NCBI RefSeq assembly: GCF_001426705.1
Contig: NZ_LMFC01000001.1
Location: 1,641,355-1,705,354, forward strand
From: Cellulomonas sp. Root485
GTDB taxonomy: Bacteria > Actinomycetota > Actinomycetes > Actinomycetales > Cellulomonadaceae
DNA length: 64,000 bases
Direction of reading: 5' to 3'
In this document: in pieces, positions 1-64,000 of the stretch
Layout: each line of letters begins with the position of its first letter
How positions within the stretch are numbered: position 1 is the first letter of the stretch
Notes under the pieces: model-generated
The model's input: only the letters and a program-made list of their open reading frames with translations
What the model was told of the DNA's origin: nothing
The model's database searches: none
Made by a program: the position numbers and the translations under genes

Positions 1-485
1 TGCGCGGACACGCGCGCCTCCGCCTCGGCACGGTCCATGCCGCGCAGCCGCACCAGCCGCTCGACGCGCAGCACCGCAGGGGTGTGCACGACGACGAGCA
101 CGTGGAACGCGTCGGCCTGGCCGGTCTCGACGAGCAGCGGGATGTCGTGCACGACCACGGCGCCGTGGTCGGTGGTCGCGGAAGCCGCCTCCCGCTCGGC
201 GGAGAGCCGCCGCACGATCGGGTGCACGATGCCGTCGAGACGGGCGCGGGCGGCGTCGTCGGCGAACACGATCGAGGCGAGCGCCGCCCGGTCCAGGGAC
301 CCGTCGCCGGCGAGCACCCCGCGGCCGAACTCGTCGACGACCGCGTCCAGTCCCGCCGAGCCGGGCGCGACCGCCTCCCGCGCCAGGACGTCGGAGTCGA
401 TCACCACCGCCCCGTGCTCCGCCAGTCGCCGTGCCGCGACGGACTTGCCGGCCGCGATCCCGCCTGTCAGACCGATGCGTTGCAT
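1..485 (-). CDS. coaE: Dephospho-CoA kinase, N-terminal part (runs off the window)
   Basis: This enzyme phosphorylates dephospho-CoA at the ribose 3'-hydroxyl, the last step of coenzyme A synthesis, in the cytoplasm. The protein opens MQRIGLTGGIAAGKS, a P-loop directly at the N-terminus as is normal for CoaE, followed by the VIDSDVLAREAV segment typical of the family. About 161 residues are visible and the C-terminus lies beyond position 1. The ATG at 485 is the only sensible start because the P-loop begins within ten residues of it. It is downstream of rpsA on the same strand, separated by a strong hairpin, so it may be weakly co-transcribed. Actinobacterial CoaE proteins often carry a C-terminal extension, which cannot be judged here. 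Confidence 0.93.
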   Translation of the reverse strand, partial: MQRIGLTGGIAAGKSVAARRLAEHGAVVIDSDVLAREAVAPGSAGLDAVVDEFGRGVLAGDGSLDRAALASIVFADDAARARLDGIVHPIVRRLSAEREAASATTDHGAVVVHDIPLLVETGQADAFHVLVVVHTPAVLRVERLVRLRGMDRAEAEARVSA

Positions 486-534
486 CCGCCCATCCTGCCC
501 TGCTCGGCGCTGCGGTGCAGAGGCCGGGAACGCC

Positions 535-567
535 GAAGGCCGGCCACCACGAGGGTGACCGGCCTTC
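535..567 (-). terminator. Hairpin downstream of rpsA
   Basis: A 14-bp stem with one mismatch and a five-base loop lies 16 bases past the rpsA stop codon and before coaE. There is no clear T-run, as is common in high-GC actinomycetes. It may end or attenuate rpsA transcription. Confidence 0.6.
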
Positions 568-583
568 GAGCGTCAGGCGTGGA

Positions 584-2089
584 TCAGTTGCCCGTGAGCT
601 TCTCGCGCAGAGCGGCGAGCGCCTCGTCGGACGCGAGCGTGCCCGCGGCCTCCTCGGTCGACGACGAGTACGACGACGGCACGGGGCCGGCCGACGAGCT
701 CGACGACGAGGACGTGGCGGTCGCACCCTCGGCGGCGCCGCTGGCGGCCTCCGCGTCGGCCTTCGCGGCGTCGGCGACCTGCTTGCGGTGCGCCTCCCAG
801 CGCTCGTGGGCCTGCGCGTACTGCGCCTCCCACACCTCGCGCTGCGCCTCGAAGCCCTCGAGCCACTCGTTCGTGGCCGGGTCGAAGCCCTCGGGGTACT
901 TGTAGTTGCCGGCCTCGTCGTACTCCGCCGCCATGCCGTACAGCGCGGGGTCGAAGTCCTCGCTGGCCGGGTCGAAGCCCTCGTTCGCCTGCTTCAGCGA
1001 CAGCGAGATGCGGCGACGCTCCAGGTCGATGTCGATGACCTTGACGAAGACGTCGTCGCCGACCTGGACGACCTGCTCCGGGATCTCGACGTGGCGCACG
1101 GCCAGCTCCGAGATGTGGACCAGGCCCTCGATGCCGTCCTCGACGCGCACGAACGCACCGAACGGAACCAGCTTGGTGACCTTGCCCGGGACGACCTGGC
1201 CGATGGCGTGCGTGCGGGCGAATGCCTGCCACGGGTCCTCCTGCGTCGCCTTCAGCGACAGGGAGACACGCTCGCGGTCGAAGTCGACGTCGAGAACCTC
1301 GACGGTGACCTCCTGGCCGACCTCGACGACCTCGGACGGGTGGTCGATGTGCTTCCAGGACAGCTCGGAGACGTGCACGAGCCCGTCCACGCCACCCAGG
1401 TCCACGAACGCACCGAAGTTGACGATCGAGGACACGACACCGGGGCGGACCTGGCCCTTCTGCAGCGTCTGCAGGAAGGTGGAGCGCACCTCGGACTGCG
1501 TCTGCTCGAGCCAGGCACGGCGCGACAGGACCACGTTGTTGCGGTTCTTGTCGAGCTCGATGATCTTGGCCTCGATCTCCTTGCCGACGTACGGCTGGAG
1601 GTCGCGGACGCGACGCATCTCCACCAGCGACGCGGGCAGGAAGCCGCGCAGACCGATGTCGAGGATGAGGCCGCCCTTGACGACCTCGATGACGGTGCCG
1701 GTGACGACGCCGTCCTCCTCCTTGATCTTCTCGATCGTGCCCCAGGCGCGCTCGTACTGTGCGCGCTTCTTGGACAGGATCAGCCGGCCTTCCTTGTCCT
1801 CCTTCTGGAGGACGAGGGCCTCGACTGCGTCGCCGACCTTGACAACCTCACCGGGGTCCACGTCGTGCTTGATGGACAGCTCACGGGAGGGGATGACGCC
1901 CTCGGTCTTGTAACCGATGTCGAGCAGGACCTCGTCGCGGTCGACCTTGACGATGGTGCCCTCGACGATGTCGCCATCGTTGAAGTACTTGATGGTGGCG
2001 TCGATCGCGGCGAGGAAGTCCTCGGCCGAGCCGATGTCGTTGATCGCGACCTGCGGGGTGGCGGGCTTCGCGGGGGTGGTGATGCTCAT
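584..2089 (-). CDS. rpsA: 30S ribosomal protein S1
   Basis: S1 binds mRNA on the small ribosomal subunit. The 501-residue protein contains four S1 (OB-fold) repeats, at about residues 35-105, 120-185, 205-275 and 290-360. Repeats 3 and 4 are the most canonical, with the GAFVDLGGVDGLVHVSELSW and GAFVRVEDGIEGLVHISELA segments. Four repeats and a long acidic, Ser/Ala-rich tail are usual for actinobacterial S1, unlike the six repeats of E. coli. The tail contains two FDPA-type acidic patches. The start MSITTPAKPATPQ was chosen because the reading frame upstream has no protein-like sequence and a sigma-70-type promoter lies about 200 bp upstream. Confidence 0.97.
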   Translation of the reverse strand: MSITTPAKPATPQVAINDIGSAEDFLAAIDATIKYFNDGDIVEGTIVKVDRDEVLLDIGYKTEGVIPSRELSIKHDVDPGEVVKVGDAVEALVLQKEDKEGRLILSKKRAQYERAWGTIEKIKEEDGVVTGTVIEVVKGGLILDIGLRGFLPASLVEMRRVRDLQPYVGKEIEAKIIELDKNRNNVVLSRRAWLEQTQSEVRSTFLQTLQKGQVRPGVVSSIVNFGAFVDLGGVDGLVHVSELSWKHIDHPSEVVEVGQEVTVEVLDVDFDRERVSLSLKATQEDPWQAFARTHAIGQVVPGKVTKLVPFGAFVRVEDGIEGLVHISELAVRHVEIPEQVVQVGDDVFVKVIDIDLERRRISLSLKQANEGFDPASEDFDPALYGMAAEYDEAGNYKYPEGFDPATNEWLEGFEAQREVWEAQYAQAHERWEAHRKQVADAAKADAEAASGAAEGATATSSSSSSSAGPVPSSYSSSTEEAAGTLASDEALAALREKLTGN

Positions 2090-2285
2090 GTAGGGATGGG
2101 CTCCGATGCGGACAGGGAAGTTGTGAGGACTGAACGTGTGTGCCGGCGGCACGGTGATGTACGTAGGACAGACGAGATGGTGAGCGCGATCTGGTGGGAC
2201 GCCCTCGACCCTCCGGAGAGAGCCCCCGCACGAGCAGTACGAGTGAGGACACGCCGACGCAACAAGGCGCGCGGCACCGCCGTCC

Positions 2286-2315
2286 ACCCTATCGGGGTGA
2301 CGATGGGCAGGTCAA
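2286..2315 (-). promoter_or_regulatory. Sigma-70-type promoter of rpsA
   Basis: On the minus strand, TTGACC (2315-2310) and TAGGGT (2291-2286) are separated by 18 bases. This matches the -35/-10 pattern of the principal sigma factor. It sits just past the pfkA stop and about 195 bases before the rpsA start, giving rpsA its own promoter and a long leader. No riboswitch fold was recognised in the leader. Confidence 0.6.
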
Positions 2316-2330
2316 AGCCGGTCCGCCCGG

Positions 2331-3356
2331 TCAGGCCAGGGCCCGCGCCACCGAGAGCAGCTCGTCAGGCACGTACTTGACCTTGCCGGCCACCTCGCTG
2401 AGCGGCACCATCTCCACGCGTTCGCCGCGCAGCGCCGTCATGACGTTCGACTGCCCGCCGCTCGCGGCGTCGATCGCGGCCACCCCGAACCGCGAGCCGA
2501 GGATCCGGTCGACGTGCGTCGGGATGCCGCCGCGCTGCACGTGGCCGAGCACGACCACCCGCGTGTCGAAGCCCGTGCGCTTCTCGACCTCGGCCTTGAG
2601 CCGCTCGCCGATGGCCCCGGCGACGATGTCCCCGAACTTCCCGACGGGCGTCTCGTAGTGCATCGACGTCCCCTCGGCCGGGATCGCGCCCTCCGCGACG
2701 ACGATGATCGAGAAGCTGGCGTGCGCGCGGTGCCGGTGCTTGAGGAAGCGCTCGATCTTGTCGATGTCGAACGGTGCCTCGGGGACGAGCACGAGCTCCG
2801 CTCCCCCGGCGATGCCGGACGTCGCGGCGATCCAGCCCGCGTGCCGGCCCATGACCTCGACGATCATCACGCGGTTGTGGCTCTCCGCGGTGGTGTGGAT
2901 GCGGTCGATGGCCTCGGTCGCGATGGCCACCGCGGTGTCGAACCCGATCGACTGGTCGGTGCCCCAGACGTCGTTGTCGATCGTCTTGGGGATGGCCACG
3001 ATCCGGACGCCGGCCTCGGCGACCTTGCTGGCTGCGTGCAGCGTGCCGTCGCCGCCGATGCAGATGAGGGCCTCGATCCGCTCGGACTCCAGCGTCGACA
3101 GGACCGCGTCGAGCCCACCGTCGTCGGCGTGCGGGTGGTAGCGCGCGGTGCCGAGGAGCGTGCCGCCGACCGAGAGCTGGTTGCGGATGTGCTGGCGCGT
3201 CAGCGGGAGGCTGAACCCGTCGACCACCCCGCGCCACCCGTTGCGGAAGCCGATGATCGTGTGCCCGTACTCGCCCTCGCCACGCTTGACGACGGCGCGG
3301 ATCGCGGCGTTCAGACCGGGGACGTCCCCGCCGCCCGTGAGCAGACCGACTCGCAC
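2331..3356 (-). CDS. pfkA: 6-phosphofructokinase, ATP-type of the actinobacterial (group III) clade
   Basis: Converts fructose 6-phosphate to fructose 1,6-bisphosphate in glycolysis. The 341-residue protein begins VRVGLLTGGGDVPGLNAAIR. It has the substrate motifs PKTIDNDVWGTD, MGRHAGWIA and LGHVQRGG. The nucleotide-site motif is GGDGT, where Gly (position 104 in E. coli numbering) favours ATP over pyrophosphate. The Lys of PKTIDND is shared with pyrophosphate enzymes. This Gly/Lys combination is known from ATP-dependent actinobacterial PFKs. The GTG start at 3356 is preceded by AAGGAG at a good distance, whereas upstream codons give non-protein-like sequence. The gene is followed by the rpsA promoter. 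Confidence 0.95.
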   Translation of the reverse strand: MRVGLLTGGGDVPGLNAAIRAVVKRGEGEYGHTIIGFRNGWRGVVDGFSLPLTRQHIRNQLSVGGTLLGTARYHPHADDGGLDAVLSTLESERIEALICIGGDGTLHAASKVAEAGVRIVAIPKTIDNDVWGTDQSIGFDTAVAIATEAIDRIHTTAESHNRVMIVEVMGRHAGWIAATSGIAGGAELVLVPEAPFDIDKIERFLKHRHRAHASFSIIVVAEGAIPAEGTSMHYETPVGKFGDIVAGAIGERLKAEVEKRTGFDTRVVVLGHVQRGGIPTHVDRILGSRFGVAAIDAASGGQSNVMTALRGERVEMVPLSEVAGKVKYVPDELLSVARALA

Positions 3357-3460
3357 GCTGGCACTCCTTGATCGCGATGACATGGATCGGAGCGCGTCGT
3401 CGGGCTGCCGGAGGCCCAGCGTATCGGCGCGTACGAGCCGTGGGAGGGGACACTGGTCCC

Positions 3461-4279
3461 GTGTCTGACGATCCGCTGGCCGAGGCCGGCTACCTCGACG
3501 TACCGCCGGCGGCCGGCGGAGCGGCGAGCCGCTCGTGGTGGGACGCCAACGCGGAGGAATACCTCGACGAGCACGGGACGTTCCTCGGGCCGGCGGACTT
3601 CTGCTGGTGCCCCGAGGGGCTGCGGGAGAAGGACTCCCGGCTGCTCGGCGACCTGTCGGGTCGACGCGTGCTCGAGGTGGGCGCCGGGGCTGCGCAGTGC
3701 GCACGGTGGCTCGTCGGCGAGGGCGTCGACGTCGTCGCGACCGACGTGTCGGGCGGGATGCTCGAGGCGGGCGCCCGCTACGACGCCGCCACAGGACGCG
3801 TGACGCCCTTGGTCCAGGCGGACGCCCGCGCGCTGCCGTTCGCCGACGACGCGTTCGACGTCGCCTTCACGGCGTTCGGGGCGCTGCCGTTCGTCCCGGA
3901 CGCCGACCGGGTGCACGCCGAGGTGGCGCGGGTCCTGCGCCCGGGCGGCCGGTGGGTGTTCGCGGTGACCCACCCCGTGCGCTGGGCGTTCCCCGACGAC
4001 CCCGGCGAAGGTGGTCTGACCGCGACGCGCTCGTACTTCGACCGGACGCCGTACGCCGAGCTCGGTGAGTCGGGCGGCGTCCTGTACGCCGAGTACCACC
4101 GGACCCTCGGAGACCACGTCGGCGAGCTGGTCGCGGCCGGGTTCGTCCTGGACCGGCTCGTCGAGCCCGAGTGGCCCGTGGGGCACGACCGGACCTGGGG
4201 CGGGTGGGGACCCGTGCGGGGGGCTCGGCTGCCGGGGACGGCGATCTTCGTGACGCATCTCGGGCGGCCGTCCGCGTAG
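3461..4279 (+). CDS. Class I SAM-dependent methyltransferase
   Basis: A 272-residue methyltransferase of unknown substrate. SAM-binding motif I is VLEVGAGAAQCARWL, followed by the acidic loop VVATDVS and motif IV-like ALPFADDAFDVAFTAFGALP, all of the UbiE/MenG-like type (Methyltransf_11). The N-terminal segment RSWWDANAEEYLDEHG is common in actinobacterial family members. The GTG start at 3461 has a GGGAGGGG ribosome-binding site upstream; an earlier ATG at 3368 would overlap the pfkA leader and adds an unlikely Arg-rich stretch. It is divergent from pfkA and convergent with actP, and the stop codon lies inside a terminator hairpin. Confidence 0.88.
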   Translation: MSDDPLAEAGYLDVPPAAGGAASRSWWDANAEEYLDEHGTFLGPADFCWCPEGLREKDSRLLGDLSGRRVLEVGAGAAQCARWLVGEGVDVVATDVSGGMLEAGARYDAATGRVTPLVQADARALPFADDAFDVAFTAFGALPFVPDADRVHAEVARVLRPGGRWVFAVTHPVRWAFPDDPGEGGLTATRSYFDRTPYAELGESGGVLYAEYHRTLGDHVGELVAAGFVLDRLVEPEWPVGHDRTWGGWGPVRGARLPGTAIFVTHLGRPSA

Positions 4280-4290
4280 ACGGCCGCCCG
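4261..4290. terminator. Bidirectional terminator between methyltransferase gene and actP
   Basis: A perfect 12-bp inverted repeat (4261-4272 with 4279-4290) with a six-base loop lies between two convergent genes. The methyltransferase stop codon is inside it and the actP stop follows ten bases later, so it can serve both strands. Confidence 0.75.
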
Positions 4291-4300
4291 AGGTGTGCCG

Positions 4301-5959
4301 TCAGTGCACGGACGCCTTCTCGGACCCGGCGCCCGTGAGGGACCGGACCTCCATCTCCGCGTACTTCTCGGGGCTGCTCTTGTCCTTGCTCAGGTACGTC
4401 CCGAGGATCCCCAGGAGGAACGCGAGGGGGATCGAGATCAACCCCGGGTTCTCCAGCGGGATCAGGTGGAAGTCGATGTCGGTGTTCTTGATCATCGACA
4501 GGCTGGCGCCCGTGACCGGGTCCACCTTGCCCGACACCACCGGCGAGAACGCGATGAGGACCAGGCAGGAGATCAGCCCGCCGTAGATGCTCCACAGCGC
4601 ACCGGAGGTGTTGAACCGCTTCCAGAACAGCGAGTAGAGGATCGTCGGCAGGTTGGCGCTCGCCGCGACCGCGAAGGCCAGCGCCACGAGGAACGCCACG
4701 TTCTGGCCGTTGGCGAAGATGCCGCCGATGATGGCCAGGATCCCGATGACGACCACCGTGATCCGCGCGACCCGCACCTCGCCGTCGGGCTTGACCTCGC
4801 CGTGCTTGATCACCGAGGCGTAGATGTCGTGCGCGAACGACGCCGCCGCCGTGATCGTCAGCCCCGCGACCACCGCGAGGATCGTCGCGAACGCGACCGC
4901 CGAGATGAGGCCCAGCAGGATCGTGCCGCCCAGCTCGTACGCCAGCAGCGGGGCCGCCGAGTTCACGCCGCCGGGTGCCGCCTTGATGGCCTCCGGCCCG
5001 ACGAGCGCAGCGGCGCCGTAGCCGAGCACGAGCGTGAACAGGTAGAAGATGCCGATCAGCCAGATCGCCCAGACGACCGAACGACGGGCCTCCTTGGCCG
5101 TCGGCACCGTGTAGAAGCGCATGAGGACGTGCGGCAGGCCGGCGGTGCCGAGGACGAGCGCCAGGGCGAGCGACAGGAAGTTCAGCTGGCTCATCGTGCT
5201 GACGCCGTACTGCTTGCCCGGCTCGATGACCGCCTCGCCGCCCTCGCCCGCCATGTCGATGGCGCCCTGCAGGAGGTCGGAGAAGTTGAAGCCGAACTGG
5301 GCGAGGACCCACAGCGTCATGACGGCCGCTCCGGCGATGAGGAGCACCGCCTTGATGATCTGCACCCACGTGGTGCCCTTCATGCCGCCCACCAGGACGT
5401 ACAGGATCATCAGCGCACCCACGACGGCGATGACGAGCCCCTGGGCCGCGGTGCCGTCGACGCCGAGCAGGAGGGCCACCAGGCCACCGGCGCCGGCCAT
5501 CTGGGCGAGCAGGTAGAAGAAGACGACCGTCAGGGTCGCCAGCGCCGCGGCCATGCGCACGGGACGCTGCCTGAGCCGGAACGACAGCACGTCGGCCATG
5601 GTGAAGCGGCCGGTGTTGCGCAGCAGCTCCGCCACGAGGAGGAGGGCGACCAGCCACGCGACCAGGAAGCCGATGGAGTACAGGAAGCCGTCGTACCCGT
5701 TGATCGCGATCGCGCCGCAGATGCCGAGGAACGAGGCCGCCGACAGGTAGTCGCCGGCGATCGCGGTGCCGTTCTGGGGGCCGGTGAACGAGCGCCCGGC
5801 CGCGTAGTAGTCCGCAGCCGTCTTGTTGTTCCGCGACGCACGGAACACGATCACGAGCGTGATGGCGACGAAGCCGCCGAAGATGGCGATGTTGACCCAG
5901 GGGTTGCCGATGTCCTCGGACTCGGCAGCCTTCAGCAGAGTGGTCAGCGAGGCGCTCAT
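4301..5959 (-). CDS. actP: Cation/acetate symporter of the sodium:solute symporter family
   Basis: A 552-residue polytopic membrane protein of the SSS family, probably taking up acetate or related short monocarboxylates with Na+ or H+. The sequence from ASRNNKTAADYYAAGRSF through NGTAIAGDYLSAASFLGI is the ActP/YjcG-type N-terminal signature, and about 13 hydrophobic segments follow. It overlaps by four bases (ATGA) with the upstream DUF485 gene, the typical yjcH-actP arrangement (mctB-mctC in corynebacteria). Substrate is inferred from family; propionate or pyruvate are alternatives. Confidence 0.9.
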   Translation of the reverse strand: MSASLTTLLKAAESEDIGNPWVNIAIFGGFVAITLVIVFRASRNNKTAADYYAAGRSFTGPQNGTAIAGDYLSAASFLGICGAIAINGYDGFLYSIGFLVAWLVALLLVAELLRNTGRFTMADVLSFRLRQRPVRMAAALATLTVVFFYLLAQMAGAGGLVALLLGVDGTAAQGLVIAVVGALMILYVLVGGMKGTTWVQIIKAVLLIAGAAVMTLWVLAQFGFNFSDLLQGAIDMAGEGGEAVIEPGKQYGVSTMSQLNFLSLALALVLGTAGLPHVLMRFYTVPTAKEARRSVVWAIWLIGIFYLFTLVLGYGAAALVGPEAIKAAPGGVNSAAPLLAYELGGTILLGLISAVAFATILAVVAGLTITAAASFAHDIYASVIKHGEVKPDGEVRVARITVVVIGILAIIGGIFANGQNVAFLVALAFAVAASANLPTILYSLFWKRFNTSGALWSIYGGLISCLVLIAFSPVVSGKVDPVTGASLSMIKNTDIDFHLIPLENPGLISIPLAFLLGILGTYLSKDKSSPEKYAEMEVRSLTGAGSEKASVH

Positions 5960-6306
5960 ACGGCCTCACCGTCCAGCGGGTCGCCGTTCTCGATGTGCAG
6001 ACGGAGACGCTCGGCCACCGGGTCCTGCCGGTTGTTCGCCCAGCGCGCGTAGATCATCGTGATCGCGAAGGTGCTCACGAACTGGCCCAGCCCGAGCAGC
6101 AGCCCGACGTTGATGTTGCCCCACACCTTGGTGGACATGAAGTCGTGGGCGTAGTCGGCGAGCAGCACGTACAGGAAGTACCAGGACAGGAAGAAGGCCG
6201 TCATGGGGAAGACGAAGCGACGGAACCGGCGCTTGAGCGCCTGGAACTCCTCGCTGTTCTGCACTCGTTGGTAGTCGGTCTCGCGTTCTCCGAAGGTGTC
6301 GGTCAT
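5956..6306 (-). CDS. DUF485 membrane protein, partner of the acetate symporter
   Basis: A 116-residue protein with two transmembrane segments (about residues 33-53 and 68-88) and the DUF485 pattern EEFQALKRRFRRFVFPMTAFFL plus WYFLYVLLADYA. It is the YjcH-like small subunit always found upstream of actP-type genes. Its function is not established; a role in assembly or activity of the symporter is inferred from conserved linkage. The ATG at 6306 is preceded by GGGAGG seven bases away, and the stop overlaps the actP start. Confidence 0.88.
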   Translation of the reverse strand: MTDTFGERETDYQRVQNSEEFQALKRRFRRFVFPMTAFFLSWYFLYVLLADYAHDFMSTKVWGNINVGLLLGLGQFVSTFAITMIYARWANNRQDPVAERLRLHIENGDPLDGEAV

Positions 6307-6361
6307 CAGCGCCTCCCGGGTGGGGATGTCAGCGGCTCCGTCGCCACTGTGTGCCCGACAC

Positions 6362-6377
6362 TGTGGCGTAGATCACC
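6362..6377. promoter_or_regulatory. Possible CRP/GlxR-type site upstream of the DUF485-actP operon
   Basis: TGTGG-N6-TCACC resembles the TGTGA-N6-TCACA consensus of CRP-family regulators (8 of 10 symmetric positions). It lies about 56 bases upstream of the DUF485 start in the only promoter-sized gap of the operon. Carbon control of acetate uptake by GlxR is known in corynebacteria; its use here is inference. Confidence 0.35.
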
Positions 6378-6448
6378 CCGCAGCGCACCCGATACTTCCG
6401 ACCAACTCGTCGATACCCACGCAATTCCTGCGATCGGGCGACAAACCG

Positions 6449-9187
6449 TCAGTGCCCGGCGTCGTGCCAGGAGCTCCCCGCGCCGACCGTGACGTCCAGC
6501 GGCACGTCGAGCGGGCCGTCCGTGGCCGCATCCCCCGCAGCACCCATCTGCTCGCGGACGAGCGCCTCCAGCTCGGCCCGCTCCCCCGCAGCCACCTCCA
6601 GCACGAGCTCGTCGTGCACCTGGAGCAGCACGCGTGAGCCCAGGCCACGGCGGGTCAGCTCGCGGTCGACCCCGAGCATCGCCACCTTGATCAGGTCCGC
6701 GGCGCTGCCCTGGATCGGGGCGTTCAGGGCCATGCGCTCGGCCATCTCGCGGCGCTGGCGGTTGTCGCTGGTGAGGTCGGGCAGATACCTGCGGCGCCCC
6801 AGGATCGTGGCGGTGTAGCCGGTCTGCCGCGCGACGTCGACGACGCCCGTGAGGTAGTCGCGCACGCCGCCGAACCGCGAGAAGTAGTCCTGCATGAGCA
6901 CGGCTGCCTCGGACACCTCGATCGAGAGCTGCTGCGAGAGGCCGAACGGCGACAGCCCGTAGGCCAGGCCGTAGCTCATCGCCTTGATCTTGGACCGCAT
7001 GGCCGGGGTGACCTCGTCCGTCGGCACGGAGAACACGCGCGAGCCGACGTAGCTGTGCAGGTCCTCGCCCGAGCGGAACGCCTCGATCAGGCCCTCGTCG
7101 CCCGACAGGTGCGCCATGATCCGCATCTCGATCTGCGAGTAGTCCGCGGTCAGCAGCGTCTCGTAGCCGTCGCCGACCACGAACGCGCGCCGGATCTGCC
7201 GGCCGGCCTCGGTGCGGATCGGGATGTTCTGCAGGTTCGGGTCCGCGGACGACAGCCGGCCGGTCGCCGCGATCGTCTGCTGGAACGTGGTGTGGATGCG
7301 TCCGTCGGGGGCGACGGACCGCAGCAGACCCTCGACGGTCTGGCGCAGGCGGATGGCGTCGCGGTGCGCGAGCAGGTGCTCGAGGAACGGGTGCTGGGTG
7401 CGCGCGAAGAGGTCCGTGAGCGCGGCCGCGTCCGTGGTGTAGCCCGTCTTGATCTTCTTGGTCTTCGGCATGCCGAGCTGGTCGAACAGCACCTCCTGGA
7501 GCTGCTTCGGAGAGCCGAGGTTGACCTCGCGACCGATCACCGCGTACGCCTCGGCGGCCGCGTTCTGCACCTGCCCGTCGAAGGACTTCTCCAGGCCCGA
7601 CAGGTAACCCGAGTCGATCGCGATGCCGGTGCGCTCCATGCGCGCCAGCACGTCCACCAGCGGCAGCTCGAGGTTCTCCAGCAGACCCGTGGCGCCGCGG
7701 TCGGAGAGCTCTCCGCTCAGCACGTCGGCGAGGTCGCGGACCGCTGCCGCGCGGACGGCGGCGCGTCGGCCCTCGTCGGTGCCGTCGAGCTCGAGGTCCA
7801 GCGCACCCTGACCGCTGGTCGACACCTCGTCGGCGCCGAGCTCGCGGTGCAGGTAGCCGATGGCGAGGTCGGTCAGGTCGTACGCCCGCCGGTCCGGCTG
7901 GCACAGGTACGCCGCGAGCTCGGTGTCGAGCACGACGCCCGCGATCGGCAGACCCCGGCCGGCCAGCGCGTGCCAGGCCTCCTTCGCCGCGTGCACGATC
8001 TTCGGCGCTGCGGGGTCCGCGAGCCACGCCGCCAGCGCCGCCTCGTCGGCGGGCTGGATCTCCTGCAGGTCGAACGACGCCGCCTGCCCGTCGGGGTCCG
8101 CCAGCGCGATCCCCCACGCGTCACCGCTGGAGGGCGACCCGGACCCGCGGACGTCGACACCCAGCGGGAGTCCGGCCCGGGCACCGAGCCACTCGGCGAG
8201 CTCGCCGGCGCCGAGGACCGTGTGGTCGATCTGGGCCGCGGCGACCGTCCCCGGTCCCTCACCCTTCTCGTCGGGGAGCATCGCGAACAGGCGGTCCCGG
8301 ATGGCGCGGAACTCCAGCTCCTCGAGGATCGCGTGCAGCGCGGGCCGGTCCCACGGCCGCGCCGCGAGGTCCTCGGGGCCCAGCGGCAGCTCGAGGTCCG
8401 TCAGCAGCGCGTTGAGCTGGCGGTTGAGGCGCACCTGGTCGAGGTTGTCCCGCAGCGACTCCCCCGCCTTGCCCGGCACCTGGTCCGCGGCGTCGAGGAC
8501 CCCCTGGAGCCCGTCGTACTGCCCGATCCACTTGGCGGCGGTCTTCGGTCCCACCCCGGGGATGCCCGGCAGGTTGTCGCTGGACTCGCCGACGAGCGCG
8601 GCGAGGTCCGGGTAGCGGTGCGGCGGGACGCCGTACTTCGCCTCCACGGCGGCCGGGGTCATGCGCGCGAGCTCGGAGACGCCCTTGACGGGGTACAGCA
8701 CCGTGACGTCGTCGTTCACCAGCTGGAGCGCATCGCGGTCACCGGTGCAGATGAGGACCTGCATGCCCTGCGCCCGCGCCTGGACGGACAGGGTGGCCAG
8801 GATGTCGTCGGCCTCGAACTGCGGCTTGCTCAGCGACGGGATGTGCATGGTCTCCAGGACCCGCTCGATCACCGCCACCTGTCCCTTGAACGGAGCCGGC
8901 GTGGCGTCACGGTTGCCCTTGTACGCCTCGTAGACCTCCGTGCGGAACGTGGTCCGGCCCGCGTCGAAGGCGACGGCGACGTGCGTCGGCTCCTCGTCGC
9001 GGAGCAGGTTCGCGATCATCGAGAAGAACCCGAAGACCGCGTTGGTGGGCTCACCGGCCGACGTCGCGAACTTGTCCACCGGGAGCGCGAAGAACGCCCG
9101 GTAGGCCATCGAGTGACCGTCGATCAGGAGGAGTCGGGCAGGCGTTCCGGGAGTGGCCGGCGGAACCGCTGGCAGTGCGTCGCTCAC
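6449..9187 (-). CDS. polA: DNA polymerase I
   Basis: The repair and Okazaki-fragment polymerase, about 912 residues. Domains in order are a 5'-3' flap exonuclease (about 20-310, starting LLLIDGHSMAYRAFFALP), a degenerate 3'-5' exonuclease-like domain (about 340-500), and the polymerase domain. Motif A is LLTADYSQIEMRIMAHLSGD, motif B KIKAMSYGLAYG and motif C LLQVHDELVLE. The middle domain lacks a recognisable set of DEDD catalytic acids, as in other actinobacterial Pol I enzymes. Tyr in motif B (SYG) replaces the E. coli Phe762. The GTG at 9187 gives (M)SDALPAVPP; an ATG seven codons upstream (9208) is also possible but would overlap the divergent thioesterase start. Confidence 0.95.
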   Translation of the reverse strand: MSDALPAVPPATPGTPARLLLIDGHSMAYRAFFALPVDKFATSAGEPTNAVFGFFSMIANLLRDEEPTHVAVAFDAGRTTFRTEVYEAYKGNRDATPAPFKGQVAVIERVLETMHIPSLSKPQFEADDILATLSVQARAQGMQVLICTGDRDALQLVNDDVTVLYPVKGVSELARMTPAAVEAKYGVPPHRYPDLAALVGESSDNLPGIPGVGPKTAAKWIGQYDGLQGVLDAADQVPGKAGESLRDNLDQVRLNRQLNALLTDLELPLGPEDLAARPWDRPALHAILEELEFRAIRDRLFAMLPDEKGEGPGTVAAAQIDHTVLGAGELAEWLGARAGLPLGVDVRGSGSPSSGDAWGIALADPDGQAASFDLQEIQPADEAALAAWLADPAAPKIVHAAKEAWHALAGRGLPIAGVVLDTELAAYLCQPDRRAYDLTDLAIGYLHRELGADEVSTSGQGALDLELDGTDEGRRAAVRAAAVRDLADVLSGELSDRGATGLLENLELPLVDVLARMERTGIAIDSGYLSGLEKSFDGQVQNAAAEAYAVIGREVNLGSPKQLQEVLFDQLGMPKTKKIKTGYTTDAAALTDLFARTQHPFLEHLLAHRDAIRLRQTVEGLLRSVAPDGRIHTTFQQTIAATGRLSSADPNLQNIPIRTEAGRQIRRAFVVGDGYETLLTADYSQIEMRIMAHLSGDEGLIEAFRSGEDLHSYVGSRVFSVPTDEVTPAMRSKIKAMSYGLAYGLSPFGLSQQLSIEVSEAAVLMQDYFSRFGGVRDYLTGVVDVARQTGYTATILGRRRYLPDLTSDNRQRREMAERMALNAPIQGSAADLIKVAMLGVDRELTRRGLGSRVLLQVHDELVLEVAAGERAELEALVREQMGAAGDAATDGPLDVPLDVTVGAGSSWHDAGH

Positions 9188-9206
9188 GGGTGCCAACCTA
9201 TCTGCC

Positions 9207-9611
9207 ATGTCCGACACCACCCCACCGGTCCACGAGTACACAGGCACCCTCATCGAGCGCATGGGCATCGAGGTGCTCGAGGCCTCCGCGCAGCGCGTCG
9301 TCGGCACCATGCCCGTGGCGGGCAACACCCAGCCCTACGGCCTGCTGCACGGCGGCGCGTCCGCGGTGCTGGCCGAGACGCTGGGCTCGATCGCGGCGAT
9401 GGCGCACGCGGGCGAGGGCCGGGCCGCCGTCGGGATCGAGCTCAACGCGACGCACCACCGCTCGGCACGCTCCGGCCTCGTCACCGGGACCGCGACAGCG
9501 CTGCACCTCGGTGGGCGCCTGGCGACCTACCAGGTGGTGGTGGAGGACGAGGAGGGCCGCCCGCTCTGCACGGCGCGGCTGACCTGCATGGTGATCGACG
9601 CGCGACCCTGA
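9207..9611 (+). CDS. Hotdog-fold PaaI-type thioesterase
   Basis: A 134-residue acyl-CoA thioesterase of the PaaI/EntH group. The core NTQPYGLLHGGASAVLAETLGSIAA carries the HGG motif and the Glu that activates water in this family. Substrates are probably aryl- or acyl-CoA thioesters; no context points to one. It starts 19 bases from the polA start on the opposite strand, so the two promoters must overlap. There is no clear Shine-Dalgarno sequence, and a short-leader transcript is possible. Confidence 0.85.
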   Translation: MSDTTPPVHEYTGTLIERMGIEVLEASAQRVVGTMPVAGNTQPYGLLHGGASAVLAETLGSIAAMAHAGEGRAAVGIELNATHHRSARSGLVTGTATALHLGGRLATYQVVVEDEEGRPLCTARLTCMVIDARP

Positions 9612-10249
9612 TCCGCGCCCGACGCCCGTGCGGGCGTCGACGGCTCCTCGACGAGGGGCTGACGTGCGGCGCGGGCCTGCCGACGACGCGCGATGAGGTC
9701 CTCGAGACCACGCGGCCCCGAACGACGGACCGACCCCGGGGCACCGGCGTGGCCGGCCTCGTGCGTGAGCTTGCGCTGCAGGGCCGACGTCGTCACCACG
9801 CGGTGAGAGGCCGCGGGCGCGAACCCCAGCCGGGCCAGGAAGCGCTGCATGCCCCGGGCGCCGGGCAGGGGCGAGGAGTACATCTCCGTCGCACCGGCCT
9901 CGTCGGCCACGGTCGTCGCACCGACCAGCAGCGCGTGCCCGAGACCGCGTCGACGTGCCGCCGGAAGGACGTAGATGGCCTCGATGTCGAGGCTGACCAG
10001 GTCGGTGAACGGACCCGGTCCGACCACCCGTGCCAGCAGCAGACCAGCCGGCTCGTCGTCGAGGAGCGCGACCAGCACCCGTCCGCCGCGCACCGCCAGG
10101 AGCGCTCCCAGCTGGTCGCGCAGCCGGTCGGCGTCGTCGGTGCACAGCTGCGCTCCGACGGCGGCCTCCCGCCGCGCGGCGAGACAGAGCGCGACGAGGC
10201 TCTCCATGTCGCCCGGCAGGGCTTCGCGGACCTGCACTCCGAGTCGCAC
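9527..10249 (-). CDS. GNAT-family N-acetyltransferase with an arginine-rich tail
   Basis: The first 160 of 240 residues form a GNAT domain: the opening VREALPGDMESLVALCL, and the acetyl-CoA loop IYVLPAARRRGLGHALL (consensus R/Q-x-x-G-x-G/A). The substrate is unknown. The GTG at 10249 has GGAGG ten bases upstream. The C-terminal 80 residues are low complexity and run antisense through the last 85 bases of the convergent thioesterase gene, which is unusual. The tail may be real or may mean that a frameshift removed an earlier stop. Confidence 0.7.
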   Translation of the reverse strand: MRLGVQVREALPGDMESLVALCLAARREAAVGAQLCTDDADRLRDQLGALLAVRGGRVLVALLDDEPAGLLLARVVGPGPFTDLVSLDIEAIYVLPAARRRGLGHALLVGATTVADEAGATEMYSSPLPGARGMQRFLARLGFAPAASHRVVTTSALQRKLTHEAGHAGAPGSVRRSGPRGLEDLIARRRQARAARQPLVEEPSTPARASGADQGRASITMQVSRAVQSGRPSSSSTTTW

Positions 10250-10583
10250 GGCAGCTGTACCTCCAGACGGGACGAGGGGGATCCGGTCAGGATGACACCA
10301 CCTCGTCGTTCGAGGATGGCGCCGTCCTCGATCATGGACCAGCCTGGTCCAGGGTGCTAGTCCTGGGCGATCGCTCATCCGAATGACGGGCACGTAACCT
10401 GGACGAACGACCAGAATAGTCCGACACGCGGTGTCTCTCCGGCCGGAGGGCCTCGCGTTCACGAAATGAACGCGACACAATCCCTGCCTATCGTCCTGCC
10501 ACCCGGCAGACGTCGGACGTGTGCGGCAACGACGCCGCTGCGTACGACACCGCCACACCCGAACAGACGGACGGAGGTCCCAG
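10250..10583. other. 334-bp divergent promoter region between GNAT gene and livH
   Basis: No gene is recognised here. The region must contain promoters for both flanking genes. Its only striking element is a 21-bp inverted repeat at 10454-10474, annotated separately. GC content drops around 10380-10430. Confidence 0.5.
10454..10474. promoter_or_regulatory. Palindromic operator candidate upstream of livHMGF
   Basis: A perfect 8-bp inverted repeat, CGCGTTCA and TGAACGCG, separated by five bases, lies 110 bp before the livH start. Size and symmetry fit a dimeric repressor site. The regulator is unknown. Confidence 0.45.
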
Positions 10584-12032
10584 GTGCGATCAGCCGTCCT
10601 GGACCCCGGCGGCACCACCACGCCGCCACTTGCCCGACGCATCGCCGCCCTGCTCCTGCTCGCCCTCACGTCGGTGACCCTGCTGCTCGTCGCCACACCG
10701 GCGCGCGCGCAGGGACCCGTGGCATCCGCGACGGCGGCGTGCGTCGCGGACGCGGCGACGGGGTGCATCGTCGGAACCCTGCGCACGGAGGCCGGAGAAC
10801 CCGTCGTGGGCGCCGTCCTGAACGTCGTCGGCCCGCAGGGAGAGCTCACCGCCACGAGCGACGCGACCGGCCGCTGGTCGGTCGCCGTCACCGAGCCGGG
10901 CGAGTACGAGGTCACGCTCGACGTCGCGACGATCCCCGCGGGCGAGGCCCTGCGCGACCCCGCCAACAACCCCCGCACCGTCGCTGTGGGGCTGGGCGCG
11001 TCGGCTGCTGCGCTGTTCCCGCTCGGCGCTCCCGCCGCAGGCGGCGGAGGCGGCGACACGGGCGACGAGCCCAGCGACTCGCCGACGACCGGCACCGACG
11101 GCGGCGCGGCCGCGGTTCCCACGACACCCGGGTCGACCGGGTCCGGCGTGACCGCCGCTCGCGTGGCCCAGCTCACCGTCAACGGCCTGGTGTTCGGCAC
11201 GCTCCTCGCCCTGGCGAGCGTCGGGCTCTCCCTGATCTACGGCACGACCGGGCTGAGCAACTTCGCGCACGGTGAGCAGGTGTCCCTCGGCGGCATCCTC
11301 GCGTACGTCGGCACGCAGCTCGTCGGGCTGCCGCTGATCCCGTCGGCCATCATCGCGGTCGCGCTCGGCGCGGCGACCGGGTGGTTGCAGGACGCGGGCC
11401 TGTGGAAGCCGCTGCGGCGACGCGGGGTCGGGATGATCCAGCAGATGATCGTGACGATCGGCCTGTCGATGGCCATCTCGTACGTGTTCCAGTTCTTCTT
11501 CGGAGCCGGTCCGCTGCGCATCGTCACGGACACCCCGACCTCGGTGTCCATCGGCCCGGTCCGGATCACCACGACGACGCTGTGGTCGCTGGCGATCGCG
11601 GCCATCGTGCTCGGCGGGGTCGCCTACTTCCTGCTCGGCACGCGGGCGGGACGCGCGACCCGCGCGGTCGCCGACAACCCCGCACTGGCCGCGGCGTCGG
11701 GCATCTCGGTGAACGGCATGATCCGGATCGTCTGGACGCTCGGGGCCGGCCTGGCCGCGCTCGGCGGTGTCCTCATCGGCCTCTACTTCGGCGCCACGTC
11801 CTGGTACTCGGGCGGCGCGCTCCTGCTGCTGATGTTCGCTGCGGTGACGCTCGGTGGCCTCGGGGCCGCGTTCGGGGCGCTCGCCGGCTCGATCGTCATC
11901 GGCCTCGTGGTCGAGCTGTCGAGCCTCTGGATCCCGACGGACATGCGGTACGCGTCCGCGCTCGTGATCCTCATCCTCGTCCTGCTGGTACGACCGCAGG
12001 GCATCCTCGGCCGAGCGACGCGCGTCGGATAA
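10584..12032 (+). CDS. livH: Branched-chain amino acid ABC transporter permease (LivH type) with an N-terminal secreted domain
   Basis: The C-terminal 290 residues (from TVNGLVFGTLLALASVGLSL) are a LivH inner-membrane permease with about eight membrane segments and the motif YGTTGLSNFAHGE. Ahead of it are a signal peptide ending near ATPARA, an Ig-like carboxypeptidase-regulatory domain (about residues 60-130: GTLRTEAGEPVVGAVLNVV, TSDATGRWSVAV), and a Gly/Ser/Thr-rich linker. Ordinary LivH is about 300 residues. The extra domain should lie outside the membrane and may contact the binding protein or wall. The GTG at 10584 is chosen for its GGAGG six bases upstream. It is the first gene of livHMGF, 12 bases before livM. 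Confidence 0.9.
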   Translation: MRSAVLDPGGTTTPPLARRIAALLLLALTSVTLLLVATPARAQGPVASATAACVADAATGCIVGTLRTEAGEPVVGAVLNVVGPQGELTATSDATGRWSVAVTEPGEYEVTLDVATIPAGEALRDPANNPRTVAVGLGASAAALFPLGAPAAGGGGGDTGDEPSDSPTTGTDGGAAAVPTTPGSTGSGVTAARVAQLTVNGLVFGTLLALASVGLSLIYGTTGLSNFAHGEQVSLGGILAYVGTQLVGLPLIPSAIIAVALGAATGWLQDAGLWKPLRRRGVGMIQQMIVTIGLSMAISYVFQFFFGAGPLRIVTDTPTSVSIGPVRITTTTLWSLAIAAIVLGGVAYFLLGTRAGRATRAVADNPALAAASGISVNGMIRIVWTLGAGLAALGGVLIGLYFGATSWYSGGALLLLMFAAVTLGGLGAAFGALAGSIVIGLVVELSSLWIPTDMRYASALVILILVLLVRPQGILGRATRVG

Positions 12033-12044
12033 CGGAGACCACTC

Positions 12045-13031
12045 ATGGACTGGACACGCATCCTCACCAACGTCGCGGGCGAGTTCTTCGCCCCGACGAC
12101 CGCCGCCTACGCGCTCGCCGCGGTCGGGCTCAACATCCACTTCGGGCTCACCGGGCTGCTCAACATGGGCCAGGCCGGCTTCATGCTGCTCGGCGCCTAC
12201 GGCTTCGCCATCGCGACCATCGCCGGCTGGCCGCTGTGGGCCGCAGTGCTCATCGCCATCGCGGCGGCGACCATCTTCGCGCTCATCCTCGGCATCCCCA
12301 CCCTGAAGCTGCGCGGGGACTACCTGGCGATCGTCACGATCGCCGCCGCGGAGATCGTCCGGCTCGTGGGCCGGTCGACCGCCCTGACGGAGCTCACCGG
12401 CGCCTCGAGCGGTCTGCGCGGCAACCAGTACAAGGACACCTTCCAGGACGCGTCGCCGTTCGACGACGGGACGTGGGCGCTCGGGCCGTTCGAGTACGCC
12501 GTGAACGCGTCGAACAGCTGGTGGATCAGGATCGTCGGCTGGGTCGTGGTCGGTCTCGCATGCTGGCTCGTCTGGCTCCTCATCCGCAGCCCCTGGGGCC
12601 GTGTGCTCAAGGGCATCCGCGAGGACGAGGACGCCGTGCGCTCGCTCGGCAAGAACGTCTACAGCTACAAGATGCAGGCGCTCGTGCTCGGCGGCGTCAT
12701 CGGCTCCCTGGCCGGCATCCTCTACGTGCTGCCACGAGCCGTCCAACCCGACTCCATGGGCCGATCCATGACGTTCTTCATCTGGACGATCCTGCTGCTC
12801 GGCGGGGCGGCGACCGTGTTCGGCCCGGTGCTCGGCTCGATCATCTTCTGGGCGGTCCTCGCCCTGGTGAAGCTCACCCTGCGCGACGTCGTCCCCACCA
12901 CGTTCCTGCGCAGCGAGCAGATCGAGCAGTTCGGTTGGATCATCGTGGGAGTCGCCCTGATGCTGCTGATCATCTTCCGACCACAAGGCATCCTCGGCGA
13001 CAAGAAGGAGCTGGCGATCAATGCCCACTGA
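12045..13031 (+). CDS. livM: Branched-chain amino acid ABC transporter permease (LivM type)
   Basis: A 328-residue inner-membrane permease that pairs with LivH. It shows the LivM signatures NIHFGLTGLLNMGQAGFMLLG and TLKLRGDYLAIVTIAAAEI, about nine hydrophobic segments, and the cytoplasmic EAA-like coupling loop GRVLKGIREDEDAVRSLGKN. It starts 12 bases after livH and overlaps livG by 11 bases, so it is translated within the same operon. Confidence 0.94.
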   Translation: MDWTRILTNVAGEFFAPTTAAYALAAVGLNIHFGLTGLLNMGQAGFMLLGAYGFAIATIAGWPLWAAVLIAIAAATIFALILGIPTLKLRGDYLAIVTIAAAEIVRLVGRSTALTELTGASSGLRGNQYKDTFQDASPFDDGTWALGPFEYAVNASNSWWIRIVGWVVVGLACWLVWLLIRSPWGRVLKGIREDEDAVRSLGKNVYSYKMQALVLGGVIGSLAGILYVLPRAVQPDSMGRSMTFFIWTILLLGGAATVFGPVLGSIIFWAVLALVKLTLRDVVPTTFLRSEQIEQFGWIIVGVALMLLIIFRPQGILGDKKELAINAH

Positions 13032-13953
13032 GCCCTCGCCCGCCGCCACCGACGCCCGCGCGGCCGTCGCCGCCGCCCTCCGGGACGTCCCGCACGTCCC
13101 CGGCGCGCCCAAGCCCGACCCGGTGCTCATCGCCGACGACGTCCGCCGGATGTTCGGTGGCGTCAACGCCGTCGACGTCGACCACGTCGAGGTGCAACGC
13201 GGTGCCATCACGGCCCTCATCGGGCCCAACGGCGCCGGCAAGACGACGTTCTTCAACCTGCTGACCGGGTTCGACAAGCCCAACAGCGGGAAGTGGACCT
13301 TCGACGGCCGGTCGCTCGGCGGTGTCGCTGCCGCCCGGGTGGCGCGCGCCGGGATGGTCCGCACGTTCCAGCTCACCAAGGCGCTCAACCGCATGACCGT
13401 GATGGAGAACATGCGGCTCGGCGCCACGGCACAGCCCGGCGAGAACCTGTTCGCCGCTCTCGTGCCCGCGGTGTGGCGCCCGCGGGAGAAGGCGATCACC
13501 GAGCAGGCCGAGGAGCTCCTCGCGCGCTTCAAGCTCGACACCAAGCGCGACGACTTCGCGGGCAGCCTGTCCGGTGGTCAGCGCAAGCTGCTCGAGATGG
13601 CCCGCGCGCTCATGGCCAAGCCGCAGATGATCATGCTCGACGAGCCGATGGCCGGGGTGAACCCCGCGCTGACCCAGTCGCTCCTCGGGCACATCCAGGC
13701 CCTGCGCGACGACGGCATGACCGTGCTGTTCGTCGAGCACGACATGCACATGGTCCGGCACATCTCGGACTGGGTGGTCGTCATGACGGAGGGTCGGATC
13801 GTGGCCGAGGGGCCGCCCGACTCGGTGATGAACAACCCCGCGGTGATCGACGCGTACCTCGGTGCGCACCACGACACCGACCTCGGCGACGACGCCCTGC
13901 TGGACGACGCCGTGCTCGAGCAGCTGCGCACCGAGGACGAGGAGGCACGATGA
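13021..13953 (+). CDS. livG: Branched-chain amino acid ABC transporter ATPase (LivG type)
   Basis: A 310-residue ABC ATPase. Walker A is GPNGAGKTT, the ABC signature LSGGQRKLLEMARAL, Walker B MIMLDEPMAGVNP and the switch His is in FVEHDMHM. MAGVNP is characteristic of the LivG subfamily. An N-terminal extension of about 35 residues precedes the nucleotide-binding domain. The start overlaps livM by 11 bases and the stop overlaps livF by four. Confidence 0.95.
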   Translation: MPTEPSPAATDARAAVAAALRDVPHVPGAPKPDPVLIADDVRRMFGGVNAVDVDHVEVQRGAITALIGPNGAGKTTFFNLLTGFDKPNSGKWTFDGRSLGGVAAARVARAGMVRTFQLTKALNRMTVMENMRLGATAQPGENLFAALVPAVWRPREKAITEQAEELLARFKLDTKRDDFAGSLSGGQRKLLEMARALMAKPQMIMLDEPMAGVNPALTQSLLGHIQALRDDGMTVLFVEHDMHMVRHISDWVVVMTEGRIVAEGPPDSVMNNPAVIDAYLGAHHDTDLGDDALLDDAVLEQLRTEDEEAR

Positions 13954-14834
13954 GCGACGAGGCGATGGACGCGGTCACCCGCGACGACCACGGCACTCCC
14001 CCGGGGACGACCTCGGTGGCTCTCGGCGACCGGGCGGGCCTGCACCGCGGCGCCCCGACCGGCGAGCCCCTGCTCGCCGCGACCGACCTGGTGGCCGGCT
14101 ACCTACCCGGGGTGAACATCCTCAACGGCTGCGACCTCGTCCTGCACCCCGGTGAGCTCATCGGGATCATCGGGCCCAACGGCGCCGGCAAGTCGACGCT
14201 GCTCAAGGCCCTCTTCGGTCTGGTCAACGTCCGTTCCGGCTCGGTGACGCTGGGCGGCGAGGACATCACCAACCTGCGTGCGGACCACCTGGTGCAGCGC
14301 GGCGTGGGCTTCGTCCCGCAGAACAACAACGTGTTCCCCTCGCTGACCATCGAGGAGAACCTGCAGATGGGCGCGTTCCAGGCGCCGAGGAAGTTCGCCG
14401 AGCGGTTCGCGTTCGTCGCGGAACTGTTCCCGACGCTCGGGGAACGCCGACGCCAGCGCGCAGGCTCGCTGTCCGGTGGTGAGCGGCAGATGGTCGCGAT
14501 GGCCCGGGCGCTCATGATGGAGCCGTCCGTGCTGCTGCTCGACGAGCCCTCGGCGGGACTGTCGCCGGTGAAGCAGGACGAGACCTTCCTGCGGACGCGC
14601 AAGATCAACAAGGCCGGCGTGTCCGTCGTGATCGTGGAGCAGAACGCGCGCCGCGCCCTGCAGATCTGCGACCGCGGCTACGTGCTCGACCAGGGCCGCA
14701 ACGCCTACTCGGGCCCGGGCAGGCAGCTCATGCACGACCCCAAGGTGATCGAGCTCTACCTGGGCACGCTCGCCACGGACGTCGAGGCGGCCGCGACCCA
14801 CGCGCCGCTGATCCCGCCCGCCGAGAAGTCCTAG
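13950..14834 (+). CDS. livF: Branched-chain amino acid ABC transporter ATPase (LivF type)
   Basis: A 294-residue ABC ATPase that forms the second nucleotide-binding subunit with LivG. Walker A is GPNGAGKSTLLKALFGL, signature LSGGERQMVAMARAL, Walker B VLLLDEPSAGLSP, followed by VVIVEQNARRAL, the LivF switch region. There is a nonconserved N-terminal extension of about 45 residues. ATG 13950 overlaps the livG stop (ATGA). The stop codon overlaps, tail to tail, the stop of the convergent nucleotidyltransferase gene. Confidence 0.95.
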   Translation: MSDEAMDAVTRDDHGTPPGTTSVALGDRAGLHRGAPTGEPLLAATDLVAGYLPGVNILNGCDLVLHPGELIGIIGPNGAGKSTLLKALFGLVNVRSGSVTLGGEDITNLRADHLVQRGVGFVPQNNNVFPSLTIEENLQMGAFQAPRKFAERFAFVAELFPTLGERRRQRAGSLSGGERQMVAMARALMMEPSVLLLDEPSAGLSPVKQDETFLRTRKINKAGVSVVIVEQNARRALQICDRGYVLDQGRNAYSGPGRQLMHDPKVIELYLGTLATDVEAAATHAPLIPPAEKS

Positions 14835-15475
14835 CCTGCGTCGGACCCGGTCGGTGCTGCGGCCCGACCGGGTTCGACGTCCACGTCGGCCGCGCGCTGG
14901 ACGTCGGTGATGCCCAGCTCGTCCGCCAGGTACAGGAACGCCTTGGCGTACGGGTGGTCCCGAACGTCGTGACGGATGACGTCCCAGTCGATCTGCTCCC
15001 GCAGCGCGCGCACGATCGCCAGGAGACGACCGAAGTCGCAGGCGTGCTCCCCCAGCACCCGCATCTTGGCCGAGACGATGTCTGTCGCGGCCAGCACCGG
15101 CATGCGCACCGCGAGCACCTCGAGCTGGTCGGCCCGAGCGAGGAGCTCCTCGGTGACGGGCTCGCCGACCATCCGGAACAGCACGTCGACCAGCTGCCCG
15201 TGGTGGAACGCCTTGAACAGCCAGTTCTCGGCAGGCTGCTCGACCACCAGACCCGCCGCCGCGATGGCCTCCTTGGCCCGCTGGACGTCCTTCTCGGTGA
15301 CGGCGAAGTCCGCGTCGTGGCTCGGCTCCGGAGCGCCTCGCGCCCACGAGGCGTAGCCGCCGACGAGCGCGAACGGGATCTCCGCGTTCGTCAGGGCCAC
15401 GGCCGTGAGCCGAAGGCCGTCCTGGAGCGCGGTGCGGTCGTCGGGGGGATCGGCGAGGGCGCCCTGCTGCGTCAT
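14831..15475 (-). CDS. Nucleotidyltransferase-fold protein, function unknown
   Basis: A 214-residue protein with a pol-beta-like nucleotidyltransferase core: FALVGGYASWARGAPEPSHDADFAV (GG...R...DxDF pattern), then VDVLFR with a third acidic residue. This resembles AbiEii-like and DUF6036-type proteins. No antitoxin-like partner gene is adjacent, so a toxin-antitoxin role is not supported here. The ATG at 15475 gives MTQQGALADPP; upstream sequence in frame is not protein-like. It is convergent with livF, their stop codons sharing bases 14831-14834. Confidence 0.72.
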   Translation of the reverse strand: MTQQGALADPPDDRTALQDGLRLTAVALTNAEIPFALVGGYASWARGAPEPSHDADFAVTEKDVQRAKEAIAAAGLVVEQPAENWLFKAFHHGQLVDVLFRMVGEPVTEELLARADQLEVLAVRMPVLAATDIVSAKMRVLGEHACDFGRLLAIVRALREQIDWDVIRHDVRDHPYAKAFLYLADELGITDVQRAADVDVEPGRAAAPTGSDAG

Positions 15476-15534
15476 GGGTCCAGTGTCTACACGTCGACGG
15501 GCGGGCTCGCAGGTCGGCAGCCACAATCGACGGG

Positions 15535-16296
15535 ATGCGCCTCGCCACCTTCAACATCCTGCACGCGCGCTCGCTCACCGACGGGCACGTGGACCTCGAC
15601 CGGTTCGCCGGCGCCGTCCGCGACCTCGACGCCGACGTGCTCGCGCTGCAGGAGGTGGACCGCGACCAGCCGCGGTCGCACGGCGCCGACCTGACCGTCC
15701 TGGCCGCCGAGGCGATGGGCGCCCCGGAGCACCGGTTCGCGGCCGTGCTGCACGGTGAACCCGGGCTCTGGACCGCCGCGACGGGGGACCACCAGCCCGC
15801 GACGGCCTCCTACGGGATCGCTCTGCTGAGCCGTCATCCCGTCCGCGAGTGGCGGCTGCTGAACCTCCCGGTGCTGCCTCGCCGGGCCCCGGTGCTGTGG
15901 CCGGGCAGCCGCTGGCCCGCGCTGGTCAGCGACGAGCCCCGCGCAGCCCTCGCCGCGGTCATCCAGGGACCGCAGGGCGACCTGACGGTGGTCGCCACGC
16001 ACCTGACGTTCATCCCGGGCTGGAGCACCCGCCAGCTGCGCACGCTGGTCGGGCACGTCGCGACGCTCCCCCGACCGCTCGTCCTCATGGGCGACCTCAA
16101 CATCGGCGGCGACCGCCCGGCCCGCGTGTCCGGGATGCGCGCGCTCGCGACGGCCGCAACGTTCCCCGTGGCGCACCCGCTGCGGCAGCTGGACCACATC
16201 CTCGCGGACGGCCGCGTGGAGCCTCTGGGGGCCGCTCGCGCCGTCGACACGGGCCTGTCCGACCATCGGGCGCTCGTCGTCGACATCTCGTACTGA
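15535..16296 (+). CDS. Endonuclease/exonuclease/phosphatase family hydrolase
   Basis: A 253-residue Mg2+-dependent phosphodiesterase-fold protein. Motifs are MRLATFNILHARS (metal-binding Asn), VLALQEVDR (catalytic Glu), VATHLTFIP, PLVLMGDLNIG (DLN) and LDHILADG plus GLSDHRALVVDI (catalytic His). There is no signal peptide, so it is probably cytoplasmic. The substrate could be DNA, lipid or inositol phosphates; sequence alone does not decide. It sits between livF and livK on the opposite strand to both neighbours. Confidence 0.85.
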   Translation: MRLATFNILHARSLTDGHVDLDRFAGAVRDLDADVLALQEVDRDQPRSHGADLTVLAAEAMGAPEHRFAAVLHGEPGLWTAATGDHQPATASYGIALLSRHPVREWRLLNLPVLPRRAPVLWPGSRWPALVSDEPRAALAAVIQGPQGDLTVVATHLTFIPGWSTRQLRTLVGHVATLPRPLVLMGDLNIGGDRPARVSGMRALATAATFPVAHPLRQLDHILADGRVEPLGAARAVDTGLSDHRALVVDISY

Positions 16297-16320
16297 GAGG
16301 GCCTCAGAAGGCCGGACACG

Positions 16321-16358
16321 CCGGAGGCCGGCGCGGATCGCTCCGCACCGGCCCCCGG
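16321..16358. terminator. Bidirectional terminator between the EEP hydrolase gene and livK
   Basis: A 17-bp stem (16321-16337 with 16342-16358, two mismatches) with a four-base loop lies between two convergent genes, 25 bases past one stop and 19 before the other. Confidence 0.65.
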
Positions 16359-16376
16359 TCCATCGTTGCGACGGGG

Positions 16377-17642
16377 TCAGCCGACCTCGCCGAACTCCGA
16401 CTTCGCGAACGTGTACTTGTTGTCAGCGCCGAAGACGTAGACACCGATGTACGCGGACGACGGGTCGTTGTCCGCGTTGAACGGACCCGCACCCGACTGC
16501 GCCTCGTAGTCGATGTCGTCGCCTGCGTCGAGCAGCTCGAGGCAGTCGGCGTACGTCGAGCACTTCTCGCCGCCGTCGGCACCGGAGACCGCAGCCATGT
16601 TGGCCTGGATGGTCTCGCCGTCCGTCGCGCCACCCTTCACGGCCGCGAGGGCCGCGAGGATCGTCGCGTCGTAGGACTCCGCCGCGTAGGAGAAGTCCGT
16701 CAGCCCGTCGTTCACCTCGAGGAGGCGGGCCTGGAACTCGTCGCTCGGGAAGGCGCCGGGCAGCGTGCCCTGCGCACCCTCGAGGAGGCCGGCCTGGAAC
16801 TCCTCACCGAACTGCGTGAGGTTGCCGTCGACGAAGTAGACCTTCGACATGTCGTAGCCCTGCGCGGCGAGCTCCGAGACGATCAGCGGCGTCTGCGTGG
16901 TGAACGCGATGATCGCGATCGCGTCCGGGTTGGTCGCGAGCGCACCGCTGACGATCGTGTTGAAGTTCGTCTCGTTCGGGTCGAACTCCTGGCCCTCCGT
17001 GCCGTACGCGAGGGTCGCTCCCTGGTCGGTGACGACCTCCTCGACGACGTTGCGCAGCGAGGTGCCGTAGTCGTCGTTGAAGACGATGACGCCGGGGTTC
17101 ACCGCGCCGTCACCCAGGATGAGGTTGGCGAGCGCCGAGCCCTGGACCGTGTCCGGCGGGGCCGTCCGGAAGTAGAAGTCGCTGTAGCCCGAGAGGTCGG
17201 TGGCCGTGTTGGCCGGGGAGATCTGGACGATCTTCGCGCCCGTGATGTCGTCGATCACGTTGCGGGTCACCGAGGACGATGCCGCACCGACGATGACCGA
17301 GACGTCCTGGCTGATGAGGTCCTGCACCGACTGGGTGGCGACCTCGGCGTGCTCGGCGTCGGAGGAGTCCGTGTGGACGACCTCGATGTCGGAGCCCAGG
17401 ACGCCGCCCGCCTCGTTGATGTCCTTGACGGCCAGGTCGACGCCGGCGATCTCGGGCGGGCCGAGCTGAGCGAGCGAACCGGTCTGCGGGAGCAGGGTGC
17501 CGACGATCAGCGGGCTGCCCGAGTCGGCGCTGGCGCCGTCTGTCGCGTCGTCGCCGCTGTCGCCGGAGCTGCAGGCGGCGAGGACCAGCGCGGCTGCGCC
17601 GGCCAGGGCCGCGGCCCGAACTGCGTGTGTCGAACGAATCAT
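16377..17642 (-). CDS. livK: Branched-chain amino acid ABC transporter substrate-binding lipoprotein
   Basis: A 421-residue extracellular lipoprotein. The signal peptide ends in the lipobox LAAC, with Cys24 as the lipidation site. The mature part is a periplasmic-binding-protein type I fold (Peripla_BP_6): PLIVGTLLPQTGSLAQLGPP and AVKDINEAGGVLGSDIEVV are typical LivJ/LivK/UrtA-like segments. It should deliver ligand to LivHMGF, although it is encoded 1.5 kb away on the opposite strand with its own promoter. Ligand could be Leu/Ile/Val, urea or an amide. ATG 17642 has AGAGGGG upstream and puts the signal peptide at the N-terminus. Confidence 0.9.
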   Translation of the reverse strand: MIRSTHAVRAAALAGAAALVLAACSSGDSGDDATDGASADSGSPLIVGTLLPQTGSLAQLGPPEIAGVDLAVKDINEAGGVLGSDIEVVHTDSSDAEHAEVATQSVQDLISQDVSVIVGAASSSVTRNVIDDITGAKIVQISPANTATDLSGYSDFYFRTAPPDTVQGSALANLILGDGAVNPGVIVFNDDYGTSLRNVVEEVVTDQGATLAYGTEGQEFDPNETNFNTIVSGALATNPDAIAIIAFTTQTPLIVSELAAQGYDMSKVYFVDGNLTQFGEEFQAGLLEGAQGTLPGAFPSDEFQARLLEVNDGLTDFSYAAESYDATILAALAAVKGGATDGETIQANMAAVSGADGGEKCSTYADCLELLDAGDDIDYEAQSGAGPFNADNDPSSAYIGVYVFGADNKYTFAKSEFGEVG

Positions 17643-17841
17643 GCGTGGTACCCCTCTGTGAAGTACTGCGATCCGCGGAGCCCGGTAGGGATCCTGCAGG
17701 TGTGGCGCGAAAGTACTCATTGTTTGTGTCCGCGATGTGAATCGACATGTCTCAGCGAGGGTTGTTGCCGAGTTGTGACCAACCAGTAACAACCGAACTG
17801 GACGCGCGACCGACAAAACCGGGGGGTCCGGGCACGACGAA

Positions 17842-17868
17842 GGCCGGCCCCACGTGCTCGGGCCGGCC
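17842..17868 (-). terminator. Terminator downstream of the ANTAR regulator
   Basis: A perfect 9-bp GC-only stem with a nine-base loop begins 12 bases past the stop of the ANTAR response regulator gene on the minus strand. Confidence 0.6.
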
Positions 17869-17880
17869 CGTCATGGGGCG

Positions 17881-18567
17881 TCAGGACGACGCGCCGCCCA
17901 CCTGCTCGATCACCGCGTCGGCCACCTCGCGCATGGTCAGCCGGCGGTCCATCGACGTCTTCTGGATCCACCGGAACGACTCCGGCTCCGTCAGACCCAT
18001 CTTGGTCATCAGCAGCCCCTTGGCCCGGTCCACCCGCTTGCGCGTCTCGAACCGCTCCGCCAGGTCCGCGACCTCCGACTCCAGCGCAGAGATCTGCGCG
18101 TACCGGGAGATCGCGATCTCCACGGCGGGCAGCAGGTCCGCCGGGCTGAACGGCTTGATCACGTACGCCATCGCGCCGGCGTCCCGCGCGCGCTCGACGA
18201 GCTCCTTCTGGGAGAACGCCGTCAGCAGCACCACCGGAGCCAGGTGCAGCTTGCCGATGCGCTCCGCCGCGGAGATGCCGTCGAGGACGGGCATCTTCAC
18301 GTCCATGACCACGACGTCGGGCTTCAGGTCCGTGACCAGCTGCACGGCCTGCTCCCCGTCGCCGGCCTCGCCGACCACGTCGAAGCCCGCGTCACGCAGC
18401 GTCTCGACGACGTCCATGCGGATCAGCGCCTCGTCCTCGGCGACGACGGCACGGCGTGCCGGGCGGCCCGGTGCGGGGGTCTCCGGCTCGCCCGTCGGAG
18501 CGGGAGTGCTCAGGTCCAGGGCGTCGGGGGCCGCCTCGGTGGGTTCGGGGTTCGCGTCGGTGCTCAC
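17881..18567 (-). CDS. pdtaR: Response regulator with ANTAR RNA-binding output domain (PdtaR-like)
   Basis: A 228-residue two-domain regulator. Residues 38-155 are a receiver domain with the acidic pocket VVAEDEALIR, phosphoacceptor Asp89 in VVVMDVKMP and the conserved YVIKPF. Residues 165-225 are an ANTAR domain (RVDRAKGLLMTKMGLTEPESFRWIQKTSMD), which binds paired RNA hairpins to prevent termination. The order and sequence match mycobacterial PdtaR (Rv1626), which works with the histidine kinase PdtaS; no such kinase is adjacent here. A 35-residue Pro/Thr-rich N-terminal extension is present. The GTG at 18567 is the first start that avoids non-protein-like sequence. Confidence 0.9.
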   Translation of the reverse strand: MSTDANPEPTEAAPDALDLSTPAPTGEPETPAPGRPARRAVVAEDEALIRMDVVETLRDAGFDVVGEAGDGEQAVQLVTDLKPDVVVMDVKMPVLDGISAAERIGKLHLAPVVLLTAFSQKELVERARDAGAMAYVIKPFSPADLLPAVEIAISRYAQISALESEVADLAERFETRKRVDRAKGLLMTKMGLTEPESFRWIQKTSMDRRLTMREVADAVIEQVGGASS

Positions 18568-18691
18568 GTGCACAGAGTAGTGGGCGGTGCTGCTCGCTTC
18601 GCAGTGGTTGCCCCTGTGAGGCAGCCCACGCGGTGCCCTCCTCGGCAGCCAGACGTAGCCTCGAGGTGTTCGGAATGTCCGAGGAGGTCCC

Positions 18692-19654
18692 ATGCGCAGC
18701 CGACGATCCCTGTACGCAGCCCTCGCCGCTCTCCTGCTGCTCGGGTTCGCGGCACCCCCGGCGAGCGCCCACGACAGGCCGACGGAGTACCTGCTCGACC
18801 CGGCGGGGACTGCGGCGGCCGCCATCTTCCCGGAAGGCATCGCCGCGCGCGGCGACACCTTCTACGTCGGCAGCACGACCGACGGGACGATCTACCGCGG
18901 CGACCTGCACTCCCCCACCGCGACCCCCTTCCTCCCCGGCGGCGCCGACGGCCGCACGTCGGCCGTCGGGATGAAGGTCGACGGCCGCACCCTGTTCGTC
19001 GCCGGCGGGGGCACCGGTCGCGTCTTCGCCTACGACGTGCGCACCGGCGAGCTGACCGGGTCGTGGCAGGTCGAGCAGACCGGCGCTCCGACCTTCCTCA
19101 ACGACATCGCGATCAGCCCCCGAGGCGACGTGTACGTCACCGACTCGCTGCGACCCGCGCTCTACCGGATCGCTTCGACCGACCGGCGCACCACCGCGGT
19201 GGAGACCCTGTCGACGTTCGTCGACTTCACCGGGACCGCCCTGACCTACACCACCGGGTTCAACGTCAACGGCATCGTCGTCTCCCCCGACGGCCGGTAC
19301 GCGGTCGTCGCGCAGTCGAACACCGCCACCTTGTACCGGGTGGGGCTGCGCGACCGGAGCGTCGTCCCCGTCGAGGGCGTGACGGTGGCCGGCGACGGGC
19401 TCGTCCTGACCGGCCGCACCCTCTACGCCGTCGAGCGCCAGGGCGACGTCGGGTACATCGTGACGATCGCGCTCGATCATCACCTCACGTCGGGCACCGT
19501 CATCTCCCGCACCACCGACCCCGGGTTCGACGACCCGACGACCGCCGCGCTCGTCGGACGGTCGCTGCTCGTCGTGAACAGCCAGTTCGGGGAACGCGCC
19601 GCCGGTGAGCAGCCCGGGCCGTTCACCGTGAGCCGCGTGCGCGCGCCGAGATGA
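18692..19654 (+). CDS. Secreted SMP-30/gluconolactonase-like beta-propeller protein
   Basis: A 320-residue exported protein. The signal peptide MRSRRSLYAALAALLLLGFA ends at ASA-HD. The mature part has propeller-type repeats such as FPEGIAARGDTFYVGSTTDG, FLNDIAISPRGDVYVTDS and NGIVVSPDGRYAVVAQS, which fit the SMP-30/strictosidine-synthase-like superfamily. In that superfamily these loops bind Ca2+ or another divalent metal. An enzyme activity is not assured. AGGAGG lies four bases before the ATG. It is divergent from pdtaR. Confidence 0.78.
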   Translation: MRSRRSLYAALAALLLLGFAAPPASAHDRPTEYLLDPAGTAAAAIFPEGIAARGDTFYVGSTTDGTIYRGDLHSPTATPFLPGGADGRTSAVGMKVDGRTLFVAGGGTGRVFAYDVRTGELTGSWQVEQTGAPTFLNDIAISPRGDVYVTDSLRPALYRIASTDRRTTAVETLSTFVDFTGTALTYTTGFNVNGIVVSPDGRYAVVAQSNTATLYRVGLRDRSVVPVEGVTVAGDGLVLTGRTLYAVERQGDVGYIVTIALDHHLTSGTVISRTTDPGFDDPTTAALVGRSLLVVNSQFGERAAGEQPGPFTVSRVRAPR

Positions 19655-19682
19655 TCGCCGCGCCGGGCTATCCTGCTGCACG

Positions 19683-19756
19683 GCCCCGATAGCCCAACCG
19701 GCAGAGGCGTTCGGCTCAAACCCGATCCAGTGTGGGTTCGAATCCCACTCGGGGCA
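19683..19756 (+). tRNA. tRNA with CAA anticodon (leucine-type) but a short variable region
   Basis: The acceptor stem is GCCCCGA (19683-19689) with TCGGGGC (19749-19755) and discriminator A19756. The D arm has a three-base-pair stem and a loop with A14 and GG. The anticodon arm loop CTCAAAC (19715-19721) gives anticodon CAA (19717-19719) on a four-pair stem. The variable region is five bases, and the T arm is GTGGG-TTCGAAT-CCCAC. CCA is not encoded. CAA should read UUG (Leu), and A73 and A14 suit LeuRS, but bacterial tRNA-Leu normally has a long variable arm. A -10-like TATCCT (19669-19674) lies just upstream. Confidence 0.8.
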
Positions 19757-19878
19757 CTTCGTGCCGTAGATCCGCAGTTCAAGACCGCAACTCGCCTGTG
19801 CGCCGGGGCGTTGGGACGGAGGAGCGACCGGAGCCGCCGAGCTCCGACCGCCCCTCCCGACGCGGCCGAGGTTGCGCG

Positions 19879-20313
19879 TCACGCCCCATCCGGACGCGCG
19901 GCCTCGGCGACCAACGCGGTGTCGACGAACTGCTCGAACCGCACGATCAGACCCCCGCGCACGATGAAGTGGTGGGCGACCCGCACGTTCAGCGCCTTGT
20001 GGGTGGTCCGGTGGGTGGCGGTGTACCGGGCGAGCACGACGACGTTCTCCCCCTCGACGACGTACGTGTCGTCGTGAGCCGTCCACGCGTCCCAGTCTCG
20101 CCCGAGCAGCTCCATGACGTGCGAGGTGACACCGTCCGGGGTGCGATACGTGCCGGCCAGCGGGAAACCTGCCATCTCGGTCCACTCGACATCCGGGGCC
20201 AGCGTCGCCCGCAGCGCGTCGAGGTCACCGGCGGCGGACGCGAGGTACTGCCTCCGCACGACGTCGCGGGGCGAGGTCGAGCTCACCGGATCGGTGGTGT
20301 CGGTCAGCCCCAC
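19879..20313 (-). CDS. SnoaL-like (NTF2-fold) protein
   Basis: A 144-residue NTF2-superfamily protein of the SnoaL/ketosteroid-isomerase-like group. Supporting segments are YLASAAGDLDALRATLAPDVEWTE near the N-terminus and VRVAHHFIVRGGLIVRFEQFVD at the C-terminus. Family members include isomerases, cyclases and hydrolases as well as non-enzymatic binding proteins, so function is open. The GTG at 20313 overlaps the end of the upstream MBL-fold gene by ten bases and has a GGGGGA site, indicating translational coupling. Confidence 0.8.
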   Translation of the reverse strand: MGLTDTTDPVSSTSPRDVVRRQYLASAAGDLDALRATLAPDVEWTEMAGFPLAGTYRTPDGVTSHVMELLGRDWDAWTAHDDTYVVEGENVVVLARYTATHRTTHKALNVRVAHHFIVRGGLIVRFEQFVDTALVAEAARPDGA

Positions 20314-21110
20314 GTCATTTCCCCCTTCGCGACCTTCGGTCCGAGCTGGGCGGCGATCAGCATCCCGGAGCTCGGATAGGCGGCGACCAACGCAGCCGTC
20401 GCCGCTGCGCCGTCGGCGGCCTCGGCCAGGATCCGCTCGAAGTCCTCCAGGTAGGTCTTCGTGTAGTGCAGGGCGCTCGCGTCGTTCGCGGTGCCGGGCA
20501 GCCGGTGGCCGGGGACGACGAGCTGCGGGTCGAGCGCCTGCATCTGGTCGAGCAGGTCGATCCATGCCGCGCGCTGCGGCTGGCTCGCGGTGTCGGCCGT
20601 CCAGACGTGCTCCTGCTGGAAGACGAGCACACCACCGAGGATGGCGCGGTCGTCGGCGCTCCAGAGGTAGTGCCGGTCCGGCAGGAGGGCCGATCCCCCG
20701 CGCAGCTGGAGCCGGTGCCCGTCGACCTCGAGGGACTCGGCGGCCAGCGGGGTGAGCGGGACCAGGCGAGTGGGCAGGTTGGCGCCCAGCGTGGCCCAGG
20801 CCTTGAGCTTTCCCTCGAACGACGCCTGGATGTGCTCGATGACGATCGGGGTGGCCAGGAGAACGGCGTCCGGGAACGCGTCGGCCACGACCTCGAGTCC
20901 GAAGTAGAAGTCGGGGTCGGCGTGGCTGACGAAGACGGTGGTCAGGGTCTTGCCGGAGTCCAGGACCGCCGCGGCCAGGCGGTGACCGTCGGCGCGGGTG
21001 AAGCCGGCATCGACCAGCAGCGCCTCGTTGGGACCGGTGACCAGGACCGCCGACTTGTTCGGCGAGCCCGCTGGGAAGTCGAGATCGAACACCTCATACC
21101 CGAGCGACAT
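20304..21110 (-). CDS. MBL-fold hydrolase with a modified metal-binding motif
   Basis: A 268-residue metallo-beta-lactamase-fold protein. The usual HxHxDH loop reads SHADPDFYFGLE, so the second and third His are replaced by Asp and Phe, while the later VVPGHRLPG keeps a His. The strand EALLVDAGFTRADG before the loop is typical of the fold. The altered site suggests different metal content or a non-hydrolytic role. It is the first gene of a two-gene operon with the SnoaL-like protein, downstream of a palindromic operator and a marR gene. ATG 21110 is preceded by GGAAGGAA. Confidence 0.8.
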   Translation of the reverse strand: MSLGYEVFDLDFPAGSPNKSAVLVTGPNEALLVDAGFTRADGHRLAAAVLDSGKTLTTVFVSHADPDFYFGLEVVADAFPDAVLLATPIVIEHIQASFEGKLKAWATLGANLPTRLVPLTPLAAESLEVDGHRLQLRGGSALLPDRHYLWSADDRAILGGVLVFQQEHVWTADTASQPQRAAWIDLLDQMQALDPQLVVPGHRLPGTANDASALHYTKTYLEDFERILAEAADGAAATAALVAAYPSSGMLIAAQLGPKVAKGEMTWG

Positions 21111-21190
21111 GGTGGCAGTTCCTTCCTCGTCGGCACTCGGTGGACCCCGAGGCCAGCAGCGCGTCGCGCCGCATGCCCCTTCCAACATTG

Positions 21191-21204
21191 GCTGACTAGT
21201 CAGC
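21191..21204. promoter_or_regulatory. Perfect palindrome, probable MarR-type operator
   Basis: GCTGACTAGTCAGC is a perfect 14-bp palindrome. It lies 81 bases upstream of the MBL-hydrolase start and 22 bases past the marR stop. Symmetric TGACTAGTCA-like sites are typical of MarR-family repressors. Control of the MBL-SnoaL operon by the adjacent MarR protein is inferred. Confidence 0.6.
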
Positions 21205-21225
21205 TATTCCCGCCAAGGACGCCGA

Positions 21226-21720
21226 TCACGGCATGACGGGCAGTGCAGTCGCCGCGTTCTTGCTCAGGGTCCGTATCGCCTCAGCAAACACCGCAGCCTG
21301 ATCGGGTGGCAGGACATCGATGAGATACCGCTCGATGTTGCGCGCGTGGAGGGCGCTCGCCGCAACGAGGATCTCCTCGCCACGGGGGGTGAGCTCGATG
21401 AGCTGCACGCGCCCATCGTCCGGAGACGCGTGACGCCTGACCAGACCCTGTGCGGACGCGCGATCGACCAGCCGGGTGGCTCCGCCGGAGGTCAGGACCC
21501 TGGCTTGAGCGATGTCCCGGCCGGCGATGCCACCCGGACCTGCCCGCCCGACCACCAACAGGAGCTCGAACAAGGAGTGGCTCAGTCCCGTCCCCTCCTC
21601 CAGCGCGCGGCCAAGGAGGAACTCCAGCCGGTTCGCAGCTCCGAGCAACCGGCCGAACATGAGGATGCGCGGATCGTTGGCGGCCTCCCCGGCCGTGGCG
21701 AACTCTCGGTCTCCGGTCAC
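21226..21720 (-). CDS. MarR-family transcriptional regulator
   Basis: A 164-residue winged-helix dimeric repressor. The DNA-binding part covers about residues 55-110: LFELLLVVGRAGPGGIAGRDIAQ, recognition region LTSGGATRLVDRASAQGLVRR, then wing HASPDDGRVQLIELTPRGEE. It is transcribed in the same direction as the MBL-SnoaL pair and could read through into it, with a palindromic site between them. The start at 21720 is GTG. The inducer is unknown; phenolic ligands are common in this family. Confidence 0.9.
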   Translation of the reverse strand: MTGDREFATAGEAANDPRILMFGRLLGAANRLEFLLGRALEEGTGLSHSLFELLLVVGRAGPGGIAGRDIAQARVLTSGGATRLVDRASAQGLVRRHASPDDGRVQLIELTPRGEEILVAASALHARNIERYLIDVLPPDQAAVFAEAIRTLSKNAATALPVMP

Positions 21721-22107
21721 GCCCCAACCCTAGAGACGCGGCATCGACGACGTGTGATGGAACCCGTGTTGCACGTGCGCAAGGTAGGTCAGGGTCCGAG
21801 CCGACACTCTCGGGCTCACTCCCCGTCGCCGCGTCGGTCGCCTCCGCTGCGGCGCGTCGTGCACGGAAAGTACGCACACCCGCCTTCGTCCTGACAAGGA
21901 AGGGAGGAGTGATGCGCGAGACGGAGAGCCTGAGCGACACGAGACATGCGGCCTGGAGGATGTGGCCGGACTTCTCGGTATGTCTGGGCGGTGGCCGCGA
22001 GAGCCGGTGTCCCGTGTTCGTGCCGAGCGACTGCGTCTCGCGGTCGTCGCCGTATCCGGTTCACGCAGGAGCAGGTGGAACGGATTCGGATCCCAGATGC
22101 CCCCCAC
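21721..22107. other. Gene-poor stretch between marR and the oxidase terminator
   Basis: No reading frame here gives a recognisable protein on either strand. A Shine-Dalgarno-like GGGAGGAG precedes an ATG at 21912 on the plus strand, but the product has no family resemblance and the frame runs antisense through the 22108-22152 hairpin and the end of the oxidase gene. The marR promoter must be in the first 100 bases. Confidence 0.4.
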
Positions 22108-22152
22108 GACGCGGTGCGGCCGCACGAGTGGCTCGTGCGGCCGCACCGCGTC
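22108..22152 (-). terminator. Strong hairpin downstream of the multicopper oxidase gene
   Basis: A perfect 21-bp inverted repeat (22108-22128 with 22132-22152) has a three-base loop. It starts 15 bases past the oxidase stop on the minus strand. Its length and perfection are exceptional in this window. Confidence 0.8.
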
Positions 22153-22167
22153 ATTCGGTCGGCGTCG

Positions 22168-25100
22168 TCAGGGCGCCGCCGGGACGGCGATCCAACCGGA
22201 CCAGGTCGTGCCGAGCGCGTTGGTCGCACCCACTCGGACGTACCAGGGCTGGATGGCCAGGTTCCCTGTGGTGTAGCTGGTCGAGTTCGCTGCTCGGGTC
22301 GACGACCCCGTGACCGTGGAGCCGTCGGCGCTCCACTGGACGGTGTAGCCGGTCTCGTTCAACACGTCCGGCCAGGTCGCCGTGACCCGCTCACGGTTGG
22401 TGGTCGAGCGCGCCGCAGTCGCGGACGGTGCCGGGGCTACCGGCGCGCTGACCGTGACATCGACCGTGGGGCTCAGGGCGGTGCCCGCGACGTTCACGGC
22501 TCCCACCCGGTAGGAGTACGCGGACCCGAGCGTGACTGCGGTGTCCGAGTAGCTCTTCGCCCCGGCCGGGAGCGCCGCGATCTGCGACCAGGCTCCCCCG
22601 CTCGTCGAGCGCTGCACGACGTAGCCGGTCTCGTTGGTCGCGGCGTCGCTCCACGCCAGGGCCACCCGTGGCCCCGCCTGCAGCGTCGCCGAGAACCCGG
22701 TCGGTGCCGCCGGTGCGTTCACGGCCACCGCCGCGGACGCGCTCTGCACGGTCAGGCTCGGGAACTGCCCGCCGTACCCGACCGCGTTGCGGGCGACCAC
22801 CCGGTACAGCGCGGGCGCCGTCGCCGACGACGTCGTGTCGGTGGCCGTGCGCGTGCCGTGGGTGTTGCCCACGAGCGGCTGCGGCACGGTGCTCACCGTC
22901 GTCCACGTCGTCCCGTCCGTGCTGCGCTGGACCTGGAAGTCGGTCTCGGTGATCGACTTGTCGGCCCAGGTCGCCACCAGGCGCCGGTTGTTCCCGTTGC
23001 CGGTGGTGGTGAACGTCGGTGCGTCCGGTGCGATCGGCGGCAGCGCGAGGCTGACCGGCCGCATCATGTCCATCTCCTCGTGGCTGAGGATGTGGCAGTG
23101 GTAGACGTACTCCCACCCGAAGTTCACCAGCTTGTTCTCGATCGGCGTCGTCGGGTTGCCCTGGACGTCGACGTTGTTGAACATCGCGGTGGAGCCCGTC
23201 GGCATCATCGGGTTGAGCGTCCGCACCGAGTTGGGCACCTCGAACGGCACCTTCGGGATGATCGGCCGCAGCGCGACGATCGTGTCCTCGAGGGGCGCTA
23301 TCCGGACCGTGTCCTTCCAGCCCAGCTCGTTCGGTTCAGGCGGGATGATGATGTTGTCCCACGTCACCCGGTTGAGTACCTGCACGTCGTAGAGGTGGAA
23401 GTGGATCGGGTGGGTGTCGACGCCGTTGTGCGTGAACCGCCAGATCTGCATCCCGTCCGACGTCGAGGACACGGGCGTCACCTTCACGTCCGCGCTCGGG
23501 AGCCCGGTGCCGTCGATGATCTCGGTCGCCGGGTTGACGAACGGGTAGAGCGTGACGTTCTGCGCCCCGGGTGTCGGCGGCTGCGCCTCGACGCCGAGGT
23601 TGGCCTGCATGCGGCCGAACTCGTCGAACGTGGTCGCGTTCATCTCGTCGTGGATGGCCTTGGGCTGGAGCGTGACCGACGACTTCGTCGCCTGGCCGCG
23701 CAGCGTGTTGAACCCGAACGCCGTCGTGTCGTTGATGCGGACGAGGCCGTCGCACTTCTGCAGCGGTGAGCCCTTGGCGTTGCAGTTGCTGCTCGCCGCG
23801 AACGACGACCCGTACGCGCTGTTGTAGGCGGCCTGGCCGACGATCACCGGGTGCTGGCCGGACTCGAACACGCCGGTGCCCTGGGCGTTGTGCTTGAACG
23901 CCGCCTGCAGCCTGGCGAGGTCGAATGCCGGAGCCGGAGCGACCGCCGCGATCTTCACCTGCATCACCGTGCGGGTGTTGGGCCCGTACCCCGGCAAGAT
24001 CTCCGGGGCGCCGATCGGGCTCATGTCAGGAGCGCCGGTGTAGTAGTCGTACGACGGCACCCGAGCCGGGAAGGCGGCAGGAGCGTCGTTGTACAGGATG
24101 AGCGTGCTGCCCGCGAACTTCGAGAAGTCCACGATGACGTCCGCACGCTCGGCCGGTGCGAGGAGCAGCGAGTGCTTGTCGACGTTCCCGACGTCGAAGC
24201 GCGTCGGGTCGGTGATCCACGTGGTCGGCTGCTGACCGTCGATCACCGCGGGAGCCGGCAGGAAGCCGCCTTCGCTGGCGATCTGCACCCAGTCGGGACC
24301 GGCGGCGCTGTTGTTCGCGTCCACCGGGGTCGGGAAGACCACCGGGTCGGTCTGCGCAGCCGCGAGCAGTGCCGGATCGAGCGCCACCTCGGTGGTGCCG
24401 TCACCCTGGGTCGGGTCGGCCACGTACCACTGGAAGTTGAAGAACCGGTCGTTCGCCGCGTTGAGGACACGCATCCGGTAGGTCTTCGGGTCCAGCGTGA
24501 CCGTCGGGTAGGCGACGCCGTTGACCAGCGGCGTGTCGTTGAACTGCTCCATGCCCACCGAGATGTTCGGCGTGCCGGGGATCAGCTCGGGCTCGCAGAA
24601 CGGGTCCGTGTCGTACTGCCACGTCGACGGCACGTCGAGGTCGCAGGTCGGCTCGTAGTACGGGTTCGCGATCGGGCCGTACTTCGTGGCCTCGGCCGGT
24701 GGCCAGAACCACGGTCCGTACATCCAGCGGCCGTACGCACTCATGCCCGAGGGGTCACCCGGGTTCTGCGCAGGCATGTACACGTGGTGGTACCAGAAGC
24801 TGCCCTTCGTGCCCCACCGGTCGGTGTCCCACGTCGGGTCCTGCGCCGCGAGCTGCTCGGCTGCGGGCACGAACGTCTTGTCCTGGACGATGAGCGGGAC
24901 CGTGTCGCCGGCCCCGGGGATGACCCCGGCGTCGACCAGAGCCTTCTCGGTCGGGTCGCTGATCATGTACCCCGCAGCCTCGCCGGCGTACACGTTGAGG
25001 CGAGTGATGCCCCACGCGTGGTCGTGGTAGAACATCAGCCGCGCACTCTGCTGGTTGGTGTAGTAGAAGGTCTGGCAGCCGTCGTCGGCCGCGGTGCAGC

Positions 25101-26817
25101 CGACCTCGGCCATGTCGGGAACCTCGCTCACACTGACGCCCTGCGGCCACGCGGTCGACTCACCGGCGGGAGTGATCCACTGGTGCGGAGTCCCGTCGCT
25201 GATCCACGGGGTGGTGCCACCGTGCAGGTGGAGCGTGGCGCGGTTGTCGCTGAAGCAGGCCTCGGGCTTGGGGTACTGCGAGCAGTCCGGGTTGCGCACC
25301 GCGTCGACGACCGTGCCCTGGTCGGCGGGGTCGGCCATCGTCATCGGGCCCATGCCCGAGCCCATCAGGCTGCTGTCGGTCGGCAGGAACAGGTCGCCGT
25401 CCGAGCCTGTAGGAAGCAGGTTGCGGAAGACGATCCGCACCGGCCGGTCCTTGGTGGCCGCGATGATCGGACCGAGGTACTGCGGACTCGTCACGGCGAA
25501 GTACTGCTGGCCGTCGGCATCGACCGCCGGTGCGGAGGTGCCGTCCAGCAGCTCGTTGACCAGCGGGAAGTGCTGGCTGACCGAGACGTTGGCGGCGGTC
25601 TCGAGCTGCACGTAGCCGCGTGTGAGCGCGGGCGGCAGGTCGGAGCTGAAGGTCGACCGGTACTGCACGAGGCCGATGACGTACTCGTCGGCCTCCTGGG
25701 CGCCGTAGGCCTTGGCCTCGGGGACTGCGACCGGCAGGAACTTGGCCGCCGGGTCGGACGGGCAGCCCGTGCCCGCAGGGTCGCACGGCAGCGGGAGCGC
25801 GTCCTGGAACTTGCGCATGCCGACCGTGAGGTAGCCGCTGCCCACGTCGGTCACGTTGATCCCCGTGACGGCGCCGACCGACGTCCGCGCGCTCACGAGC
25901 GCACCGGATCCGGCGCCGTCCGGGTCGGTCACGGTGACCGCCGGGCCGCTGGCGTAGTCGGCGCCGAGCTCGAGCGGGGTGACCGCCGTGAGGGAGAGCG
26001 TCGCGCTGGCCTGCGCGGGAGTCGCTCCGGAGATCGGGTCGAAGAGCGTGCCGTTGTGGATCGCGACTCCAGGCGCGGTCGTGTAACCCGAGCCCGGCAC
26101 GTCGACGACCACGGCGGTGATGACCCCGTTGGCATCCATCCCGTCACTGGCATCACCGTTGGCGATCATCGGCACATGGCCCTTGGCCTGCGTGCCGTCG
26201 GGCATGGCCGGCAGGTCGAACTCGACCGTCGGCATCGTGTAACCGGCACCACCGTCCGCGATCGTCACGACGTCCACGCTGCCCGAGGCGATCGCGGTCG
26301 CGCCACCGTCGACGGCCACGGCGAAACCGGTGTAACCGGCGCCGGGGTCGTCCACGACGTAGCTGGTCACCGAGCCTGTGGTCGAGATGGTCGCGTCGGC
26401 CTTCGCGAGGCCGTCACCGCCGACGATCGTGACGACGGGTGCCGTCGTGTACCCACTGCCGGGGTCCGTGACCTCGATCGTGGCGACTCCGCCCGAGACG
26501 GGGTCCACGGTCGCGGTCGCCGTGGCGCCCGTGCCGTCGCCCGTGATCTCGACCGTCGCAGCAGGGAGCGTGAACTGGCTGTTCGCCCAGTTCGGCCACG
26601 GCCCGAAGTAGTGAGGGACTGTCGAGGAGTCCGTAGGGCTCGCCGGGAGCGCCGCGGGGACGACGGTCGAGCCGCCCGCCGCACCGCTCGCGCTTGCGCT
26701 TGGGGTGAGGGTCACGGCCACGATGAGGAGGGCGGACGTGAGCGACGCGAACGCCACCCGCCAGCCGCCCGGTAGCCGACCCCGGCTTCGACCGGCATGG
26801 ACCAGCTGCGTTGACAT
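22168..26817 (-). CDS. Large secreted multicopper oxidase with GSGY repeats and fibronectin III domains
   Basis: A 1549-residue exported protein. The signal peptide ends around ASASG (residue 44). Residues 100-335 hold about six degenerate repeats with cores such as PGSGYTTAP and GGAGYTMP. The multicopper-oxidase region (about 370-1260) carries all four copper motifs: HLHGG (530-534), YHDHAWG (597-603), HPIHFH (1136-1141) and HCHILSHEEMDMM (1240-1252), with Met1251 as probable axial ligand. Three fibronectin-III-like domains end the protein (about 1262-1370, 1371-1460, 1461-1549). Substrate may be phenolics, Mn(II) or Cu(I). ATG 26817 has GAAGGAA upstream. Typical laccases are 400-600 residues. 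Confidence 0.9.
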   Translation of the reverse strand: MSTQLVHAGRSRGRLPGGWRVAFASLTSALLIVAVTLTPSASASGAAGGSTVVPAALPASPTDSSTVPHYFGPWPNWANSQFTLPAATVEITGDGTGATATATVDPVSGGVATIEVTDPGSGYTTAPVVTIVGGDGLAKADATISTTGSVTSYVVDDPGAGYTGFAVAVDGGATAIASGSVDVVTIADGGAGYTMPTVEFDLPAMPDGTQAKGHVPMIANGDASDGMDANGVITAVVVDVPGSGYTTAPGVAIHNGTLFDPISGATPAQASATLSLTAVTPLELGADYASGPAVTVTDPDGAGSGALVSARTSVGAVTGINVTDVGSGYLTVGMRKFQDALPLPCDPAGTGCPSDPAAKFLPVAVPEAKAYGAQEADEYVIGLVQYRSTFSSDLPPALTRGYVQLETAANVSVSQHFPLVNELLDGTSAPAVDADGQQYFAVTSPQYLGPIIAATKDRPVRIVFRNLLPTGSDGDLFLPTDSSLMGSGMGPMTMADPADQGTVVDAVRNPDCSQYPKPEACFSDNRATLHLHGGTTPWISDGTPHQWITPAGESTAWPQGVSVSEVPDMAEVGCTAADDGCQTFYYTNQQSARLMFYHDHAWGITRLNVYAGEAAGYMISDPTEKALVDAGVIPGAGDTVPLIVQDKTFVPAAEQLAAQDPTWDTDRWGTKGSFWYHHVYMPAQNPGDPSGMSAYGRWMYGPWFWPPAEATKYGPIANPYYEPTCDLDVPSTWQYDTDPFCEPELIPGTPNISVGMEQFNDTPLVNGVAYPTVTLDPKTYRMRVLNAANDRFFNFQWYVADPTQGDGTTEVALDPALLAAAQTDPVVFPTPVDANNSAAGPDWVQIASEGGFLPAPAVIDGQQPTTWITDPTRFDVGNVDKHSLLLAPAERADVIVDFSKFAGSTLILYNDAPAAFPARVPSYDYYTGAPDMSPIGAPEILPGYGPNTRTVMQVKIAAVAPAPAFDLARLQAAFKHNAQGTGVFESGQHPVIVGQAAYNSAYGSSFAASSNCNAKGSPLQKCDGLVRINDTTAFGFNTLRGQATKSSVTLQPKAIHDEMNATTFDEFGRMQANLGVEAQPPTPGAQNVTLYPFVNPATEIIDGTGLPSADVKVTPVSSTSDGMQIWRFTHNGVDTHPIHFHLYDVQVLNRVTWDNIIIPPEPNELGWKDTVRIAPLEDTIVALRPIIPKVPFEVPNSVRTLNPMMPTGSTAMFNNVDVQGNPTTPIENKLVNFGWEYVYHCHILSHEEMDMMRPVSLALPPIAPDAPTFTTTGNGNNRRLVATWADKSITETDFQVQRSTDGTTWTTVSTVPQPLVGNTHGTRTATDTTSSATAPALYRVVARNAVGYGGQFPSLTVQSASAAVAVNAPAAPTGFSATLQAGPRVALAWSDAATNETGYVVQRSTSGGAWSQIAALPAGAKSYSDTAVTLGSAYSYRVGAVNVAGTALSPTVDVTVSAPVAPAPSATAARSTTNRERVTATWPDVLNETGYTVQWSADGSTVTGSSTRAANSTSYTTGNLAIQPWYVRVGATNALGTTWSGWIAVPAAP

Positions 26818-27390
26818 GAGATTCCTTCCAACCCGCATCCTTCGAGGGCGCTGTTGCACTCCCCGGCTTCCCGCGCTCCCGCGGGATCGGTGATCGAGCG
26901 GGCATGCGGGCCGCCGATGGACTCTCCCTGTGCGGCCAGAATTACCGCCATTTGTCCGGGTTCCAGAAGGGACCAAAGTCCCGCCGAGCGGGATTCTCAT
27001 CCGAAACGGTGCAGCAAGCTCGCACGGTCTGGCCGCGGTCGCCCGGTCGTTTGAACGCGTCGTTGAGAAGGCGGCGTGCCTCGTGAGCTGGGGGTGGTCG
27101 GCCGCACGCGGGTGCGCTGAGCCGGGCCTAGCGCGAGTCCCGTCCGGAGGCAGACGAGAGCCGCCGTCGTGGAGGCGCTGGTACTCGACGAAGCCGTCCC
27201 CGTCGCGGTCGCCGCGCTCGGCGACCCAGGCCAGGGCGTGGTCCACGTGATGACGTGCGCCGGCTCAGAGACCGCGTCCCCGGTGAGGGGACGGTCCAGC
27301 GGCGCCGACGCCGTCCCGGGCACCTGAGGCACCGGGCAGTCGCTGTCGGCTGCGCTGCGAGAAGGACCTCGTGGCCCGCGTCCAGGGGGC
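26818..27390. other. 573-bp region between the oxidase and PAS-ANTAR-STAS genes
   Basis: This stretch holds the promoter region of the multicopper oxidase gene and, at about 27151-27246, a short fragment resembling a glycogen-debranching enzyme. Around 26930-27010 the base composition is less GC-rich than its surroundings. No intact gene was found on either strand. Confidence 0.45.
27151..27246 (-). pseudogene. Remnant resembling a glycogen debranching enzyme (amylo-alpha-1,6-glucosidase)
   Basis: About 32 codons read ALAWVAERGDRDGDGFVEYQ and a short flank. The GDRDGDGFVEYQR signature is a conserved stretch of GH15-like/GDE C-terminal domains of debranching enzymes. The sequence before and after it has no such similarity in any frame, so this is a decayed fragment rather than a gene. 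Similarity is judged from memory of the motif. Confidence 0.45.
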
Positions 27391-28350
27391 TCAGGGACGG
27401 GTCCGCGCAGCTCCTGTCAGGTCTTTGGTGGCCGGCCGCTCGATCGAGCTCGGCTCTGCCTCCGGGTCCAGTCGGAAGCCCATCGTGACGCCGAGCGACT
27501 TGCTGCGTCGCCGGGCTGCTTCCAGCACGGACCTGGCGACGCTGCCGATCCGGTCGACGTCCCGGAGCCTCACCATGACGGCGTCGTGGCCGCGCCCGGC
27601 GGCGATGAGGCTGCTCAGCGTCACTCCGAACTCCTCCATGGATGCCAGGTCGACCCGTCCGCTCACGTTCAGGGTCGGGATCGGCGCCCGGTGGTCGAAC
27701 GACAGCTGCAGAGGGTCCCGACGAGCGCGGGGCGTGCTCGGGAGCGGTGCATCGGTCACGAGTGCCATGAAGAGGTCGTCCATGGCTGCTCTCGTCTGCT
27801 GGCCCAGCCCGCCGGCGGCCTGCAGCGCGTCGACGAACCGCTGGGCCAGCGTGCGAAGTCGGATGTTGTGCTGCTGCGACGCCGCCCGCAGCATCTGGAA
27901 GGCAGCCTGGTCGTCGACGCCGTAGACGAGCATGAGCGCGCCCTTGGCCTGGTCGATCACGGCGTGCGACTCGAGCGCGTGCTGCAGCTCGGCGTTGACC
28001 CCGTCGGCGACGGCTCGTCGCAGCCGCGCGGTGTCGTCGGCGAGGAAGCCCCACACCGTGCCGGCCTCGGAGGTCTGCGTCAGAGCGATGATGACGTTGC
28101 GCGTGCAGCCGTTGAGGTCCACCAGCCGGTACTCGCCACCGGCCACGCCGGTGCCGGGACTGGAGTCGAGCAGCTGTTCGACGGTGGGGCGGTCCTCCGG
28201 GTGCACGTGGCTCAGGAACAGGAGCCTCGTGGGCACCACGTCGCCGGGCTCCATCCCGTGGAGCGTGAACATCTCGTCCGACCAGGACCATCTCGGTGCG
28301 CTCGGCGAGTAGCTGAACCGGCCGACGGTCATCAACGTTGAGGTAGTCAC
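27391..28350 (-). CDS. PAS-ANTAR-STAS regulatory protein
   Basis: A 319-residue cytoplasmic regulator with three domains. Residues 11-105 form a PAS fold-3 domain (RFSYSPSAPRWSWSDEMFTL, HPEDRPTVEQLL, EYRLVDLNG). Residues 118-178 form an ANTAR domain (ALESHAVIDQAKGALMLVYG, DDQAAFQMLRAASQQHNIRL), which binds RNA antitermination hairpins. Residues 212-298 resemble a STAS/anti-sigma-antagonist domain (LNVSGRVDLASMEEF). PAS-ANTAR pairs are common in actinomycetes; the added STAS domain suggests a link to an anti-sigma network. The GTG at 28350 has GGAGG five bases upstream. Confidence 0.85.
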   Translation of the reverse strand: MTTSTLMTVGRFSYSPSAPRWSWSDEMFTLHGMEPGDVVPTRLLFLSHVHPEDRPTVEQLLDSSPGTGVAGGEYRLVDLNGCTRNVIIALTQTSEAGTVWGFLADDTARLRRAVADGVNAELQHALESHAVIDQAKGALMLVYGVDDQAAFQMLRAASQQHNIRLRTLAQRFVDALQAAGGLGQQTRAAMDDLFMALVTDAPLPSTPRARRDPLQLSFDHRAPIPTLNVSGRVDLASMEEFGVTLSSLIAAGRGHDAVMVRLRDVDRIGSVARSVLEAARRRSKSLGVTMGFRLDPEAEPSSIERPATKDLTGAARTRP

Positions 28351-28557
28351 AAGATCCTCCGACGCTCGGCACGTGGGCGAGACCCTGCGGCGAGGCTCCA
28401 CCCTGAACCCCGAGGAACGCCATGCCGATCAGTGACCGGATCGGCCGGTGCAAGTGCGTGGAGGCAGGTTATGTCGCGGGCGCGGAGCACGCGACCGGAC
28501 TGCCGTCACTCTCACGGCGGGCTCCGCCCGGCCAACTAGCATCGAGGGACTGGCCGG
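28351..28557. promoter_or_regulatory. Leader/promoter region upstream of the PAS-ANTAR-STAS gene
   Basis: A gap of about 200 bases between the divergent PAS-ANTAR-STAS gene and an orphan ANTAR fragment. No gene, clear promoter pair or palindrome was identified. Confidence 0.35.
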
Positions 28558-28743
28558 GTGCACGGTCTGACCTCCTTCTCCCGCTGGTCCGACAGGGCTC
28601 GTGCGCATCAGGCGACCGGCATGGTCGTCGCCCAGCTCGGCATCGATCCCGACGACCCCCTCGCCCTCCTGCGCGCGCACGCGTTCGCCGAGGACGTCAC
28701 CCTGGACCTGATCGCCGCGAGGGTCGTCGATCGAGGTGCCCTC
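28558..28743 (+). pseudogene. Orphan ANTAR-domain fragment
   Basis: Sixty-two codons from a GTG (28558, with GAGGGA upstream) encode ARAHQATGMVVAQLGIDPDD and LALLRAHAFAEDVTLDLIAA, a recognisable ANTAR domain. An in-frame stop at 28537 excludes an upstream sensor domain. Beyond about 28743 the frame stays open but is simply antisense to the MTA phosphorylase gene. It is probably the C-terminal remnant of a GAF-ANTAR protein, or a short ANTAR protein that lost its stop. Interruption by rearrangement next to mtnP is inferred. Confidence 0.5.
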
Positions 28744-28749
28744 AGGGGG

Positions 28750-29559
28750 TCAGGGGAGCTCGAAGGGCAGCGTCAGGCCGTCGAGCGCGTGCCGGCAGGT
28801 GCACTCGTCGTCCAGCGGCAGCGCCTCGACGAGCCGGCTGAGAAGTGTCCGCAGCCGGTCGACGCTGCGCTCGAACTCCGCGAGGACTGCCTGGTGCGAC
28901 ACAGCGCCGGACGCCTCGACCCCGGCGTCGGCGTCGGTCACGACCGCGAGGCTGGTGTAGCACAGGGCCAGCTCTCGGGCGAGCGCCGCCTCGGGCATGC
29001 CGGTCATCCCCACGACCGTGCCGCCGGCCGCGGCGTTGCTCCGTGACTCGGCACGCGTCGAGAAGCGGGGGCCCTGGATGACGACCATCGTGCCGCCGTC
29101 GACCACCTGCATCGCCGGGTCGGGTAGCGCCGTGGCGGTCTGACGGCCCTGGGGGCAGTAGGGGTCCGCGAGGCCGACGTGCACGACCACCCCGACGTCG
29201 TCGTAGAAGGTGGACGGCCGCCCCCAGGTGCGGTCGATCAGCTGGTCCGGGACGACCAGCGTCCCCGGGGCGAGGTCGGGACGCAGAGCGCCCACCGCGG
29301 AGGGGGCCAGGACGCGCCGCACCCCGAGCTCGCGCAACGCCCACAGGTTGGCCCGGTAGTTCACGCGGTGCGGCGGGAACCGGTGGTCCGCACCGTGGCG
29401 TGGGAGGAACACGACCTGTCGGCTCCCGAGGCGGCCGACCGTCGGAGGGTCGCTGGGTTCGCCGAACGGCGTGCGCACCGGCACCTGCTCCGCGTCGTCG
29501 AGGAGTCGGTAGAGGCCGGAGCCACCGATGATGCCGACGGGCGACGCGCTGCTTGCCAT
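28750..29559 (-). CDS. mtnP: S-methyl-5'-thioadenosine phosphorylase
   Basis: A 269-residue purine-nucleoside-phosphorylase-fold enzyme that cleaves methylthioadenosine with phosphate, salvaging adenine and methylthioribose 1-phosphate. Motifs are VGIIGGSGLYRLL, FLPRHGADHRFPPHRVNYRA (phosphate and substrate loops), VVIQGPRFSTRAES and VVGMTGMPEAALARE. Some actinobacterial relatives prefer methylthioinosine, and the purine-base pocket (SAVGALRPD, TDADAG) should be compared before fixing the substrate. It is divergent from the epimerase gene. Confidence 0.9.
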   Translation of the reverse strand: MASSASPVGIIGGSGLYRLLDDAEQVPVRTPFGEPSDPPTVGRLGSRQVVFLPRHGADHRFPPHRVNYRANLWALRELGVRRVLAPSAVGALRPDLAPGTLVVPDQLIDRTWGRPSTFYDDVGVVVHVGLADPYCPQGRQTATALPDPAMQVVDGGTMVVIQGPRFSTRAESRSNAAAGGTVVGMTGMPEAALARELALCYTSLAVVTDADAGVEASGAVSHQAVLAEFERSVDRLRTLLSRLVEALPLDDECTCRHALDGLTLPFELP

Positions 29560-29660
29560 GCGATCGACGGTATCGGGCCGTCTCGACGCGAGCGGGGGTC
29601 CACGCGATCCGTCAGGCTCCCGTCATGCACCGGCCTCGCAGCCCGGGTCATGCTGGGCGG

Positions 29661-30677
29661 GTGCGCATCCTCGTCACCGGCGGAGCCGGCTTCATCGGCC
29701 GACCCACCGTCGACCGGCTCGTGGCGGACGGCCACGACGTGACCGTCCTCGACCTGGTGCGACCGGCCCCCCGGGCGGGAGAGGCGTCGCCGGGGGCGCG
29801 CCTGGTGGTGGGCGACGTGCGGGACGAGGACACCCTGGTCCCGGCGGTCCGGGGCGCCGACGTGGTCGTGCACCTGGCTGCGAAGGTCGGTCTCGGGGTC
29901 GACCTCGACGACATCGTCGACTACGTCTCCACCAACGACCTGGGCACGGCCACCGTCCTGCGCGCGGCACGCCGTGCCGGCGTCGGTCGCGTCGTGCTCG
30001 CCAGCTCGATGGTGGTGTACGGCGAGGGCGCGTACGACTGTCCCGAGCACGGCCGCGTCGCTCCCGGGCCCCGGCGGCCGGCGGACCTCGAGGCGGGTGT
30101 CTTCGATCCCCGCTGTCCGCGGTGCGACGCGGTGCTGGCTCCCGCCGTCGTGACCGAGGACGCACCTCTCGACCCGCGCAACGTCTACGCCGCGACGAAG
30201 GTGCACGGCGAGCACCTGCTTCGGGCCTGGGCACGGGAGACCTCCGGTGGCGCGTTCGCGCTGCGGTTCCACAACGTCTACGGACCGGGGATGCCCCGCG
30301 ACACGCCGTACGCCGGGGTGGCCTCCCTGTTCCGGTCCGCGCTCGCCGCGGGACGGGCGCCGCGCGTGTTCGAGGACGGCGCCCAGCGCCGGGACTTCGT
30401 GCACGTGGACGACGTCGCCCAGGCTGTGGTCGCAGCCACCAGGACGGACGCCGGTCCCGGGCTCGTCGTCCCGCTGAACGTCGGCTCCGGTGCCGTGACG
30501 ACGGTGGGCGGACTGGCGCAGGCGCTGGCGGACGCTCTCGACGGGCCTGCACCGGTCGTCACGGGTGAGTTCCGGATCGGTGACGTCCGGCACGTCACCG
30601 CGTCGTCGGACCTGGCCGAGCAGGTGCTGGGCTGGTCGGCGCAGATCGGGCTGCGCTCCGGTCTGGCGACCTGCTGA
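29661..30677 (+). CDS. NAD-dependent epimerase with an internal zinc-ribbon insert (dTDP-L-rhamnose 4-epimerase-like)
   Basis: A 338-residue extended-SDR enzyme. It starts VRILVTGGAGFIG (NAD loop GxxGxxG), with catalytic Tyr/Lys in NVYAATKVHGE. Between strand and active site is an insert with cysteines in YDCPEHG and RCPRCDA. This CPEHG...CPxC insert is, to my knowledge, characteristic of dTDP-L-rhamnose 4-epimerase (WbiB-type) enzymes, which make 6-deoxy-talose. The GTG at 29661 places the Rossmann strand at the N-terminus; an ATG at 29625 is an alternative. It heads a locus with glycosyltransferases and a two-component system. Confidence 0.82.
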   Translation: MRILVTGGAGFIGRPTVDRLVADGHDVTVLDLVRPAPRAGEASPGARLVVGDVRDEDTLVPAVRGADVVVHLAAKVGLGVDLDDIVDYVSTNDLGTATVLRAARRAGVGRVVLASSMVVYGEGAYDCPEHGRVAPGPRRPADLEAGVFDPRCPRCDAVLAPAVVTEDAPLDPRNVYAATKVHGEHLLRAWARETSGGAFALRFHNVYGPGMPRDTPYAGVASLFRSALAAGRAPRVFEDGAQRRDFVHVDDVAQAVVAATRTDAGPGLVVPLNVGSGAVTTVGGLAQALADALDGPAPVVTGEFRIGDVRHVTASSDLAEQVLGWSAQIGLRSGLATC

Positions 30678-30687
30678 CCAGCTGCGC

Positions 30688-31832
30688 TCAGTCCTGGAGC
30701 ACCGCCTCGGTCGTCTCTCCCGGTGCGGGGAGCCGGACCTCGAACAGGCATCCCGCGTCGGTGGCCTCGACGTCGACCCGACCGCCGTGTGCCGCGACGA
30801 CGGTCCCGACGATCGCCAGTCCCAACCCGGTCGACCCGGTCTCCCGCCGGCGTTCGCCATGGGCGCCGCCGCCCTGGAATCCCTCCTCGAACACGTGCGC
30901 GCGCTCCTCGTCCGGGATCCCGCCGCAGGTGTCCTCGACGGCGACCCGGACCTGGCCGTCGTGCCGGTAGCCGGCGACGCGCACGGTGCCGCCGCGCCCG
31001 CTGCTCCGCACGGCATTGCCGACGAGGTTGTCCAGCACCCGGGCAAGCTCATCAGGGAGGCCCACCACCTCCAGCCCTGGCTGGACGTCGACGATCAGGT
31101 CGACGTCCTGGGCGACGGCCGCAGGCGCCGAGTGGGCGAGGACGTCGGTCAGGACTGCGCTCAGCTCCACCGTCTGTGGCGGCCGGGACGGCGCCGGTCC
31201 GTCGGGGCGCGACAGCTCGGTGAGGTCGTCGATCATGCGGCCCATCCGCTCCACGGCGGCCCCGATACCGAGGTAGGCGGTCGTGGTGTCCGTGATCACC
31301 CCGTCCTGCAGACCCTCGATCGTCGCGCCGACGCCGGACAACGGTGACCGCAGGTCGTGGGTGACGAATGCCACGACCTGCCGGCGAGCGGACTCCAGGG
31401 CGCGTTCCCGCTCCCGCGACGCCTCGAGCCGCACCCGGGTTCGCGCCAGCTCGGACGACAGCTCCGCGAGCTCGGCGGTCACGGGAGACGCCGCCGGGAG
31501 ACCCGCCTCGGTCGCGAGGCCGCGCGCCTGCGCACCGACGACACGGACGTCGGCCAGGACGAAGCGCCCGAGCAGCACCGCGAGCACGACCGCGGGCAGT
31601 GAGGAGAGCCCCAGGACCAGGCGAGCGACCGCCGCGTCGTGCTCCGAGAGGAACATCGCCCCGACGTTCACCCAGATCGCGAGCGCGACGACGGCGACCG
31701 GGACCAGGGCCGTCACCACCATCGCCGCGACGAAGGACGCACGACGGACCCGGTTGACGACGAGCGCGCCGACGACGCCGACACCGACCGCGCAGAGTGC
31801 GGTCATGCCGGCGATGAACCAGAGGTCCCGGC

Positions 31833-31836
<4 letters not shown>
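30688..31836 (-). CDS. Membrane sensor histidine kinase
   Basis: A 382-residue kinase. Three or four hydrophobic segments span residues 6-95 with almost no extracellular loop, so the signal may come from the membrane itself. Then follow a linker of coiled-coil character (about 120-155), the dimerisation/phosphoacceptor site VVAFVTHDLRSPLSGV (His160), and the ATPase domain with VLDNLVGNAVRSS (N box), VEDTCGGIPDE (G1) and GSTGLGLAIV (G2). The GTG at 31836 overlaps the response regulator stop by four bases (GTGA). Partner is the adjacent regulator. Confidence 0.9.
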
Positions 31837-32552
<716 letters not shown>

Positions 32553-32686
32553 GGTTGTCACGCTAGCCCGCGTCCCGACGTGCGGCGGACCCGAACCGGC
32601 CGTGGACGCCCTCCGGAGCGGATCCGTCATCGAACGGTCATCCTGGCCGAGCCCGCCCGTCGGTGGACCCCACCTAGCGTGGACGC

Positions 32687-33349
32687 GTGACTGGTCGCGA
32701 CCCGACGGTGGACCTGGTGCTCCCCTGCCTCGACGAGGCGGCCGCGCTCCTGTGGGTCCTCCCGCGGGTGCCGCCGGGTCTGCGCGCGATCGTCGTCGAC
32801 AACGGGTCGACCGACGACACCGCGAACGTCGCACGCGCGCTCGGCGCTCACGTCGTCCGGGAGGAACGCCGCGGGTTCGGAGCGGCCTGTCACGCCGGTC
32901 TGCTCGCCGCGACCGCGGACGTGGTGGCGTTCATGGACGCCGACGGCAGCCTCGACCCGCGGCAGCTGGACCGGGTGCTCGACCCGCTGCGCGAGGGGGC
33001 CGACCTCGTCCTGGGGCGGCGGCGGCCCACCTCGGCAGCCGCCTGGCCGTGGCACCTGCGCGTCGCGAACACCGTCCTGGTCCACCGGCTCGAACGCCGG
33101 ACCGGGCTGCGGCTCAAGGATCTCGGGCCGATGCGAGCGGGTCGCCGGGCGGCTCTGCTGGGGCTCGACCTGCACGACAGACGCTCGGGGTACCCGCTGG
33201 AGATGGTCGTCCGCGCGGCCGACCGCCGCTGGCGGATCAGCGAGGTCGATGTCGACTACGCGCCACGGACGGGTCGCTCCAAGGTGACCGGGACCCCGTT
33301 GGGCGTGGTCCGCGCAGTGCGCGACATGTCGGCGGTGCTGGCGTCATGA
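32687..33349 (+). CDS. Family 2 glycosyltransferase (polyprenyl-phosphate type)
   Basis: A 220-residue GT-A fold enzyme with no membrane anchor. Nucleotide-sugar motifs are VDLVLPCLDEAAALLWVLPR, AIVVDNGSTDDTANVA, and DVVAFMDADGSLDPRQL with the metal-binding DxD. It lacks the C-terminal membrane helices of dolichyl-phosphate mannose synthases. The acceptor is unknown. The GTG at 32687 is 134 bp from the divergent regulator gene, and the stop overlaps the next start (ATGA). Confidence 0.85.
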   Translation: MTGRDPTVDLVLPCLDEAAALLWVLPRVPPGLRAIVVDNGSTDDTANVARALGAHVVREERRGFGAACHAGLLAATADVVAFMDADGSLDPRQLDRVLDPLREGADLVLGRRRPTSAAAWPWHLRVANTVLVHRLERRTGLRLKDLGPMRAGRRAALLGLDLHDRRSGYPLEMVVRAADRRWRISEVDVDYAPRTGRSKVTGTPLGVVRAVRDMSAVLAS

Positions 33350-34002
33350 CCGTCCCGGCCGAACCCGCGCGGGCCGTCGTGCTGCTCGCCAAGGCGCCCG
33401 TCGCCGGACGCGTCAAGACCCGGCTGCACAGCGCGTTCAGCCCGCTCGACGCCGCAACCCTGGCCCAGGCCGCGCTCGAGGACACCCTCGTCGCGATGTC
33501 CTCGACCTCGGCGACCCACCGGGTCGTCGCTCTGGACGGGGAACCCGGCCCGTGGCTCCCGCCGGGCTTCGACGTCGTGGCGCAGCCGACGGGCGGACTC
33601 GGTCTCAGGCTGGCGGCCGCCTTCCGTGGCGTTCTGGAGCGCGCGGGGCACTCCCCTGCGCTGCTGGTCGGGATGGACACCCCCCAGCTCGGTGGGCACC
33701 TCGCGCGCGTCGACTTCGCCGACGCCGACGCCGTGCTCGGTCTGACCGACGACGGAGGCTACTGGGCCATCGGGCTGCGCGAGGCAGACGAGCGCGTGTT
33801 CGAGGGCGTCCCGATGTCGACGGCCCGGACCGGCGCGGCCCAGCTCCGGCGGCTCCGGGACCTCGGGCTCCGGGTGCGGCTCCTCCCCCGGCTCCGTGAC
33901 GTCGACGAGCCCGCCGACGCGCGGGCGGTCGCCCTGGGTGCACCCGCGACGCGGTTCGCTGCCGCGTGGCGTCGCCTCGCCGACGACCCGGCGCCACGCT
34001 GA
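33346..34002 (+). CDS. DUF2064/TIGR04282-type glycosyltransferase-like protein
   Basis: A 218-residue GT-A-like protein. Segments VVLLAKAPVAGRVKTRL (N-terminal nucleotide-binding loop), LVGMDTPQL and LGLTDDGGYWAIGL are diagnostic of DUF2064, a family related to molybdenum-cofactor nucleotidyltransferases and MobA-like sugar nucleotidyltransferases. Some members are annotated in arsenosugar synthesis, but that assignment does not transfer safely. It overlaps the upstream GT2 gene by four bases and the downstream methyltransferase by one, so three proteins are made from one operon. Confidence 0.82.
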   Translation: MTVPAEPARAVVLLAKAPVAGRVKTRLHSAFSPLDAATLAQAALEDTLVAMSSTSATHRVVALDGEPGPWLPPGFDVVAQPTGGLGLRLAAAFRGVLERAGHSPALLVGMDTPQLGGHLARVDFADADAVLGLTDDGGYWAIGLREADERVFEGVPMSTARTGAAQLRRLRDLGLRVRLLPRLRDVDEPADARAVALGAPATRFAAAWRRLADDPAPR

Positions 34003-34631
34003 TGCGTCCACACCCCATGACGCTCTACGAGGCTGCGCTCGACGGCGAGCCTGTCGTCGCGCTCGGTTCGGGTGGCATCGTCACGCTCGCCGTGGCGCGC
34101 TGGAGGGACGAGCCGGACGCCATCGACGACCTGATGCTCGCGCGCTGCGAGGCCCCTGTCCTGGACGTCGGGTGCGGACCGGGCCGGCTCGTCGGCGCCC
34201 TGAACGCACGCGGCATCCCGGCCCTGGGCATCGACATCTCGTCCCGCGCCGTCCAGCACGCGCGCCGCCGGGGGGCCACCGTCCTGCGGCGTGCCGTCGA
34301 GCACCACGTCCCCGCCGAGGGCCGGTGGGGGACGGTCCTGCTCGCCGACGGGAACATCGGCATCGGCGGCGACCCGGCGGCGCTGCTCGACCGGTGCCGC
34401 ACGCTCGTCGGCGCCCGCGGCCTCGTCCTGGTGGAGACCGACGTCGACGACGACGCAGACGACACCGCGCCACTGACCCTGCGCCGTGCCGACGGTCGGA
34501 CCAGTCGTCCGATGCCGTGGGCGCGGATCGGCGTGCACGCGCTCGTCCGGCTGGCCCCGCGGTGCGGGTTCGCGGTCCTGGAGCAGTGGCGCCTGCAGGG
34601 TCGGACCGTCGTCGCGCTGCGAGCGCTCTGA
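34002..34631 (+). CDS. SAM-dependent methyltransferase of the GT2-DUF2064 operon
   Basis: A 209-residue class I methyltransferase. Motif I is VLDVGCGPGRLVGAL and the following acidic strand is ALGIDISSRAVQHARRRG. Motif II region TVLLADGNIGIGGD is unusual and shared, as I recall, by homologues in the same gene neighbourhood. The ATG at 34002 shares a base with the preceding stop; an ATG at 34017 is also possible. The substrate is likely the product of the neighbouring transferases. It is convergent with, and only eight bases from, the membrane protein gene. Confidence 0.8.
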   Translation: MRPHPMTLYEAALDGEPVVALGSGGIVTLAVARWRDEPDAIDDLMLARCEAPVLDVGCGPGRLVGALNARGIPALGIDISSRAVQHARRRGATVLRRAVEHHVPAEGRWGTVLLADGNIGIGGDPAALLDRCRTLVGARGLVLVETDVDDDADDTAPLTLRRADGRTSRPMPWARIGVHALVRLAPRCGFAVLEQWRLQGRTVVALRAL

Positions 34632-34639
34632 GGGGTCCG

Positions 34640-35110
34640 TCAGTCGGCGTCCTCGCGCGGCAGGAGGTCGGGGTCCGCAGGTTCGGGTGCCCGCGGCCGG
34701 GCCCGCGCCGTACCGACGGCCGCGCCCGCCAGGACGGCGAGGACCAGGACCGCCGAGGCGACGACCAGGGAGGTCGACAGCGGCACGGGGACCACGGAGG
34801 GGTCACGGCGCATGCCGGAGGCCACGACGATCACGACCGCGACGATCGCGAGGACGACTGCGCCCAGGGCCCCGGCCCGCAGCGCCGGACGCCAGCCCAC
34901 CGGCACCCGCGGCAGGACGAGCGCGCCGAGGACCACCGCAGCCGGTGCCAGCACGGCGTCGTGCACCGCGACCCCGCCGGCCAGCCAGAGCAGCACGGAC
35001 GACCAATGGCCCTGGGGCACGGACGTGAGCCCGACGACGACGCCGACTCCGACCAGCGCCACCCCGGCACCCAGCAGGGCCAGGCGCGCTGCCGTCCAGG
35101 TCTCGGTCAT
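34640..35110 (-). CDS. Small membrane protein of the molybdopterin oxidoreductase operon
   Basis: A 156-residue protein with four predicted membrane segments (about 10-30, 40-68, 79-98, 113-135) and a charged, Pro-rich C-terminus. I do not recognise a family. Its ATG overlaps the stop of the upstream oxidoreductase gene (ATGA), so it is probably translated with it and may be a membrane partner of that enzyme. Confidence 0.72.
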   Translation of the reverse strand: MTETWTAARLALLGAGVALVGVGVVVGLTSVPQGHWSSVLLWLAGGVAVHDAVLAPAAVVLGALVLPRVPVGWRPALRAGALGAVVLAIVAVVIVVASGMRRDPSVVPVPLSTSLVVASAVLVLAVLAGAAVGTARARPRAPEPADPDLLPREDAD

Positions 35111-36270
35111 GCCTGTGCGACCTCGATCCGGTCGAGCCACTTGGTCTGCAGGACGCCCGGCCGGTTCGGGGCGATCAACCGCGCCGGGTATCCGTGGTCG
35201 GGGTGCAGCGGCTCGCCGCCGAGCCGGAGCGCGACGACGCTGTCGGGGTGCCGGGCGTACGCAGCGGGCAGCACGGACTCCTTGTACGAGCCGGCCTCCT
35301 GCAGGCTCACGAACCGGACGTCGGCGTCGTCGCGACCGCTCACGGCGGAGACCAGATCGGCGACCCTGACCCCCTGCCACGTCGCGGTCGTGCTCCACCC
35401 CTCGACGCAGGCGATCGGGAGCACGACCGTCACCTGAGGCATCGCCTCCAGGTCGGCCCGCGAGAGCCGGAGGGTCCCGCCAGGCCCACGGACCGAGAGC
35501 CGCCACGCCGGGTCGATCGCTCGGTCCAGCACGTCCGCACCCCGGGCGGTTCGGTTCACGGGCACACCCTGGACGCCGACCCCGGACTGGCGGGGCGAGA
35601 GGACCGCCAGCCCGGACAGCGGCGCCACCGTCTGCCCCACGGTCAGTGCCGTCAGCCCGAGGACGGTCACCGCGATGCCCGCGAGGAAGCCGCGCCGCGT
35701 GGGCCCGTCGTGCTCGCCGTCGGCCTCCTGGCCGACCGGGCGCCGGAGCGCAGCCGCGATCGTCGGCAGCTTCACCGCGACGTGGATGACGATCGACCCC
35801 ACGAGCACCCAGGCGACCGCGAAGTGCACACGCACGAAGGAGAACGACCACGGGTACCACTGGAAGATGTTGAGGAGCCCGGTGACCACCTGGAAGATCG
35901 CGGTGGCGACGAGGACCGCCACCGAACCCCGCTCGAGCAGGTGCAGCGGCCCGCGCAGTCGTGGGCGCTGGAACAGTGCCGGGTAGGCGGCGTAGAGCTT
36001 GGCCAGCAGCAGCGGCAGCGCGGCCAGACCGGCAGCGACGTGCAGACCCTGGCTCAGCCGGAATCCCCAGACCGGCAACGGCGAGAACGGTACCCAGGCC
36101 GCCGGGTGCTGGTGCAGGTGGGACAGCAGCCCCGTGACGAACGCCGTGCCGATCGCCGCGGCCAGCAGGACGCCGACCCGGGCCACGACGCGCGGGTCGT
36201 GCACCGGGGACCGGAAGTCCGCCTGGTCCGGCGGCTGCCTCCGGAGGTCGCTCAGCCGGGTGCGCGCCAC
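35107..36270 (-). CDS. Molybdopterin-dependent oxidoreductase fused to a cytochrome b-like membrane domain
   Basis: A 387-residue protein in two parts. Residues 25-175 have four membrane helices with His51, His77, His149 and His163, fitting a cytochrome b561-type haem domain. A twin Arg (TRRGFLAG, 192-199) and a fifth hydrophobic segment lead to residues 240-387, a sulfite-oxidase/YedY-like molybdopterin fold with Cys288 (LPIACVEGWS) as the Mo ligand and GYPARLIAPNRPG typical of the fold. The catalytic part should face outside, with electrons passing through the haem domain. The substrate is unknown; oxidised-methionine repair (MsrP-like) is one option. The start is GTG. Confidence 0.85.
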   Translation of the reverse strand: MARTRLSDLRRQPPDQADFRSPVHDPRVVARVGVLLAAAIGTAFVTGLLSHLHQHPAAWVPFSPLPVWGFRLSQGLHVAAGLAALPLLLAKLYAAYPALFQRPRLRGPLHLLERGSVAVLVATAIFQVVTGLLNIFQWYPWSFSFVRVHFAVAWVLVGSIVIHVAVKLPTIAAALRRPVGQEADGEHDGPTRRGFLAGIAVTVLGLTALTVGQTVAPLSGLAVLSPRQSGVGVQGVPVNRTARGADVLDRAIDPAWRLSVRGPGGTLRLSRADLEAMPQVTVVLPIACVEGWSTTATWQGVRVADLVSAVSGRDDADVRFVSLQEAGSYKESVLPAAYARHPDSVVALRLGGEPLHPDHGYPARLIAPNRPGVLQTKWLDRIEVAQA

Positions 36271-36340
36271 ACTTCGACCCTAGGTCGGGCCGTCGGCGGC
36301 CGGACCCGGTCATGCGATGACGGCTACCTGACGGTCCGCA

Positions 36341-37711
36341 TCACCAGGGCGATACCAGCACGACCTGCAGTGCGATCGTCGCGCTCGCCTGCGCGACCAG
36401 CCACCCCCGTCTGTCTGCGAGCGTCGCCGCGACGGGCAGCACCCAGCACGCCAACGGCAACCAGATGCGCTCGACCTCCCCGCGCTCCACCCCGGAGAGG
36501 GCGCCGAGGAGCGCGGCGCCCAGCGCGACGACGACGAGGAGCCGCACGGCGCGCGGCAGGTGACGCAGGCCCACGAGCCCTCCGACACCGGCCGGCCCCA
36601 CGAGGGTGCCGAGCAGGACGAGGTCGGCGACGAGAAAGTAGAGGTAGGGCCGGTCAGCGGCTCGGCCGAGCGTGGATGCCAGGTGCGTGACGGCGATGCC
36701 GTCCGGCAGCCAGAACCCGGCCGCACCCCACGCGGCCGCGCAGGCCAGCACCACGACGCCGGCCACGACGGTGGGAGCCCACCGCCTCGTGACGATCCCG
36801 ACGACCAGCGCGAGCGCACCCATCGGCAGCAGCCCGTAGGACAGGAACGGGCACAGACCCAGGACCAGCCCCGCGGCGATCGCCCACGGCCACGACCGCC
36901 CCTCCCGGGTGGAGGCGATGGCGAGCAGGGCGACGCCCCACGCCAGGACGCCCGAGAAGAGCGCGTCGGCCGATGTCGCGAGCCACAGCGCCGCCGGTGC
37001 GAGCACGACGGCCGGCAGCGCCCGGCGCACCGTCTCCTCGCCGCGCGTTCCCGCGAGAGCCCGCACCGTGACACCCACCGCCACCACCGAGCTCGTCCCC
37101 ACGACCACGACGAGCGCCGCCATCCACCCCGCGCCGCCCAGTCCCAGGCGGTCGAGCCCGCCGAGCAGCAACGGCACGCCAGGTGGGTGGCCGCGCACGT
37201 GCACCGGGTAGGTCAGGGCCTGATCGGTGAAGCTGCGCAGGAACTCCCCCGGGTCCTGGGCCACGGCGGGCACGACCGCCAGGTAGTCGTTCTCGTCCGT
37301 CAGAGGCGCGGCGATCGCGCTGAGACCGTCCGTCGCGGCCAGGAGCACGGCGAACAGCGTCGACGCTCCCCACCCGGCCAGGAGGACGAGTCGCCAGCGT
37401 GCGGTGCGTGCGAAGCGTGGTCCCGAGAGGACCACCACGCCGGCGACGACCACGGCCAGGACGGTGCCGACCGACGCGCGACCGTGCAGGTAGCCGATGA
37501 ACGGCGGAGCGCTCCCGTAGGTGACGACCGCTCCACGGTCCGCGAGCACGCGCCCCACGGCCCAGAGAAGGACGAGACCCGTCAGCCACAGTCCGACCGC
37601 GACGACAGCCCGTCTCGTGGCGAGCACCGGTGCTGTCCGCTCTGCTTCCGCTGTGCCCGGCGGCCGTGGTCCCACGCTTTCACCCTTGCACGGCGTGACC
37701 TCGGTCGACAT
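36341..37711 (-). CDS. Polytopic membrane protein, possible polyprenyl-sugar glycosyltransferase
   Basis: A 456-residue protein with about 11-12 membrane segments. The pattern after the first helix pair, ENDYLAVVPAVAQDPGEFLR and VRGHPPGVPLLLGGLDRLGL, places an acidic/His-Pro loop outside, as in GT-C transferases of the mannosyltransferase/PMT type. A GT-C function is inferred, not proven. ATG 37711 gives MSTEVTPCKGES, then a cytoplasmic tail before the first helix. It lies 70 bases upstream of the oxidoreductase gene on the same strand and is probably co-transcribed. Confidence 0.72.
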   Translation of the reverse strand: MSTEVTPCKGESVGPRPPGTAEAERTAPVLATRRAVVAVGLWLTGLVLLWAVGRVLADRGAVVTYGSAPPFIGYLHGRASVGTVLAVVVAGVVVLSGPRFARTARWRLVLLAGWGASTLFAVLLAATDGLSAIAAPLTDENDYLAVVPAVAQDPGEFLRSFTDQALTYPVHVRGHPPGVPLLLGGLDRLGLGGAGWMAALVVVVGTSSVVAVGVTVRALAGTRGEETVRRALPAVVLAPAALWLATSADALFSGVLAWGVALLAIASTREGRSWPWAIAAGLVLGLCPFLSYGLLPMGALALVVGIVTRRWAPTVVAGVVVLACAAAWGAAGFWLPDGIAVTHLASTLGRAADRPYLYFLVADLVLLGTLVGPAGVGGLVGLRHLPRAVRLLVVVALGAALLGALSGVERGEVERIWLPLACWVLPVAATLADRRGWLVAQASATIALQVVLVSPW

Positions 37712-38037
37712 GACGGGCAGATGACGGCGCCGAGAGCCGCGGCGCCGCAGGTCGCGCCCAGGGAGCCGACCGCGGGACGAACCGCATGATCTTGGCGGTG
37801 TGTCGCAACGAAGCCGTAGACACCCAGAGCGAGGCACGCCCGCGGTGCTCGCGCACGTCTTGCCAGAGGAGCCGTGGACCACCGATCTCGGCGACCCCGT
37901 TCCCGGTTCGTCTTGCGCCATGAGCCACGGCGAGCAACCTTGATCGACTCTTCATGGTTCCTGAGTGAGCACACAACCCCGACTTGGGATGGTTCGGGAA
38001 CGCGCCGGAGGGCCCGGCGTCACGATCGGGGAATCTC
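37712..38037. promoter_or_regulatory. 326-bp divergent promoter region
   Basis: No gene recognised. The right half (37880-37990) is less GC-rich than the surroundings. TTGAT at 37940 and TTCAT at 37951 are 11 bases apart, weakly like the direct repeats upstream of the metal two-component system (42884-42962). It must hold promoters for the flanking divergent genes. Confidence 0.4.
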
Positions 38038-38712
38038 ATGGTCACCACCGCACCTCGCGCAGCAGCCGCCGCGTCCGCCCTCTCCGGATCGTCCCGGACC
38101 TACACCATCCGGGTCGCACTCGTCGTGGCGCTCAGCGTCGCCATCGGGGTCGTCGCTCTCCTGCTGCCGGTGTGGCCGGCGGGCGAGGACATGGGCTCGA
38201 CGCACTACATGGGTCTGCTCGCCGCGAACCAGCCGTGGAACCTGCTGCTGTTCATGGCCATCCCCGTCATCGCCGCCGAGACGATCGCGGTCACGGAGCT
38301 CGTCATCCTGTTCAGCCCGCAGAGGGCCGGCCGCACGGTGCTCGCCCTGAACCGGTACACGGGCATGTTCGTCGGGTTCTACTTCTTCGGGGTCTTCGTC
38401 TACCTGATGGAGAACGCCGTCATCCCGCTGACCACCTCCGGGGGGTGGCGTGGTCCCGCCGACGTCATCGCCGTCGGCTTCTACCTGCTCGGTGTCGTGC
38501 CGCTGTACGGGATGGCCTTGCTGGAGACGCGCGTGCTCGGAGCCGCGTGGGGAGAGCAGCACCGCCGCAAGATCCACGCCACCTTCGTCGGCATCTTCTT
38601 GGTGGTCGCCCACATCGCGATGATCGCGGGGATGCTCGACCCCACCGTCCTCGGATGGGACCCCACCCACGTCATGGACGACGGTTCGCAGATGGAGGGC
38701 ATGACCCACTGA
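38038..38712 (+). CDS. DUF6803-like membrane protein, opening the metal-stress island
   Basis: A 224-residue protein with six predicted membrane helices. Conserved-looking features are AGEDMGSTHYMGLLAANQPW in the first outer loop and EQHRRKIHATFVGIFLVVAHIAMIAGM in the last helix pair. The C-terminus is rich in Met, His and Asp (THVMDDGSQMEGMTH), which could bind copper. Function is unknown; homologues I recall lie next to copper genes, as here. The ATG at 38038 follows GGGGAA; it is convergent with the ferredoxin gene. Confidence 0.68.
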   Translation: MVTTAPRAAAAASALSGSSRTYTIRVALVVALSVAIGVVALLLPVWPAGEDMGSTHYMGLLAANQPWNLLLFMAIPVIAAETIAVTELVILFSPQRAGRTVLALNRYTGMFVGFYFFGVFVYLMENAVIPLTTSGGWRGPADVIAVGFYLLGVVPLYGMALLETRVLGAAWGEQHRRKIHATFVGIFLVVAHIAMIAGMLDPTVLGWDPTHVMDDGSQMEGMTH

Positions 38713-38761
38713 CGAGTGAGCGATGCAACTCTTCCCGTCCGGCGAGACGGACACCGGAGGC

Positions 38762-38778
38762 CTCGCCAGCTAGGCGAG
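38762..38778. terminator. Short hairpin between the convergent DUF6803-like and ferredoxin genes
   Basis: CTCGCC and GGCGAG pair over a five-base loop. It covers the ferredoxin stop codon and lies 49 bases past the other stop. The stem is only six base pairs, so the call is weak. Confidence 0.35.
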
Positions 38779-39213
38779 CTCGGCCGTCGAGGTGGGGCGA
38801 GCGGACGCCGACCGGTCGATGACGTGCGCCTCGAGGGCCGCCGGCAGCGGCGCCTGTCCCGGGCCGCCTCGTGCGAGCCAGGTGGTCAGGGACGCTGTCA
38901 GCTCGTCTCCGGCTACACGCTCGAGCCACACCGGCCGGGCTGATCGGCGCCGTGCGGATCGGGCTGACCGCGCGACGATGACGTCACCCCGATCGCACTC
39001 GTCGAGGCACTCCGCCAGGGTGAGGCGCGCCGCGCCGACGGCCTCGAGCTCTCGCAGCCGCGCGAGCTGTCCACCACGTCGCCCGTCGGCGTCACCGAGA
39101 GTCTCACCGACGCAGAGCGAGCACACCGTCAGGCCGGGCACCGCGGGCCGGCGAGCAGCGTCACGGCCGTCGAGCGCATTCAGAGGGGGCCGCGCGTCGG
39201 GGCGTGCGGGCAT
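38770..39213 (-). CDS. Thioredoxin-like [2Fe-2S] ferredoxin-type protein
   Basis: A 147-residue protein. Cys31 and Cys34 (CSLC) and Cys69 and Cys73 (CLDEC) match the four ligands of the thioredoxin-fold [2Fe-2S] ferredoxins (DUF1636-like/NuoE-like). The order VCSLCVGETLGDADGRRGGQ, LARLRELE, LAECLDECDRGDVIVARS, VWLERV agrees with short actinobacterial family members. The electron partner is unknown. GGGAGG precedes the ATG by seven bases. A short hairpin (38762-38778) spans its stop codon. Confidence 0.75.
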   Translation of the reverse strand: MPARPDARPPLNALDGRDAARRPAVPGLTVCSLCVGETLGDADGRRGGQLARLRELEAVGAARLTLAECLDECDRGDVIVARSARSARRRSARPVWLERVAGDELTASLTTWLARGGPGQAPLPAALEAHVIDRSASARPTSTAELA

Positions 39214-39476
39214 GGGCGTCCTCCCGGACTACTGCGTGGTGGGCTGCTGGCTTCACTCCGACGGCACTCGGTGTACGACCTTGCTTCCCGGTCCCAGCCA
39301 GCGATGGTCCTCGGAGCCTTCGGGCGGAGGAACGGTTCGGCGCCACGGAAGACGACTGCCGAGGGTATCCCGGCGTCCTTGGTGGTCGGGCATCGACGAG
39401 GGCGCGCGTCCGCCCGTGATCCCGGGCGACGGCGTCTAGCCCTCCCCCGGGTCGGGCCGGAGAGGTCTCACGGATC

Positions 39477-39752
39477 TCAAGGTTCTCGCGGTTCACCTCG
39501 TGAGCCGTGCAGTGCGTCTCTGCGTCGGATGAACTCGCTCTCGTCGATCTCGCCGCGGGCGAACCTGTCCGCGAGAACGCTGTCCGGGCTCGGGGGCGTT
39601 CGCCCAGCGTCGCCCAGGGTCGCCCTGTCGCTGGAGACGCTGCGCATGATCCAGACGACGAGTGCCGCGACCAGTCCCCAGAGCACGAGCATCGTCAGGG
39701 CCATGGTCACCCAGGCGCTCGCGCCCCATCCGCCGTGTCCCCACCACATCAT
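39477..39752 (-). CDS. SHOCT-domain membrane protein
   Basis: A 91-residue protein. One hydrophobic helix (about 15-36) follows an N-terminus rich in Trp, His and Met (MMWWGHGGWG). The C-terminal 30 residues are a SHOCT domain (DSVLADRFARGEIDESEFIR). SHOCT proteins are small oligomerisation modules, often near metal-resistance genes. It starts 12 bases past the DUF305 gene and should share its transcript. The second Met codon (39749) could equally be the start. Confidence 0.85.
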   Translation of the reverse strand: MMWWGHGGWGASAWVTMALTMLVLWGLVAALVVWIMRSVSSDRATLGDAGRTPPSPDSVLADRFARGEIDESEFIRRRDALHGSRGEPREP

Positions 39753-39764
39753 GACGATCCACCC

Positions 39765-40373
39765 CTACAGGCCAGCGAGCAGGTTCTGCATCTCCGTGAT
39801 CTCCGCCGTCTGGGCGTCGATGATCGTGCCCGCCAGGGCCAGGGCGTCGGGGTTCAGGCCCTCGGCCTTCTCCTGCTCGGACATCTCGATGGCGCCGCGG
39901 TGGTGCGCCACCATGCGCTCGAGGAAGGACCGGTCGAACTCGGTGCCGTCGAGGCCGTCGAGCTCGTCCATCACCTCGGACTGGCTCATGCCGTCCATGT
40001 CCATCCCGCCCATGTCCATGTGGTCCATGCCCATGTCGTGTGACGTCTCCTCGTTCCAGTCGTTGAGCCAACCGGTCATGAGGTCGATCTCAGGCCCTTG
40101 AGCGGCCTGGATGCGCTGTGCGAGGGCCTTGACCTCGGGGCTCGCGGCTCGGGCGATCGCGACGTCGGCCATCTCGATGGCGCCTTGGTGGTGGATGACC
40201 ATCAGCTGCGCGAACTGGGTGTCGGCGTCGTTGTGGGTGGCCGCGGTGCTCTGCGTGCCTTGGTCCGAGCCAGGCGTCTGCCCTGCGTCGTTGCTGCTGG
40301 AGCACGCGGCCAGGGTGATCGCCAGGGCGACCGCGGCGGCGGAGGCAGTCAGGCGGCGACGCATCTCGTTCAT
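39765..40373 (-). CDS. DUF305 lipoprotein, metal-island extracellular protein
   Basis: A 202-residue lipoprotein with lipobox LAAC (Cys24). Two copies of the DUF305 motif are present: VIHHQGAIEMADVAI and VAHHRGAIEMSEQE. Between them is a Met/His/Asp-rich stretch (about 110-130, including HDMGMDHMDMGGMDMDGM), a likely extracytoplasmic copper-binding site. DUF305 is ferritin-like in fold and commonly sits beside copper ATPases. AAGGAG precedes the ATG at 40373. It is the first gene of a pair with the SHOCT protein. Confidence 0.88.
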   Translation of the reverse strand: MNEMRRRLTASAAAVALAITLAACSSSNDAGQTPGSDQGTQSTAATHNDADTQFAQLMVIHHQGAIEMADVAIARAASPEVKALAQRIQAAQGPEIDLMTGWLNDWNEETSHDMGMDHMDMGGMDMDGMSQSEVMDELDGLDGTEFDRSFLERMVAHHRGAIEMSEQEKAEGLNPDALALAGTIIDAQTAEITEMQNLLAGL

Positions 40374-40454
40374 CAGTCTGGTCTCCTTGCGGTCGGTGAG
40401 TGCACAGGCCCTGCCCACCTTGCGCCGTGACACCCGCATGGCCGGTCGCCGTCG

Positions 40455-40469
40455 CATCAAGGTTTGATG
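40455..40469. promoter_or_regulatory. Inverted repeat upstream of the DUF305-SHOCT operon
   Basis: CATCAA and TTGATG are separated by three bases, about 82 bases upstream of the DUF305 start. The TTGATGAAG core recurs in the direct repeats at 42884-42962, hinting that the same response regulator acts at both places. Confidence 0.4.
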
Positions 40470-40503
40470 AAGGTGGCGCTCCGATCCCGGGAGGGCGCGG
40501 CGT

Positions 40504-42783
40504 TCACCGCCCTGCGCTCCCGCCGAGTGATTCCCTCGCGGTCGTGGGCGTGAGCTCGTGGGTTCGCTGACCTGCGGGGAGGGTCAGCCGCTTGAGCAGC
40601 AGGGCGTTGGCGGCGACGATCACCGAGGACCCGGACATCGTCAGGGCGGCGATCTCGGGGCTCAGCGACACGCCGAGCGACGGGTAGAGCACGCCTGCCG
40701 CGATCGGGAGTGCGAGCGCGTTGTAGCCGATCGCCCAGCCCAGGTTCTGCCGCATCTTGCGCAACGTGCCCTTTCCGATCCGCTGTGCGATCGCCACGTC
40801 GAGCGGGTCGGACCGCATCAGGACGACATCGGCGGTCTCGATGGCGACGTCCGTGCCGGCGCCGATCGCGATGCCGAGGTCGGCCGTGGCCAGGGCGGGG
40901 GCGTCGTTGACGCCGTCTCCCACCATGGCGACCGTGCGTCCATCGGCCTGCAGACGGGCGACCTGGTCGGCCTTGTCGCCCGGCAGCACCTCCGCCACGA
41001 CGGTGTCGATGCCGAGCTGGCCGGCGATGCGGTGGGCGGTCGCCTCGTTGTCGCCGGTCAGCATGACGACCTCGAGACCGGCCTCGTGCAAGGAGGCGAC
41101 GGCTGCGGTGGCGGTCTCGCGCACGGCGTCAGCCAGGGCGATGACGCCCGCCAGGCGACCGTCGACCGCGACGAGCACCGCGGTCCTGCCCGACTGCGCG
41201 AACTCGTCGCGGCGGGCGGACAGGTCCCCGAGCGCGACGCCCTCGGCGGCCATCAGCCGCTGGTTGCCGACCAGGACTCGGTGACCGTCCACCGTGGCGC
41301 CGGCACCGTGGCCAGGAACGTTGCGGAAGTCGAGGGCGACGAGCACGGCAGCGCCGAGCGTGGTGGCGTGCGCGACGACGGCACGCGCCAGCGGGTGCTC
41401 GGACTCGCGTTCCACGGCGGCCGCCAGCGCGAGGACCTCCAGCTCGGGCAGGTGATCGACGACCACATCCGTCACCTCCGGCTCGCCCCTGGTGAGGGTG
41501 CCGGTCTTGTCCATCACCACGGTGTCGATGCGTGCCGACGTCTCCAGCGCGGTGGCGTTCTTGAACAGGACGCCGCGGCGTGCGCCCAAGCCGGTGCCGA
41601 CCATGATGGCGGTCGGTGTGGCCAGGCCCAGGGCGTCGGGGCAGGTGATCACGACCACGGTGATGGCGAACAGCATCGCGGTCGGCACGCTGGCCCCGGC
41701 CAGGGTCCAGGCGAGGAACGTGACGGTGCCCCCGACGAGAGCGACGAGAACGAGCCAGAACGCCGCATGGTCGGCGAGCCGCTGACCTGGCGCCTTGGAG
41801 TTCTGTGCCTCCTGGACCAGGGCGACGATCTGGGCCAGGGCGGTGTCCGAACCAACCTTGGCGGCCTGTACCCGCAGCGTCCCGGTGGTGTTGATCGACG
41901 CACCGATGACCTGCGACCCGGGAGCCTTCGGCACCGGCAGGCTCTCTCCGGTGACCATCGACTCGTCGACCTCGGACTCGCCCGCCTCGACGACCGCGTC
42001 GACGGGAACCTTCGCTCCGGGCCGCACCAGCAGCAGATCGCCGACGAGGACCTGACCCGTCGGGACGTCGACCTCGGCTCCGTCCCGCAGGACGACCGCC
42101 GTGTCGGGGGCGAGCTCGAGCAGTGTGCGGACGGCGTCGTTCGCGCCGCCCCGGGCCCGCATCTCGACCCAGTGGCCGAGCAGGACGAAGGTCGTCAGGA
42201 CCGTGGCGGCCTCGTAGAAGACCTCACCGCCGCCGGTGAGGGTGATCCACAGGCTGTACAGCCACCCGGTGCCCACACCGACCGCGACCAGCACCATCAT
42301 GTCCAGCGTCCGGGCCCGCAGCGCCCGGTACGCGCCGTCGAAGAAGATCCACGCCGAGTAGAAGATCACCGGCAGCGACAGCAGCAGGCTGAGCACGTCG
42401 TCGCGCAGGCCGAACGGGGTGCCGGCCGAGAATCCGAGCAGCTCGCGTCCGATCGGGGACCACAGGACGATCGGGACCGACAGGAGCAGCGCGACCAGGA
42501 AGCGGTTGCGCATGTCGCGGACCATGTCCGCCATCGAGCCGCCGCCGTGGTGACCTCCGTGCCCCATCGCGTCCTGCGCCGACATCGTTTCGGTCGCATC
42601 GTCGCCACCGTGGTGCGCGTGCACGGACCCGGCATCCTGGTTCGACGCCGCGAGGTCAGCGCTCGAAGCGGACATCCGGCTGCCGGCCGGATCGTCTATC
42701 GGCTCGCAGACGTGCTGCGGGACGGAGCGGCCTTCGCAGCTCTGGAGGCCCCCCACTTCCAGGACTGTCGTCTCGACCTTCAT
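40504..42783 (-). CDS. P1B-type heavy-metal ATPase with a CPD motif (CopB-like)
   Basis: A 759-residue metal-efflux ATPase, probably for copper. After a divergent N-terminus comes a His/Met-rich segment (51-88, with HAHHGG and GHGGHHGGG) like that of CopB. Key motifs are TGES (actuator), Cys381-Pro382-Asp383 where canonical Cu pumps have CPC or CPH, phosphorylated Asp425 in DKTGTLT, SEHPLA (461-466) and GDGVNDAPAL. IGYNALALP and TMSGSS in the last two helices agree with Cu-type members. No intact HMA domain precedes helix 1. ATG 42783 follows GGGAG; a CsoR-type operator lies about 40 bases upstream. Confidence 0.88.
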   Translation of the reverse strand: MKVETTVLEVGGLQSCEGRSVPQHVCEPIDDPAGSRMSASSADLAASNQDAGSVHAHHGGDDATETMSAQDAMGHGGHHGGGSMADMVRDMRNRFLVALLLSVPIVLWSPIGRELLGFSAGTPFGLRDDVLSLLLSLPVIFYSAWIFFDGAYRALRARTLDMMVLVAVGVGTGWLYSLWITLTGGGEVFYEAATVLTTFVLLGHWVEMRARGGANDAVRTLLELAPDTAVVLRDGAEVDVPTGQVLVGDLLLVRPGAKVPVDAVVEAGESEVDESMVTGESLPVPKAPGSQVIGASINTTGTLRVQAAKVGSDTALAQIVALVQEAQNSKAPGQRLADHAAFWLVLVALVGGTVTFLAWTLAGASVPTAMLFAITVVVITCPDALGLATPTAIMVGTGLGARRGVLFKNATALETSARIDTVVMDKTGTLTRGEPEVTDVVVDHLPELEVLALAAAVERESEHPLARAVVAHATTLGAAVLVALDFRNVPGHGAGATVDGHRVLVGNQRLMAAEGVALGDLSARRDEFAQSGRTAVLVAVDGRLAGVIALADAVRETATAAVASLHEAGLEVVMLTGDNEATAHRIAGQLGIDTVVAEVLPGDKADQVARLQADGRTVAMVGDGVNDAPALATADLGIAIGAGTDVAIETADVVLMRSDPLDVAIAQRIGKGTLRKMRQNLGWAIGYNALALPIAAGVLYPSLGVSLSPEIAALTMSGSSVIVAANALLLKRLTLPAGQRTHELTPTTARESLGGSAGR

Positions 42784-42821
42784 GACCCCGCTCCCACGTC
42801 TCGTCGGACAACCTGTTTCGC

Positions 42822-42838
42822 ATACCCCATGGGGGTAT
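42822..42838. promoter_or_regulatory. CsoR/CstR-type operator upstream of the ATPase gene
   Basis: ATACCCC and GGGGTAT form perfect 7-bp arms around three bases. This matches the operator type bound by CsoR-family repressors. It lies 39 bases before the ATPase start. The same arms occur at 44989-45004. The likely repressor is encoded at 47272-47544. Confidence 0.78.
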
Positions 42839-42883
42839 CCGTTCGGTACAACGCGGGTGCCCATACGGAACTTCCCAGCCGGC

Positions 42884-42962
42884 GATGAAGCCTTGATGAA
42901 GCCGACGTGGTCGAGCGAAGCTGTCCTGCCGTCGCCGGGTTTGATGAGCGTTCGATGAAGCC
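42884..42962. promoter_or_regulatory. Two pairs of 11-bp-spaced direct repeats, probable response-regulator sites
   Basis: GATGAAGCC occurs at 42884 and again at 42895; TTGATGAGC (42941) is followed by a GATGAAGCC at 42954. Within each pair the repeats are exactly 11 bases apart, the helical spacing used by OmpR/PhoB-family dimers. The element sits between the divergent ATPase gene and the response regulator gene at 43013, suggesting autoregulation and metal control of both. Confidence 0.6.
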
Positions 42963-43012
42963 ATGACGCGAGCGGTCGGTGGTCCGCCACCTGAGGGTGC
43001 CGACCGGACACA

Positions 43013-43738
43013 ATGGCCGACATGGCCCCGCAGCTGCCGTCACGCCGGCGTGCTCTCGTCATCGACGACGAGGAGGCGCTCGCCACCCTGATCGCCGACT
43101 ACCTGGAACGCGACGGTTTCGAGGTCCACCTGGCCCACGACGGACTCGAAGGTCTCGAGGCGGCGCGGTCGATCGACCCCGACGTCGTGGTGCTGGACCT
43201 CGGACTTCCCGGGATCGATGGCGTGGAAGTGTGCCGGCAGCTGCGCTCGTTCTCCGACTGCTACGTGATCATGCTGACCGCCCGCAGCGAGGAGGTCGAC
43301 ACCTTGATCGGTCTGTCGGTCGGCGCCGACGACTACATGACCAAGCCGTTCAGCCCGCGCGAGCTGCTGGCGCGGATCTCCGCCCTGCTCCGCCGACCGC
43401 GGCGCACTGCTGACGGCTCAACGGCAGCGAGTGAGCCACTGCGCATCGGTTCGCTCTCGATCGACCTGCCGGGCCGAGAGGTCCTCCTCGACGGCTACCC
43501 GGTGCCGCTCACGCGGACGGAGTTCGACGTGCTCGCGGCGTTGGCCGCCAGCCCGCAGCTCGTCTTCAGCCGACGCGTCCTGATCGAGGCCGTGTGGGGC
43601 GACAACTGGGTAGGTGACCCGCACCTGGTGGACGTCCACGTGCTCCACGTGCGGCAGAAGCTCGGCGACACGGCCGACGCGCAGCGCTACGTCCGCACCA
43701 TCCGGGGCGTCGGCTACCGCATCGGCACCGGCGGATGA
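43013..43738 (+). CDS. OmpR-family response regulator of the metal island
   Basis: A 241-residue regulator. The receiver has ALVIDDEEALA, phosphoacceptor Asp62 (VVVLDLGLPG), Thr in MLTARSEEVD and Lys in YMTKPFSPREL; the winged helix covers about 140-238 (LTRTEFDVLAALAASP, VDVHVLHVRQKLGD, VRTIRGVGYRIG). It resembles CopR/CusR-like metal regulators only at family level; the copper link is from context. A second ATG at 43022 is possible; neither has a strong ribosome-binding site. Its stop overlaps the kinase start (ATGA). Confidence 0.92.
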   Translation: MADMAPQLPSRRRALVIDDEEALATLIADYLERDGFEVHLAHDGLEGLEAARSIDPDVVVLDLGLPGIDGVEVCRQLRSFSDCYVIMLTARSEEVDTLIGLSVGADDYMTKPFSPRELLARISALLRRPRRTADGSTAASEPLRIGSLSIDLPGREVLLDGYPVPLTRTEFDVLAALAASPQLVFSRRVLIEAVWGDNWVGDPHLVDVHVLHVRQKLGDTADAQRYVRTIRGVGYRIGTGG

Positions 43739-44853
43739 CGTCACCGGGATGGGGCCTGGCCGGCAGGCTCCTGGCGGCCATGACCGTGGTCGTCCTGGCC
43801 GGCGGGTTCACCGCGTGGATCGTCGCCGCGGCGGTGGGTCCTGTCGTCTTCCATCAGCACATGGGCGAGGTCGGCATGGGGGCCGGCCCGGCAGCCGTCA
43901 TGCACGCCGAAGAGGCGTTCCAGTCGGCCAGCGCTCTGACGCTGACGATCGCCCTGGTCACGTCAGTGGCCGCGTCGCTCGCCGTGAGCGTGTTCCTGAC
44001 CAGGCGCATCGCCTCGTCCCTCGGCACCCTGACCTCGGCCGCGACCCGTATCGCGGCCGGCCATCTCGACTCGCGCGTGGACCGCCCGTCGCTCGGCGTC
44101 GAGTTCGACCAGCTCGCCGACGCATTCAACGACATGGCTCGCCAGCTCGAGGAGAGCGAAGCCCTCAGACAGAGGCTGCTCGCGGACGTGGCGCACGAGG
44201 TCCGCACTCCGGTCGCGGTCATCGGCGCGTACCTGGAGGGACTGGAGGACGGGGTGACCACCCTGACACCGCAGACCGTGAGCGTGCTGCGAGACCAGGG
44301 CGCGCGACTGGCACGCCTCGCCACCGACCTCGCGGCGGTGACACGCGCGGAACAGGGCGCTCGCAGCCTGGTCCTCGCGCCGACGTCGCCGCACGCGCTC
44401 CTGTCCGCAGCGCTCGCCGCTGCCCGCAGCGGCTACGACTCCGCCGGTGTCGAGCTGGAGCTCGACGTGGACCCAGGACTGCCGACCGTCGCCGCCGACG
44501 CCGATCGGATGAGCCAGGTGCTGGGCAACCTGCTCGACAACGCCCGGCGACACACACCCCGCGGCGGATCGGTGCGCCTCAGCGCACACCTGACCGAGGC
44601 TGGTCTCGTCCGCTTGACGGTCGCCGACACCGGCGAAGGCATCGACCCTGATCAGCTCGGCCTCATCTTCGAGCGCTTCTACCGAGTCGACACGGCGCGG
44701 GACCGCACCAGTGGCGGTTCCGGAATCGGCCTGGCGATCGTCCGCGCGATCGTCCACGCCCACGGCGGCACCGTCACGGCCACCAGTGCCGGACGCGACC
44801 GCGGATCACGGTTCGACATCGACCTGATGCCCGCCCCCGGCCAGCCGGTCTGA
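43735..44853 (+). CDS. Sensor histidine kinase of the metal island
   Basis: A 372-residue kinase. Two membrane helices (about 10-36 and 64-88) flank a short outer loop of about 27 residues holding His40, His42, Met43, Met48, Met56 and His57, a plausible Cu(I)/Cu(II) site. A HAMP domain (about 88-142) leads to phosphoacceptor His154 (LLADVAHEVRTPVAVI), then VLGNLLDNARRHTP (N box), VADTGEGIDPDQLGLIFERF and SGGSGIGLAIVRAI. The four-base overlap with the regulator indicates a cognate pair. Confidence 0.92.
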   Translation: MTSPGWGLAGRLLAAMTVVVLAGGFTAWIVAAAVGPVVFHQHMGEVGMGAGPAAVMHAEEAFQSASALTLTIALVTSVAASLAVSVFLTRRIASSLGTLTSAATRIAAGHLDSRVDRPSLGVEFDQLADAFNDMARQLEESEALRQRLLADVAHEVRTPVAVIGAYLEGLEDGVTTLTPQTVSVLRDQGARLARLATDLAAVTRAEQGARSLVLAPTSPHALLSAALAAARSGYDSAGVELELDVDPGLPTVAADADRMSQVLGNLLDNARRHTPRGGSVRLSAHLTEAGLVRLTVADTGEGIDPDQLGLIFERFYRVDTARDRTSGGSGIGLAIVRAIVHAHGGTVTATSAGRDRGSRFDIDLMPAPGQPV

Positions 44854-44988
44854 ACGTCGAGCTCCCCCGGGGCACCCGACGCCTGGTCCGCTGTTCGGGC
44901 GAGACTTCGTGCTTGCCCACGATGCGCCGATCACTCAGGTGACCGCCCTGCTCGACACCGCTGTGCGCGCCGCGGATGCTCGTCCGGG

Positions 44989-45013
44989 ATACCCCCTGGG
45001 GTATATTGGATCC
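44989..45013 (+). promoter_or_regulatory. CsoR/CstR-type operator over the -10 box of a leaderless promoter
   Basis: ATACCCC-CT-GGGGTAT (44989-45004) is a near copy of the ATPase-gene operator. Its right arm overlaps TATATT (45002-45007), a good -10 hexamer whose end is six bases from the ATG at 45014. There is no Shine-Dalgarno sequence, so the transcript probably begins at or next to the start codon. A bound repressor would block RNA polymerase directly. Confidence 0.75.
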
Positions 45014-46723
45014 ATGAACCACAGAGACCTTCGCCCGGACCGCGACCCTCGCAGGATCGTCATCGTCGGCGGTGTCGCCGGCGGCATGAGTGCGGCGGCT
45101 CGCGCGCGGCGCCTCGACGAGCGGGCCGAGATCGTCGTGCTGGAGCAGTCGGACTACGTCTCGTTCGCCAACTGCGGGCTGCCGTACCACCTGTCCGGGG
45201 AGATCGAGCGGCGTGACGACCTGCTCCTGCACACGCCGTCCTCGCTCGGTGCCGCGCTCGCGCTCGACGTGCGGACCGGCCACCGCGTGACCGCGATCGA
45301 CCGGGCCGCACGGACGGTCTCCGTCACGGCCGGCGCCGACCGCTACGACCTCGCGTACGACGCCCTGCTGCTCTCCCCCGGTGCGGTCGCCGTCCGACCC
45401 CCGATCGACGGGCTGGACCACCCGGCCGTGCACGCGCTGCGGACCATCCCTGACCTCGACGCCGTCGACGACCACGTCCGTCGCCTCGTCGCCGAGCGGG
45501 CCGAGCGCCCGCGCGCAGTGGTCGTCGGCGCCGGGTTCATCGGCCTGGAGGCGGTCGAGGCCCTCGTCGCCCGCGGCCTCGAGGTCGACGTGGTCGAGCT
45601 GGCCGACCACGTCCTGCCACCCCTGGACGCCGAGCTGGCACCGCTGCTGGCCGACGAGCTGACGGCACACGACGTCGGCCTGTACCTCGGCGTCTCGGCA
45701 CAGGCCCTCCACCCAGGTTCCGACTCCGCGCTGAGCGTCGTCCTGTCCGACGGCACGCAGCTGAGCGCCGACCTGGTGCTCGTCAACGTCGGGGTGCGCC
45801 CGGCGAGCGAACTGGCACGCGACGCCGGGCTCGAGCTCGGTCGCCACGGTGCCATCCGCGTCGACGAGGACCAGCGGACCTCCGACCCGCACATCTGGGC
45901 GGTCGGCGATGCCGTCGAAGTCGTCCACGCCGTCACCGGGGCGGTCGGCCCCGTGCCGCTCGCCGGCCCTGCCAACCGCCAGGGGCGGCGAGCCGCCGAC
46001 TCGATGCTCGGACGGCGCACCACCCCGCAGGCAGCCGTCCTGGGCACAGCGATCGTTCGGCTGTTCGGGCTCACCGCGGCAGTCACCGGCGCGAGCCAGC
46101 TGACGCTCGCTCGCGCGGGTATCGCGCACGAGGCGGTCCGGATCCACCCCGGCCACCACGCCGGCTACTTCCCGGGCGCTGAACAGATCCACCTCGTGGC
46201 CTCGTTCGCCCCCGACGGGCGGCTCCTCGGCGCCCAGGCCGTCGGTCGCGACGGTGTCGACAAGCGCATCGACGTGCTGGCCACGGCTCTGCGCGCCGGG
46301 ATGACGGCGGACGACCTCGCCGAGCTGGAGCTGGCCTACGCGCCGCCCTACGGCTCGGCCAAGGACCCCGTGAACATGCTGGGCTTCGTCGCGCAGAACG
46401 TCCTCGACGGCACCACGCCGCAGTGGCACGCGAGTGAGCTCGACGACGTCCTGGCCGACACCCTCGTGCTCGACGTCCGCTCGCCGGGCGAGTTCGACCG
46501 GGGACACCTCAAGGGCGCGCTGCACATCCCGCACACCGAGCTGCGCGGCCGTCTCGACGAGGTGCACGCCGCCGCGGCCGGTCGCCCGGTCAGCGTGCAC
46601 TGCGCCTCCGGGGTCCGCTCGCACATCGCCACCCGCGTCCTGCTCGCCGCAGGCATCGACGCCCGCAACCTGTCCGGCGGGTGGCTGACCCTCACCGCCG
46701 TCCGCCCCGAACTCATCGCCTGA
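45014..46723 (+). CDS. CoA-disulfide reductase fused to a rhodanese domain
   Basis: A 569-residue flavoenzyme of the pyridine-nucleotide disulfide reductase superfamily. It has the FAD loop GGVAGGMSAAARARR, active-site Cys54 in SFANCGLPYHLSGE (single Cys, as in CoADR), NAD(P)H loop VVVGAGFIGLEAVEALV and the AAPPYGSAKDP-like dimerisation segment. Residues 470-569 are a rhodanese domain with Cys530 in HCASGVRSHIA. CoADR-rhodanese fusions reduce CoA persulfide or polysulfide. The N-terminal sulfide-relevant context (CstR-type operator, second rhodanese) supports sulfane-sulfur detoxification. Translation appears leaderless. Confidence 0.92.
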   Translation: MNHRDLRPDRDPRRIVIVGGVAGGMSAAARARRLDERAEIVVLEQSDYVSFANCGLPYHLSGEIERRDDLLLHTPSSLGAALALDVRTGHRVTAIDRAARTVSVTAGADRYDLAYDALLLSPGAVAVRPPIDGLDHPAVHALRTIPDLDAVDDHVRRLVAERAERPRAVVVGAGFIGLEAVEALVARGLEVDVVELADHVLPPLDAELAPLLADELTAHDVGLYLGVSAQALHPGSDSALSVVLSDGTQLSADLVLVNVGVRPASELARDAGLELGRHGAIRVDEDQRTSDPHIWAVGDAVEVVHAVTGAVGPVPLAGPANRQGRRAADSMLGRRTTPQAAVLGTAIVRLFGLTAAVTGASQLTLARAGIAHEAVRIHPGHHAGYFPGAEQIHLVASFAPDGRLLGAQAVGRDGVDKRIDVLATALRAGMTADDLAELELAYAPPYGSAKDPVNMLGFVAQNVLDGTTPQWHASELDDVLADTLVLDVRSPGEFDRGHLKGALHIPHTELRGRLDEVHAAAAGRPVSVHCASGVRSHIATRVLLAAGIDARNLSGGWLTLTAVRPELIA

Positions 46724-46740
46724 CCCCCAAGGAGAAGCCC

Positions 46741-47103
46741 ATGTCCCTCAGCAGCACCCTGCGCCGACTCTTCGGTGGCACAGACAGCGGCAACACCCTG
46801 CGGCCCACGATCGACGCCGTCCGAGCGCTCGAGCTCGTCCGCGACGGGGCAGCCCTGCTCGACGTGCGCGAACGGTCCGAGTGGAACACCGGTCACGCGC
46901 CCCAGGCCGTGCACGTCCCGCTCGGCGAGATCGAGAAGGCCCCCCGCCGCCTGACGCAGGGCACGCCTGTCGTGGTCATGTGCGCCTCGGGCATGCGCTC
47001 GCGCAGCGCCGCCAAGCACCTGCGCACGCTCGGCTTCGACGCCACGAGCCTGTCCGGCGGCATCGGCGCCTGGCAGTCCGCCGGCGGCGCCGTCCGCCGC
47101 TGA
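46741..47103 (+). CDS. Single-domain rhodanese sulfurtransferase
   Basis: A 120-residue protein. LLDVRERSEWNTGHAPQAVH opens the rhodanese fold, and Cys81 in the active-site loop CASGMRS is the persulfide carrier. A 20-residue Ser/Gly-rich leader has no signal-peptide features. It begins 17 bases after the CoADR gene, with AAGGAG upstream, and is in the same operon, probably exchanging sulfane sulfur with it. Confidence 0.9.
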   Translation: MSLSSTLRRLFGGTDSGNTLRPTIDAVRALELVRDGAALLDVRERSEWNTGHAPQAVHVPLGEIEKAPRRLTQGTPVVVMCASGMRSRSAAKHLRTLGFDATSLSGGIGAWQSAGGAVRR

Positions 47104-47128
47104 CCCACCCCCGACGAAGGAGAACCCC

Positions 47129-47245
47129 ATGTGCTCGCCCGTCCGTTGCTCCCGCTGTGGCAAGGTCACCTGGTCCGGCTGCGGCATGCACGTCGACGCC
47201 GTCATGGCCCAGGTACCCCGCACCCAGCAGTGCACCTGCCGCTGA
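47129..47245 (+). CDS. 38-residue cysteine-rich miniprotein
   Basis: A very short gene beginning MCSPVRCSRCGKVTWSGCGM and ending QQCTCR, with Cys at 2, 7, 10, 18, 35 and 37. GAAGGAG lies six bases before the ATG, and the flanking gaps are 25 and 26 bases, so it fits tightly in the operon. CxxC plus CxC suggest a zinc, copper or persulfide-reactive knuckle. I recall similar short proteins beside rhodanese genes in other actinomycetes, but know no assigned function. It is easily missed by gene callers. Confidence 0.75.
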   Translation: MCSPVRCSRCGKVTWSGCGMHVDAVMAQVPRTQQCTCR

Positions 47246-47271
47246 CCGCCCCGCAACCAGAGAGGTCCCCG

Positions 47272-47544
47272 ATGGAGCTCGACAAGGACGAGATGTCCAA
47301 GGTGTCCAACCGGCTCAAGCGCGCCCAGGGCCAGCTCGCCGCCGTCGTGCGCATGCTCGACGAGGGTCGGGACTGCGAGGACATCGTCACGCAGCTCTCG
47401 GCCGTGTCCCGCGCACTCGACCGCGCAGGCTTCGCGATCATCGCCTCCGGCATGCGGCAGTGCCTCACCCAGCCCGAGCAGGACGGCGAACCCGCCTCCC
47501 TCGACGTGCAGAAGCTCGAGAAGCTGTTCCTCTCGCTCGCCTGA
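47272..47544 (+). CDS. CsoR/CstR-family repressor, ligands resemble CstR
   Basis: A 90-residue all-helical repressor (DUF156). KVSNRLKRAQGQLAAVVRML and DIVTQLSAVSRALDRAGFAI are the family core. In copper-sensing CsoR the ligand set is Cys-His-Cys. Here the aligned positions are Cys35, Gly60 and Cys64, so the copper His is missing. CstR, the persulfide sensor, likewise keeps two Cys without the His. This and the sulfurtransferase neighbours favour reactive-sulfur sensing. It should bind the ATACCCC/GGGGTAT sites at 42822 and 44989. Last gene of the CoADR operon. Confidence 0.88.
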   Translation: MELDKDEMSKVSNRLKRAQGQLAAVVRMLDEGRDCEDIVTQLSAVSRALDRAGFAIIASGMRQCLTQPEQDGEPASLDVQKLEKLFLSLA

Positions 47545-47574
47545 GGTCGGACCGGGGTCAGGCTCGCACCTGCT

Positions 47575-47590
47575 CGCGCCTGTCGGCGCG
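47575..47590. terminator. Short hairpin between the convergent repressor gene and arsA
   Basis: CGCGCC and GGCGCG pair over four bases in the 49-bp gap between two convergent stop codons. The stem is short, so this is a weak call. Confidence 0.4.
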
Positions 47591-47593
47591 TTC

Positions 47594-49393
47594 TCAGACC
47601 GCGACCTCAGCAGGTGCGTCACGCATGCCGAGCGCACGGAGAGCACCGACACCGACAGGCTCGGATGCCAGGAGCGGGACGATGGCGCACCGTGCGGCGC
47701 CCTCGGCTCGGACGCGGGCGATCTCACCGAGCTCGGCGGCGGCGCGCCGCCGCAGCAGCGGATCGGTGGTCGACGCTGCCGCGACAGTGTTGTTGACCAC
47801 CCAGGCCCAGGGGTGGATGCCCGCGCGGCGGAGGTCATCGGTGAGCTCCTCGGCCTCGAGGACGGGCGTGGCCTCGGGCAGGGTGACGATGAGGACCTTG
47901 GTGTAGCCGGGGTCCTGCAGGCGCATCATCGGGGTGGTGAACGTCGCAGCGGTCGTTCCCATCTGGCGCACGATGTCCCGGTGGTAGGACCCGGTGGCGT
48001 CGAGGAGCAGCAGGGTGTGGCCGGTCGGGGCGGTGTCGATCACGACGAATCGACGTCGGGCGTCGTTGACGACCTTCGAGAAGGCCTGGAACACAGCGAT
48101 CTCCTCGGTGCACGGGGACCGTAGGTCCTCCTCGAGGCTGGCGCGTCCGGCGGGATCCAAGGAGGCGCCCCGGCGGGCCAGGACCGACTGGCGGTAGCGC
48201 TCGGTCTCGACGGCAGGGTCGATCCGTGAGACCTCGAGGTTCGGCACCGACCCTGCAAGGGTCTGCCCGAGGTGGGCCGCGGGGTCGGTGGTGGTCAGAT
48301 GGACGGAGAGTCCACGGTCGGCGAGCGCGACGGCGATCGCGGCGGCGACAGTGGTCTTGCCGACGCCCCCCTTGCCCATCGTCATGATCAGGCCGTGCTC
48401 CTGGGTGGCGAGCTCGTCGATCAGCGCACCCAGCGAGTCGACTCCCGTCGGGACGGGCCCCCGCGGTTCGGGGACCTGGATGGCCGACGGGTCGTCCGGC
48501 GTGAAGAGCCGGCCGAGCGCGTCGAGGCCCACCATGTTCTCCCCCTTGAGGGTGAGCACGTCGCGGGGCAGGGCGGCGAGCTCGGGGGGCAGGGCCGCGA
48601 GGACCGCCTGCTCGCGCTCGTGGACGGCTGTGGCGAGCGCGTCCCCGGAGACGGGAAAGGGCATGACCGCGTTGACCACCAGGTGCTGGTGACGTAGCCC
48701 GAGGGCGGCAAGCTCGTCATGGGTGCGCTGGACCTCCGCGACCGCCGCCTGGTGAGCCCTGGTCACCAGGACGAGGCGGGTGCGGGCGGGGTCGGCGAGG
48801 GCGGCGACGGCCGCGGCGTAGACCGTGCGCTGCCGGTCGAGGCCGGCCAGGGGTCCGAGGCAGGAGGCGTCGCCCTTGCCCTCGTCGAGGAAGTCGGTCC
48901 AGGACGACGGCAGCTGCAGGAGCCGGATGGTGTGCCCGGTCGGCGCGGTGTCGAACACGACGTGATCGAACTCCGCAGCCGTGTCCTGGGTGAGCAGTGC
49001 AGTGAACTCGTTGAACGAGGCGATCTCGGTGGTGCACGCCCCGGCCAGCTGCTCCTCGATGAGCGCGACCTCGGCGGCGGGCAGGACGCCACGGACGGGG
49101 CCGACGATCCGCTCTCGGTAGGCGGCCGTGGCCTGCTCCGGGTTGATCTCCAGCGCCCAGAGTCCGATCACCGCGGGGACGCGTGTGATGGTGTTGCCGA
49201 TGCTCAGCCCGAACACCTGGCCCACGTTGGACGCGGGGTCGGTGCTGACCAGCAGGACGGACCTGCCCGTGCGGGCGAGCGCGATCGCGGCGGCGCAGGC
49301 GATGGAGGTCTTGCCCACCCCGCCCTTGCCGGTCAGGAACAGGAACCTGGGGGCGCCGACCAGGAAGCGCGGCAGGGCCGGATCGGTCAGCAC
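47594..49393 (-). CDS. arsA: Arsenite-activated ATPase ArsA
   Basis: A 599-residue tandem ATPase of the ArsA/GET3 family. Both halves have the deviant Walker A (GKGGVGKT at 22-29 and 340-347), the signal-transduction motif DTAPTGHT (148-155, 453-460), and DPASN/DPAAH loops. Cys120, Cys178 and Cys428 lie in CTTEIASF, SCLGPL and CTEEIAVF, corresponding to the three As(III)/Sb(III) ligands of E. coli ArsA. It normally energises the ArsB pump; no arsB or acr3 gene is in this window. The GTG at 49393 overlaps the arsD stop by seven bases. Confidence 0.93.
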   Translation of the reverse strand: MLTDPALPRFLVGAPRFLFLTGKGGVGKTSIACAAAIALARTGRSVLLVSTDPASNVGQVFGLSIGNTITRVPAVIGLWALEINPEQATAAYRERIVGPVRGVLPAAEVALIEEQLAGACTTEIASFNEFTALLTQDTAAEFDHVVFDTAPTGHTIRLLQLPSSWTDFLDEGKGDASCLGPLAGLDRQRTVYAAAVAALADPARTRLVLVTRAHQAAVAEVQRTHDELAALGLRHQHLVVNAVMPFPVSGDALATAVHEREQAVLAALPPELAALPRDVLTLKGENMVGLDALGRLFTPDDPSAIQVPEPRGPVPTGVDSLGALIDELATQEHGLIMTMGKGGVGKTTVAAAIAVALADRGLSVHLTTTDPAAHLGQTLAGSVPNLEVSRIDPAVETERYRQSVLARRGASLDPAGRASLEEDLRSPCTEEIAVFQAFSKVVNDARRRFVVIDTAPTGHTLLLLDATGSYHRDIVRQMGTTAATFTTPMMRLQDPGYTKVLIVTLPEATPVLEAEELTDDLRRAGIHPWAWVVNNTVAAASTTDPLLRRRAAAELGEIARVRAEGAARCAIVPLLASEPVGVGALRALGMRDAPAEVAV

Positions 49394-49767
49394 GACCCAC
49401 CTCCGCCGCAGCACCCACCGGTGGACCCTGCCATCGGCAGCACGGCGCGGGCCGGCGTGGCCGCGCCGACCGTGGCCCAGCGCGCCAGCTCTGCACGGCT
49501 GGGATACCGGCCCGCCATGGCGACGGTCCCGTCGACCAGGACGAGCGGAAGGCCCTCTGATCCGGACACCTGCAGGAAGTCCAGCACGGCAGGGGTGCCG
49601 GCGAACTCCCCTGGCTCGCTGGCCAGGTTGAACCGCGTCACCGCGACACCCTGGTCCCGCAGCCAGTCGAGGTCGGCGGAGAACGTCACCAGCTCCTGCG
49701 GGACGTCCGGGCCGCACACCCCGGTGCTGCAGCACAGTGCCGGCTCGAAGACTGCGATGGTGCTCAT
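49387..49767 (-). CDS. arsD: Arsenite metallochaperone ArsD
   Basis: A 126-residue thioredoxin-like chaperone that hands As(III) to ArsA. Cys12, Cys13 and Cys18 (FEPALCCSTGVCG) are the essential triad, and LPLVLVDGTVAMAGRYPSR is the conserved C-terminal strand-turn. The tail ends GGCCGGGGSC, with a further Cys pair and single Cys as in E. coli ArsD. It is the first gene of an arsDA operon, with a nested palindrome 22 bases upstream. Confidence 0.93.
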   Translation of the reverse strand: MSTIAVFEPALCCSTGVCGPDVPQELVTFSADLDWLRDQGVAVTRFNLASEPGEFAGTPAVLDFLQVSGSEGLPLVLVDGTVAMAGRYPSRAELARWATVGAATPARAVLPMAGSTGGCCGGGGSC

Positions 49768-49788
49768 CCGCCACGACCTCCCGCTATC

Positions 49789-49824
49789 GCATCGACAACC
49801 GTCGATATCGACAAGTGTCGATGC
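49789..49824. promoter_or_regulatory. Nested palindromic operator upstream of arsDA
   Basis: GTCGATATCGAC, a perfect 12-bp palindrome, is centred inside outer arms GCATCGACA and TGTCGATGC (perfect 9 bp, three bases away on each side). The 36-bp element ends 22 bases from the arsD start. The TCGACA/TGTCGA units suit an ArsR/SmtB-type dimer or two dimers. No arsR gene is in the window. Confidence 0.65.
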
Positions 49825-49903
49825 CTCGTGGACGCGAGGACAGGGACCAACGTCCTGTCCGGCGCACGGAAGGCCGGGCGGCCCGGTGGATGTCCTCGTC
49901 CCG

Positions 49904-51526
49904 TCAGTCCAGCGGCATCACGTGCTCGGTCAACCAGGCCTCGGCTCCTGCGAGGTTCGCGCCGCCGCGGTGGGCGATGTAGCCGTCGGGACGCACGAGG
50001 ACGTGCACAACACCTCCGTCGGCGCCGAAGAGACGACGGGCCGTCCCGTCGACGTCGTGGACGACTCCTGCCCGCGCGTCGTCGGACAGCCGATGGACCG
50101 CGACGCCCGACCGGCTTGCCCGCGCCATGACCGTCTCGTCCGTCCATGCGCCTCGAGGGCCGAGCAGCAGGAGGTGGAACCCGGGCGATCCGAGGACGTG
50201 GTGCAGGGAGGTCGGTCGACCGTCGACCGTCACTCGAGCATCTGGGACCCGATCGCCCGCGCGCGGCCCGTGGCGTGGAGCCTCCGGGGCGTCGACCGAC
50301 AGTGCGCTGTCGCGGTAGCGGATGTCGAGCTCGGTGACGAGGCGGACCCCTCGCGACCGGGCGACGGCGAGACGGAGCGCGAGCGGGACAAGAATCGGCG
50401 CCACCCTCCCCCGGGCGAACCGGAGGGGCGCGCTGGTCGAGGTCGCGATGCGGAAGGCCCGATCCGTGAAGCGCAGGACCTCGCGCCCGACCGGCGCCCG
50501 CTCGCCCTCGTAGGAGTCGAGCAGCACGCCGGACGCGGACCCGCGGGACGCCGCTGCCAGCTTCCACGCCAGGTTCGCGGCGTCCTGGATCCCGGTGTTC
50601 ATCCCTTGCGCCCCGGCCGGGCTGTGGACGTGCGCCGCGTCGCCGGCCACGAACACCCGACCCGCCCGGTAGTGCTCCGCGCGGCGGTGGTGGATCCGGA
50701 ACCTCGTCGTCCACGCGGGGCTGTGCAGCCAGACGTCGCCCCCGGCGTACGTGTCGCAGAGGATCTGCACGTCCGCCAGGGTCGGCGCCTCGTCGAGCAG
50801 GCCCGTCTCGTCCGGCCGTCGCATGGCGAGCATCCGCCAGGTCGTCGGACGTCCGAGCGGGAAGAAGAACAGCAAGCCCTGAGGCGTGACGAACGCGTGC
50901 GCGGAGCCCGGCGCGATCCCGTCCGCCTCGACGTCGGCCAGGACGAACGTCTGCGGATAGGCCGAGCCCCCGAAGCGGATACCGGCGAGCTGTCGCACCG
51001 AGCTGCGTTGCCCGTCGCACCCGACGACGAACCGAGCTCGACACCGTGACGATGCGCCGTCGGGTCCGGCGAGCTCGCAGGTGACCCCGTCGGCGTCCTG
51101 CCGCAGGTCGACGAGCTCGACCCGACGCTCGACCGGCACCCCTCGGGTGGCGAGGTGGGCGCCGAGGACCTCCTCGGTGACCGCCTGGGAGAGGAACAAC
51201 AGGTACGGGTACGCGGTGTCGTCGAGCCCCAGCTCGAACAGGTTCGCCGCGACGGTGCGTCGCGGGAAGTGCATCACCACACGGACGCCGCGGTTGCCGC
51301 GTGCGACGAGCTCGGCGGTCACGCCGAGTCCCGCGAGGAGCTCGAGCGTGCGCGGCTGGATGGCCAGGGCTCGTGACTCGTGCACCCGGTCGGGAAGCCG
51401 GTCGACCAGACGGACCGATGCCCCCTCGGCGGTGAGGAAGGCAGCCAGCGCAAGTCCCGTCGGGCCGGCGCCCACCACGAGCACGTCGACCGAGGGCCCT
51501 GCGCTCGGCGCCGCCCGTTCGTCCAC
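49904..51526 (-). CDS. FAD-dependent aromatic-type monooxygenase
   Basis: A 540-residue class A flavoprotein monooxygenase (PheA/TfdB/polyketide-hydroxylase group). The FAD motifs are VLVVGAGPTGLALAAFL (GxGxxG), VVGCDGQRSSVRQ (DG) and VFVAGDAAHVHSPAGAQGMN (GD). A thioredoxin-like C-terminal domain (about 395-540) ends LVRPDGYIAHRGG, the dimerisation fold of phenol hydroxylases. Substrate is unknown; the partial gene at the right edge of the window encodes a similar C-terminus. The start is GTG. Confidence 0.88.
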   Translation of the reverse strand: MDERAAPSAGPSVDVLVVGAGPTGLALAAFLTAEGASVRLVDRLPDRVHESRALAIQPRTLELLAGLGVTAELVARGNRGVRVVMHFPRRTVAANLFELGLDDTAYPYLLFLSQAVTEEVLGAHLATRGVPVERRVELVDLRQDADGVTCELAGPDGASSRCRARFVVGCDGQRSSVRQLAGIRFGGSAYPQTFVLADVEADGIAPGSAHAFVTPQGLLFFFPLGRPTTWRMLAMRRPDETGLLDEAPTLADVQILCDTYAGGDVWLHSPAWTTRFRIHHRRAEHYRAGRVFVAGDAAHVHSPAGAQGMNTGIQDAANLAWKLAAASRGSASGVLLDSYEGERAPVGREVLRFTDRAFRIATSTSAPLRFARGRVAPILVPLALRLAVARSRGVRLVTELDIRYRDSALSVDAPEAPRHGPRAGDRVPDARVTVDGRPTSLHHVLGSPGFHLLLLGPRGAWTDETVMARASRSGVAVHRLSDDARAGVVHDVDGTARRLFGADGGVVHVLVRPDGYIAHRGGANLAGAEAWLTEHVMPLD

Positions 51527-51592
51527 GCCTCCACGGTAGGCACGCCGTCACTCCCTGTCGCTACCCGCTGGGCCTACCGCAGAGCGACGTCG

Positions 51593-52324
51593 CTAGTCGA
51601 GCAGGTGGATCGCGAACGCGACCGCGAAGCCGAGCGTCGTCGCGATGCCGACCAGCTTGCCGCCCTCGTCGAACGCCTCGGGCATCATCGTGTTCGCCAG
51701 CATCGTGAGGATCGCGCCTGCCGCGAAGGTCAGGACGAACGCGAGCACCCCCGGGGACGCGTTCTGGAAGAGGCCGTAGCCGGCCGCAGAGGCAGCACCC
51801 GACACCAGCGCGATCGCCACCCACATCCACAGGATCCGGCCGCGTCTCCACCCGGCCGTCGCCAGGCCGGTCGTCGAGCCGATCGCCTCGGGCAGGTTGG
51901 AGATGAACACGGCCACGAGGTAGGCGGCACCGACCTCGCCCCCCTGGAAGATCGTCAGGCCGATGACCATCGACTCGGGGATGCCGTCGAGGACCGTCCC
52001 GAGGACGATCGCCAGGGCCGACCCGCTCTGCTGCCCACCGCTCACGTCCTTGCGGTCGCCGCCGCCGAACCGGCCGATGAGCAGGTCGCCGCCGAAGAAG
52101 ACCAGGCAGCCCGCGAACAGACCACCGATCAGTGCGCCGTTCCCCGTCGAGGTGGCGGCCGCGACCTCCACCAGGTCGAACGCGACCGCGCTGATCAGGA
52201 CCCCGGCGCCGAACGCCATGATCAGCCCGATGGTCCGCACCCGGATACGCAGGAACAGCGCCACGAGGGCGCCCACGACGAGCGAGCTGGCCGCGAGCAA
52301 CCCCCAGCCGAACGCACCGAGCAC
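51593..52324 (-). CDS. ZIP-family metal transporter with altered signature residues
   Basis: A 243-residue membrane protein with eight predicted helices and a Gly/Asp/Arg-rich loop (about 86-101) between helices 3 and 4. The helix-4 metal motif reads D113-GIPE117 where most ZIPs have HNxPE, and the helix-5 motif reads SNLPE146. Replacement of the His ligands suggests different ion preference. A role in zinc, iron or manganese movement is family-based. The GTG at 52324 follows GGAGGAGG. It is divergent from the hydrolase gene across 288 bp with no other gene. Confidence 0.8.
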   Translation of the reverse strand: MLGAFGWGLLAASSLVVGALVALFLRIRVRTIGLIMAFGAGVLISAVAFDLVEVAAATSTGNGALIGGLFAGCLVFFGGDLLIGRFGGGDRKDVSGGQQSGSALAIVLGTVLDGIPESMVIGLTIFQGGEVGAAYLVAVFISNLPEAIGSTTGLATAGWRRGRILWMWVAIALVSGAASAAGYGLFQNASPGVLAFVLTFAAGAILTMLANTMMPEAFDEGGKLVGIATTLGFAVAFAIHLLD

Positions 52325-52612
52325 GGGCTGCCTCCTCCCGGTGCACCGGGCACGGCGGCCGGGTGCGCACGTCCCGACGGTACGGGGTGCGCCGAGCTTC
52401 TCGCCCGCCAACAGCTCGCGAGACCCCGTCGTTGCGACCTCCTCGCGGCGCCTGACGCGTCGCCGTCGAGAGGATCGTTGCTTCCGGGACGAAGGCGGGT
52501 CCACGGATCCGGGACACCACTGCCCTGACGGGCGCAGGTCCGGCGGGGCGAAGGCTCCCGAGGCGATCGGGCATCGCTGGGAGCCGCGTCCCGCGGGTGC
52601 GACGATCGGACC

Positions 52613-53470
52613 ATGGCCCAGCAGGTGCGCGGTCGTCGGGTGCTGCCGGTGGGGGCGATCGCGGTCCTCGTCGGGGTCCTGGTCGTCGTCGGCCTGGTCC
52701 TCGGGTTCCAGCGCTCGCTCGTGTTCGTGCCGGACCGGAGCGTCCCACCCCGGGTGTCGGAGGCGTTGCCGGGCGCGCAGGAGGTCTCCCTGCGCACCTC
52801 CGACGGCCTGCGGCTCACGGCCTGGTACCTGCCCGCGCCGGCGGGCTGCACCGCGACCGTGCTGGTCGCGCCGGGCAACGGCGGCCATCGCGGTACCCGC
52901 GTCCCGCTCGCCGCGGCACTGGCCGACGCCGGGTTCGGGGTCCTGCTCCTGGAGTACCGCGGCTACGGAGGCAACCCGGGGACGCCGTCGGAGGCCGGCC
53001 TCCTGCGCGACGCGCGCGCCGCGCGGACGTACCTGCTCGACGTCGGTGTCCCGGCGGCATCCCTGGTCTACCTCGGGGAGAGCCTCGGCGCGGCCGTGGC
53101 GGCCGGGCTGGCCGTCGAGCACCCGCCCGCAGCGCTCGTGCTCCGCTCGCCCTTCACGACGCTCGCCGAGGCAGCACGCGCGGCGTACCATGTGCCCGTC
53201 GGCCCGCTGCTCCTCGACCGGTTCGACGTCCGTGCCGCGGTGCGGCGGACGACCGTCCCGGTCGCCGTCGTCCTCGGTGCCGACGACGCGACCGTGCCGC
53301 CACGCCTGAGCCGGGAGGTCGCCGAGGTGGCCCGGACGGCGTCCCGGTCCGTCACCGAGGTCGTGGTCCCCCGGGCAGGTCACAACGACGCGGCACTGGC
53401 CTCCGGGTCGGCTCTGGTGGATGCTGTGGTGGACGTCGCAACCGCCGGCGCCGCCCCGCCGTGTCGGTGA
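52613..53470 (+). CDS. Membrane-anchored alpha/beta hydrolase (BEM46-like)
   Basis: A 285-residue hydrolase. One N-terminal membrane helix (residues 12-33) anchors the catalytic domain. The oxyanion loop is APGNGGHRG, the nucleophile elbow YLGESLGAAVA, the acid LGADDATVPP and the catalytic His in RAGHNDA, all of the BEM46/FrsA-like group. The leaving group and substrate are unknown. Start ATG 52613 is the first in the frame. Confidence 0.85.
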   Translation: MAQQVRGRRVLPVGAIAVLVGVLVVVGLVLGFQRSLVFVPDRSVPPRVSEALPGAQEVSLRTSDGLRLTAWYLPAPAGCTATVLVAPGNGGHRGTRVPLAAALADAGFGVLLLEYRGYGGNPGTPSEAGLLRDARAARTYLLDVGVPAASLVYLGESLGAAVAAGLAVEHPPAALVLRSPFTTLAEAARAAYHVPVGPLLLDRFDVRAAVRRTTVPVAVVLGADDATVPPRLSREVAEVARTASRSVTEVVVPRAGHNDAALASGSALVDAVVDVATAGAAPPCR

Positions 53471-53691
53471 CGACCTGACAACGATCTCCCGTGTCGCCCG
53501 CGATGATGCACCGAGACGCCCCGCGGCGTGTCACCATCGGCGCGAGCACGGACGGCGCACGCGGGGACGCCGGGCGGTGACGCGGCGCCCGGTCCGGGTC
53601 GCCTGCAACCGGGCACGAGGACGACGCCCGACCGGCCGTGGCACGGCGCGCTGCGCCGTGGTCGCGGTGCGGACGGCGCGAAGGAGGAGAT

Positions 53692-55836
53692 GTGGCACGA
53701 GCACGCCAACGCCGGTCCGGTGGCGCGCGCCCCGATCCAGGCGCCCAGCGGCGCCAGCCTGCGCGTCCCGCCGAGCAGGGGATCATCCCGGTGCTCGCCG
53801 AGGTCGCCGGGCAGGTCGACCGCGCGGTGCAGCGACCGCCGATGCGTCCGGCCGACCGGACGAAGTTCCAGGTCGTGGCACTGCTCGTGCGCGAGGAGCG
53901 CGCCCGGGTGATGGCCGACGGAGCCCTGGGCGAGTCGGGACGCGCCAAGCAGCTCAAGCGGCTCGACGGGGTGGCGACGCAGCTCGCCCGGACCGCAGCC
54001 CGCGACACGTCACTGCTCCAGCTGCTCGCCGAGGACGCCCGGGTCACGGACGCGGCGCGCGCCTACAAGGCGACCCTCATGCGCGCGGGCGGGCTGGAGC
54101 CCCCCGAGGAGCCGGCGCCCGTCGAGAAGCCGGCACCGGCGCTCACCGCCGCGAAGGTGGTGCCGAGGTCGGTCATCTCGCGTCAGCTGGCGAACCCGTT
54201 CCTGGCCCCGGACTTCGAGGCCGCGGCCCAGCGGACCGCCACGCAGGCCCGCCGGCTGGCCGGCTGGGAGCTCCTCGACCCGCTCTTCAACTCCTTCGAG
54301 CGCGCGGCCACCGGTGCGCCGGCCTGCATGACGCTGCCCGAGCCCCGCCCCGTGCCCACTCCCGCCGGCCGCGAGCTGATGCCGCACCAGGCCCAGGTGG
54401 TCACCGCGACGGCCCGAGGTCACCGCACGTTCCTGCTCGCCGACGAGCCAGGGCTGGGCAAGACCGCCCAGGCGCTGCTCGCCGCCCAGGCGGCCGACGC
54501 CTACCCGCTGCTGGTCGTGGTGCCGAACGTGGTCAAGACGAACTGGGCGCACGAGGTGGGGCTGTGGACGCCGTTCCGCCGGCCCACGGTGGTCCACGGC
54601 GACGGCGACCGGATGGACGGGTTCGCGGACGTCGTGATCGTGAACTACGAACTCCTGGACCGGCACGTCGGCTGGCTCGGCGACCTCGGTTTCCGCGGCA
54701 TGGTCGTCGACGAGGCGCACTTCATCAAGAACAAGTCCTCGCAGCGCTCGCAGCACGTCCTGGCGCTCTCCGAGCGGATCCGCGCGCGCGTCGCCCGGCC
54801 GCTGCTGATGGCGCTGACCGGCACCCCGCTGATCAACGACATCGAGGACTTCCGGGCCATCTGGCAGTTCCTCGGCTGGATCGACGACGCGAAGCCGCTC
54901 GGACCGCTCATGGCGGCGCTCGAGGACTCCGGTCTCACCCCGGCCGACCAGGGGTTCTACACGGCAGCGCGGTCCGCCGTCATCGACATGGGCATCGTGC
55001 GTCGTCGCAAGGTCGACGTGGTCGCGGACATCCCCGCGCGCCGGGTGGCGGACCTGCCGGTCGAGCTCGACGGCGCGGCAGGCCGCTCGATCCGCGCCGC
55101 CGAGGCCGCGCTCGCAGCCCAGATGGTCGCCCGCTACCGGTCGGCCGTGGACGTGCGGTCCGGCGGCGCGGGCGAGGACGAGATCGACGACGAGCTCGTG
55201 CGCAGGGTCGCGGCGGCGGAGCTGAAGGACGCGAGCTCGAAGGCCGGCGGTGAGAACGTCTTCACGATGGTCCGCCGGATCGGCCAGGCCAAGGCCGGGC
55301 TGGCCGCCGACTACGCGGCGCAGCTCGCCCGCAACGTCGGCAAGGTCGTGTTCTTCGCCAAGCACGTCGACGTGATGGACCAGGCCGAGCAGACCTTCGC
55401 GGACCGCGGCATCCGGTACGCCTCGATCCGCGGCGACCAGACGACGAGGACGCGCAACAAGAACGTCGCCGCCTTCGTCGACGACCCGGATGTGCAGATC
55501 GTCGTGTGCTCCCTGACGGCCGCCGGCGTGGGGCTGAACCTCCAGGTCGCGTCCAACCTGGTGCTGGCCGAGCTGTCCTGGACCCACGCGGAGCAGACCC
55601 AGGCCATCGACCGGATCCACCGGATCGGCCAGGACGAGCCGGTCACCGCGTGGCGGATCATCGCCGCGCAGACCATCGACGCCCGGATCGCCGAGCTGAT
55701 CGACAGCAAGTCGGGGCTCGCGGCCCGGGCGCTGGACGGTGCGGGGGACGAGGACCTCACCTCGTCGACCGACGTCCAGCTCGACGCCCTGGTCGGGGTG
55801 CTGAGGGACGCGCTCGCCGCAGAGGGCATGCGCTGA
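53692..55836 (+). CDS. SNF2-family DEAD/DEAH-box ATPase
   Basis: A 714-residue protein. The first 225 residues are basic and not recognised. The SNF2 ATPase core follows: MPHQAQVVTATARG (Q-like motif), Walker A DEPGLGKTAQA (251-261), DEAH box (340-343) and ALTGTPLIND, then the C-terminal lobe with VVFFAKHVDVM, SLTAAGVGLNLQVA and motif VI QAIDRIHRIGQ (about 645). This matches bacterial RapA/HepA-like or SMARCAL1-type remodellers acting on double-stranded nucleic acid. The GTG at 53692 has AAGGAGGA upstream. Confidence 0.88.
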   Translation: MARARQRRSGGARPDPGAQRRQPARPAEQGIIPVLAEVAGQVDRAVQRPPMRPADRTKFQVVALLVREERARVMADGALGESGRAKQLKRLDGVATQLARTAARDTSLLQLLAEDARVTDAARAYKATLMRAGGLEPPEEPAPVEKPAPALTAAKVVPRSVISRQLANPFLAPDFEAAAQRTATQARRLAGWELLDPLFNSFERAATGAPACMTLPEPRPVPTPAGRELMPHQAQVVTATARGHRTFLLADEPGLGKTAQALLAAQAADAYPLLVVVPNVVKTNWAHEVGLWTPFRRPTVVHGDGDRMDGFADVVIVNYELLDRHVGWLGDLGFRGMVVDEAHFIKNKSSQRSQHVLALSERIRARVARPLLMALTGTPLINDIEDFRAIWQFLGWIDDAKPLGPLMAALEDSGLTPADQGFYTAARSAVIDMGIVRRRKVDVVADIPARRVADLPVELDGAAGRSIRAAEAALAAQMVARYRSAVDVRSGGAGEDEIDDELVRRVAAAELKDASSKAGGENVFTMVRRIGQAKAGLAADYAAQLARNVGKVVFFAKHVDVMDQAEQTFADRGIRYASIRGDQTTRTRNKNVAAFVDDPDVQIVVCSLTAAGVGLNLQVASNLVLAELSWTHAEQTQAIDRIHRIGQDEPVTAWRIIAAQTIDARIAELIDSKSGLAARALDGAGDEDLTSSTDVQLDALVGVLRDALAAEGMR

Positions 55837-55999
55837 TCCGGACCGTCGGAAACGGCTGGCGCGCCGGCCGACGCCAGGTGAGCATGGGTCGCATGTCCGC
55901 TCCGGCCGCTGCCGATCACTGATCTCGGGTCTGCCCACCTGATCGCGCCCGTCCCCACGACGGGTACCTGTGCGCGCCCCGACGGCCGGAAGCAGCCCC

Positions 56000-56845
56000 A
56001 TGACCCTCCCTTCGTCGTGGGTCGAGATCGCGTGTGACGAGTCCGGGTTCTCCGGCAGCAACCTCCTCGACCCCCTCTCCCCCGTGCTCGTCCATGCGAG
56101 CACAGACCTGTCCCTGTCGGAGGCCACCGACGTGGTCGCCCTGCTGCGGTCGCCGCCCGGCGGCGCGTCCGAGTACAAGGCCGGGCGGCTGCTGCGGGCC
56201 GACCAGCGTCCGGCGCTGGAGTGGTTCCTCGCGACGCTGCGCGGCCGCGCCCACGTCCACGTCATCGACAAGACCGAGTTCGTCGCCGCCCGGGTGCTCG
56301 ACCTGTTCGCGGAGGAACCGTCGTACGGAGCGGGCACGAGCCTGGGCCGCGACCACTCCGCCGCCGGGCACGCGCTCCGGAGCCACCCCGAGCTGCTCGC
56401 CGCGTTCGTCGACCTCGCCCGCACGAAGCGGCTCCGGTGGGTCGACCGCGACGCGATCGACCGGTTCGTGGCGGCGATGCCCGCCGACGTGCCGGCGCTG
56501 CGTGGGCTGACGCGCGCGCGGGTCGAGCGCGTGATGGGTCGGCTGGTCGACGGCGATCCTGCCTTCCCCCCGCCGTTGGAGCCGCTGGTGCCCGCCCTCG
56601 CCGAGACGCTGCTGTTCTGGAGCGCCCGGGCGCGGTCGGTCGCGGTCGTGCACGACGAGCAGAGCGCGTTGACCCCTGGCCGGGTGGCCGGGCTGGCGGC
56701 GTACCTCGCCCAGGCCGTCTCGCCGTCGCCCGCACCGTTGCGCTCGTTCCGGCAGGTCGACTCGCGGGACGACGCGCGCGTCCAGGTGGCCGATCTGCTC
56801 GCCGGGGTCGCCCGTCGGCGCCTCAGTCACCGGGCGGACAAGTAA
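56000..56845 (+). CDS. DUF3800-like protein
   Basis: A 281-residue protein. WVEIACDESGFSGSNLL holds the D-E-S-G motif at the N-terminus and RQVDSRDDARVQVADLLAGV near the C-terminus; together these are the DUF3800 pattern, an RNase H-like fold of unknown activity. It may be a nuclease or DNA-binding protein, and family members sometimes accompany helicases. It begins 163 bases after the SNF2 gene on the same strand. The stop codon is inside a palindromic operator. ATG 56000 is preceded by GGAAG. Confidence 0.7.
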   Translation: MTLPSSWVEIACDESGFSGSNLLDPLSPVLVHASTDLSLSEATDVVALLRSPPGGASEYKAGRLLRADQRPALEWFLATLRGRAHVHVIDKTEFVAARVLDLFAEEPSYGAGTSLGRDHSAAGHALRSHPELLAAFVDLARTKRLRWVDRDAIDRFVAAMPADVPALRGLTRARVERVMGRLVDGDPAFPPPLEPLVPALAETLLFWSARARSVAVVHDEQSALTPGRVAGLAAYLAQAVSPSPAPLRSFRQVDSRDDARVQVADLLAGVARRRLSHRADK

Positions 56846-56881
56846 CAGTTACTTGCCAGTCAGTAACACTCGCCGTTACTG
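56839..56881. promoter_or_regulatory. Two inverted repeats upstream of the GH16 gene
   Basis: CAAGTAAC-A-GTTACTTG (56839-56855) is a perfect 17-bp palindrome, followed by CAGTAAC-N7-GTTACTG (56861-56881). Both use the same GTAAC/GTTAC half-site, in four copies, 100-140 bases before the GH16 start. This suggests cooperative binding by one regulator. Confidence 0.6.
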
Positions 56882-56924
56882 TGCCGCAAAACGGACAGGG
56901 TCGTCCGCACACGTGCGCAGCGTC

Positions 56925-56938
56925 GTGACACGTGTCAC
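56925..56938. promoter_or_regulatory. Palindrome between the repeats and the GH16 start
   Basis: GTGACACGTGTCAC is a perfect 14-bp palindrome, 43 bases before the GH16 ATG. It could be a second regulator site or a transcription-start-proximal operator. Confidence 0.45.
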
Positions 56939-56981
56939 CGACCGAAGCTGTCCGCTCGCCGAACGGTTCCAGGAGGCAACG

Positions 56982-58256
56982 ATGCATCCCGCACGCCCAC
57001 GCACCGCCACCCATCGAGCACACACGCTCGCCGCGGCCCTCGGAGCCGCCGCCCTCGTCGCCGCCGGCCTGGTGGCCTCCACCTCGACCCCCGCCGAGGC
57101 CGCGATCGGCGACGTCATCTGGTCGCAGGAGTTCAACGGCTCCGCCGGCAGCGCCCCCGACTCCGCCGTCTGGAACTACGACACCGGGGCCGGCGGGTGG
57201 GGCAACGCCGAGCTGCAGAACTACACGACGTCCCGCAACAACTCCGCGCTCGACGGGCAGGGCAACCTCGTCATCACCGCCCGGCGCGAGGGCGACGGGT
57301 CGTACACGTCCGCGCGGCTGCAGAGCAACGACAAGGTCGAGGTGAAGTACGGCCGCGTCGAGGCCCGCATCCAGATCCCGCGCGGCCAGGGCATCTGGCC
57401 GGCGTTCTGGATGCTCGGCGGCGACTTCCCGCAGAACGCGTGGCCGTCGTCCGGCGAGATCGACATCATGGAGAACGTCGGCAAGGAACCGCACCGCATC
57501 TACGGCACGGTGCACGGCCCCGGCTACTCGGGCGGCAGCGGCATCACCGGCGCGTACCAGCACCCGCAGAACTGGTCGTTCGCCGACGCGTTCCACACCT
57601 TCGCCGTGGACTGGAAGCCCGGCTCGATCACGTGGTCCGTGGACGGGAACGTCTACCACCAGGTCACGACCGCCCGCGTCGGCGGTAACCCGTGGGTGTT
57701 CGACAAGGCGTTCTTCCTCATCCTCAACGTCGCCGTCGGCGGCCAGTGGCCCGGCTACCCCGACGGCTCGACCCAGTTCCCGCAGCAGATGAAGGTGGAC
57801 TACGTCCGCGTCTACGACAACGGCTCTGGTTCGGGCGGCGGAGGCGGCGGAGGCGGCGGCTCCCTCCCCACGGGTACCGGCACGATCCGCGTCGCGAACT
57901 CCCTGTGCCTCGACGTGCCCTGGGCGCAGACCAACGACGGCAACCCGATCCAGGTCGTCGGCTGCAACGGCAACGCCGCCCAGCAGTGGACCCGTGGGTC
58001 CGACGGCACCGTCCGCGCACTCGGCAAGTGCCTCGACGTCAGCGGCGGCGGGACCGCCAACGGAACCGTCGTGCAGCTGTGGACGTGCAACGGCACCGGG
58101 GCCCAGAAGTGGACCTACGACTCCGGGACGCGCGCGCTGAAGAACCCCCAGTCCGGACGCTGCCTCGACGCCGTCGGCGGCACCCCCGTGCACGACGGGC
58201 AGCGCGTGAACCTGTGGGACTGCCACGGCGGCGCGAACCAGCAGTGGTACCTCTGA
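56982..58256 (+). CDS. Secreted GH16 endo-beta-1,3-glucanase with ricin-type CBM13
   Basis: A 424-residue exported laminarinase-like enzyme. Signal peptide residues 1-40 end AEA-AI. The GH16 domain (about 42-280) has the catalytic motif GEIDIMENVG, Glu159 nucleophile, Asp161, Glu164 acid/base, preceded by IWPAFWMLGG. A Gly/Ser linker (285-297) leads to a beta-trefoil CBM13 (about 298-424) with QxW repeats QQWTRG, QKWTYD and QQWYL. Target is probably laminarin or fungal beta-1,3-glucan. AGGAGG lies five bases before the ATG. A perfect terminator follows. Confidence 0.93.
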   Translation: MHPARPRTATHRAHTLAAALGAAALVAAGLVASTSTPAEAAIGDVIWSQEFNGSAGSAPDSAVWNYDTGAGGWGNAELQNYTTSRNNSALDGQGNLVITARREGDGSYTSARLQSNDKVEVKYGRVEARIQIPRGQGIWPAFWMLGGDFPQNAWPSSGEIDIMENVGKEPHRIYGTVHGPGYSGGSGITGAYQHPQNWSFADAFHTFAVDWKPGSITWSVDGNVYHQVTTARVGGNPWVFDKAFFLILNVAVGGQWPGYPDGSTQFPQQMKVDYVRVYDNGSGSGGGGGGGGGSLPTGTGTIRVANSLCLDVPWAQTNDGNPIQVVGCNGNAAQQWTRGSDGTVRALGKCLDVSGGGTANGTVVQLWTCNGTGAQKWTYDSGTRALKNPQSGRCLDAVGGTPVHDGQRVNLWDCHGGANQQWYL

Positions 58257-58279
58257 CACGCTGACCTCGGAATGACGAA

Positions 58280-58315
58280 GCTCGGGGGCGACGGTCTGCA
58301 CCGTCGCCCCCGAGC
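58280..58315. terminator. Bidirectional terminator between the GH16 and GH43 genes
   Basis: A perfect 16-bp stem (58280-58295 with 58300-58315) with a four-base loop lies between two convergent stop codons. Confidence 0.85.
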
Positions 58316-58335
58316 GTCAGATCAGCGGAGCCGCC

Positions 58336-60156
58336 TTACGAGCGGGTCCACTGCATGCTGGTCGCCGTGGTGCAGGTCCGCTGCTCCAGGGCAGCGCCGG
58401 CGGCGGTCGAGCCGTTGACCACCGTCAGACACTTGTTGCTGTTGAGGTTGACCAGCTGGGAGTAGCCGTCGCCGGTCGATCGCCAGGTGAACGCCTGGTT
58501 CGGGTTGGTGTGGCAGGTGTACTGGATCACGGCCGCGCCGTCGGCGGTGGACGCGCCGCTGACGTCGATGCACTTGCCGCTGTGCACGCTCTGCAGCCGC
58601 ACGGTGCCGTTGCCGGCGTCGAGGAAGCGCCACTGCTGCCAGGCGGTGCCGCTGTTCGTCCACTGACCGATGACCGCGAGGTTGTCGAGGCTGGCCTGCT
58701 GGACGTCGATGACCTGCCCGCTGTTGCGGTTGGTGATCCGGTACGCCGTCGGGGTGGTGCTGCCCCCGCCACTGAACTGCCACCAGTTCACGTTGAACAG
58801 GTTGCCCGTGCCGCCGGCGAACCGCAGGTACAGGTCGTGCGTGCCGGTCGCCCCGGACACCGCACAGGTGGTCGTCGTCCAGGCCTGCCAGCCGCCGGTG
58901 CCTACGACGGTGCAGGTGCCGACGACCGGGCCGCTGGTGCCGTCGAGCCGCACCTCGATCCTGCCCCCGGAGGTTGCGGAGGCTACCCGTGCGGAGAACG
59001 AGGATGCCCCGGTGCCGAACGCGACGCCCTTGACCTTGACGTAGTCCCCGTTCTCGATGAAGCCGATGTTCATGCCGCCCTCGGTGGCCGGCTCCGTCTC
59101 GATGCCGGAGCCCCAGGCGATCGTCTCGGCCTCCTGCCGGACGTACGGGTCGAGCGTGCCCACACCAGGTGCGCCGGTGGACGTCATGTTGATGGTCGGG
59201 ATGGTGCCGTCGGAGTTGTAGCTGAACTTCTCGACCGCGACGGAGCGCGTGTAGCCGCCACCTCCTGGCAGCGCCCCGTTGTGGTAGAAGAAGTACGACC
59301 CGCCCTTGAAGTCGATGACGCCGGCGTGGTTGGTGAAGCTGCTGCCCTGCGTCGGCATGATCGTCCCCCGGTACGTCCACGGCCCGGTGGGACCGGGCGA
59401 CGTGGAGTAGCCGAGGAACTCCGAGCAGCACTTCGCCGCGAACACGTTGTAGTAGAGCCCGCCACGCTTGTAGACCCAGGGCCCTTCCTCGTAGAGCGTC
59501 GGACGGTTGGCGACGTTGCCGGTGCGGGTCCCGAACCCGGCGGTGGTCAGCGGGATCTTCGTCGCGCTGCCGGAGTACGAGATCATGTCGGCGTTGAGCT
59601 TCACGTACCAGAGGTTCGGGTTGCCCCAGTACAGGTACGCCTGCCCGTCGTCTTCGATCATGACGGTCGGGTCGATCTCGTTGGTACCCACCAGCGGGCG
59701 GCCGATGGCGTCGCGGAACGGGCCGGTCGGGCTGTCCGAGACGCCCACCCCGATGACCATCTGCCCGGTCGACCGCTGCCGCACGGGGACGTACCAGTAG
59801 TACTTCCCGTTGCGGGCGACGACCTGCCCGGCCCACGCGTTCAGGTCCGCCCACGAGAAGGTCGCGAGCGACATCGGGGAGCCGTGGTCCGTCCAGTTCA
59901 CCATGTCGGCGGACGAGAAGACGCGCCACTCCTTCATCGTGAAGTACGTCGAGGCGTCCTCGTCGTGCCCCGTGTACAGGTACACCCGTCCGTCGACCAC
60001 CAGCGGCGCCGGGTCGGCGGTGTAGAGGTGCTGGACGATCGGGTTGTCGGCCTGTGCCGGCGCTGCGGGCAGCAGCGTGACGGCGCAGACCAGCGCGGCA
60101 AGCACGGCGACGACGGACCGCAGCCTGGTCCTCGCACCTCGGACCTGGGCCGTCAC
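58336..60156 (-). CDS. Secreted GH43 arabinan/xylan-degrading enzyme with CBM6 and CBM13
   Basis: A 606-residue exported enzyme. The signal peptide ends near AQA-DN (residue 37). The five-bladed propeller GH43 domain (about 38-330) has candidate residues Asp48 (ADPAPLVVDGRVYLYTG), Asp162 (EIDPTVMIEDDGQAYLYWG) and Glu224 (YEEGPWVYKRGG). A CBM6-like domain (about 335-455, QEAETIAWGSGIETEP) and a ricin-type CBM13 (about 462-606) follow. Alpha-arabinofuranosidase or beta-xylosidase activity is likely. The GTG at 60156 overlaps the GH27 stop by four bases, so it is translated second in that operon. Confidence 0.9.
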   Translation of the reverse strand: MTAQVRGARTRLRSVVAVLAALVCAVTLLPAAPAQADNPIVQHLYTADPAPLVVDGRVYLYTGHDEDASTYFTMKEWRVFSSADMVNWTDHGSPMSLATFSWADLNAWAGQVVARNGKYYWYVPVRQRSTGQMVIGVGVSDSPTGPFRDAIGRPLVGTNEIDPTVMIEDDGQAYLYWGNPNLWYVKLNADMISYSGSATKIPLTTAGFGTRTGNVANRPTLYEEGPWVYKRGGLYYNVFAAKCCSEFLGYSTSPGPTGPWTYRGTIMPTQGSSFTNHAGVIDFKGGSYFFYHNGALPGGGGYTRSVAVEKFSYNSDGTIPTINMTSTGAPGVGTLDPYVRQEAETIAWGSGIETEPATEGGMNIGFIENGDYVKVKGVAFGTGASSFSARVASATSGGRIEVRLDGTSGPVVGTCTVVGTGGWQAWTTTTCAVSGATGTHDLYLRFAGGTGNLFNVNWWQFSGGGSTTPTAYRITNRNSGQVIDVQQASLDNLAVIGQWTNSGTAWQQWRFLDAGNGTVRLQSVHSGKCIDVSGASTADGAAVIQYTCHTNPNQAFTWRSTGDGYSQLVNLNSNKCLTVVNGSTAAGAALEQRTCTTATSMQWTRS

Positions 60157-61805
60157 GACTTGCTCCACCGCTGGTTGGTGCCGCCGTGGCACGACCAGAG
60201 GATCACGGGCGTGCCGTTCGCGGACGCGCCGCCGTTGACGTCGAGGCACAGCGACGGGAACCGGCCGTTGCTCACCGTGCCGTTGCTGTTGAACGTCCAC
60301 TGCTGGTTGGTGCCGCCGTTGCAGTCCCAGATCTGCACACGCGTGCCGTTGACCGCGGTCAACGGGACGTCGAGGCACTTGCCGAGGACCTTCAGCGTCT
60401 GACCGTCCTGAGTGAACTGCTGGTTGGCGTTGGTGTGGCAGTCCCAGATCAACGTGCCGGTGCCGTTGGTGCTCGTGCCGCGGTCGACGTCGACGCACCG
60501 TCCGGCGGACGCGCTGCGCAGCCGGAACGTGGTGGGGGTCGGCGGGTCGACGATGCTGCCTCCGCTGACCCGGTAGACCACGGTGCCGTGCGCCGGGACG
60601 CTCGCGGAGATGGTCCCGGTGCTGGTCGAGGTCGCGTTGGTCCACGCGTCCTTCAGCGTGAACGAGCTGCCGCCCTTGCCGATCGCCGCCGCGGTGGTGG
60701 AGACCGTCGTGGTGGAGCTGCCCTGGTTGAACAGGGCGACGGCGACGTCACCGTTGGCCAGCGGCTTGGCGAGCACCCGACGCGTACCGTCGTTGGACAC
60801 CTGGACCGCCTGCTTCCCGAGGGTGTCCTGGTTGATCGCGATGAGGTTGGCGTTCTTGAGGATGTCCAGCGTTCCCGAGCTGGCCGAGCGCAGGTCGTTG
60901 CCCATCATGAGCGGGGAGGCCATCACGGCCCACAGCGCGAAGTGGCTGCGCATCTCCGTGTCGGTCATGCCACCCCGGCCGACCTCCATCATGTCCGGGT
61001 CGTTGAACCCACCGGGTGCGGCGTAGCCGGCCATCGGCACGGTGACGTTGACGATGTTCTGGATGCCCATCGGGTAGCCGTTGGTCTGGCCGGTGTCCCA
61101 GGCGTTCGTGATGTCCTCGGTGGTCCGCCAGAGGTTCGCGACGTCGCTCCAGTTGCGCTGCGGCCCCGTCTTGGAGTGGATGCTGTTCGAGTTGATGCTG
61201 TAGACGATGGGCCGACCCGTGGCCTTGAGCGCGTCCCGCATGATGCTCAGCCGGGAGACCTGCTCCGAGATGCTGCCGGTGGGCGAGCACCAGTCGTACT
61301 TGAGGTAGTCCACACCCCAGGCGGCGAACTGACGGGCGTCCTGGTACTCGTGGTTGAGGCTTCCGGTGGAGCCGGGGTAGCTGTCGAAGTACTGCGCGCA
61401 GGTCTGGTCCAGCGGTCCCTGGTAGATGCCGAACAGCAGCCCGCGGGCGTGCAGGTAGTCGCCGAGCGCCCTCATGCCGCTCGGGAACCGCTGCGGGTCA
61501 CCCTGCAGGTTGCCCTGCCCGTCACGGTTGGGGTTGAACCAGCAGTCGTCGACGACGACGTACTTGTAGCCCAGGTCCCGCAGGCCGGTGCTCACGATCG
61601 TGTCGGCCATCTGGCGGATGAGGGTCTCGTTGATGTTGCAGCCGAACGTGTTCCAGGTGTTCCAGCCCATCGGGGGCGTCCGTGCAACACCGTTGTCCAG
61701 CGCCTGGGCCGGTCGAGGGGTCACGACCGCCTCGGTCGTCACCGTGGCGAGCGTGAGCGCCAGGACGCCGAGGACGGCGGCGAACCATCTCTTGCGTGTA
61801 CGCAT
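60153..61805 (-). CDS. Secreted GH27 alpha-galactosidase with ricin-type CBM13
   Basis: A 550-residue exported enzyme. The signal peptide ends AQA-LD. The (beta/alpha)8 GH27 domain (about 38-330) starts RTPPMGWNTWNTFGC, has nucleophile Asp171 in YLKYDWC and acid/base Asp231 in WRTTEDI. A beta-sandwich domain and a CBM13 (about 425-550, QQFTQDG, QQWTFN, QRWSKS) follow. It may also act on beta-L-arabinopyranosides, as some GH27 members do. ATG 61805 has AAGGAG six bases upstream. It is the first gene of the GH27-GH43 operon, consistent with galactoarabinan or arabinogalactan breakdown. Confidence 0.93.
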   Translation of the reverse strand: MRTRKRWFAAVLGVLALTLATVTTEAVVTPRPAQALDNGVARTPPMGWNTWNTFGCNINETLIRQMADTIVSTGLRDLGYKYVVVDDCWFNPNRDGQGNLQGDPQRFPSGMRALGDYLHARGLLFGIYQGPLDQTCAQYFDSYPGSTGSLNHEYQDARQFAAWGVDYLKYDWCSPTGSISEQVSRLSIMRDALKATGRPIVYSINSNSIHSKTGPQRNWSDVANLWRTTEDITNAWDTGQTNGYPMGIQNIVNVTVPMAGYAAPGGFNDPDMMEVGRGGMTDTEMRSHFALWAVMASPLMMGNDLRSASSGTLDILKNANLIAINQDTLGKQAVQVSNDGTRRVLAKPLANGDVAVALFNQGSSTTTVSTTAAAIGKGGSSFTLKDAWTNATSTSTGTISASVPAHGTVVYRVSGGSIVDPPTPTTFRLRSASAGRCVDVDRGTSTNGTGTLIWDCHTNANQQFTQDGQTLKVLGKCLDVPLTAVNGTRVQIWDCNGGTNQQWTFNSNGTVSNGRFPSLCLDVNGGASANGTPVILWSCHGGTNQRWSKS

Positions 61806-61902
61806 GTGCATCTCCTTGCTCCGGGGACGTCCGCGGTGCCGGGAGCTCGCCGGCACGGCGTGTCCTGTGCGGCGATGGCGTCGTTGCCAGCGCGACGCGG
61901 CG

Positions 61903-61949
61903 ATGTTATCGCTAACATTTATCGATAAACCGTTTAAGTTGCGCAACTT
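61903..61949. promoter_or_regulatory. Three tandem palindromes upstream of the GH27-GH43 operon
   Basis: ATGTTA-TCGC-TAACAT (61903-61918), TTTATCGATAAA (61918-61929) and AAGTTGCGCAACTT (61936-61949) lie in line, 100-145 bases before the GH27 start and 67-110 before the divergent membrane protein gene. The first two share a TTATCG core, as LacI-family operators often do. Carbohydrate-responsive repression is inferred. Confidence 0.6.
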
Positions 61950-62015
61950 CCTCGACGTCCGAGGCCGGCACGCCTTCGTCTGGACGGGCAACCCGGGGAG
62001 CGGGAGCATCGCGAC

Positions 62016-62960
62016 ATGGCGATCCACCACCAGCTCAGGTCCTCGGGTGACCCGTACTTCGCGCACGAGACATACCGCCACCTGCGCACCATGCTCGTCG
62101 CGCTCCCCGTGCTCCTGCTCCTCGGCCTCGTCGGCGCAGCGTTCGCCTTCGGTCTCGACTCCATCCAGGGCTCCATCAGCGCGTACTACCTGGGCCCGAT
62201 GCGGGACGTCTTCGTCGGCTGCATGGTCGGGATCGCGGTGTGCCTCGTCGCCTACCGGGGTGAGGCCCTCGAGGACTACGCCCTGAACCTCGCCGGCTTC
62301 TACGCGCTGTTCGTCGCGTTCGTCCCGACGCAGCTGGCGCACTCGCTCGCGAAGCTCGAGACGGAGCAGGAGCGGGCCGACGTCGTCACCTCCCTGCGTG
62401 TCACCGTCACCGCCGTCCTGCTGGTCACCGCCGCGTTCCTCGTCCTGGAGGCGAAGACCGGTCACTGGCCGTACCGCGAGCTGCGCAAGAACACCGTGAC
62501 CAGGTGGTTCTTCCGGATCTCCACCGTCCTCGCGGTCGCGTTCCTCGTGCTGCTCGTGTGGCGCACCGTCGAGGGGACGACCTTCGACAACGTCCACCTC
62601 GCGGCCGCCCTGCTGCTCGTCGCCAGCATGGCGACCGCCGTCGCGAGCTACGCCTGGCCCGCACCGACCGGCTCGCTGCGCCCACCCACGGCGGGGTCGA
62701 GGAGGCGCAGGGAGTCCGGGAGCACGGGCGACGGCACGGGCACGTACCAGTGGATCTTCTGGCTCATGGTGGTCGGCGGGATCGTCATCGCCGTCGTCGC
62801 CAAGCTGGTGTTCACCTCGGAGTACGCGGTGATCATCGCGGAGCTGTGGGAGCTCGGGTTGTTCGTCGCGTTCTGGCTCATCCAGACGATCCAGAAGTGG
62901 GAGCCGCCGACGGCCGGAGAGCTGCAGCAGGCGACGGAGGGGGCGACCGGGGGCGCCTGA
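62016..62960 (+). CDS. Membrane protein of unknown function
   Basis: A 314-residue protein with eight predicted membrane segments. The segment SISAYYLGPMRDVFVGCMVG after helix 1 is a pattern I recall from DUF998-like proteins. ALNLAGFYALFVAFVPTQLA and SEYAVIIAELWELGLFVAFW are other likely conserved stretches. A charged loop interrupts the C-terminal half (about 220-243). No enzymatic motif is visible. It is divergent from the GH27 gene and 48 bases from phhA, so it may be co-transcribed with the latter. Confidence 0.7.
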   Translation: MAIHHQLRSSGDPYFAHETYRHLRTMLVALPVLLLLGLVGAAFAFGLDSIQGSISAYYLGPMRDVFVGCMVGIAVCLVAYRGEALEDYALNLAGFYALFVAFVPTQLAHSLAKLETEQERADVVTSLRVTVTAVLLVTAAFLVLEAKTGHWPYRELRKNTVTRWFFRISTVLAVAFLVLLVWRTVEGTTFDNVHLAAALLLVASMATAVASYAWPAPTGSLRPPTAGSRRRRESGSTGDGTGTYQWIFWLMVVGGIVIAVVAKLVFTSEYAVIIAELWELGLFVAFWLIQTIQKWEPPTAGELQQATEGATGGA

Positions 62961-63008
62961 CCCGTGTGGGGGATGCGTCGCCCGCGCTTCTGGCGTAGAA
63001 CGGATCGC

Positions 63009-63899
63009 ATGTTCGAAGAGGGTCAGCTGTACGCCCCCGTCACCGCGGACGAGGACGGCAAGGCCACCGTGCACCTCGCGGACGACCACCCGGGCGCCAA
63101 CGACGACGCCTACCGCCGGCGCCGGAACGAGATCGCCGCCCCGGCACTCGCCTGGCAGCCCGGCGACCCGGTGCCGCGCGTCGACTACACCGACTCCGAG
63201 AACGCGATCTGGGAGACGGTCTGCCGCGAGCTCGCGCCGAAGCACGAGCGCCTCGCGATCCGCGGCTACCTGGAGGGCAAGGAAGCCCTCGCGCTGCCCA
63301 CCGACCACGTGCCGCAGCTGGACGAGGTCAGCGCGGGCCTGGACCCGATCAGCGGGTTCCGGCTCCACCCGGCCGCGGGGCTCGTGCCCCTCGACGTCTT
63401 CTACGGGTCGCTCGCGGACGGGGTGTTCCACTCGACCCAGTACCTGCGCCACCCGTCGCAGCCGCTGTACACGCCGGAGCCGGACATCCTCCATGAGGTC
63501 GTGGGGCACTGCAATCTCCTGGCGAACCCCGCGATCGCCGAGGTCAAGCGCCGTGCCGGGGAGGCTGCGCGCCGGTGCGAGACCGCCGAGGGACTGCAGT
63601 ACGTGGCCGACGTCTTCTGGTTCACGATCGAGTTCGGCGTCATGTACGAGGACGGCGAGCTGCGTGCCTACGGAGCCGGTCTGCTCTCCTCCTACGGCGA
63701 GATCGAGGAGTTCCGCGGCGCCGACATCCGTCCGGTGGACTTCGACCAGATGGCCACGCTCGCCTACGACATCAGCCACTACCAGCCGATCCTGTTCGCG
63801 TGCGACGGCATGAGCGAGCTCACCGACCGGGTGGCGGGATTCTTCGCCGAGTTCGACGACGAGGTGGCGGCCCGGCTCGTGCCGCGGAACTCCGCCTAG
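63009..63899 (+). CDS. phhA: Phenylalanine 4-monooxygenase (aromatic amino acid hydroxylase)
   Basis: A 296-residue non-haem iron enzyme that hydroxylates phenylalanine to tyrosine with a pterin cofactor. The iron ligands His162 and His167 (ILHEVVGHCNLL) and Glu208 (FWFTIEFG) are in place. RLHPAAGLVPLDVFYGSLAD resembles the pterin-binding loop. There is no N-terminal ACT domain, as usual for bacteria. The ATG at 63009 is preferred over an in-frame GTG at 62964, which adds a 15-residue Arg-rich leader. The stop overlaps that of the convergent partial gene by two bases. Confidence 0.9.
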   Translation: MFEEGQLYAPVTADEDGKATVHLADDHPGANDDAYRRRRNEIAAPALAWQPGDPVPRVDYTDSENAIWETVCRELAPKHERLAIRGYLEGKEALALPTDHVPQLDEVSAGLDPISGFRLHPAAGLVPLDVFYGSLADGVFHSTQYLRHPSQPLYTPEPDILHEVVGHCNLLANPAIAEVKRRAGEAARRCETAEGLQYVADVFWFTIEFGVMYEDGELRAYGAGLLSSYGEIEEFRGADIRPVDFDQMATLAYDISHYQPILFACDGMSELTDRVAGFFAEFDDEVAARLVPRNSA

Positions 63900-64000
63900 A
63901 CGAGCAGGTGCTGCCGGAAGAACGCGGCGAGCTCGTCCGTCGCGTCGAGCGGCAGGACCGCCGCGACGTAATGGTCGGGCCGGACGACGACGACGCAGCC
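63896..64000 (-). CDS. FAD-dependent monooxygenase, C-terminal end only
   Basis: Thirty-four codons of a gene that begins beyond position 64000. The tail reads CVVVVRPDHYVAAVLPLDAT and ELAAFFRQHLLV. The VVRPDHYVA stretch matches the thioredoxin-like C-terminal domain of phenol-hydroxylase-type flavoprotein monooxygenases, compare LVRPDGYIA in the gene at 49904-51526. Two such enzymes and phhA in one window suggest aromatic-compound metabolism. Confidence 0.65.
   Translation of the reverse strand, partial: GCVVVVRPDHYVAAVLPLDATDELAAFFRQHLLV

Follow-up and report, generated by a model that had tools for sequence, protein, structure and literature searches.

A CstR-like repressor and a probable reactive-sulfur operon beside a copper-type ATPase in Cellulomonas sp. 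Root485

Gene content and layout of the operon

The window analyzed here, a stretch of 64,000 nucleotides from Cellulomonas sp. Root485, contains four consecutive genes on the same strand coding for a CoADR-rhodanese fusion, a second rhodanese, a very small Cys-rich protein and a repressor of the CsoR family (Table 1). Translation of the open reading frames, the short intergenic gaps (17, 25, and 26 bp), the common strand and the Pfam matches confirm the single operon that had been proposed in a sequence-only reading of this DNA. A kinase gene lies upstream, 160 bp from the operon. The Rfam search of positions 44800 to 47700 at gathering scores gave no match, and neither did a scan for sigma-70 promoters and terminators between 42500 and 47900.

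Table 1. Genes and predicted operators at the locus (window coordinates)
Feature	Position	Strand	Description
CoADR-rhodanese fusion	45014..46723	+	569 aa; Cys54 and Cys530; Pfam Pyr_redox_2 and Rhodanese
Single-domain rhodanese	46741..47103	+	120 aa; sole Cys, Cys81, in a CASGMRS loop; Pfam Rhodanese
38-aa Cys-rich protein, unnamed family	47129..47245	+	Cys 2, 7, 10, 18, 35, 37; pattern MCx4Cx2Cx7Cx2H...C
CstR-like repressor, CsoR family	47272..47544	+	90 aa; Cys35, Gly60, Cys64
N4 operator ATACCCCCTGGGGTAT (predicted)	44989..45004	.	Palindrome; 9 bp before the ATG of the first gene
N5 operator ATACCCCATGGGGGTAT (predicted)	42822..42838	.	Upstream of the P1B ATPase gene, 38 bp from its likely start
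P1B ATPase, likely start	42783	-	Heavy-metal type; adjoins the operon

The first gene product is a probable CoA-persulfide reductase of the CoAPR/Npsr-like kind, judging from its similarity to proteins of known structure. Its top PDB match was 3nta (509 bits), in an alignment spanning residues 13 to 560 in which Cys54 and Cys530 fall on Cys of 3nta, while 8a56, named coenzyme A-persulfide reductase, was matched over both domains with 484 bits. It combines a CoADR domain with a C-terminal rhodanese and carries a Cys in each, SFANC(54)GLPYH and C(530)ASGVRS. The same two-domain architecture is found in EfCoAPR (8a56) and in the CoADR-Rhd proteins 3nta, 4ocg, and 3icr, which we take to be those called Npsr.

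A CsoR-family repressor without the copper-binding His

The repressor matches Pfam Trns_repr_metal with 82.4 bits (cut-off, 22.8), and Cys35 and Cys64 are its only Cys residues. In the family alignment, residue 60 aligns with the CsoR ligand position, which is His in 29/29 copper CsoRs and in PDB structures 4adz, 4m1p, 2hh7, 5fmn, and 6ahx. The two Cys and Gly60 were each kept in all 109 relatives of the repressor, i.e., the Cys pair of CstR without a His at the Cu(I) ligand position, and the Cys-His-Cys ligand set of copper CsoRs is thus incomplete. The sequence-only reading had placed a Gly here and had suggested an alignment with CsoR-family proteins as the check; translation and family alignment bear it out. 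RcnR proteins are marked by His3/His60/His64 and FrmR proteins by Pro2/Glu64, and the repressor has instead Glu2, Leu3, Gly60, and Cys64. The conserved Cys are C31/C60 in the CstR of Staphylococcus aureus and C31/C62 in that of Enterococcus faecalis, the latter according to PMC9405070.

In a single-sequence search, the top PDB match was 7mq1/7mq3 (E, 6.7e-13), above the copper CsoRs. Both entries carry the name csoR in PDB, although we take 7mq1 to be the pneumococcal (S. pneumoniae) CstR; in the family alignment it has Asn, rather than Gly, at position 60. A profile search placed 6ahx, with its His, above 7mq3/7mq1 (57 versus 51 bits). The FrmR structures 5lbm (24 bits) and 5lcy (21 bits) were the weakest family matches in PDB, and the best NCBIfam matches, RicR (42/175 bits), FrmR (35/133), and RcnR (28/138), were all far below their cut-offs. 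In the tree, the 110 CstR-like rows made up one group (support, 96/93) with 7mq1, the only characterized CstR included, beside it (99/91) and apart from the copper CsoRs (30 rows) and the five remaining structures, with few supporting columns and a long branch between the CstR-like group and 7mq1 or the other structures. The AlphaFold model of the repressor as a monomer (pLDDT, 73) was left out of the argument.

Operator spacing distinguishes CstR-like from copper CsoR loci

The right half of the operator overlaps TATATT at positions 45002 to 45007, possibly the promoter of a first gene with a leaderless start. This layout is similar in eight Cellulomonas loci, chosen as examples, and at other CstR-like loci the N4 site is found ca. 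80 to 115 bp from the aligned start. In the whole genome (4.65 Mb), the pattern ATACCC-N4-GGGTAT occurs only here, as ATACCCCCTGGGGTAT, a palindrome that the sequence-only reading had left unmentioned; a control pattern gave 0 matches. Two more exact TACCC-N4-GGGTA sites, at C1:1087542 and C3:441935, are devoid of the outer A/T of the 16-mer, and the control for this wider pattern also gave 2. With one mismatch, the N4 pattern was hardly above the control in this genome (68 versus 60), and the analysis was therefore restricted to exact sites.

The spacing of the palindrome separates the two types of loci almost completely. TACCC-N4-GGGTA accounted for 146 of the 148 palindrome matches at 80 CstR-like loci, and TACCC-N5-GGGTA for all 24 at 29 copper CsoR loci; one N5 match was located inside a CstR-like locus (L107). 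Of the locus sets, one kept the best 80 of 473 relatives and the others comprise best-scoring places only, and the sets overlap in part and include near-copies (e.g., L098 and L100), so that these counts do not represent independent events. Genome-wide, of the 89 genomes that have a CstR-like gene, 60 contained the exact N4 16-mer and 29 did not. It was also present in 5 of 108 genomes without such a gene, two of which (G284, with five sites, and G304, with one) have no detectable PF02583 gene. Genes were considered CstR-like at 70 bits or more (107 places in the 89 genomes, with a gap between scores of 72 and 46 bits). Around other N4 sites, a sulfur or redox gene adjoined the site in 14 of 20 stretches (13 called by Pfam and 1 by visual recognition of a thioredoxin motif), coding for rhodanese, CoADR-rhodanese, Pyr_redox_2 oxidoreductase, DUF302, thioredoxin, or peroxiredoxin. 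Because of overlap with tRNA-Gln genes, the N5 hit at C1:781208 and the N4 hits found in L323 and L327 were set aside.

Related palindromes have been described in Streptomyces. The CsoR of S. lividans (PMC3902906; PDB 4adz) shares with the repressor its family and a TAC/GTA palindrome with a G tract, but it has the His ligand, responds to copper and recognizes TACX9GTA (N5), whereas the Cellulomonas operator is X8 (N4). The operator given for ScCsoR of S. coelicolor, ATACCn6GGTAT, has the same 16-bp spacing as the N4 operator (PMC7533328).

The neighboring ATPase, a probable member of the copper regulon

Next to the operon are genes for a P1B ATPase of the heavy-metal type and for a member of the CopM family, and the sequence-only reading had spoken of a metal island with a copper-type ATPase. 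The adjacency is real, but a shared metal response is not supported. The ATPase has an N5 operator and is thus probably part of the copper CsoR regulon; a separate csoR-copZ-copA-like operon with an N5 site is present elsewhere in the genome. Nor is the adjacency conserved. Considering loci of at least 10 kb, a P1B ATPase match of >150 bits within ca. 6 kb was detected in 1/71 CstR-like loci versus 14/20 copper loci, while a rhodanese was nearby in 68/71 and 1/20, respectively. A common metal regulon of operon and ATPase was therefore rejected.

A probable CstR-controlled response to reactive sulfur

Residues, tree, operator type, neighbors, and the existence of a separate copper-type CsoR operon all support the earlier assignment of the repressor as CstR-like and not a copper CsoR. 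Operon content, operator, and neighbors suggest that it controls sulfurtransferase genes, a control that we infer from the operators. We are quite confident that this is a CstR-controlled reactive-sulfur operon, whose role is very probably to sense and remove reactive sulfur and not copper, with reactive sulfur as the likely derepressor by analogy with the family. Since other kinds of thiol stress may also act on CstR-type proteins, sulfur may not be the only inducer. As expected from the family, the resting repressor would sit on the N4 operator overlapping the promoter and keep the four genes off. A rise in persulfide or polysulfide would lead to sulfuration of Cys35 (perhaps Cys64) and release from DNA, turning on the whole operon, including the repressor gene itself. 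The rhodanese would move sulfane sulfur, and the CoADR-rhodanese would use NAD(P)H to reduce CoA persulfide, yielding CoA and sulfide. Copper would be handled separately by the csoR-copZ-copA-like operon, and probably also by the neighboring ATPase via N5.

The operon appears to resemble in its working the cst-like system of E. faecalis (CstR, RhdA, RhdB, and CoAPR), where a di-Cys repressor of the CsoR family likewise controls rhodanese and CoADR-rhodanese genes (PMC9405070). E. faecalis has two sulfurtransferases and Cellulomonas one single-domain rhodanese; the latter differs also in its actinobacterial host, the extra 38-aa Cys-rich gene, and the Gly at the CsoR His position, a residue read on the Cellulomonas side only. 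The ScCsoR circuit of S. coelicolor (SCO0618, SCO0620, and neighbors) shares an actinobacterial di-Cys repressor and a rhodanese, but a CoADR is missing from the four genes named for it, among which are those for a persulfide dioxygenase and a sulfite transporter (PMC7533328). The same paper reports Cys37 of ScCsoR alone as persulfidated, without a cross-link, and a Cys35-Cys64 tri- or tetrasulfide is one option only.

A sensor of copper or another metal, binding Cu(I) through Cys35/Cys64 and controlling the operon, perhaps together with the ATPase, would fit the shared Pfam family, the adjacent ATPase and CopM-family gene, the related palindromes at both promoters, and the first place of 6ahx in the profile search. 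It seems to us very improbable, given that none of the 109 relatives has a His at position 60, that the operator is N4, that the genome has its own copper operon with N5, and that the ATPase is rarely nearby in other loci. Somewhat less improbable, if still unlikely, is a sensor of aldehydes or of thiol stress in general, either similar to FrmR or responsive to oxidants, with a disulfide or electrophile at Cys35 as the main signal and reactive sulfur among several inducers. A pair of conserved Cys would suit any thiol oxidant, peroxiredoxin and thioredoxin genes also adjoin other N4 sites, and Thermus TTHA1953, placed closest to CstR by its authors, binds DNA less when oxidized but did not respond to NaHS (PMC10318464). 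However, most genes next to N4 sites are of the rhodanese, CoADR, or sulfide-oxidoreductase-like kinds, FrmR structures are the lowest-scoring of the PDB family matches, and no formaldehyde dehydrogenase appeared among the Pfam-scanned proteins of the operon and the other N4-site stretches.

A small Cys-rich protein family linked to CstR

No model of Pfam or NCBIfam matches the family of the 38-aa protein, for which 3595 database proteins were found at E values of up to 0.001; a Pfam search at E up to 10 found nothing for the protein itself, and two of three longer relatives gave only sub-threshold DUF702, zf-CCCH_Mcm10, and Mut7-C. It recurs with the CstR-type switch across many related bacteria. 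In CstR-bearing genomes, 26/38 copies away from CstR were preceded by an N4 site at a distance of no more than 200 bp (some may truly be near, as these places include other contigs of fragmented assemblies), versus 2/23 in genomes without a detected CstR. Two of the genome scans were limited to 34 and 5 first-look candidates in each genome, so that their counts are lower bounds. Near CstR, 8/34 genes had their own N4 site within 200 bp, plus one with N3, a subset that says little since many are in or beside the cluster of the regulator. L243 and L226, with the site ca. 460 bp upstream, were counted as misses. From these promoters, the gene appears to be a regular member of the CstR regulon in actinobacteria. 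The AlphaFold model (mean pLDDT, 80; pTM, 0.38), a metal-free β-hairpin plus helix, is compatible with a zinc knuckle, and our leading guess is a zinc-stabilized thiol/persulfide acceptor.

We would venture, tentatively and at rather less than even chances, a joint proposal in which the family would be a core effector in the response of actinobacteria to persulfide, a small zinc-knuckle protein whose spare Cys2 and Cys35 take up sulfane sulfur, store it, or hand it on, and the one-base N4/N5 difference would separate two regulons, one for persulfide and one for copper, whose repressors are paralogs. Spacing could explain how two such repressors are kept apart within the same cell even though their operators are almost identical, and an N4-or-N5 sequence rule could separate both regulons in actinobacteria before any experiment. 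The promoters of the small-protein genes place this unnamed family in the persulfide response, making its function directly testable. Cys2 of the 38-aa protein would become N-terminal after methionine removal.

A probable CstR persulfide-response operon with an additional small protein

The four genes at 45014-47544 very probably form a CstR operon for the persulfide response, arranged as in E. faecalis, with an unnamed small-protein partner, by which the window operon differs from the E. faecalis system, and with a clear operator code. Translation bore out both the four-gene placement of the sequence-only reading and the Cys35, Gly60 and Cys64 of the repressor (see the table). Intergenic gaps measure 17, 25 and 26 bp, Shine-Dalgarno-like stretches precede the last three genes (by eye), and Pfam confirmed three known families among the proteins. 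An ArsD gene (Pfam) and an ArsA-like twin ATPase gene beside it (by eye) converge on the operon, which is therefore bordered by an arsenic module.

In a PDB search, the CoADR-rhodanese matched best 3nta/4ocg, which we take for Npsr, a persulfide reductase from Shewanella. The fifth match, 8a56, bears the name coenzyme A-persulfide reductase and aligned over both domains. CstR of E. faecalis controls CoAPR together with two sulfurtransferases, and this enzyme turns CoASSH into the thiol and H2S (PMC9405070). From the 8a56 match and this CstR-controlled CoAPR, our best guess is that the window operon would serve CoA-persulfide clearance.

Features in the window, elsewhere in the genome (C1, C3, contigs) and at N4 sites of related genomes (L numbers, fetched loci)
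Feature	Position	Strand	Basis or remark
DUF305/CopM-family protein	39765-40460	-	110 bits, cut-off 90
P1B ATPase, CPD replacing CPC	40504-42783	-	family search
Palindrome one base longer, ATACCCCATGGGGGTAT	42822-42838		before ATPase, opposite strand
N4 palindrome ATACCCCCTGGGGTAT	44989-45004		first operon ATG 9 bp after its end
CoADR-rhodanese	45014-46723	+	translation
Rhodanese	46741-47103	+	translation
38-aa protein, six Cys	47129-47245	+	translation
90-aa PF02583 protein, Cys35, Gly60, Cys64	47272-47544	+	translation
ArsD and ArsA-like genes	47594-49774	-	Pfam; by eye
ArsD	49387-49767	-	Pfam
Second PF02583 gene, Cys-His-Cys	C3:531191		then copZ-like, copA-like genes; ATACCCCCTAGGGGTAT upstream
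17-mer	C1:781208		overlaps tRNA-Gln gene
Rhodanese	L324, L326, L335, L339		Pfam, adjoining N4 site
CoADR-rhodanese	L341		Pfam, adjoining N4 site
Pyr_redox_2 oxidoreductase, taken as SQR-like	L328, L334, L340, L342		Pfam, adjoining N4 site
DUF302	L331, L333		Pfam, adjoining N4 site
Thioredoxin	L332		Pfam, adjoining N4 site
Thioredoxin by WCGPC motif	L325		motif reading, adjoining N4 site
Peroxiredoxin	L336		Pfam, adjoining N4 site
DsbD_TM	L330		Pfam, adjoining N4 site
ArsR-type regulator	L329		Pfam, adjoining N4 site
CLC channel	L338		Pfam, adjoining N4 site

The repressor is CstR-like

With phmmer, the top PDB matches of the repressor were 7mq1/7mq3 (52 bits; molecule name csoR), presumably S. 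pneumoniae CstR. A profile search ranked 7mq3 (51 bits) second to 6ahx (57 bits), whose ligand position is occupied by His. In a 146-row tree, with few columns and long branches, all 110 CstR-like rows formed one group (96/93) adjoined by 7mq1 (99/91) and separate from 6ahx, 4adz, 4m1p, 2hh7, 5fmn and 30 rows of copper CsoRs. The alignment placed no His at the ligand position, in agreement with the sequence-only reading: Gly60 occurs in 109/109 CstR-like proteins, against His in 29/29 copper CsoRs. Gly60 thus appears to be characteristic of this actinobacterial CstR-like lineage; 7mq1 has Asn there. Around the CstR-like gene of Streptomyces albogriseolus (L132) we recognized by eye thioredoxin, sulfite-exporter-like, DUF302-like and metallo-beta-lactamase-rhodanese genes. 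Two labels deserve caution. A contig labelled Vibrio cholerae 35D (L126) has an Arthrobacter-like CstR locus, among Arthrobacter-type tree rows, and is probably contaminating or mislabelled; the label Sphaerisporangium cinnabarinum of L071, which falls among Cellulosimicrobium rows, is doubtful.

Operator spacing separates CstR-like from copper CsoR loci

We scanned loci for TACCC-Nj-GGGTA with j = 0-9. In the loci of close relatives of the window repressor (CstR-like; the best 80 of 473 relatives), 146 of 148 matches had four spacer bases (N4), with one each at j = 5 and j = 0, and 78/80 loci had an N4 site; 29 further class-level CstR-like loci gave only N4 (31/31 matches, in 22/29 loci). 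In contrast, 29 loci of relatives of the genome's own copper-type CsoR (C3:531191) gave only N5 (24/24, in 20/29 loci), and 29 of the best phylum PF02583 loci gave N5 in 22/23 matches and N0 in one, with N5 in 21/29 loci. Four permuted palindromes, as a control, averaged 0 to 2.5 matches per spacing in the largest set. Gene neighbourhoods, compared in loci of 10 kb or more, followed the same division: the 71 CstR-like ones contained N4 in 70, N5 in 0, a rhodanese (≥40 bits) in 68 and a P1B ATPase (>150 bits) in 1, versus 0, 16, 1 and 14 of the 20 copper loci.

Genome-wide, with no choice of loci, the exact 16-mer ATACCC-N4-GGGTAT was found at 196 sites, part of them tRNA ends, in 65/197 class genomes (control pattern, 2). 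Of the 89 genomes that carry a CstR-like gene (≥70 bits), 60 had the 16-mer, versus 5 of the 108 others (Fisher p 2e-22, which overstates independence because the genomes are related). These five are G163, G222, G261, G284 and G304; a search of G284 (5 N4 sites) and G304 (1) for a PF02583 gene found none, and gaps in these fragmented assemblies are the only explanation we can offer. G304 also carries five N5 17-mers. The 17-mer is less telling, occurring in 109/197 genomes with tRNA ends counted in. The 5' end of tRNA-Gln(CTG) resembles half of the CsoR/CstR palindrome (L003:7217, L323:2009, L327:2008), a trap for operator scans.

Both halves of this rule are already published, separately: TACX9GTA for S. 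lividans CsoR is the N5 half (PMC3902906) and ATACCn6GGTAT for ScCsoR the N4 half (PMC7533328). We found no statement of the contrast in a search of open-licence papers; it may be in print elsewhere.

In eight Cellulomonas loci picked for a close site, the palindrome is about as near the ATG as in the window, so that a leaderless transcript with its -10 box within the putative operator is likely there. Elsewhere (L067-L073 among others) it lies ~80-115 bp upstream of the aligned start.

Genes at other N4 sites

We took 20 stretches around N4 16-mers from 11 genomes. Place was the sole criterion, and only L341 (~2 kb) and L332 (~10 kb) lie in the vicinity of the regulator gene; L338 holds two sites. 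As the adjoining gene we took the longest frame whose start lay no more than 160 bp away, whichever the strand, and assigned it by Pfam or, for L325, by its motif; L337 yielded no assignment. Two sites were tRNA-Gln ends (L323, L327). Sulfane-sulfur metabolism fits 14/20 stretches, or 14/18 minus the tRNA ends, taking rhodanese, CoADR, SQR-like, DUF302, thioredoxin and peroxiredoxin and leaving out L330, L329, L338 and L337. A metallo-beta-lactamase-rhodanese gene is divergent from the Pyr_redox_2 gene of L328, and some sites also face an opposite-strand gene (methyltransferase, L324; alanine dehydrogenase/transhydrogenase, L332).

The small Cys-rich protein

The 38-aa protein matched no Pfam or NCBIfam family (E up to 10), and our literature search found no paper on it. 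Searching a protein database with an alignment of 16 rows brought up 3621 candidates, of which 3595 had E ≤0.001; the 120 matches listed had no precomputed Pfam domain and, if named, were called hypothetical or uncharacterised, with stray phage terminase and transposase labels on P0217 and P0220. Met1, Cys2, Cys7, Cys10, Lys12, Trp15, Gly17, Cys18, Gly19, His21, Val25 and Cys35 are invariant in 48 chosen members including the window's; positions 12, 15 and 25 vary in a wider set. The Cx2C...Cx2H pattern and a predicted beta-hairpin plus helix suggest a zinc knuckle, and the spare Cys2 and Cys35 could be sulfur carriers.

The family occupies at least 95 places in at least 74 of the 197 genomes. 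It co-occurs with a CstR-like gene (both, 53 genomes; family alone, 21; CstR-like alone, 36; neither, 87; Fisher p 6e-9). Of 39 places sharing a contig with that gene, 34, including the window's own, lie within 6 kb (N4 within 200 bp in 8, N3 in one), the next being at 190 kb. At 38 places in CstR-bearing genomes where no CstR-like gene was found within 6 kb, exact N4 lies within 200 bp upstream in 26 and exact N5 in 0; where the genome showed no CstR-like gene (23 places), N4 occurs in 2 and N5 in 2, three of these four in G304 (N4, Fisher p 4e-6). The small-protein gene thus seems to belong to the regulon by itself. The protein cannot depend on CstR everywhere, since 21 genomes have its gene with CstR-like undetected.

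The neighbouring ATPase

The sequence-only reading, of a CstR-like repressor that reactive sulfur would release, stands, backed by Gly60, the tree, the N4 site and the rhodanese neighbours, but the adjacent copper-type ATPase, earlier placed in one metal island with the operon, is set apart by its N5 site. CPD is common to 16 of 29 other ATPase loci fetched (L290-L305), which have, in the ~700 bp that precede the aligned start, N5 in four, N3 in one and N4 in none; the other 13 (CPC or CPH) have N5 in five and N4 in none. Since N5 thus precedes 9/29 related ATPases and N4 0/29 (N3 one, no such site 19), control of the window ATPase in trans by the CsoR from C3 is likely, not certain. The copZ-like and copA-like genes after the latter were named by eye (CPC motif). 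At its N-terminus the window ATPase lacks ~55 residues of a region of the heavy-metal-associated type, with the reading frame open across the gap; the region is visible in 14/16 CPD orthologues, all but L301 and L303. The DUF305/CopM gene, downstream on the same strand, may belong to the ATPase operon.
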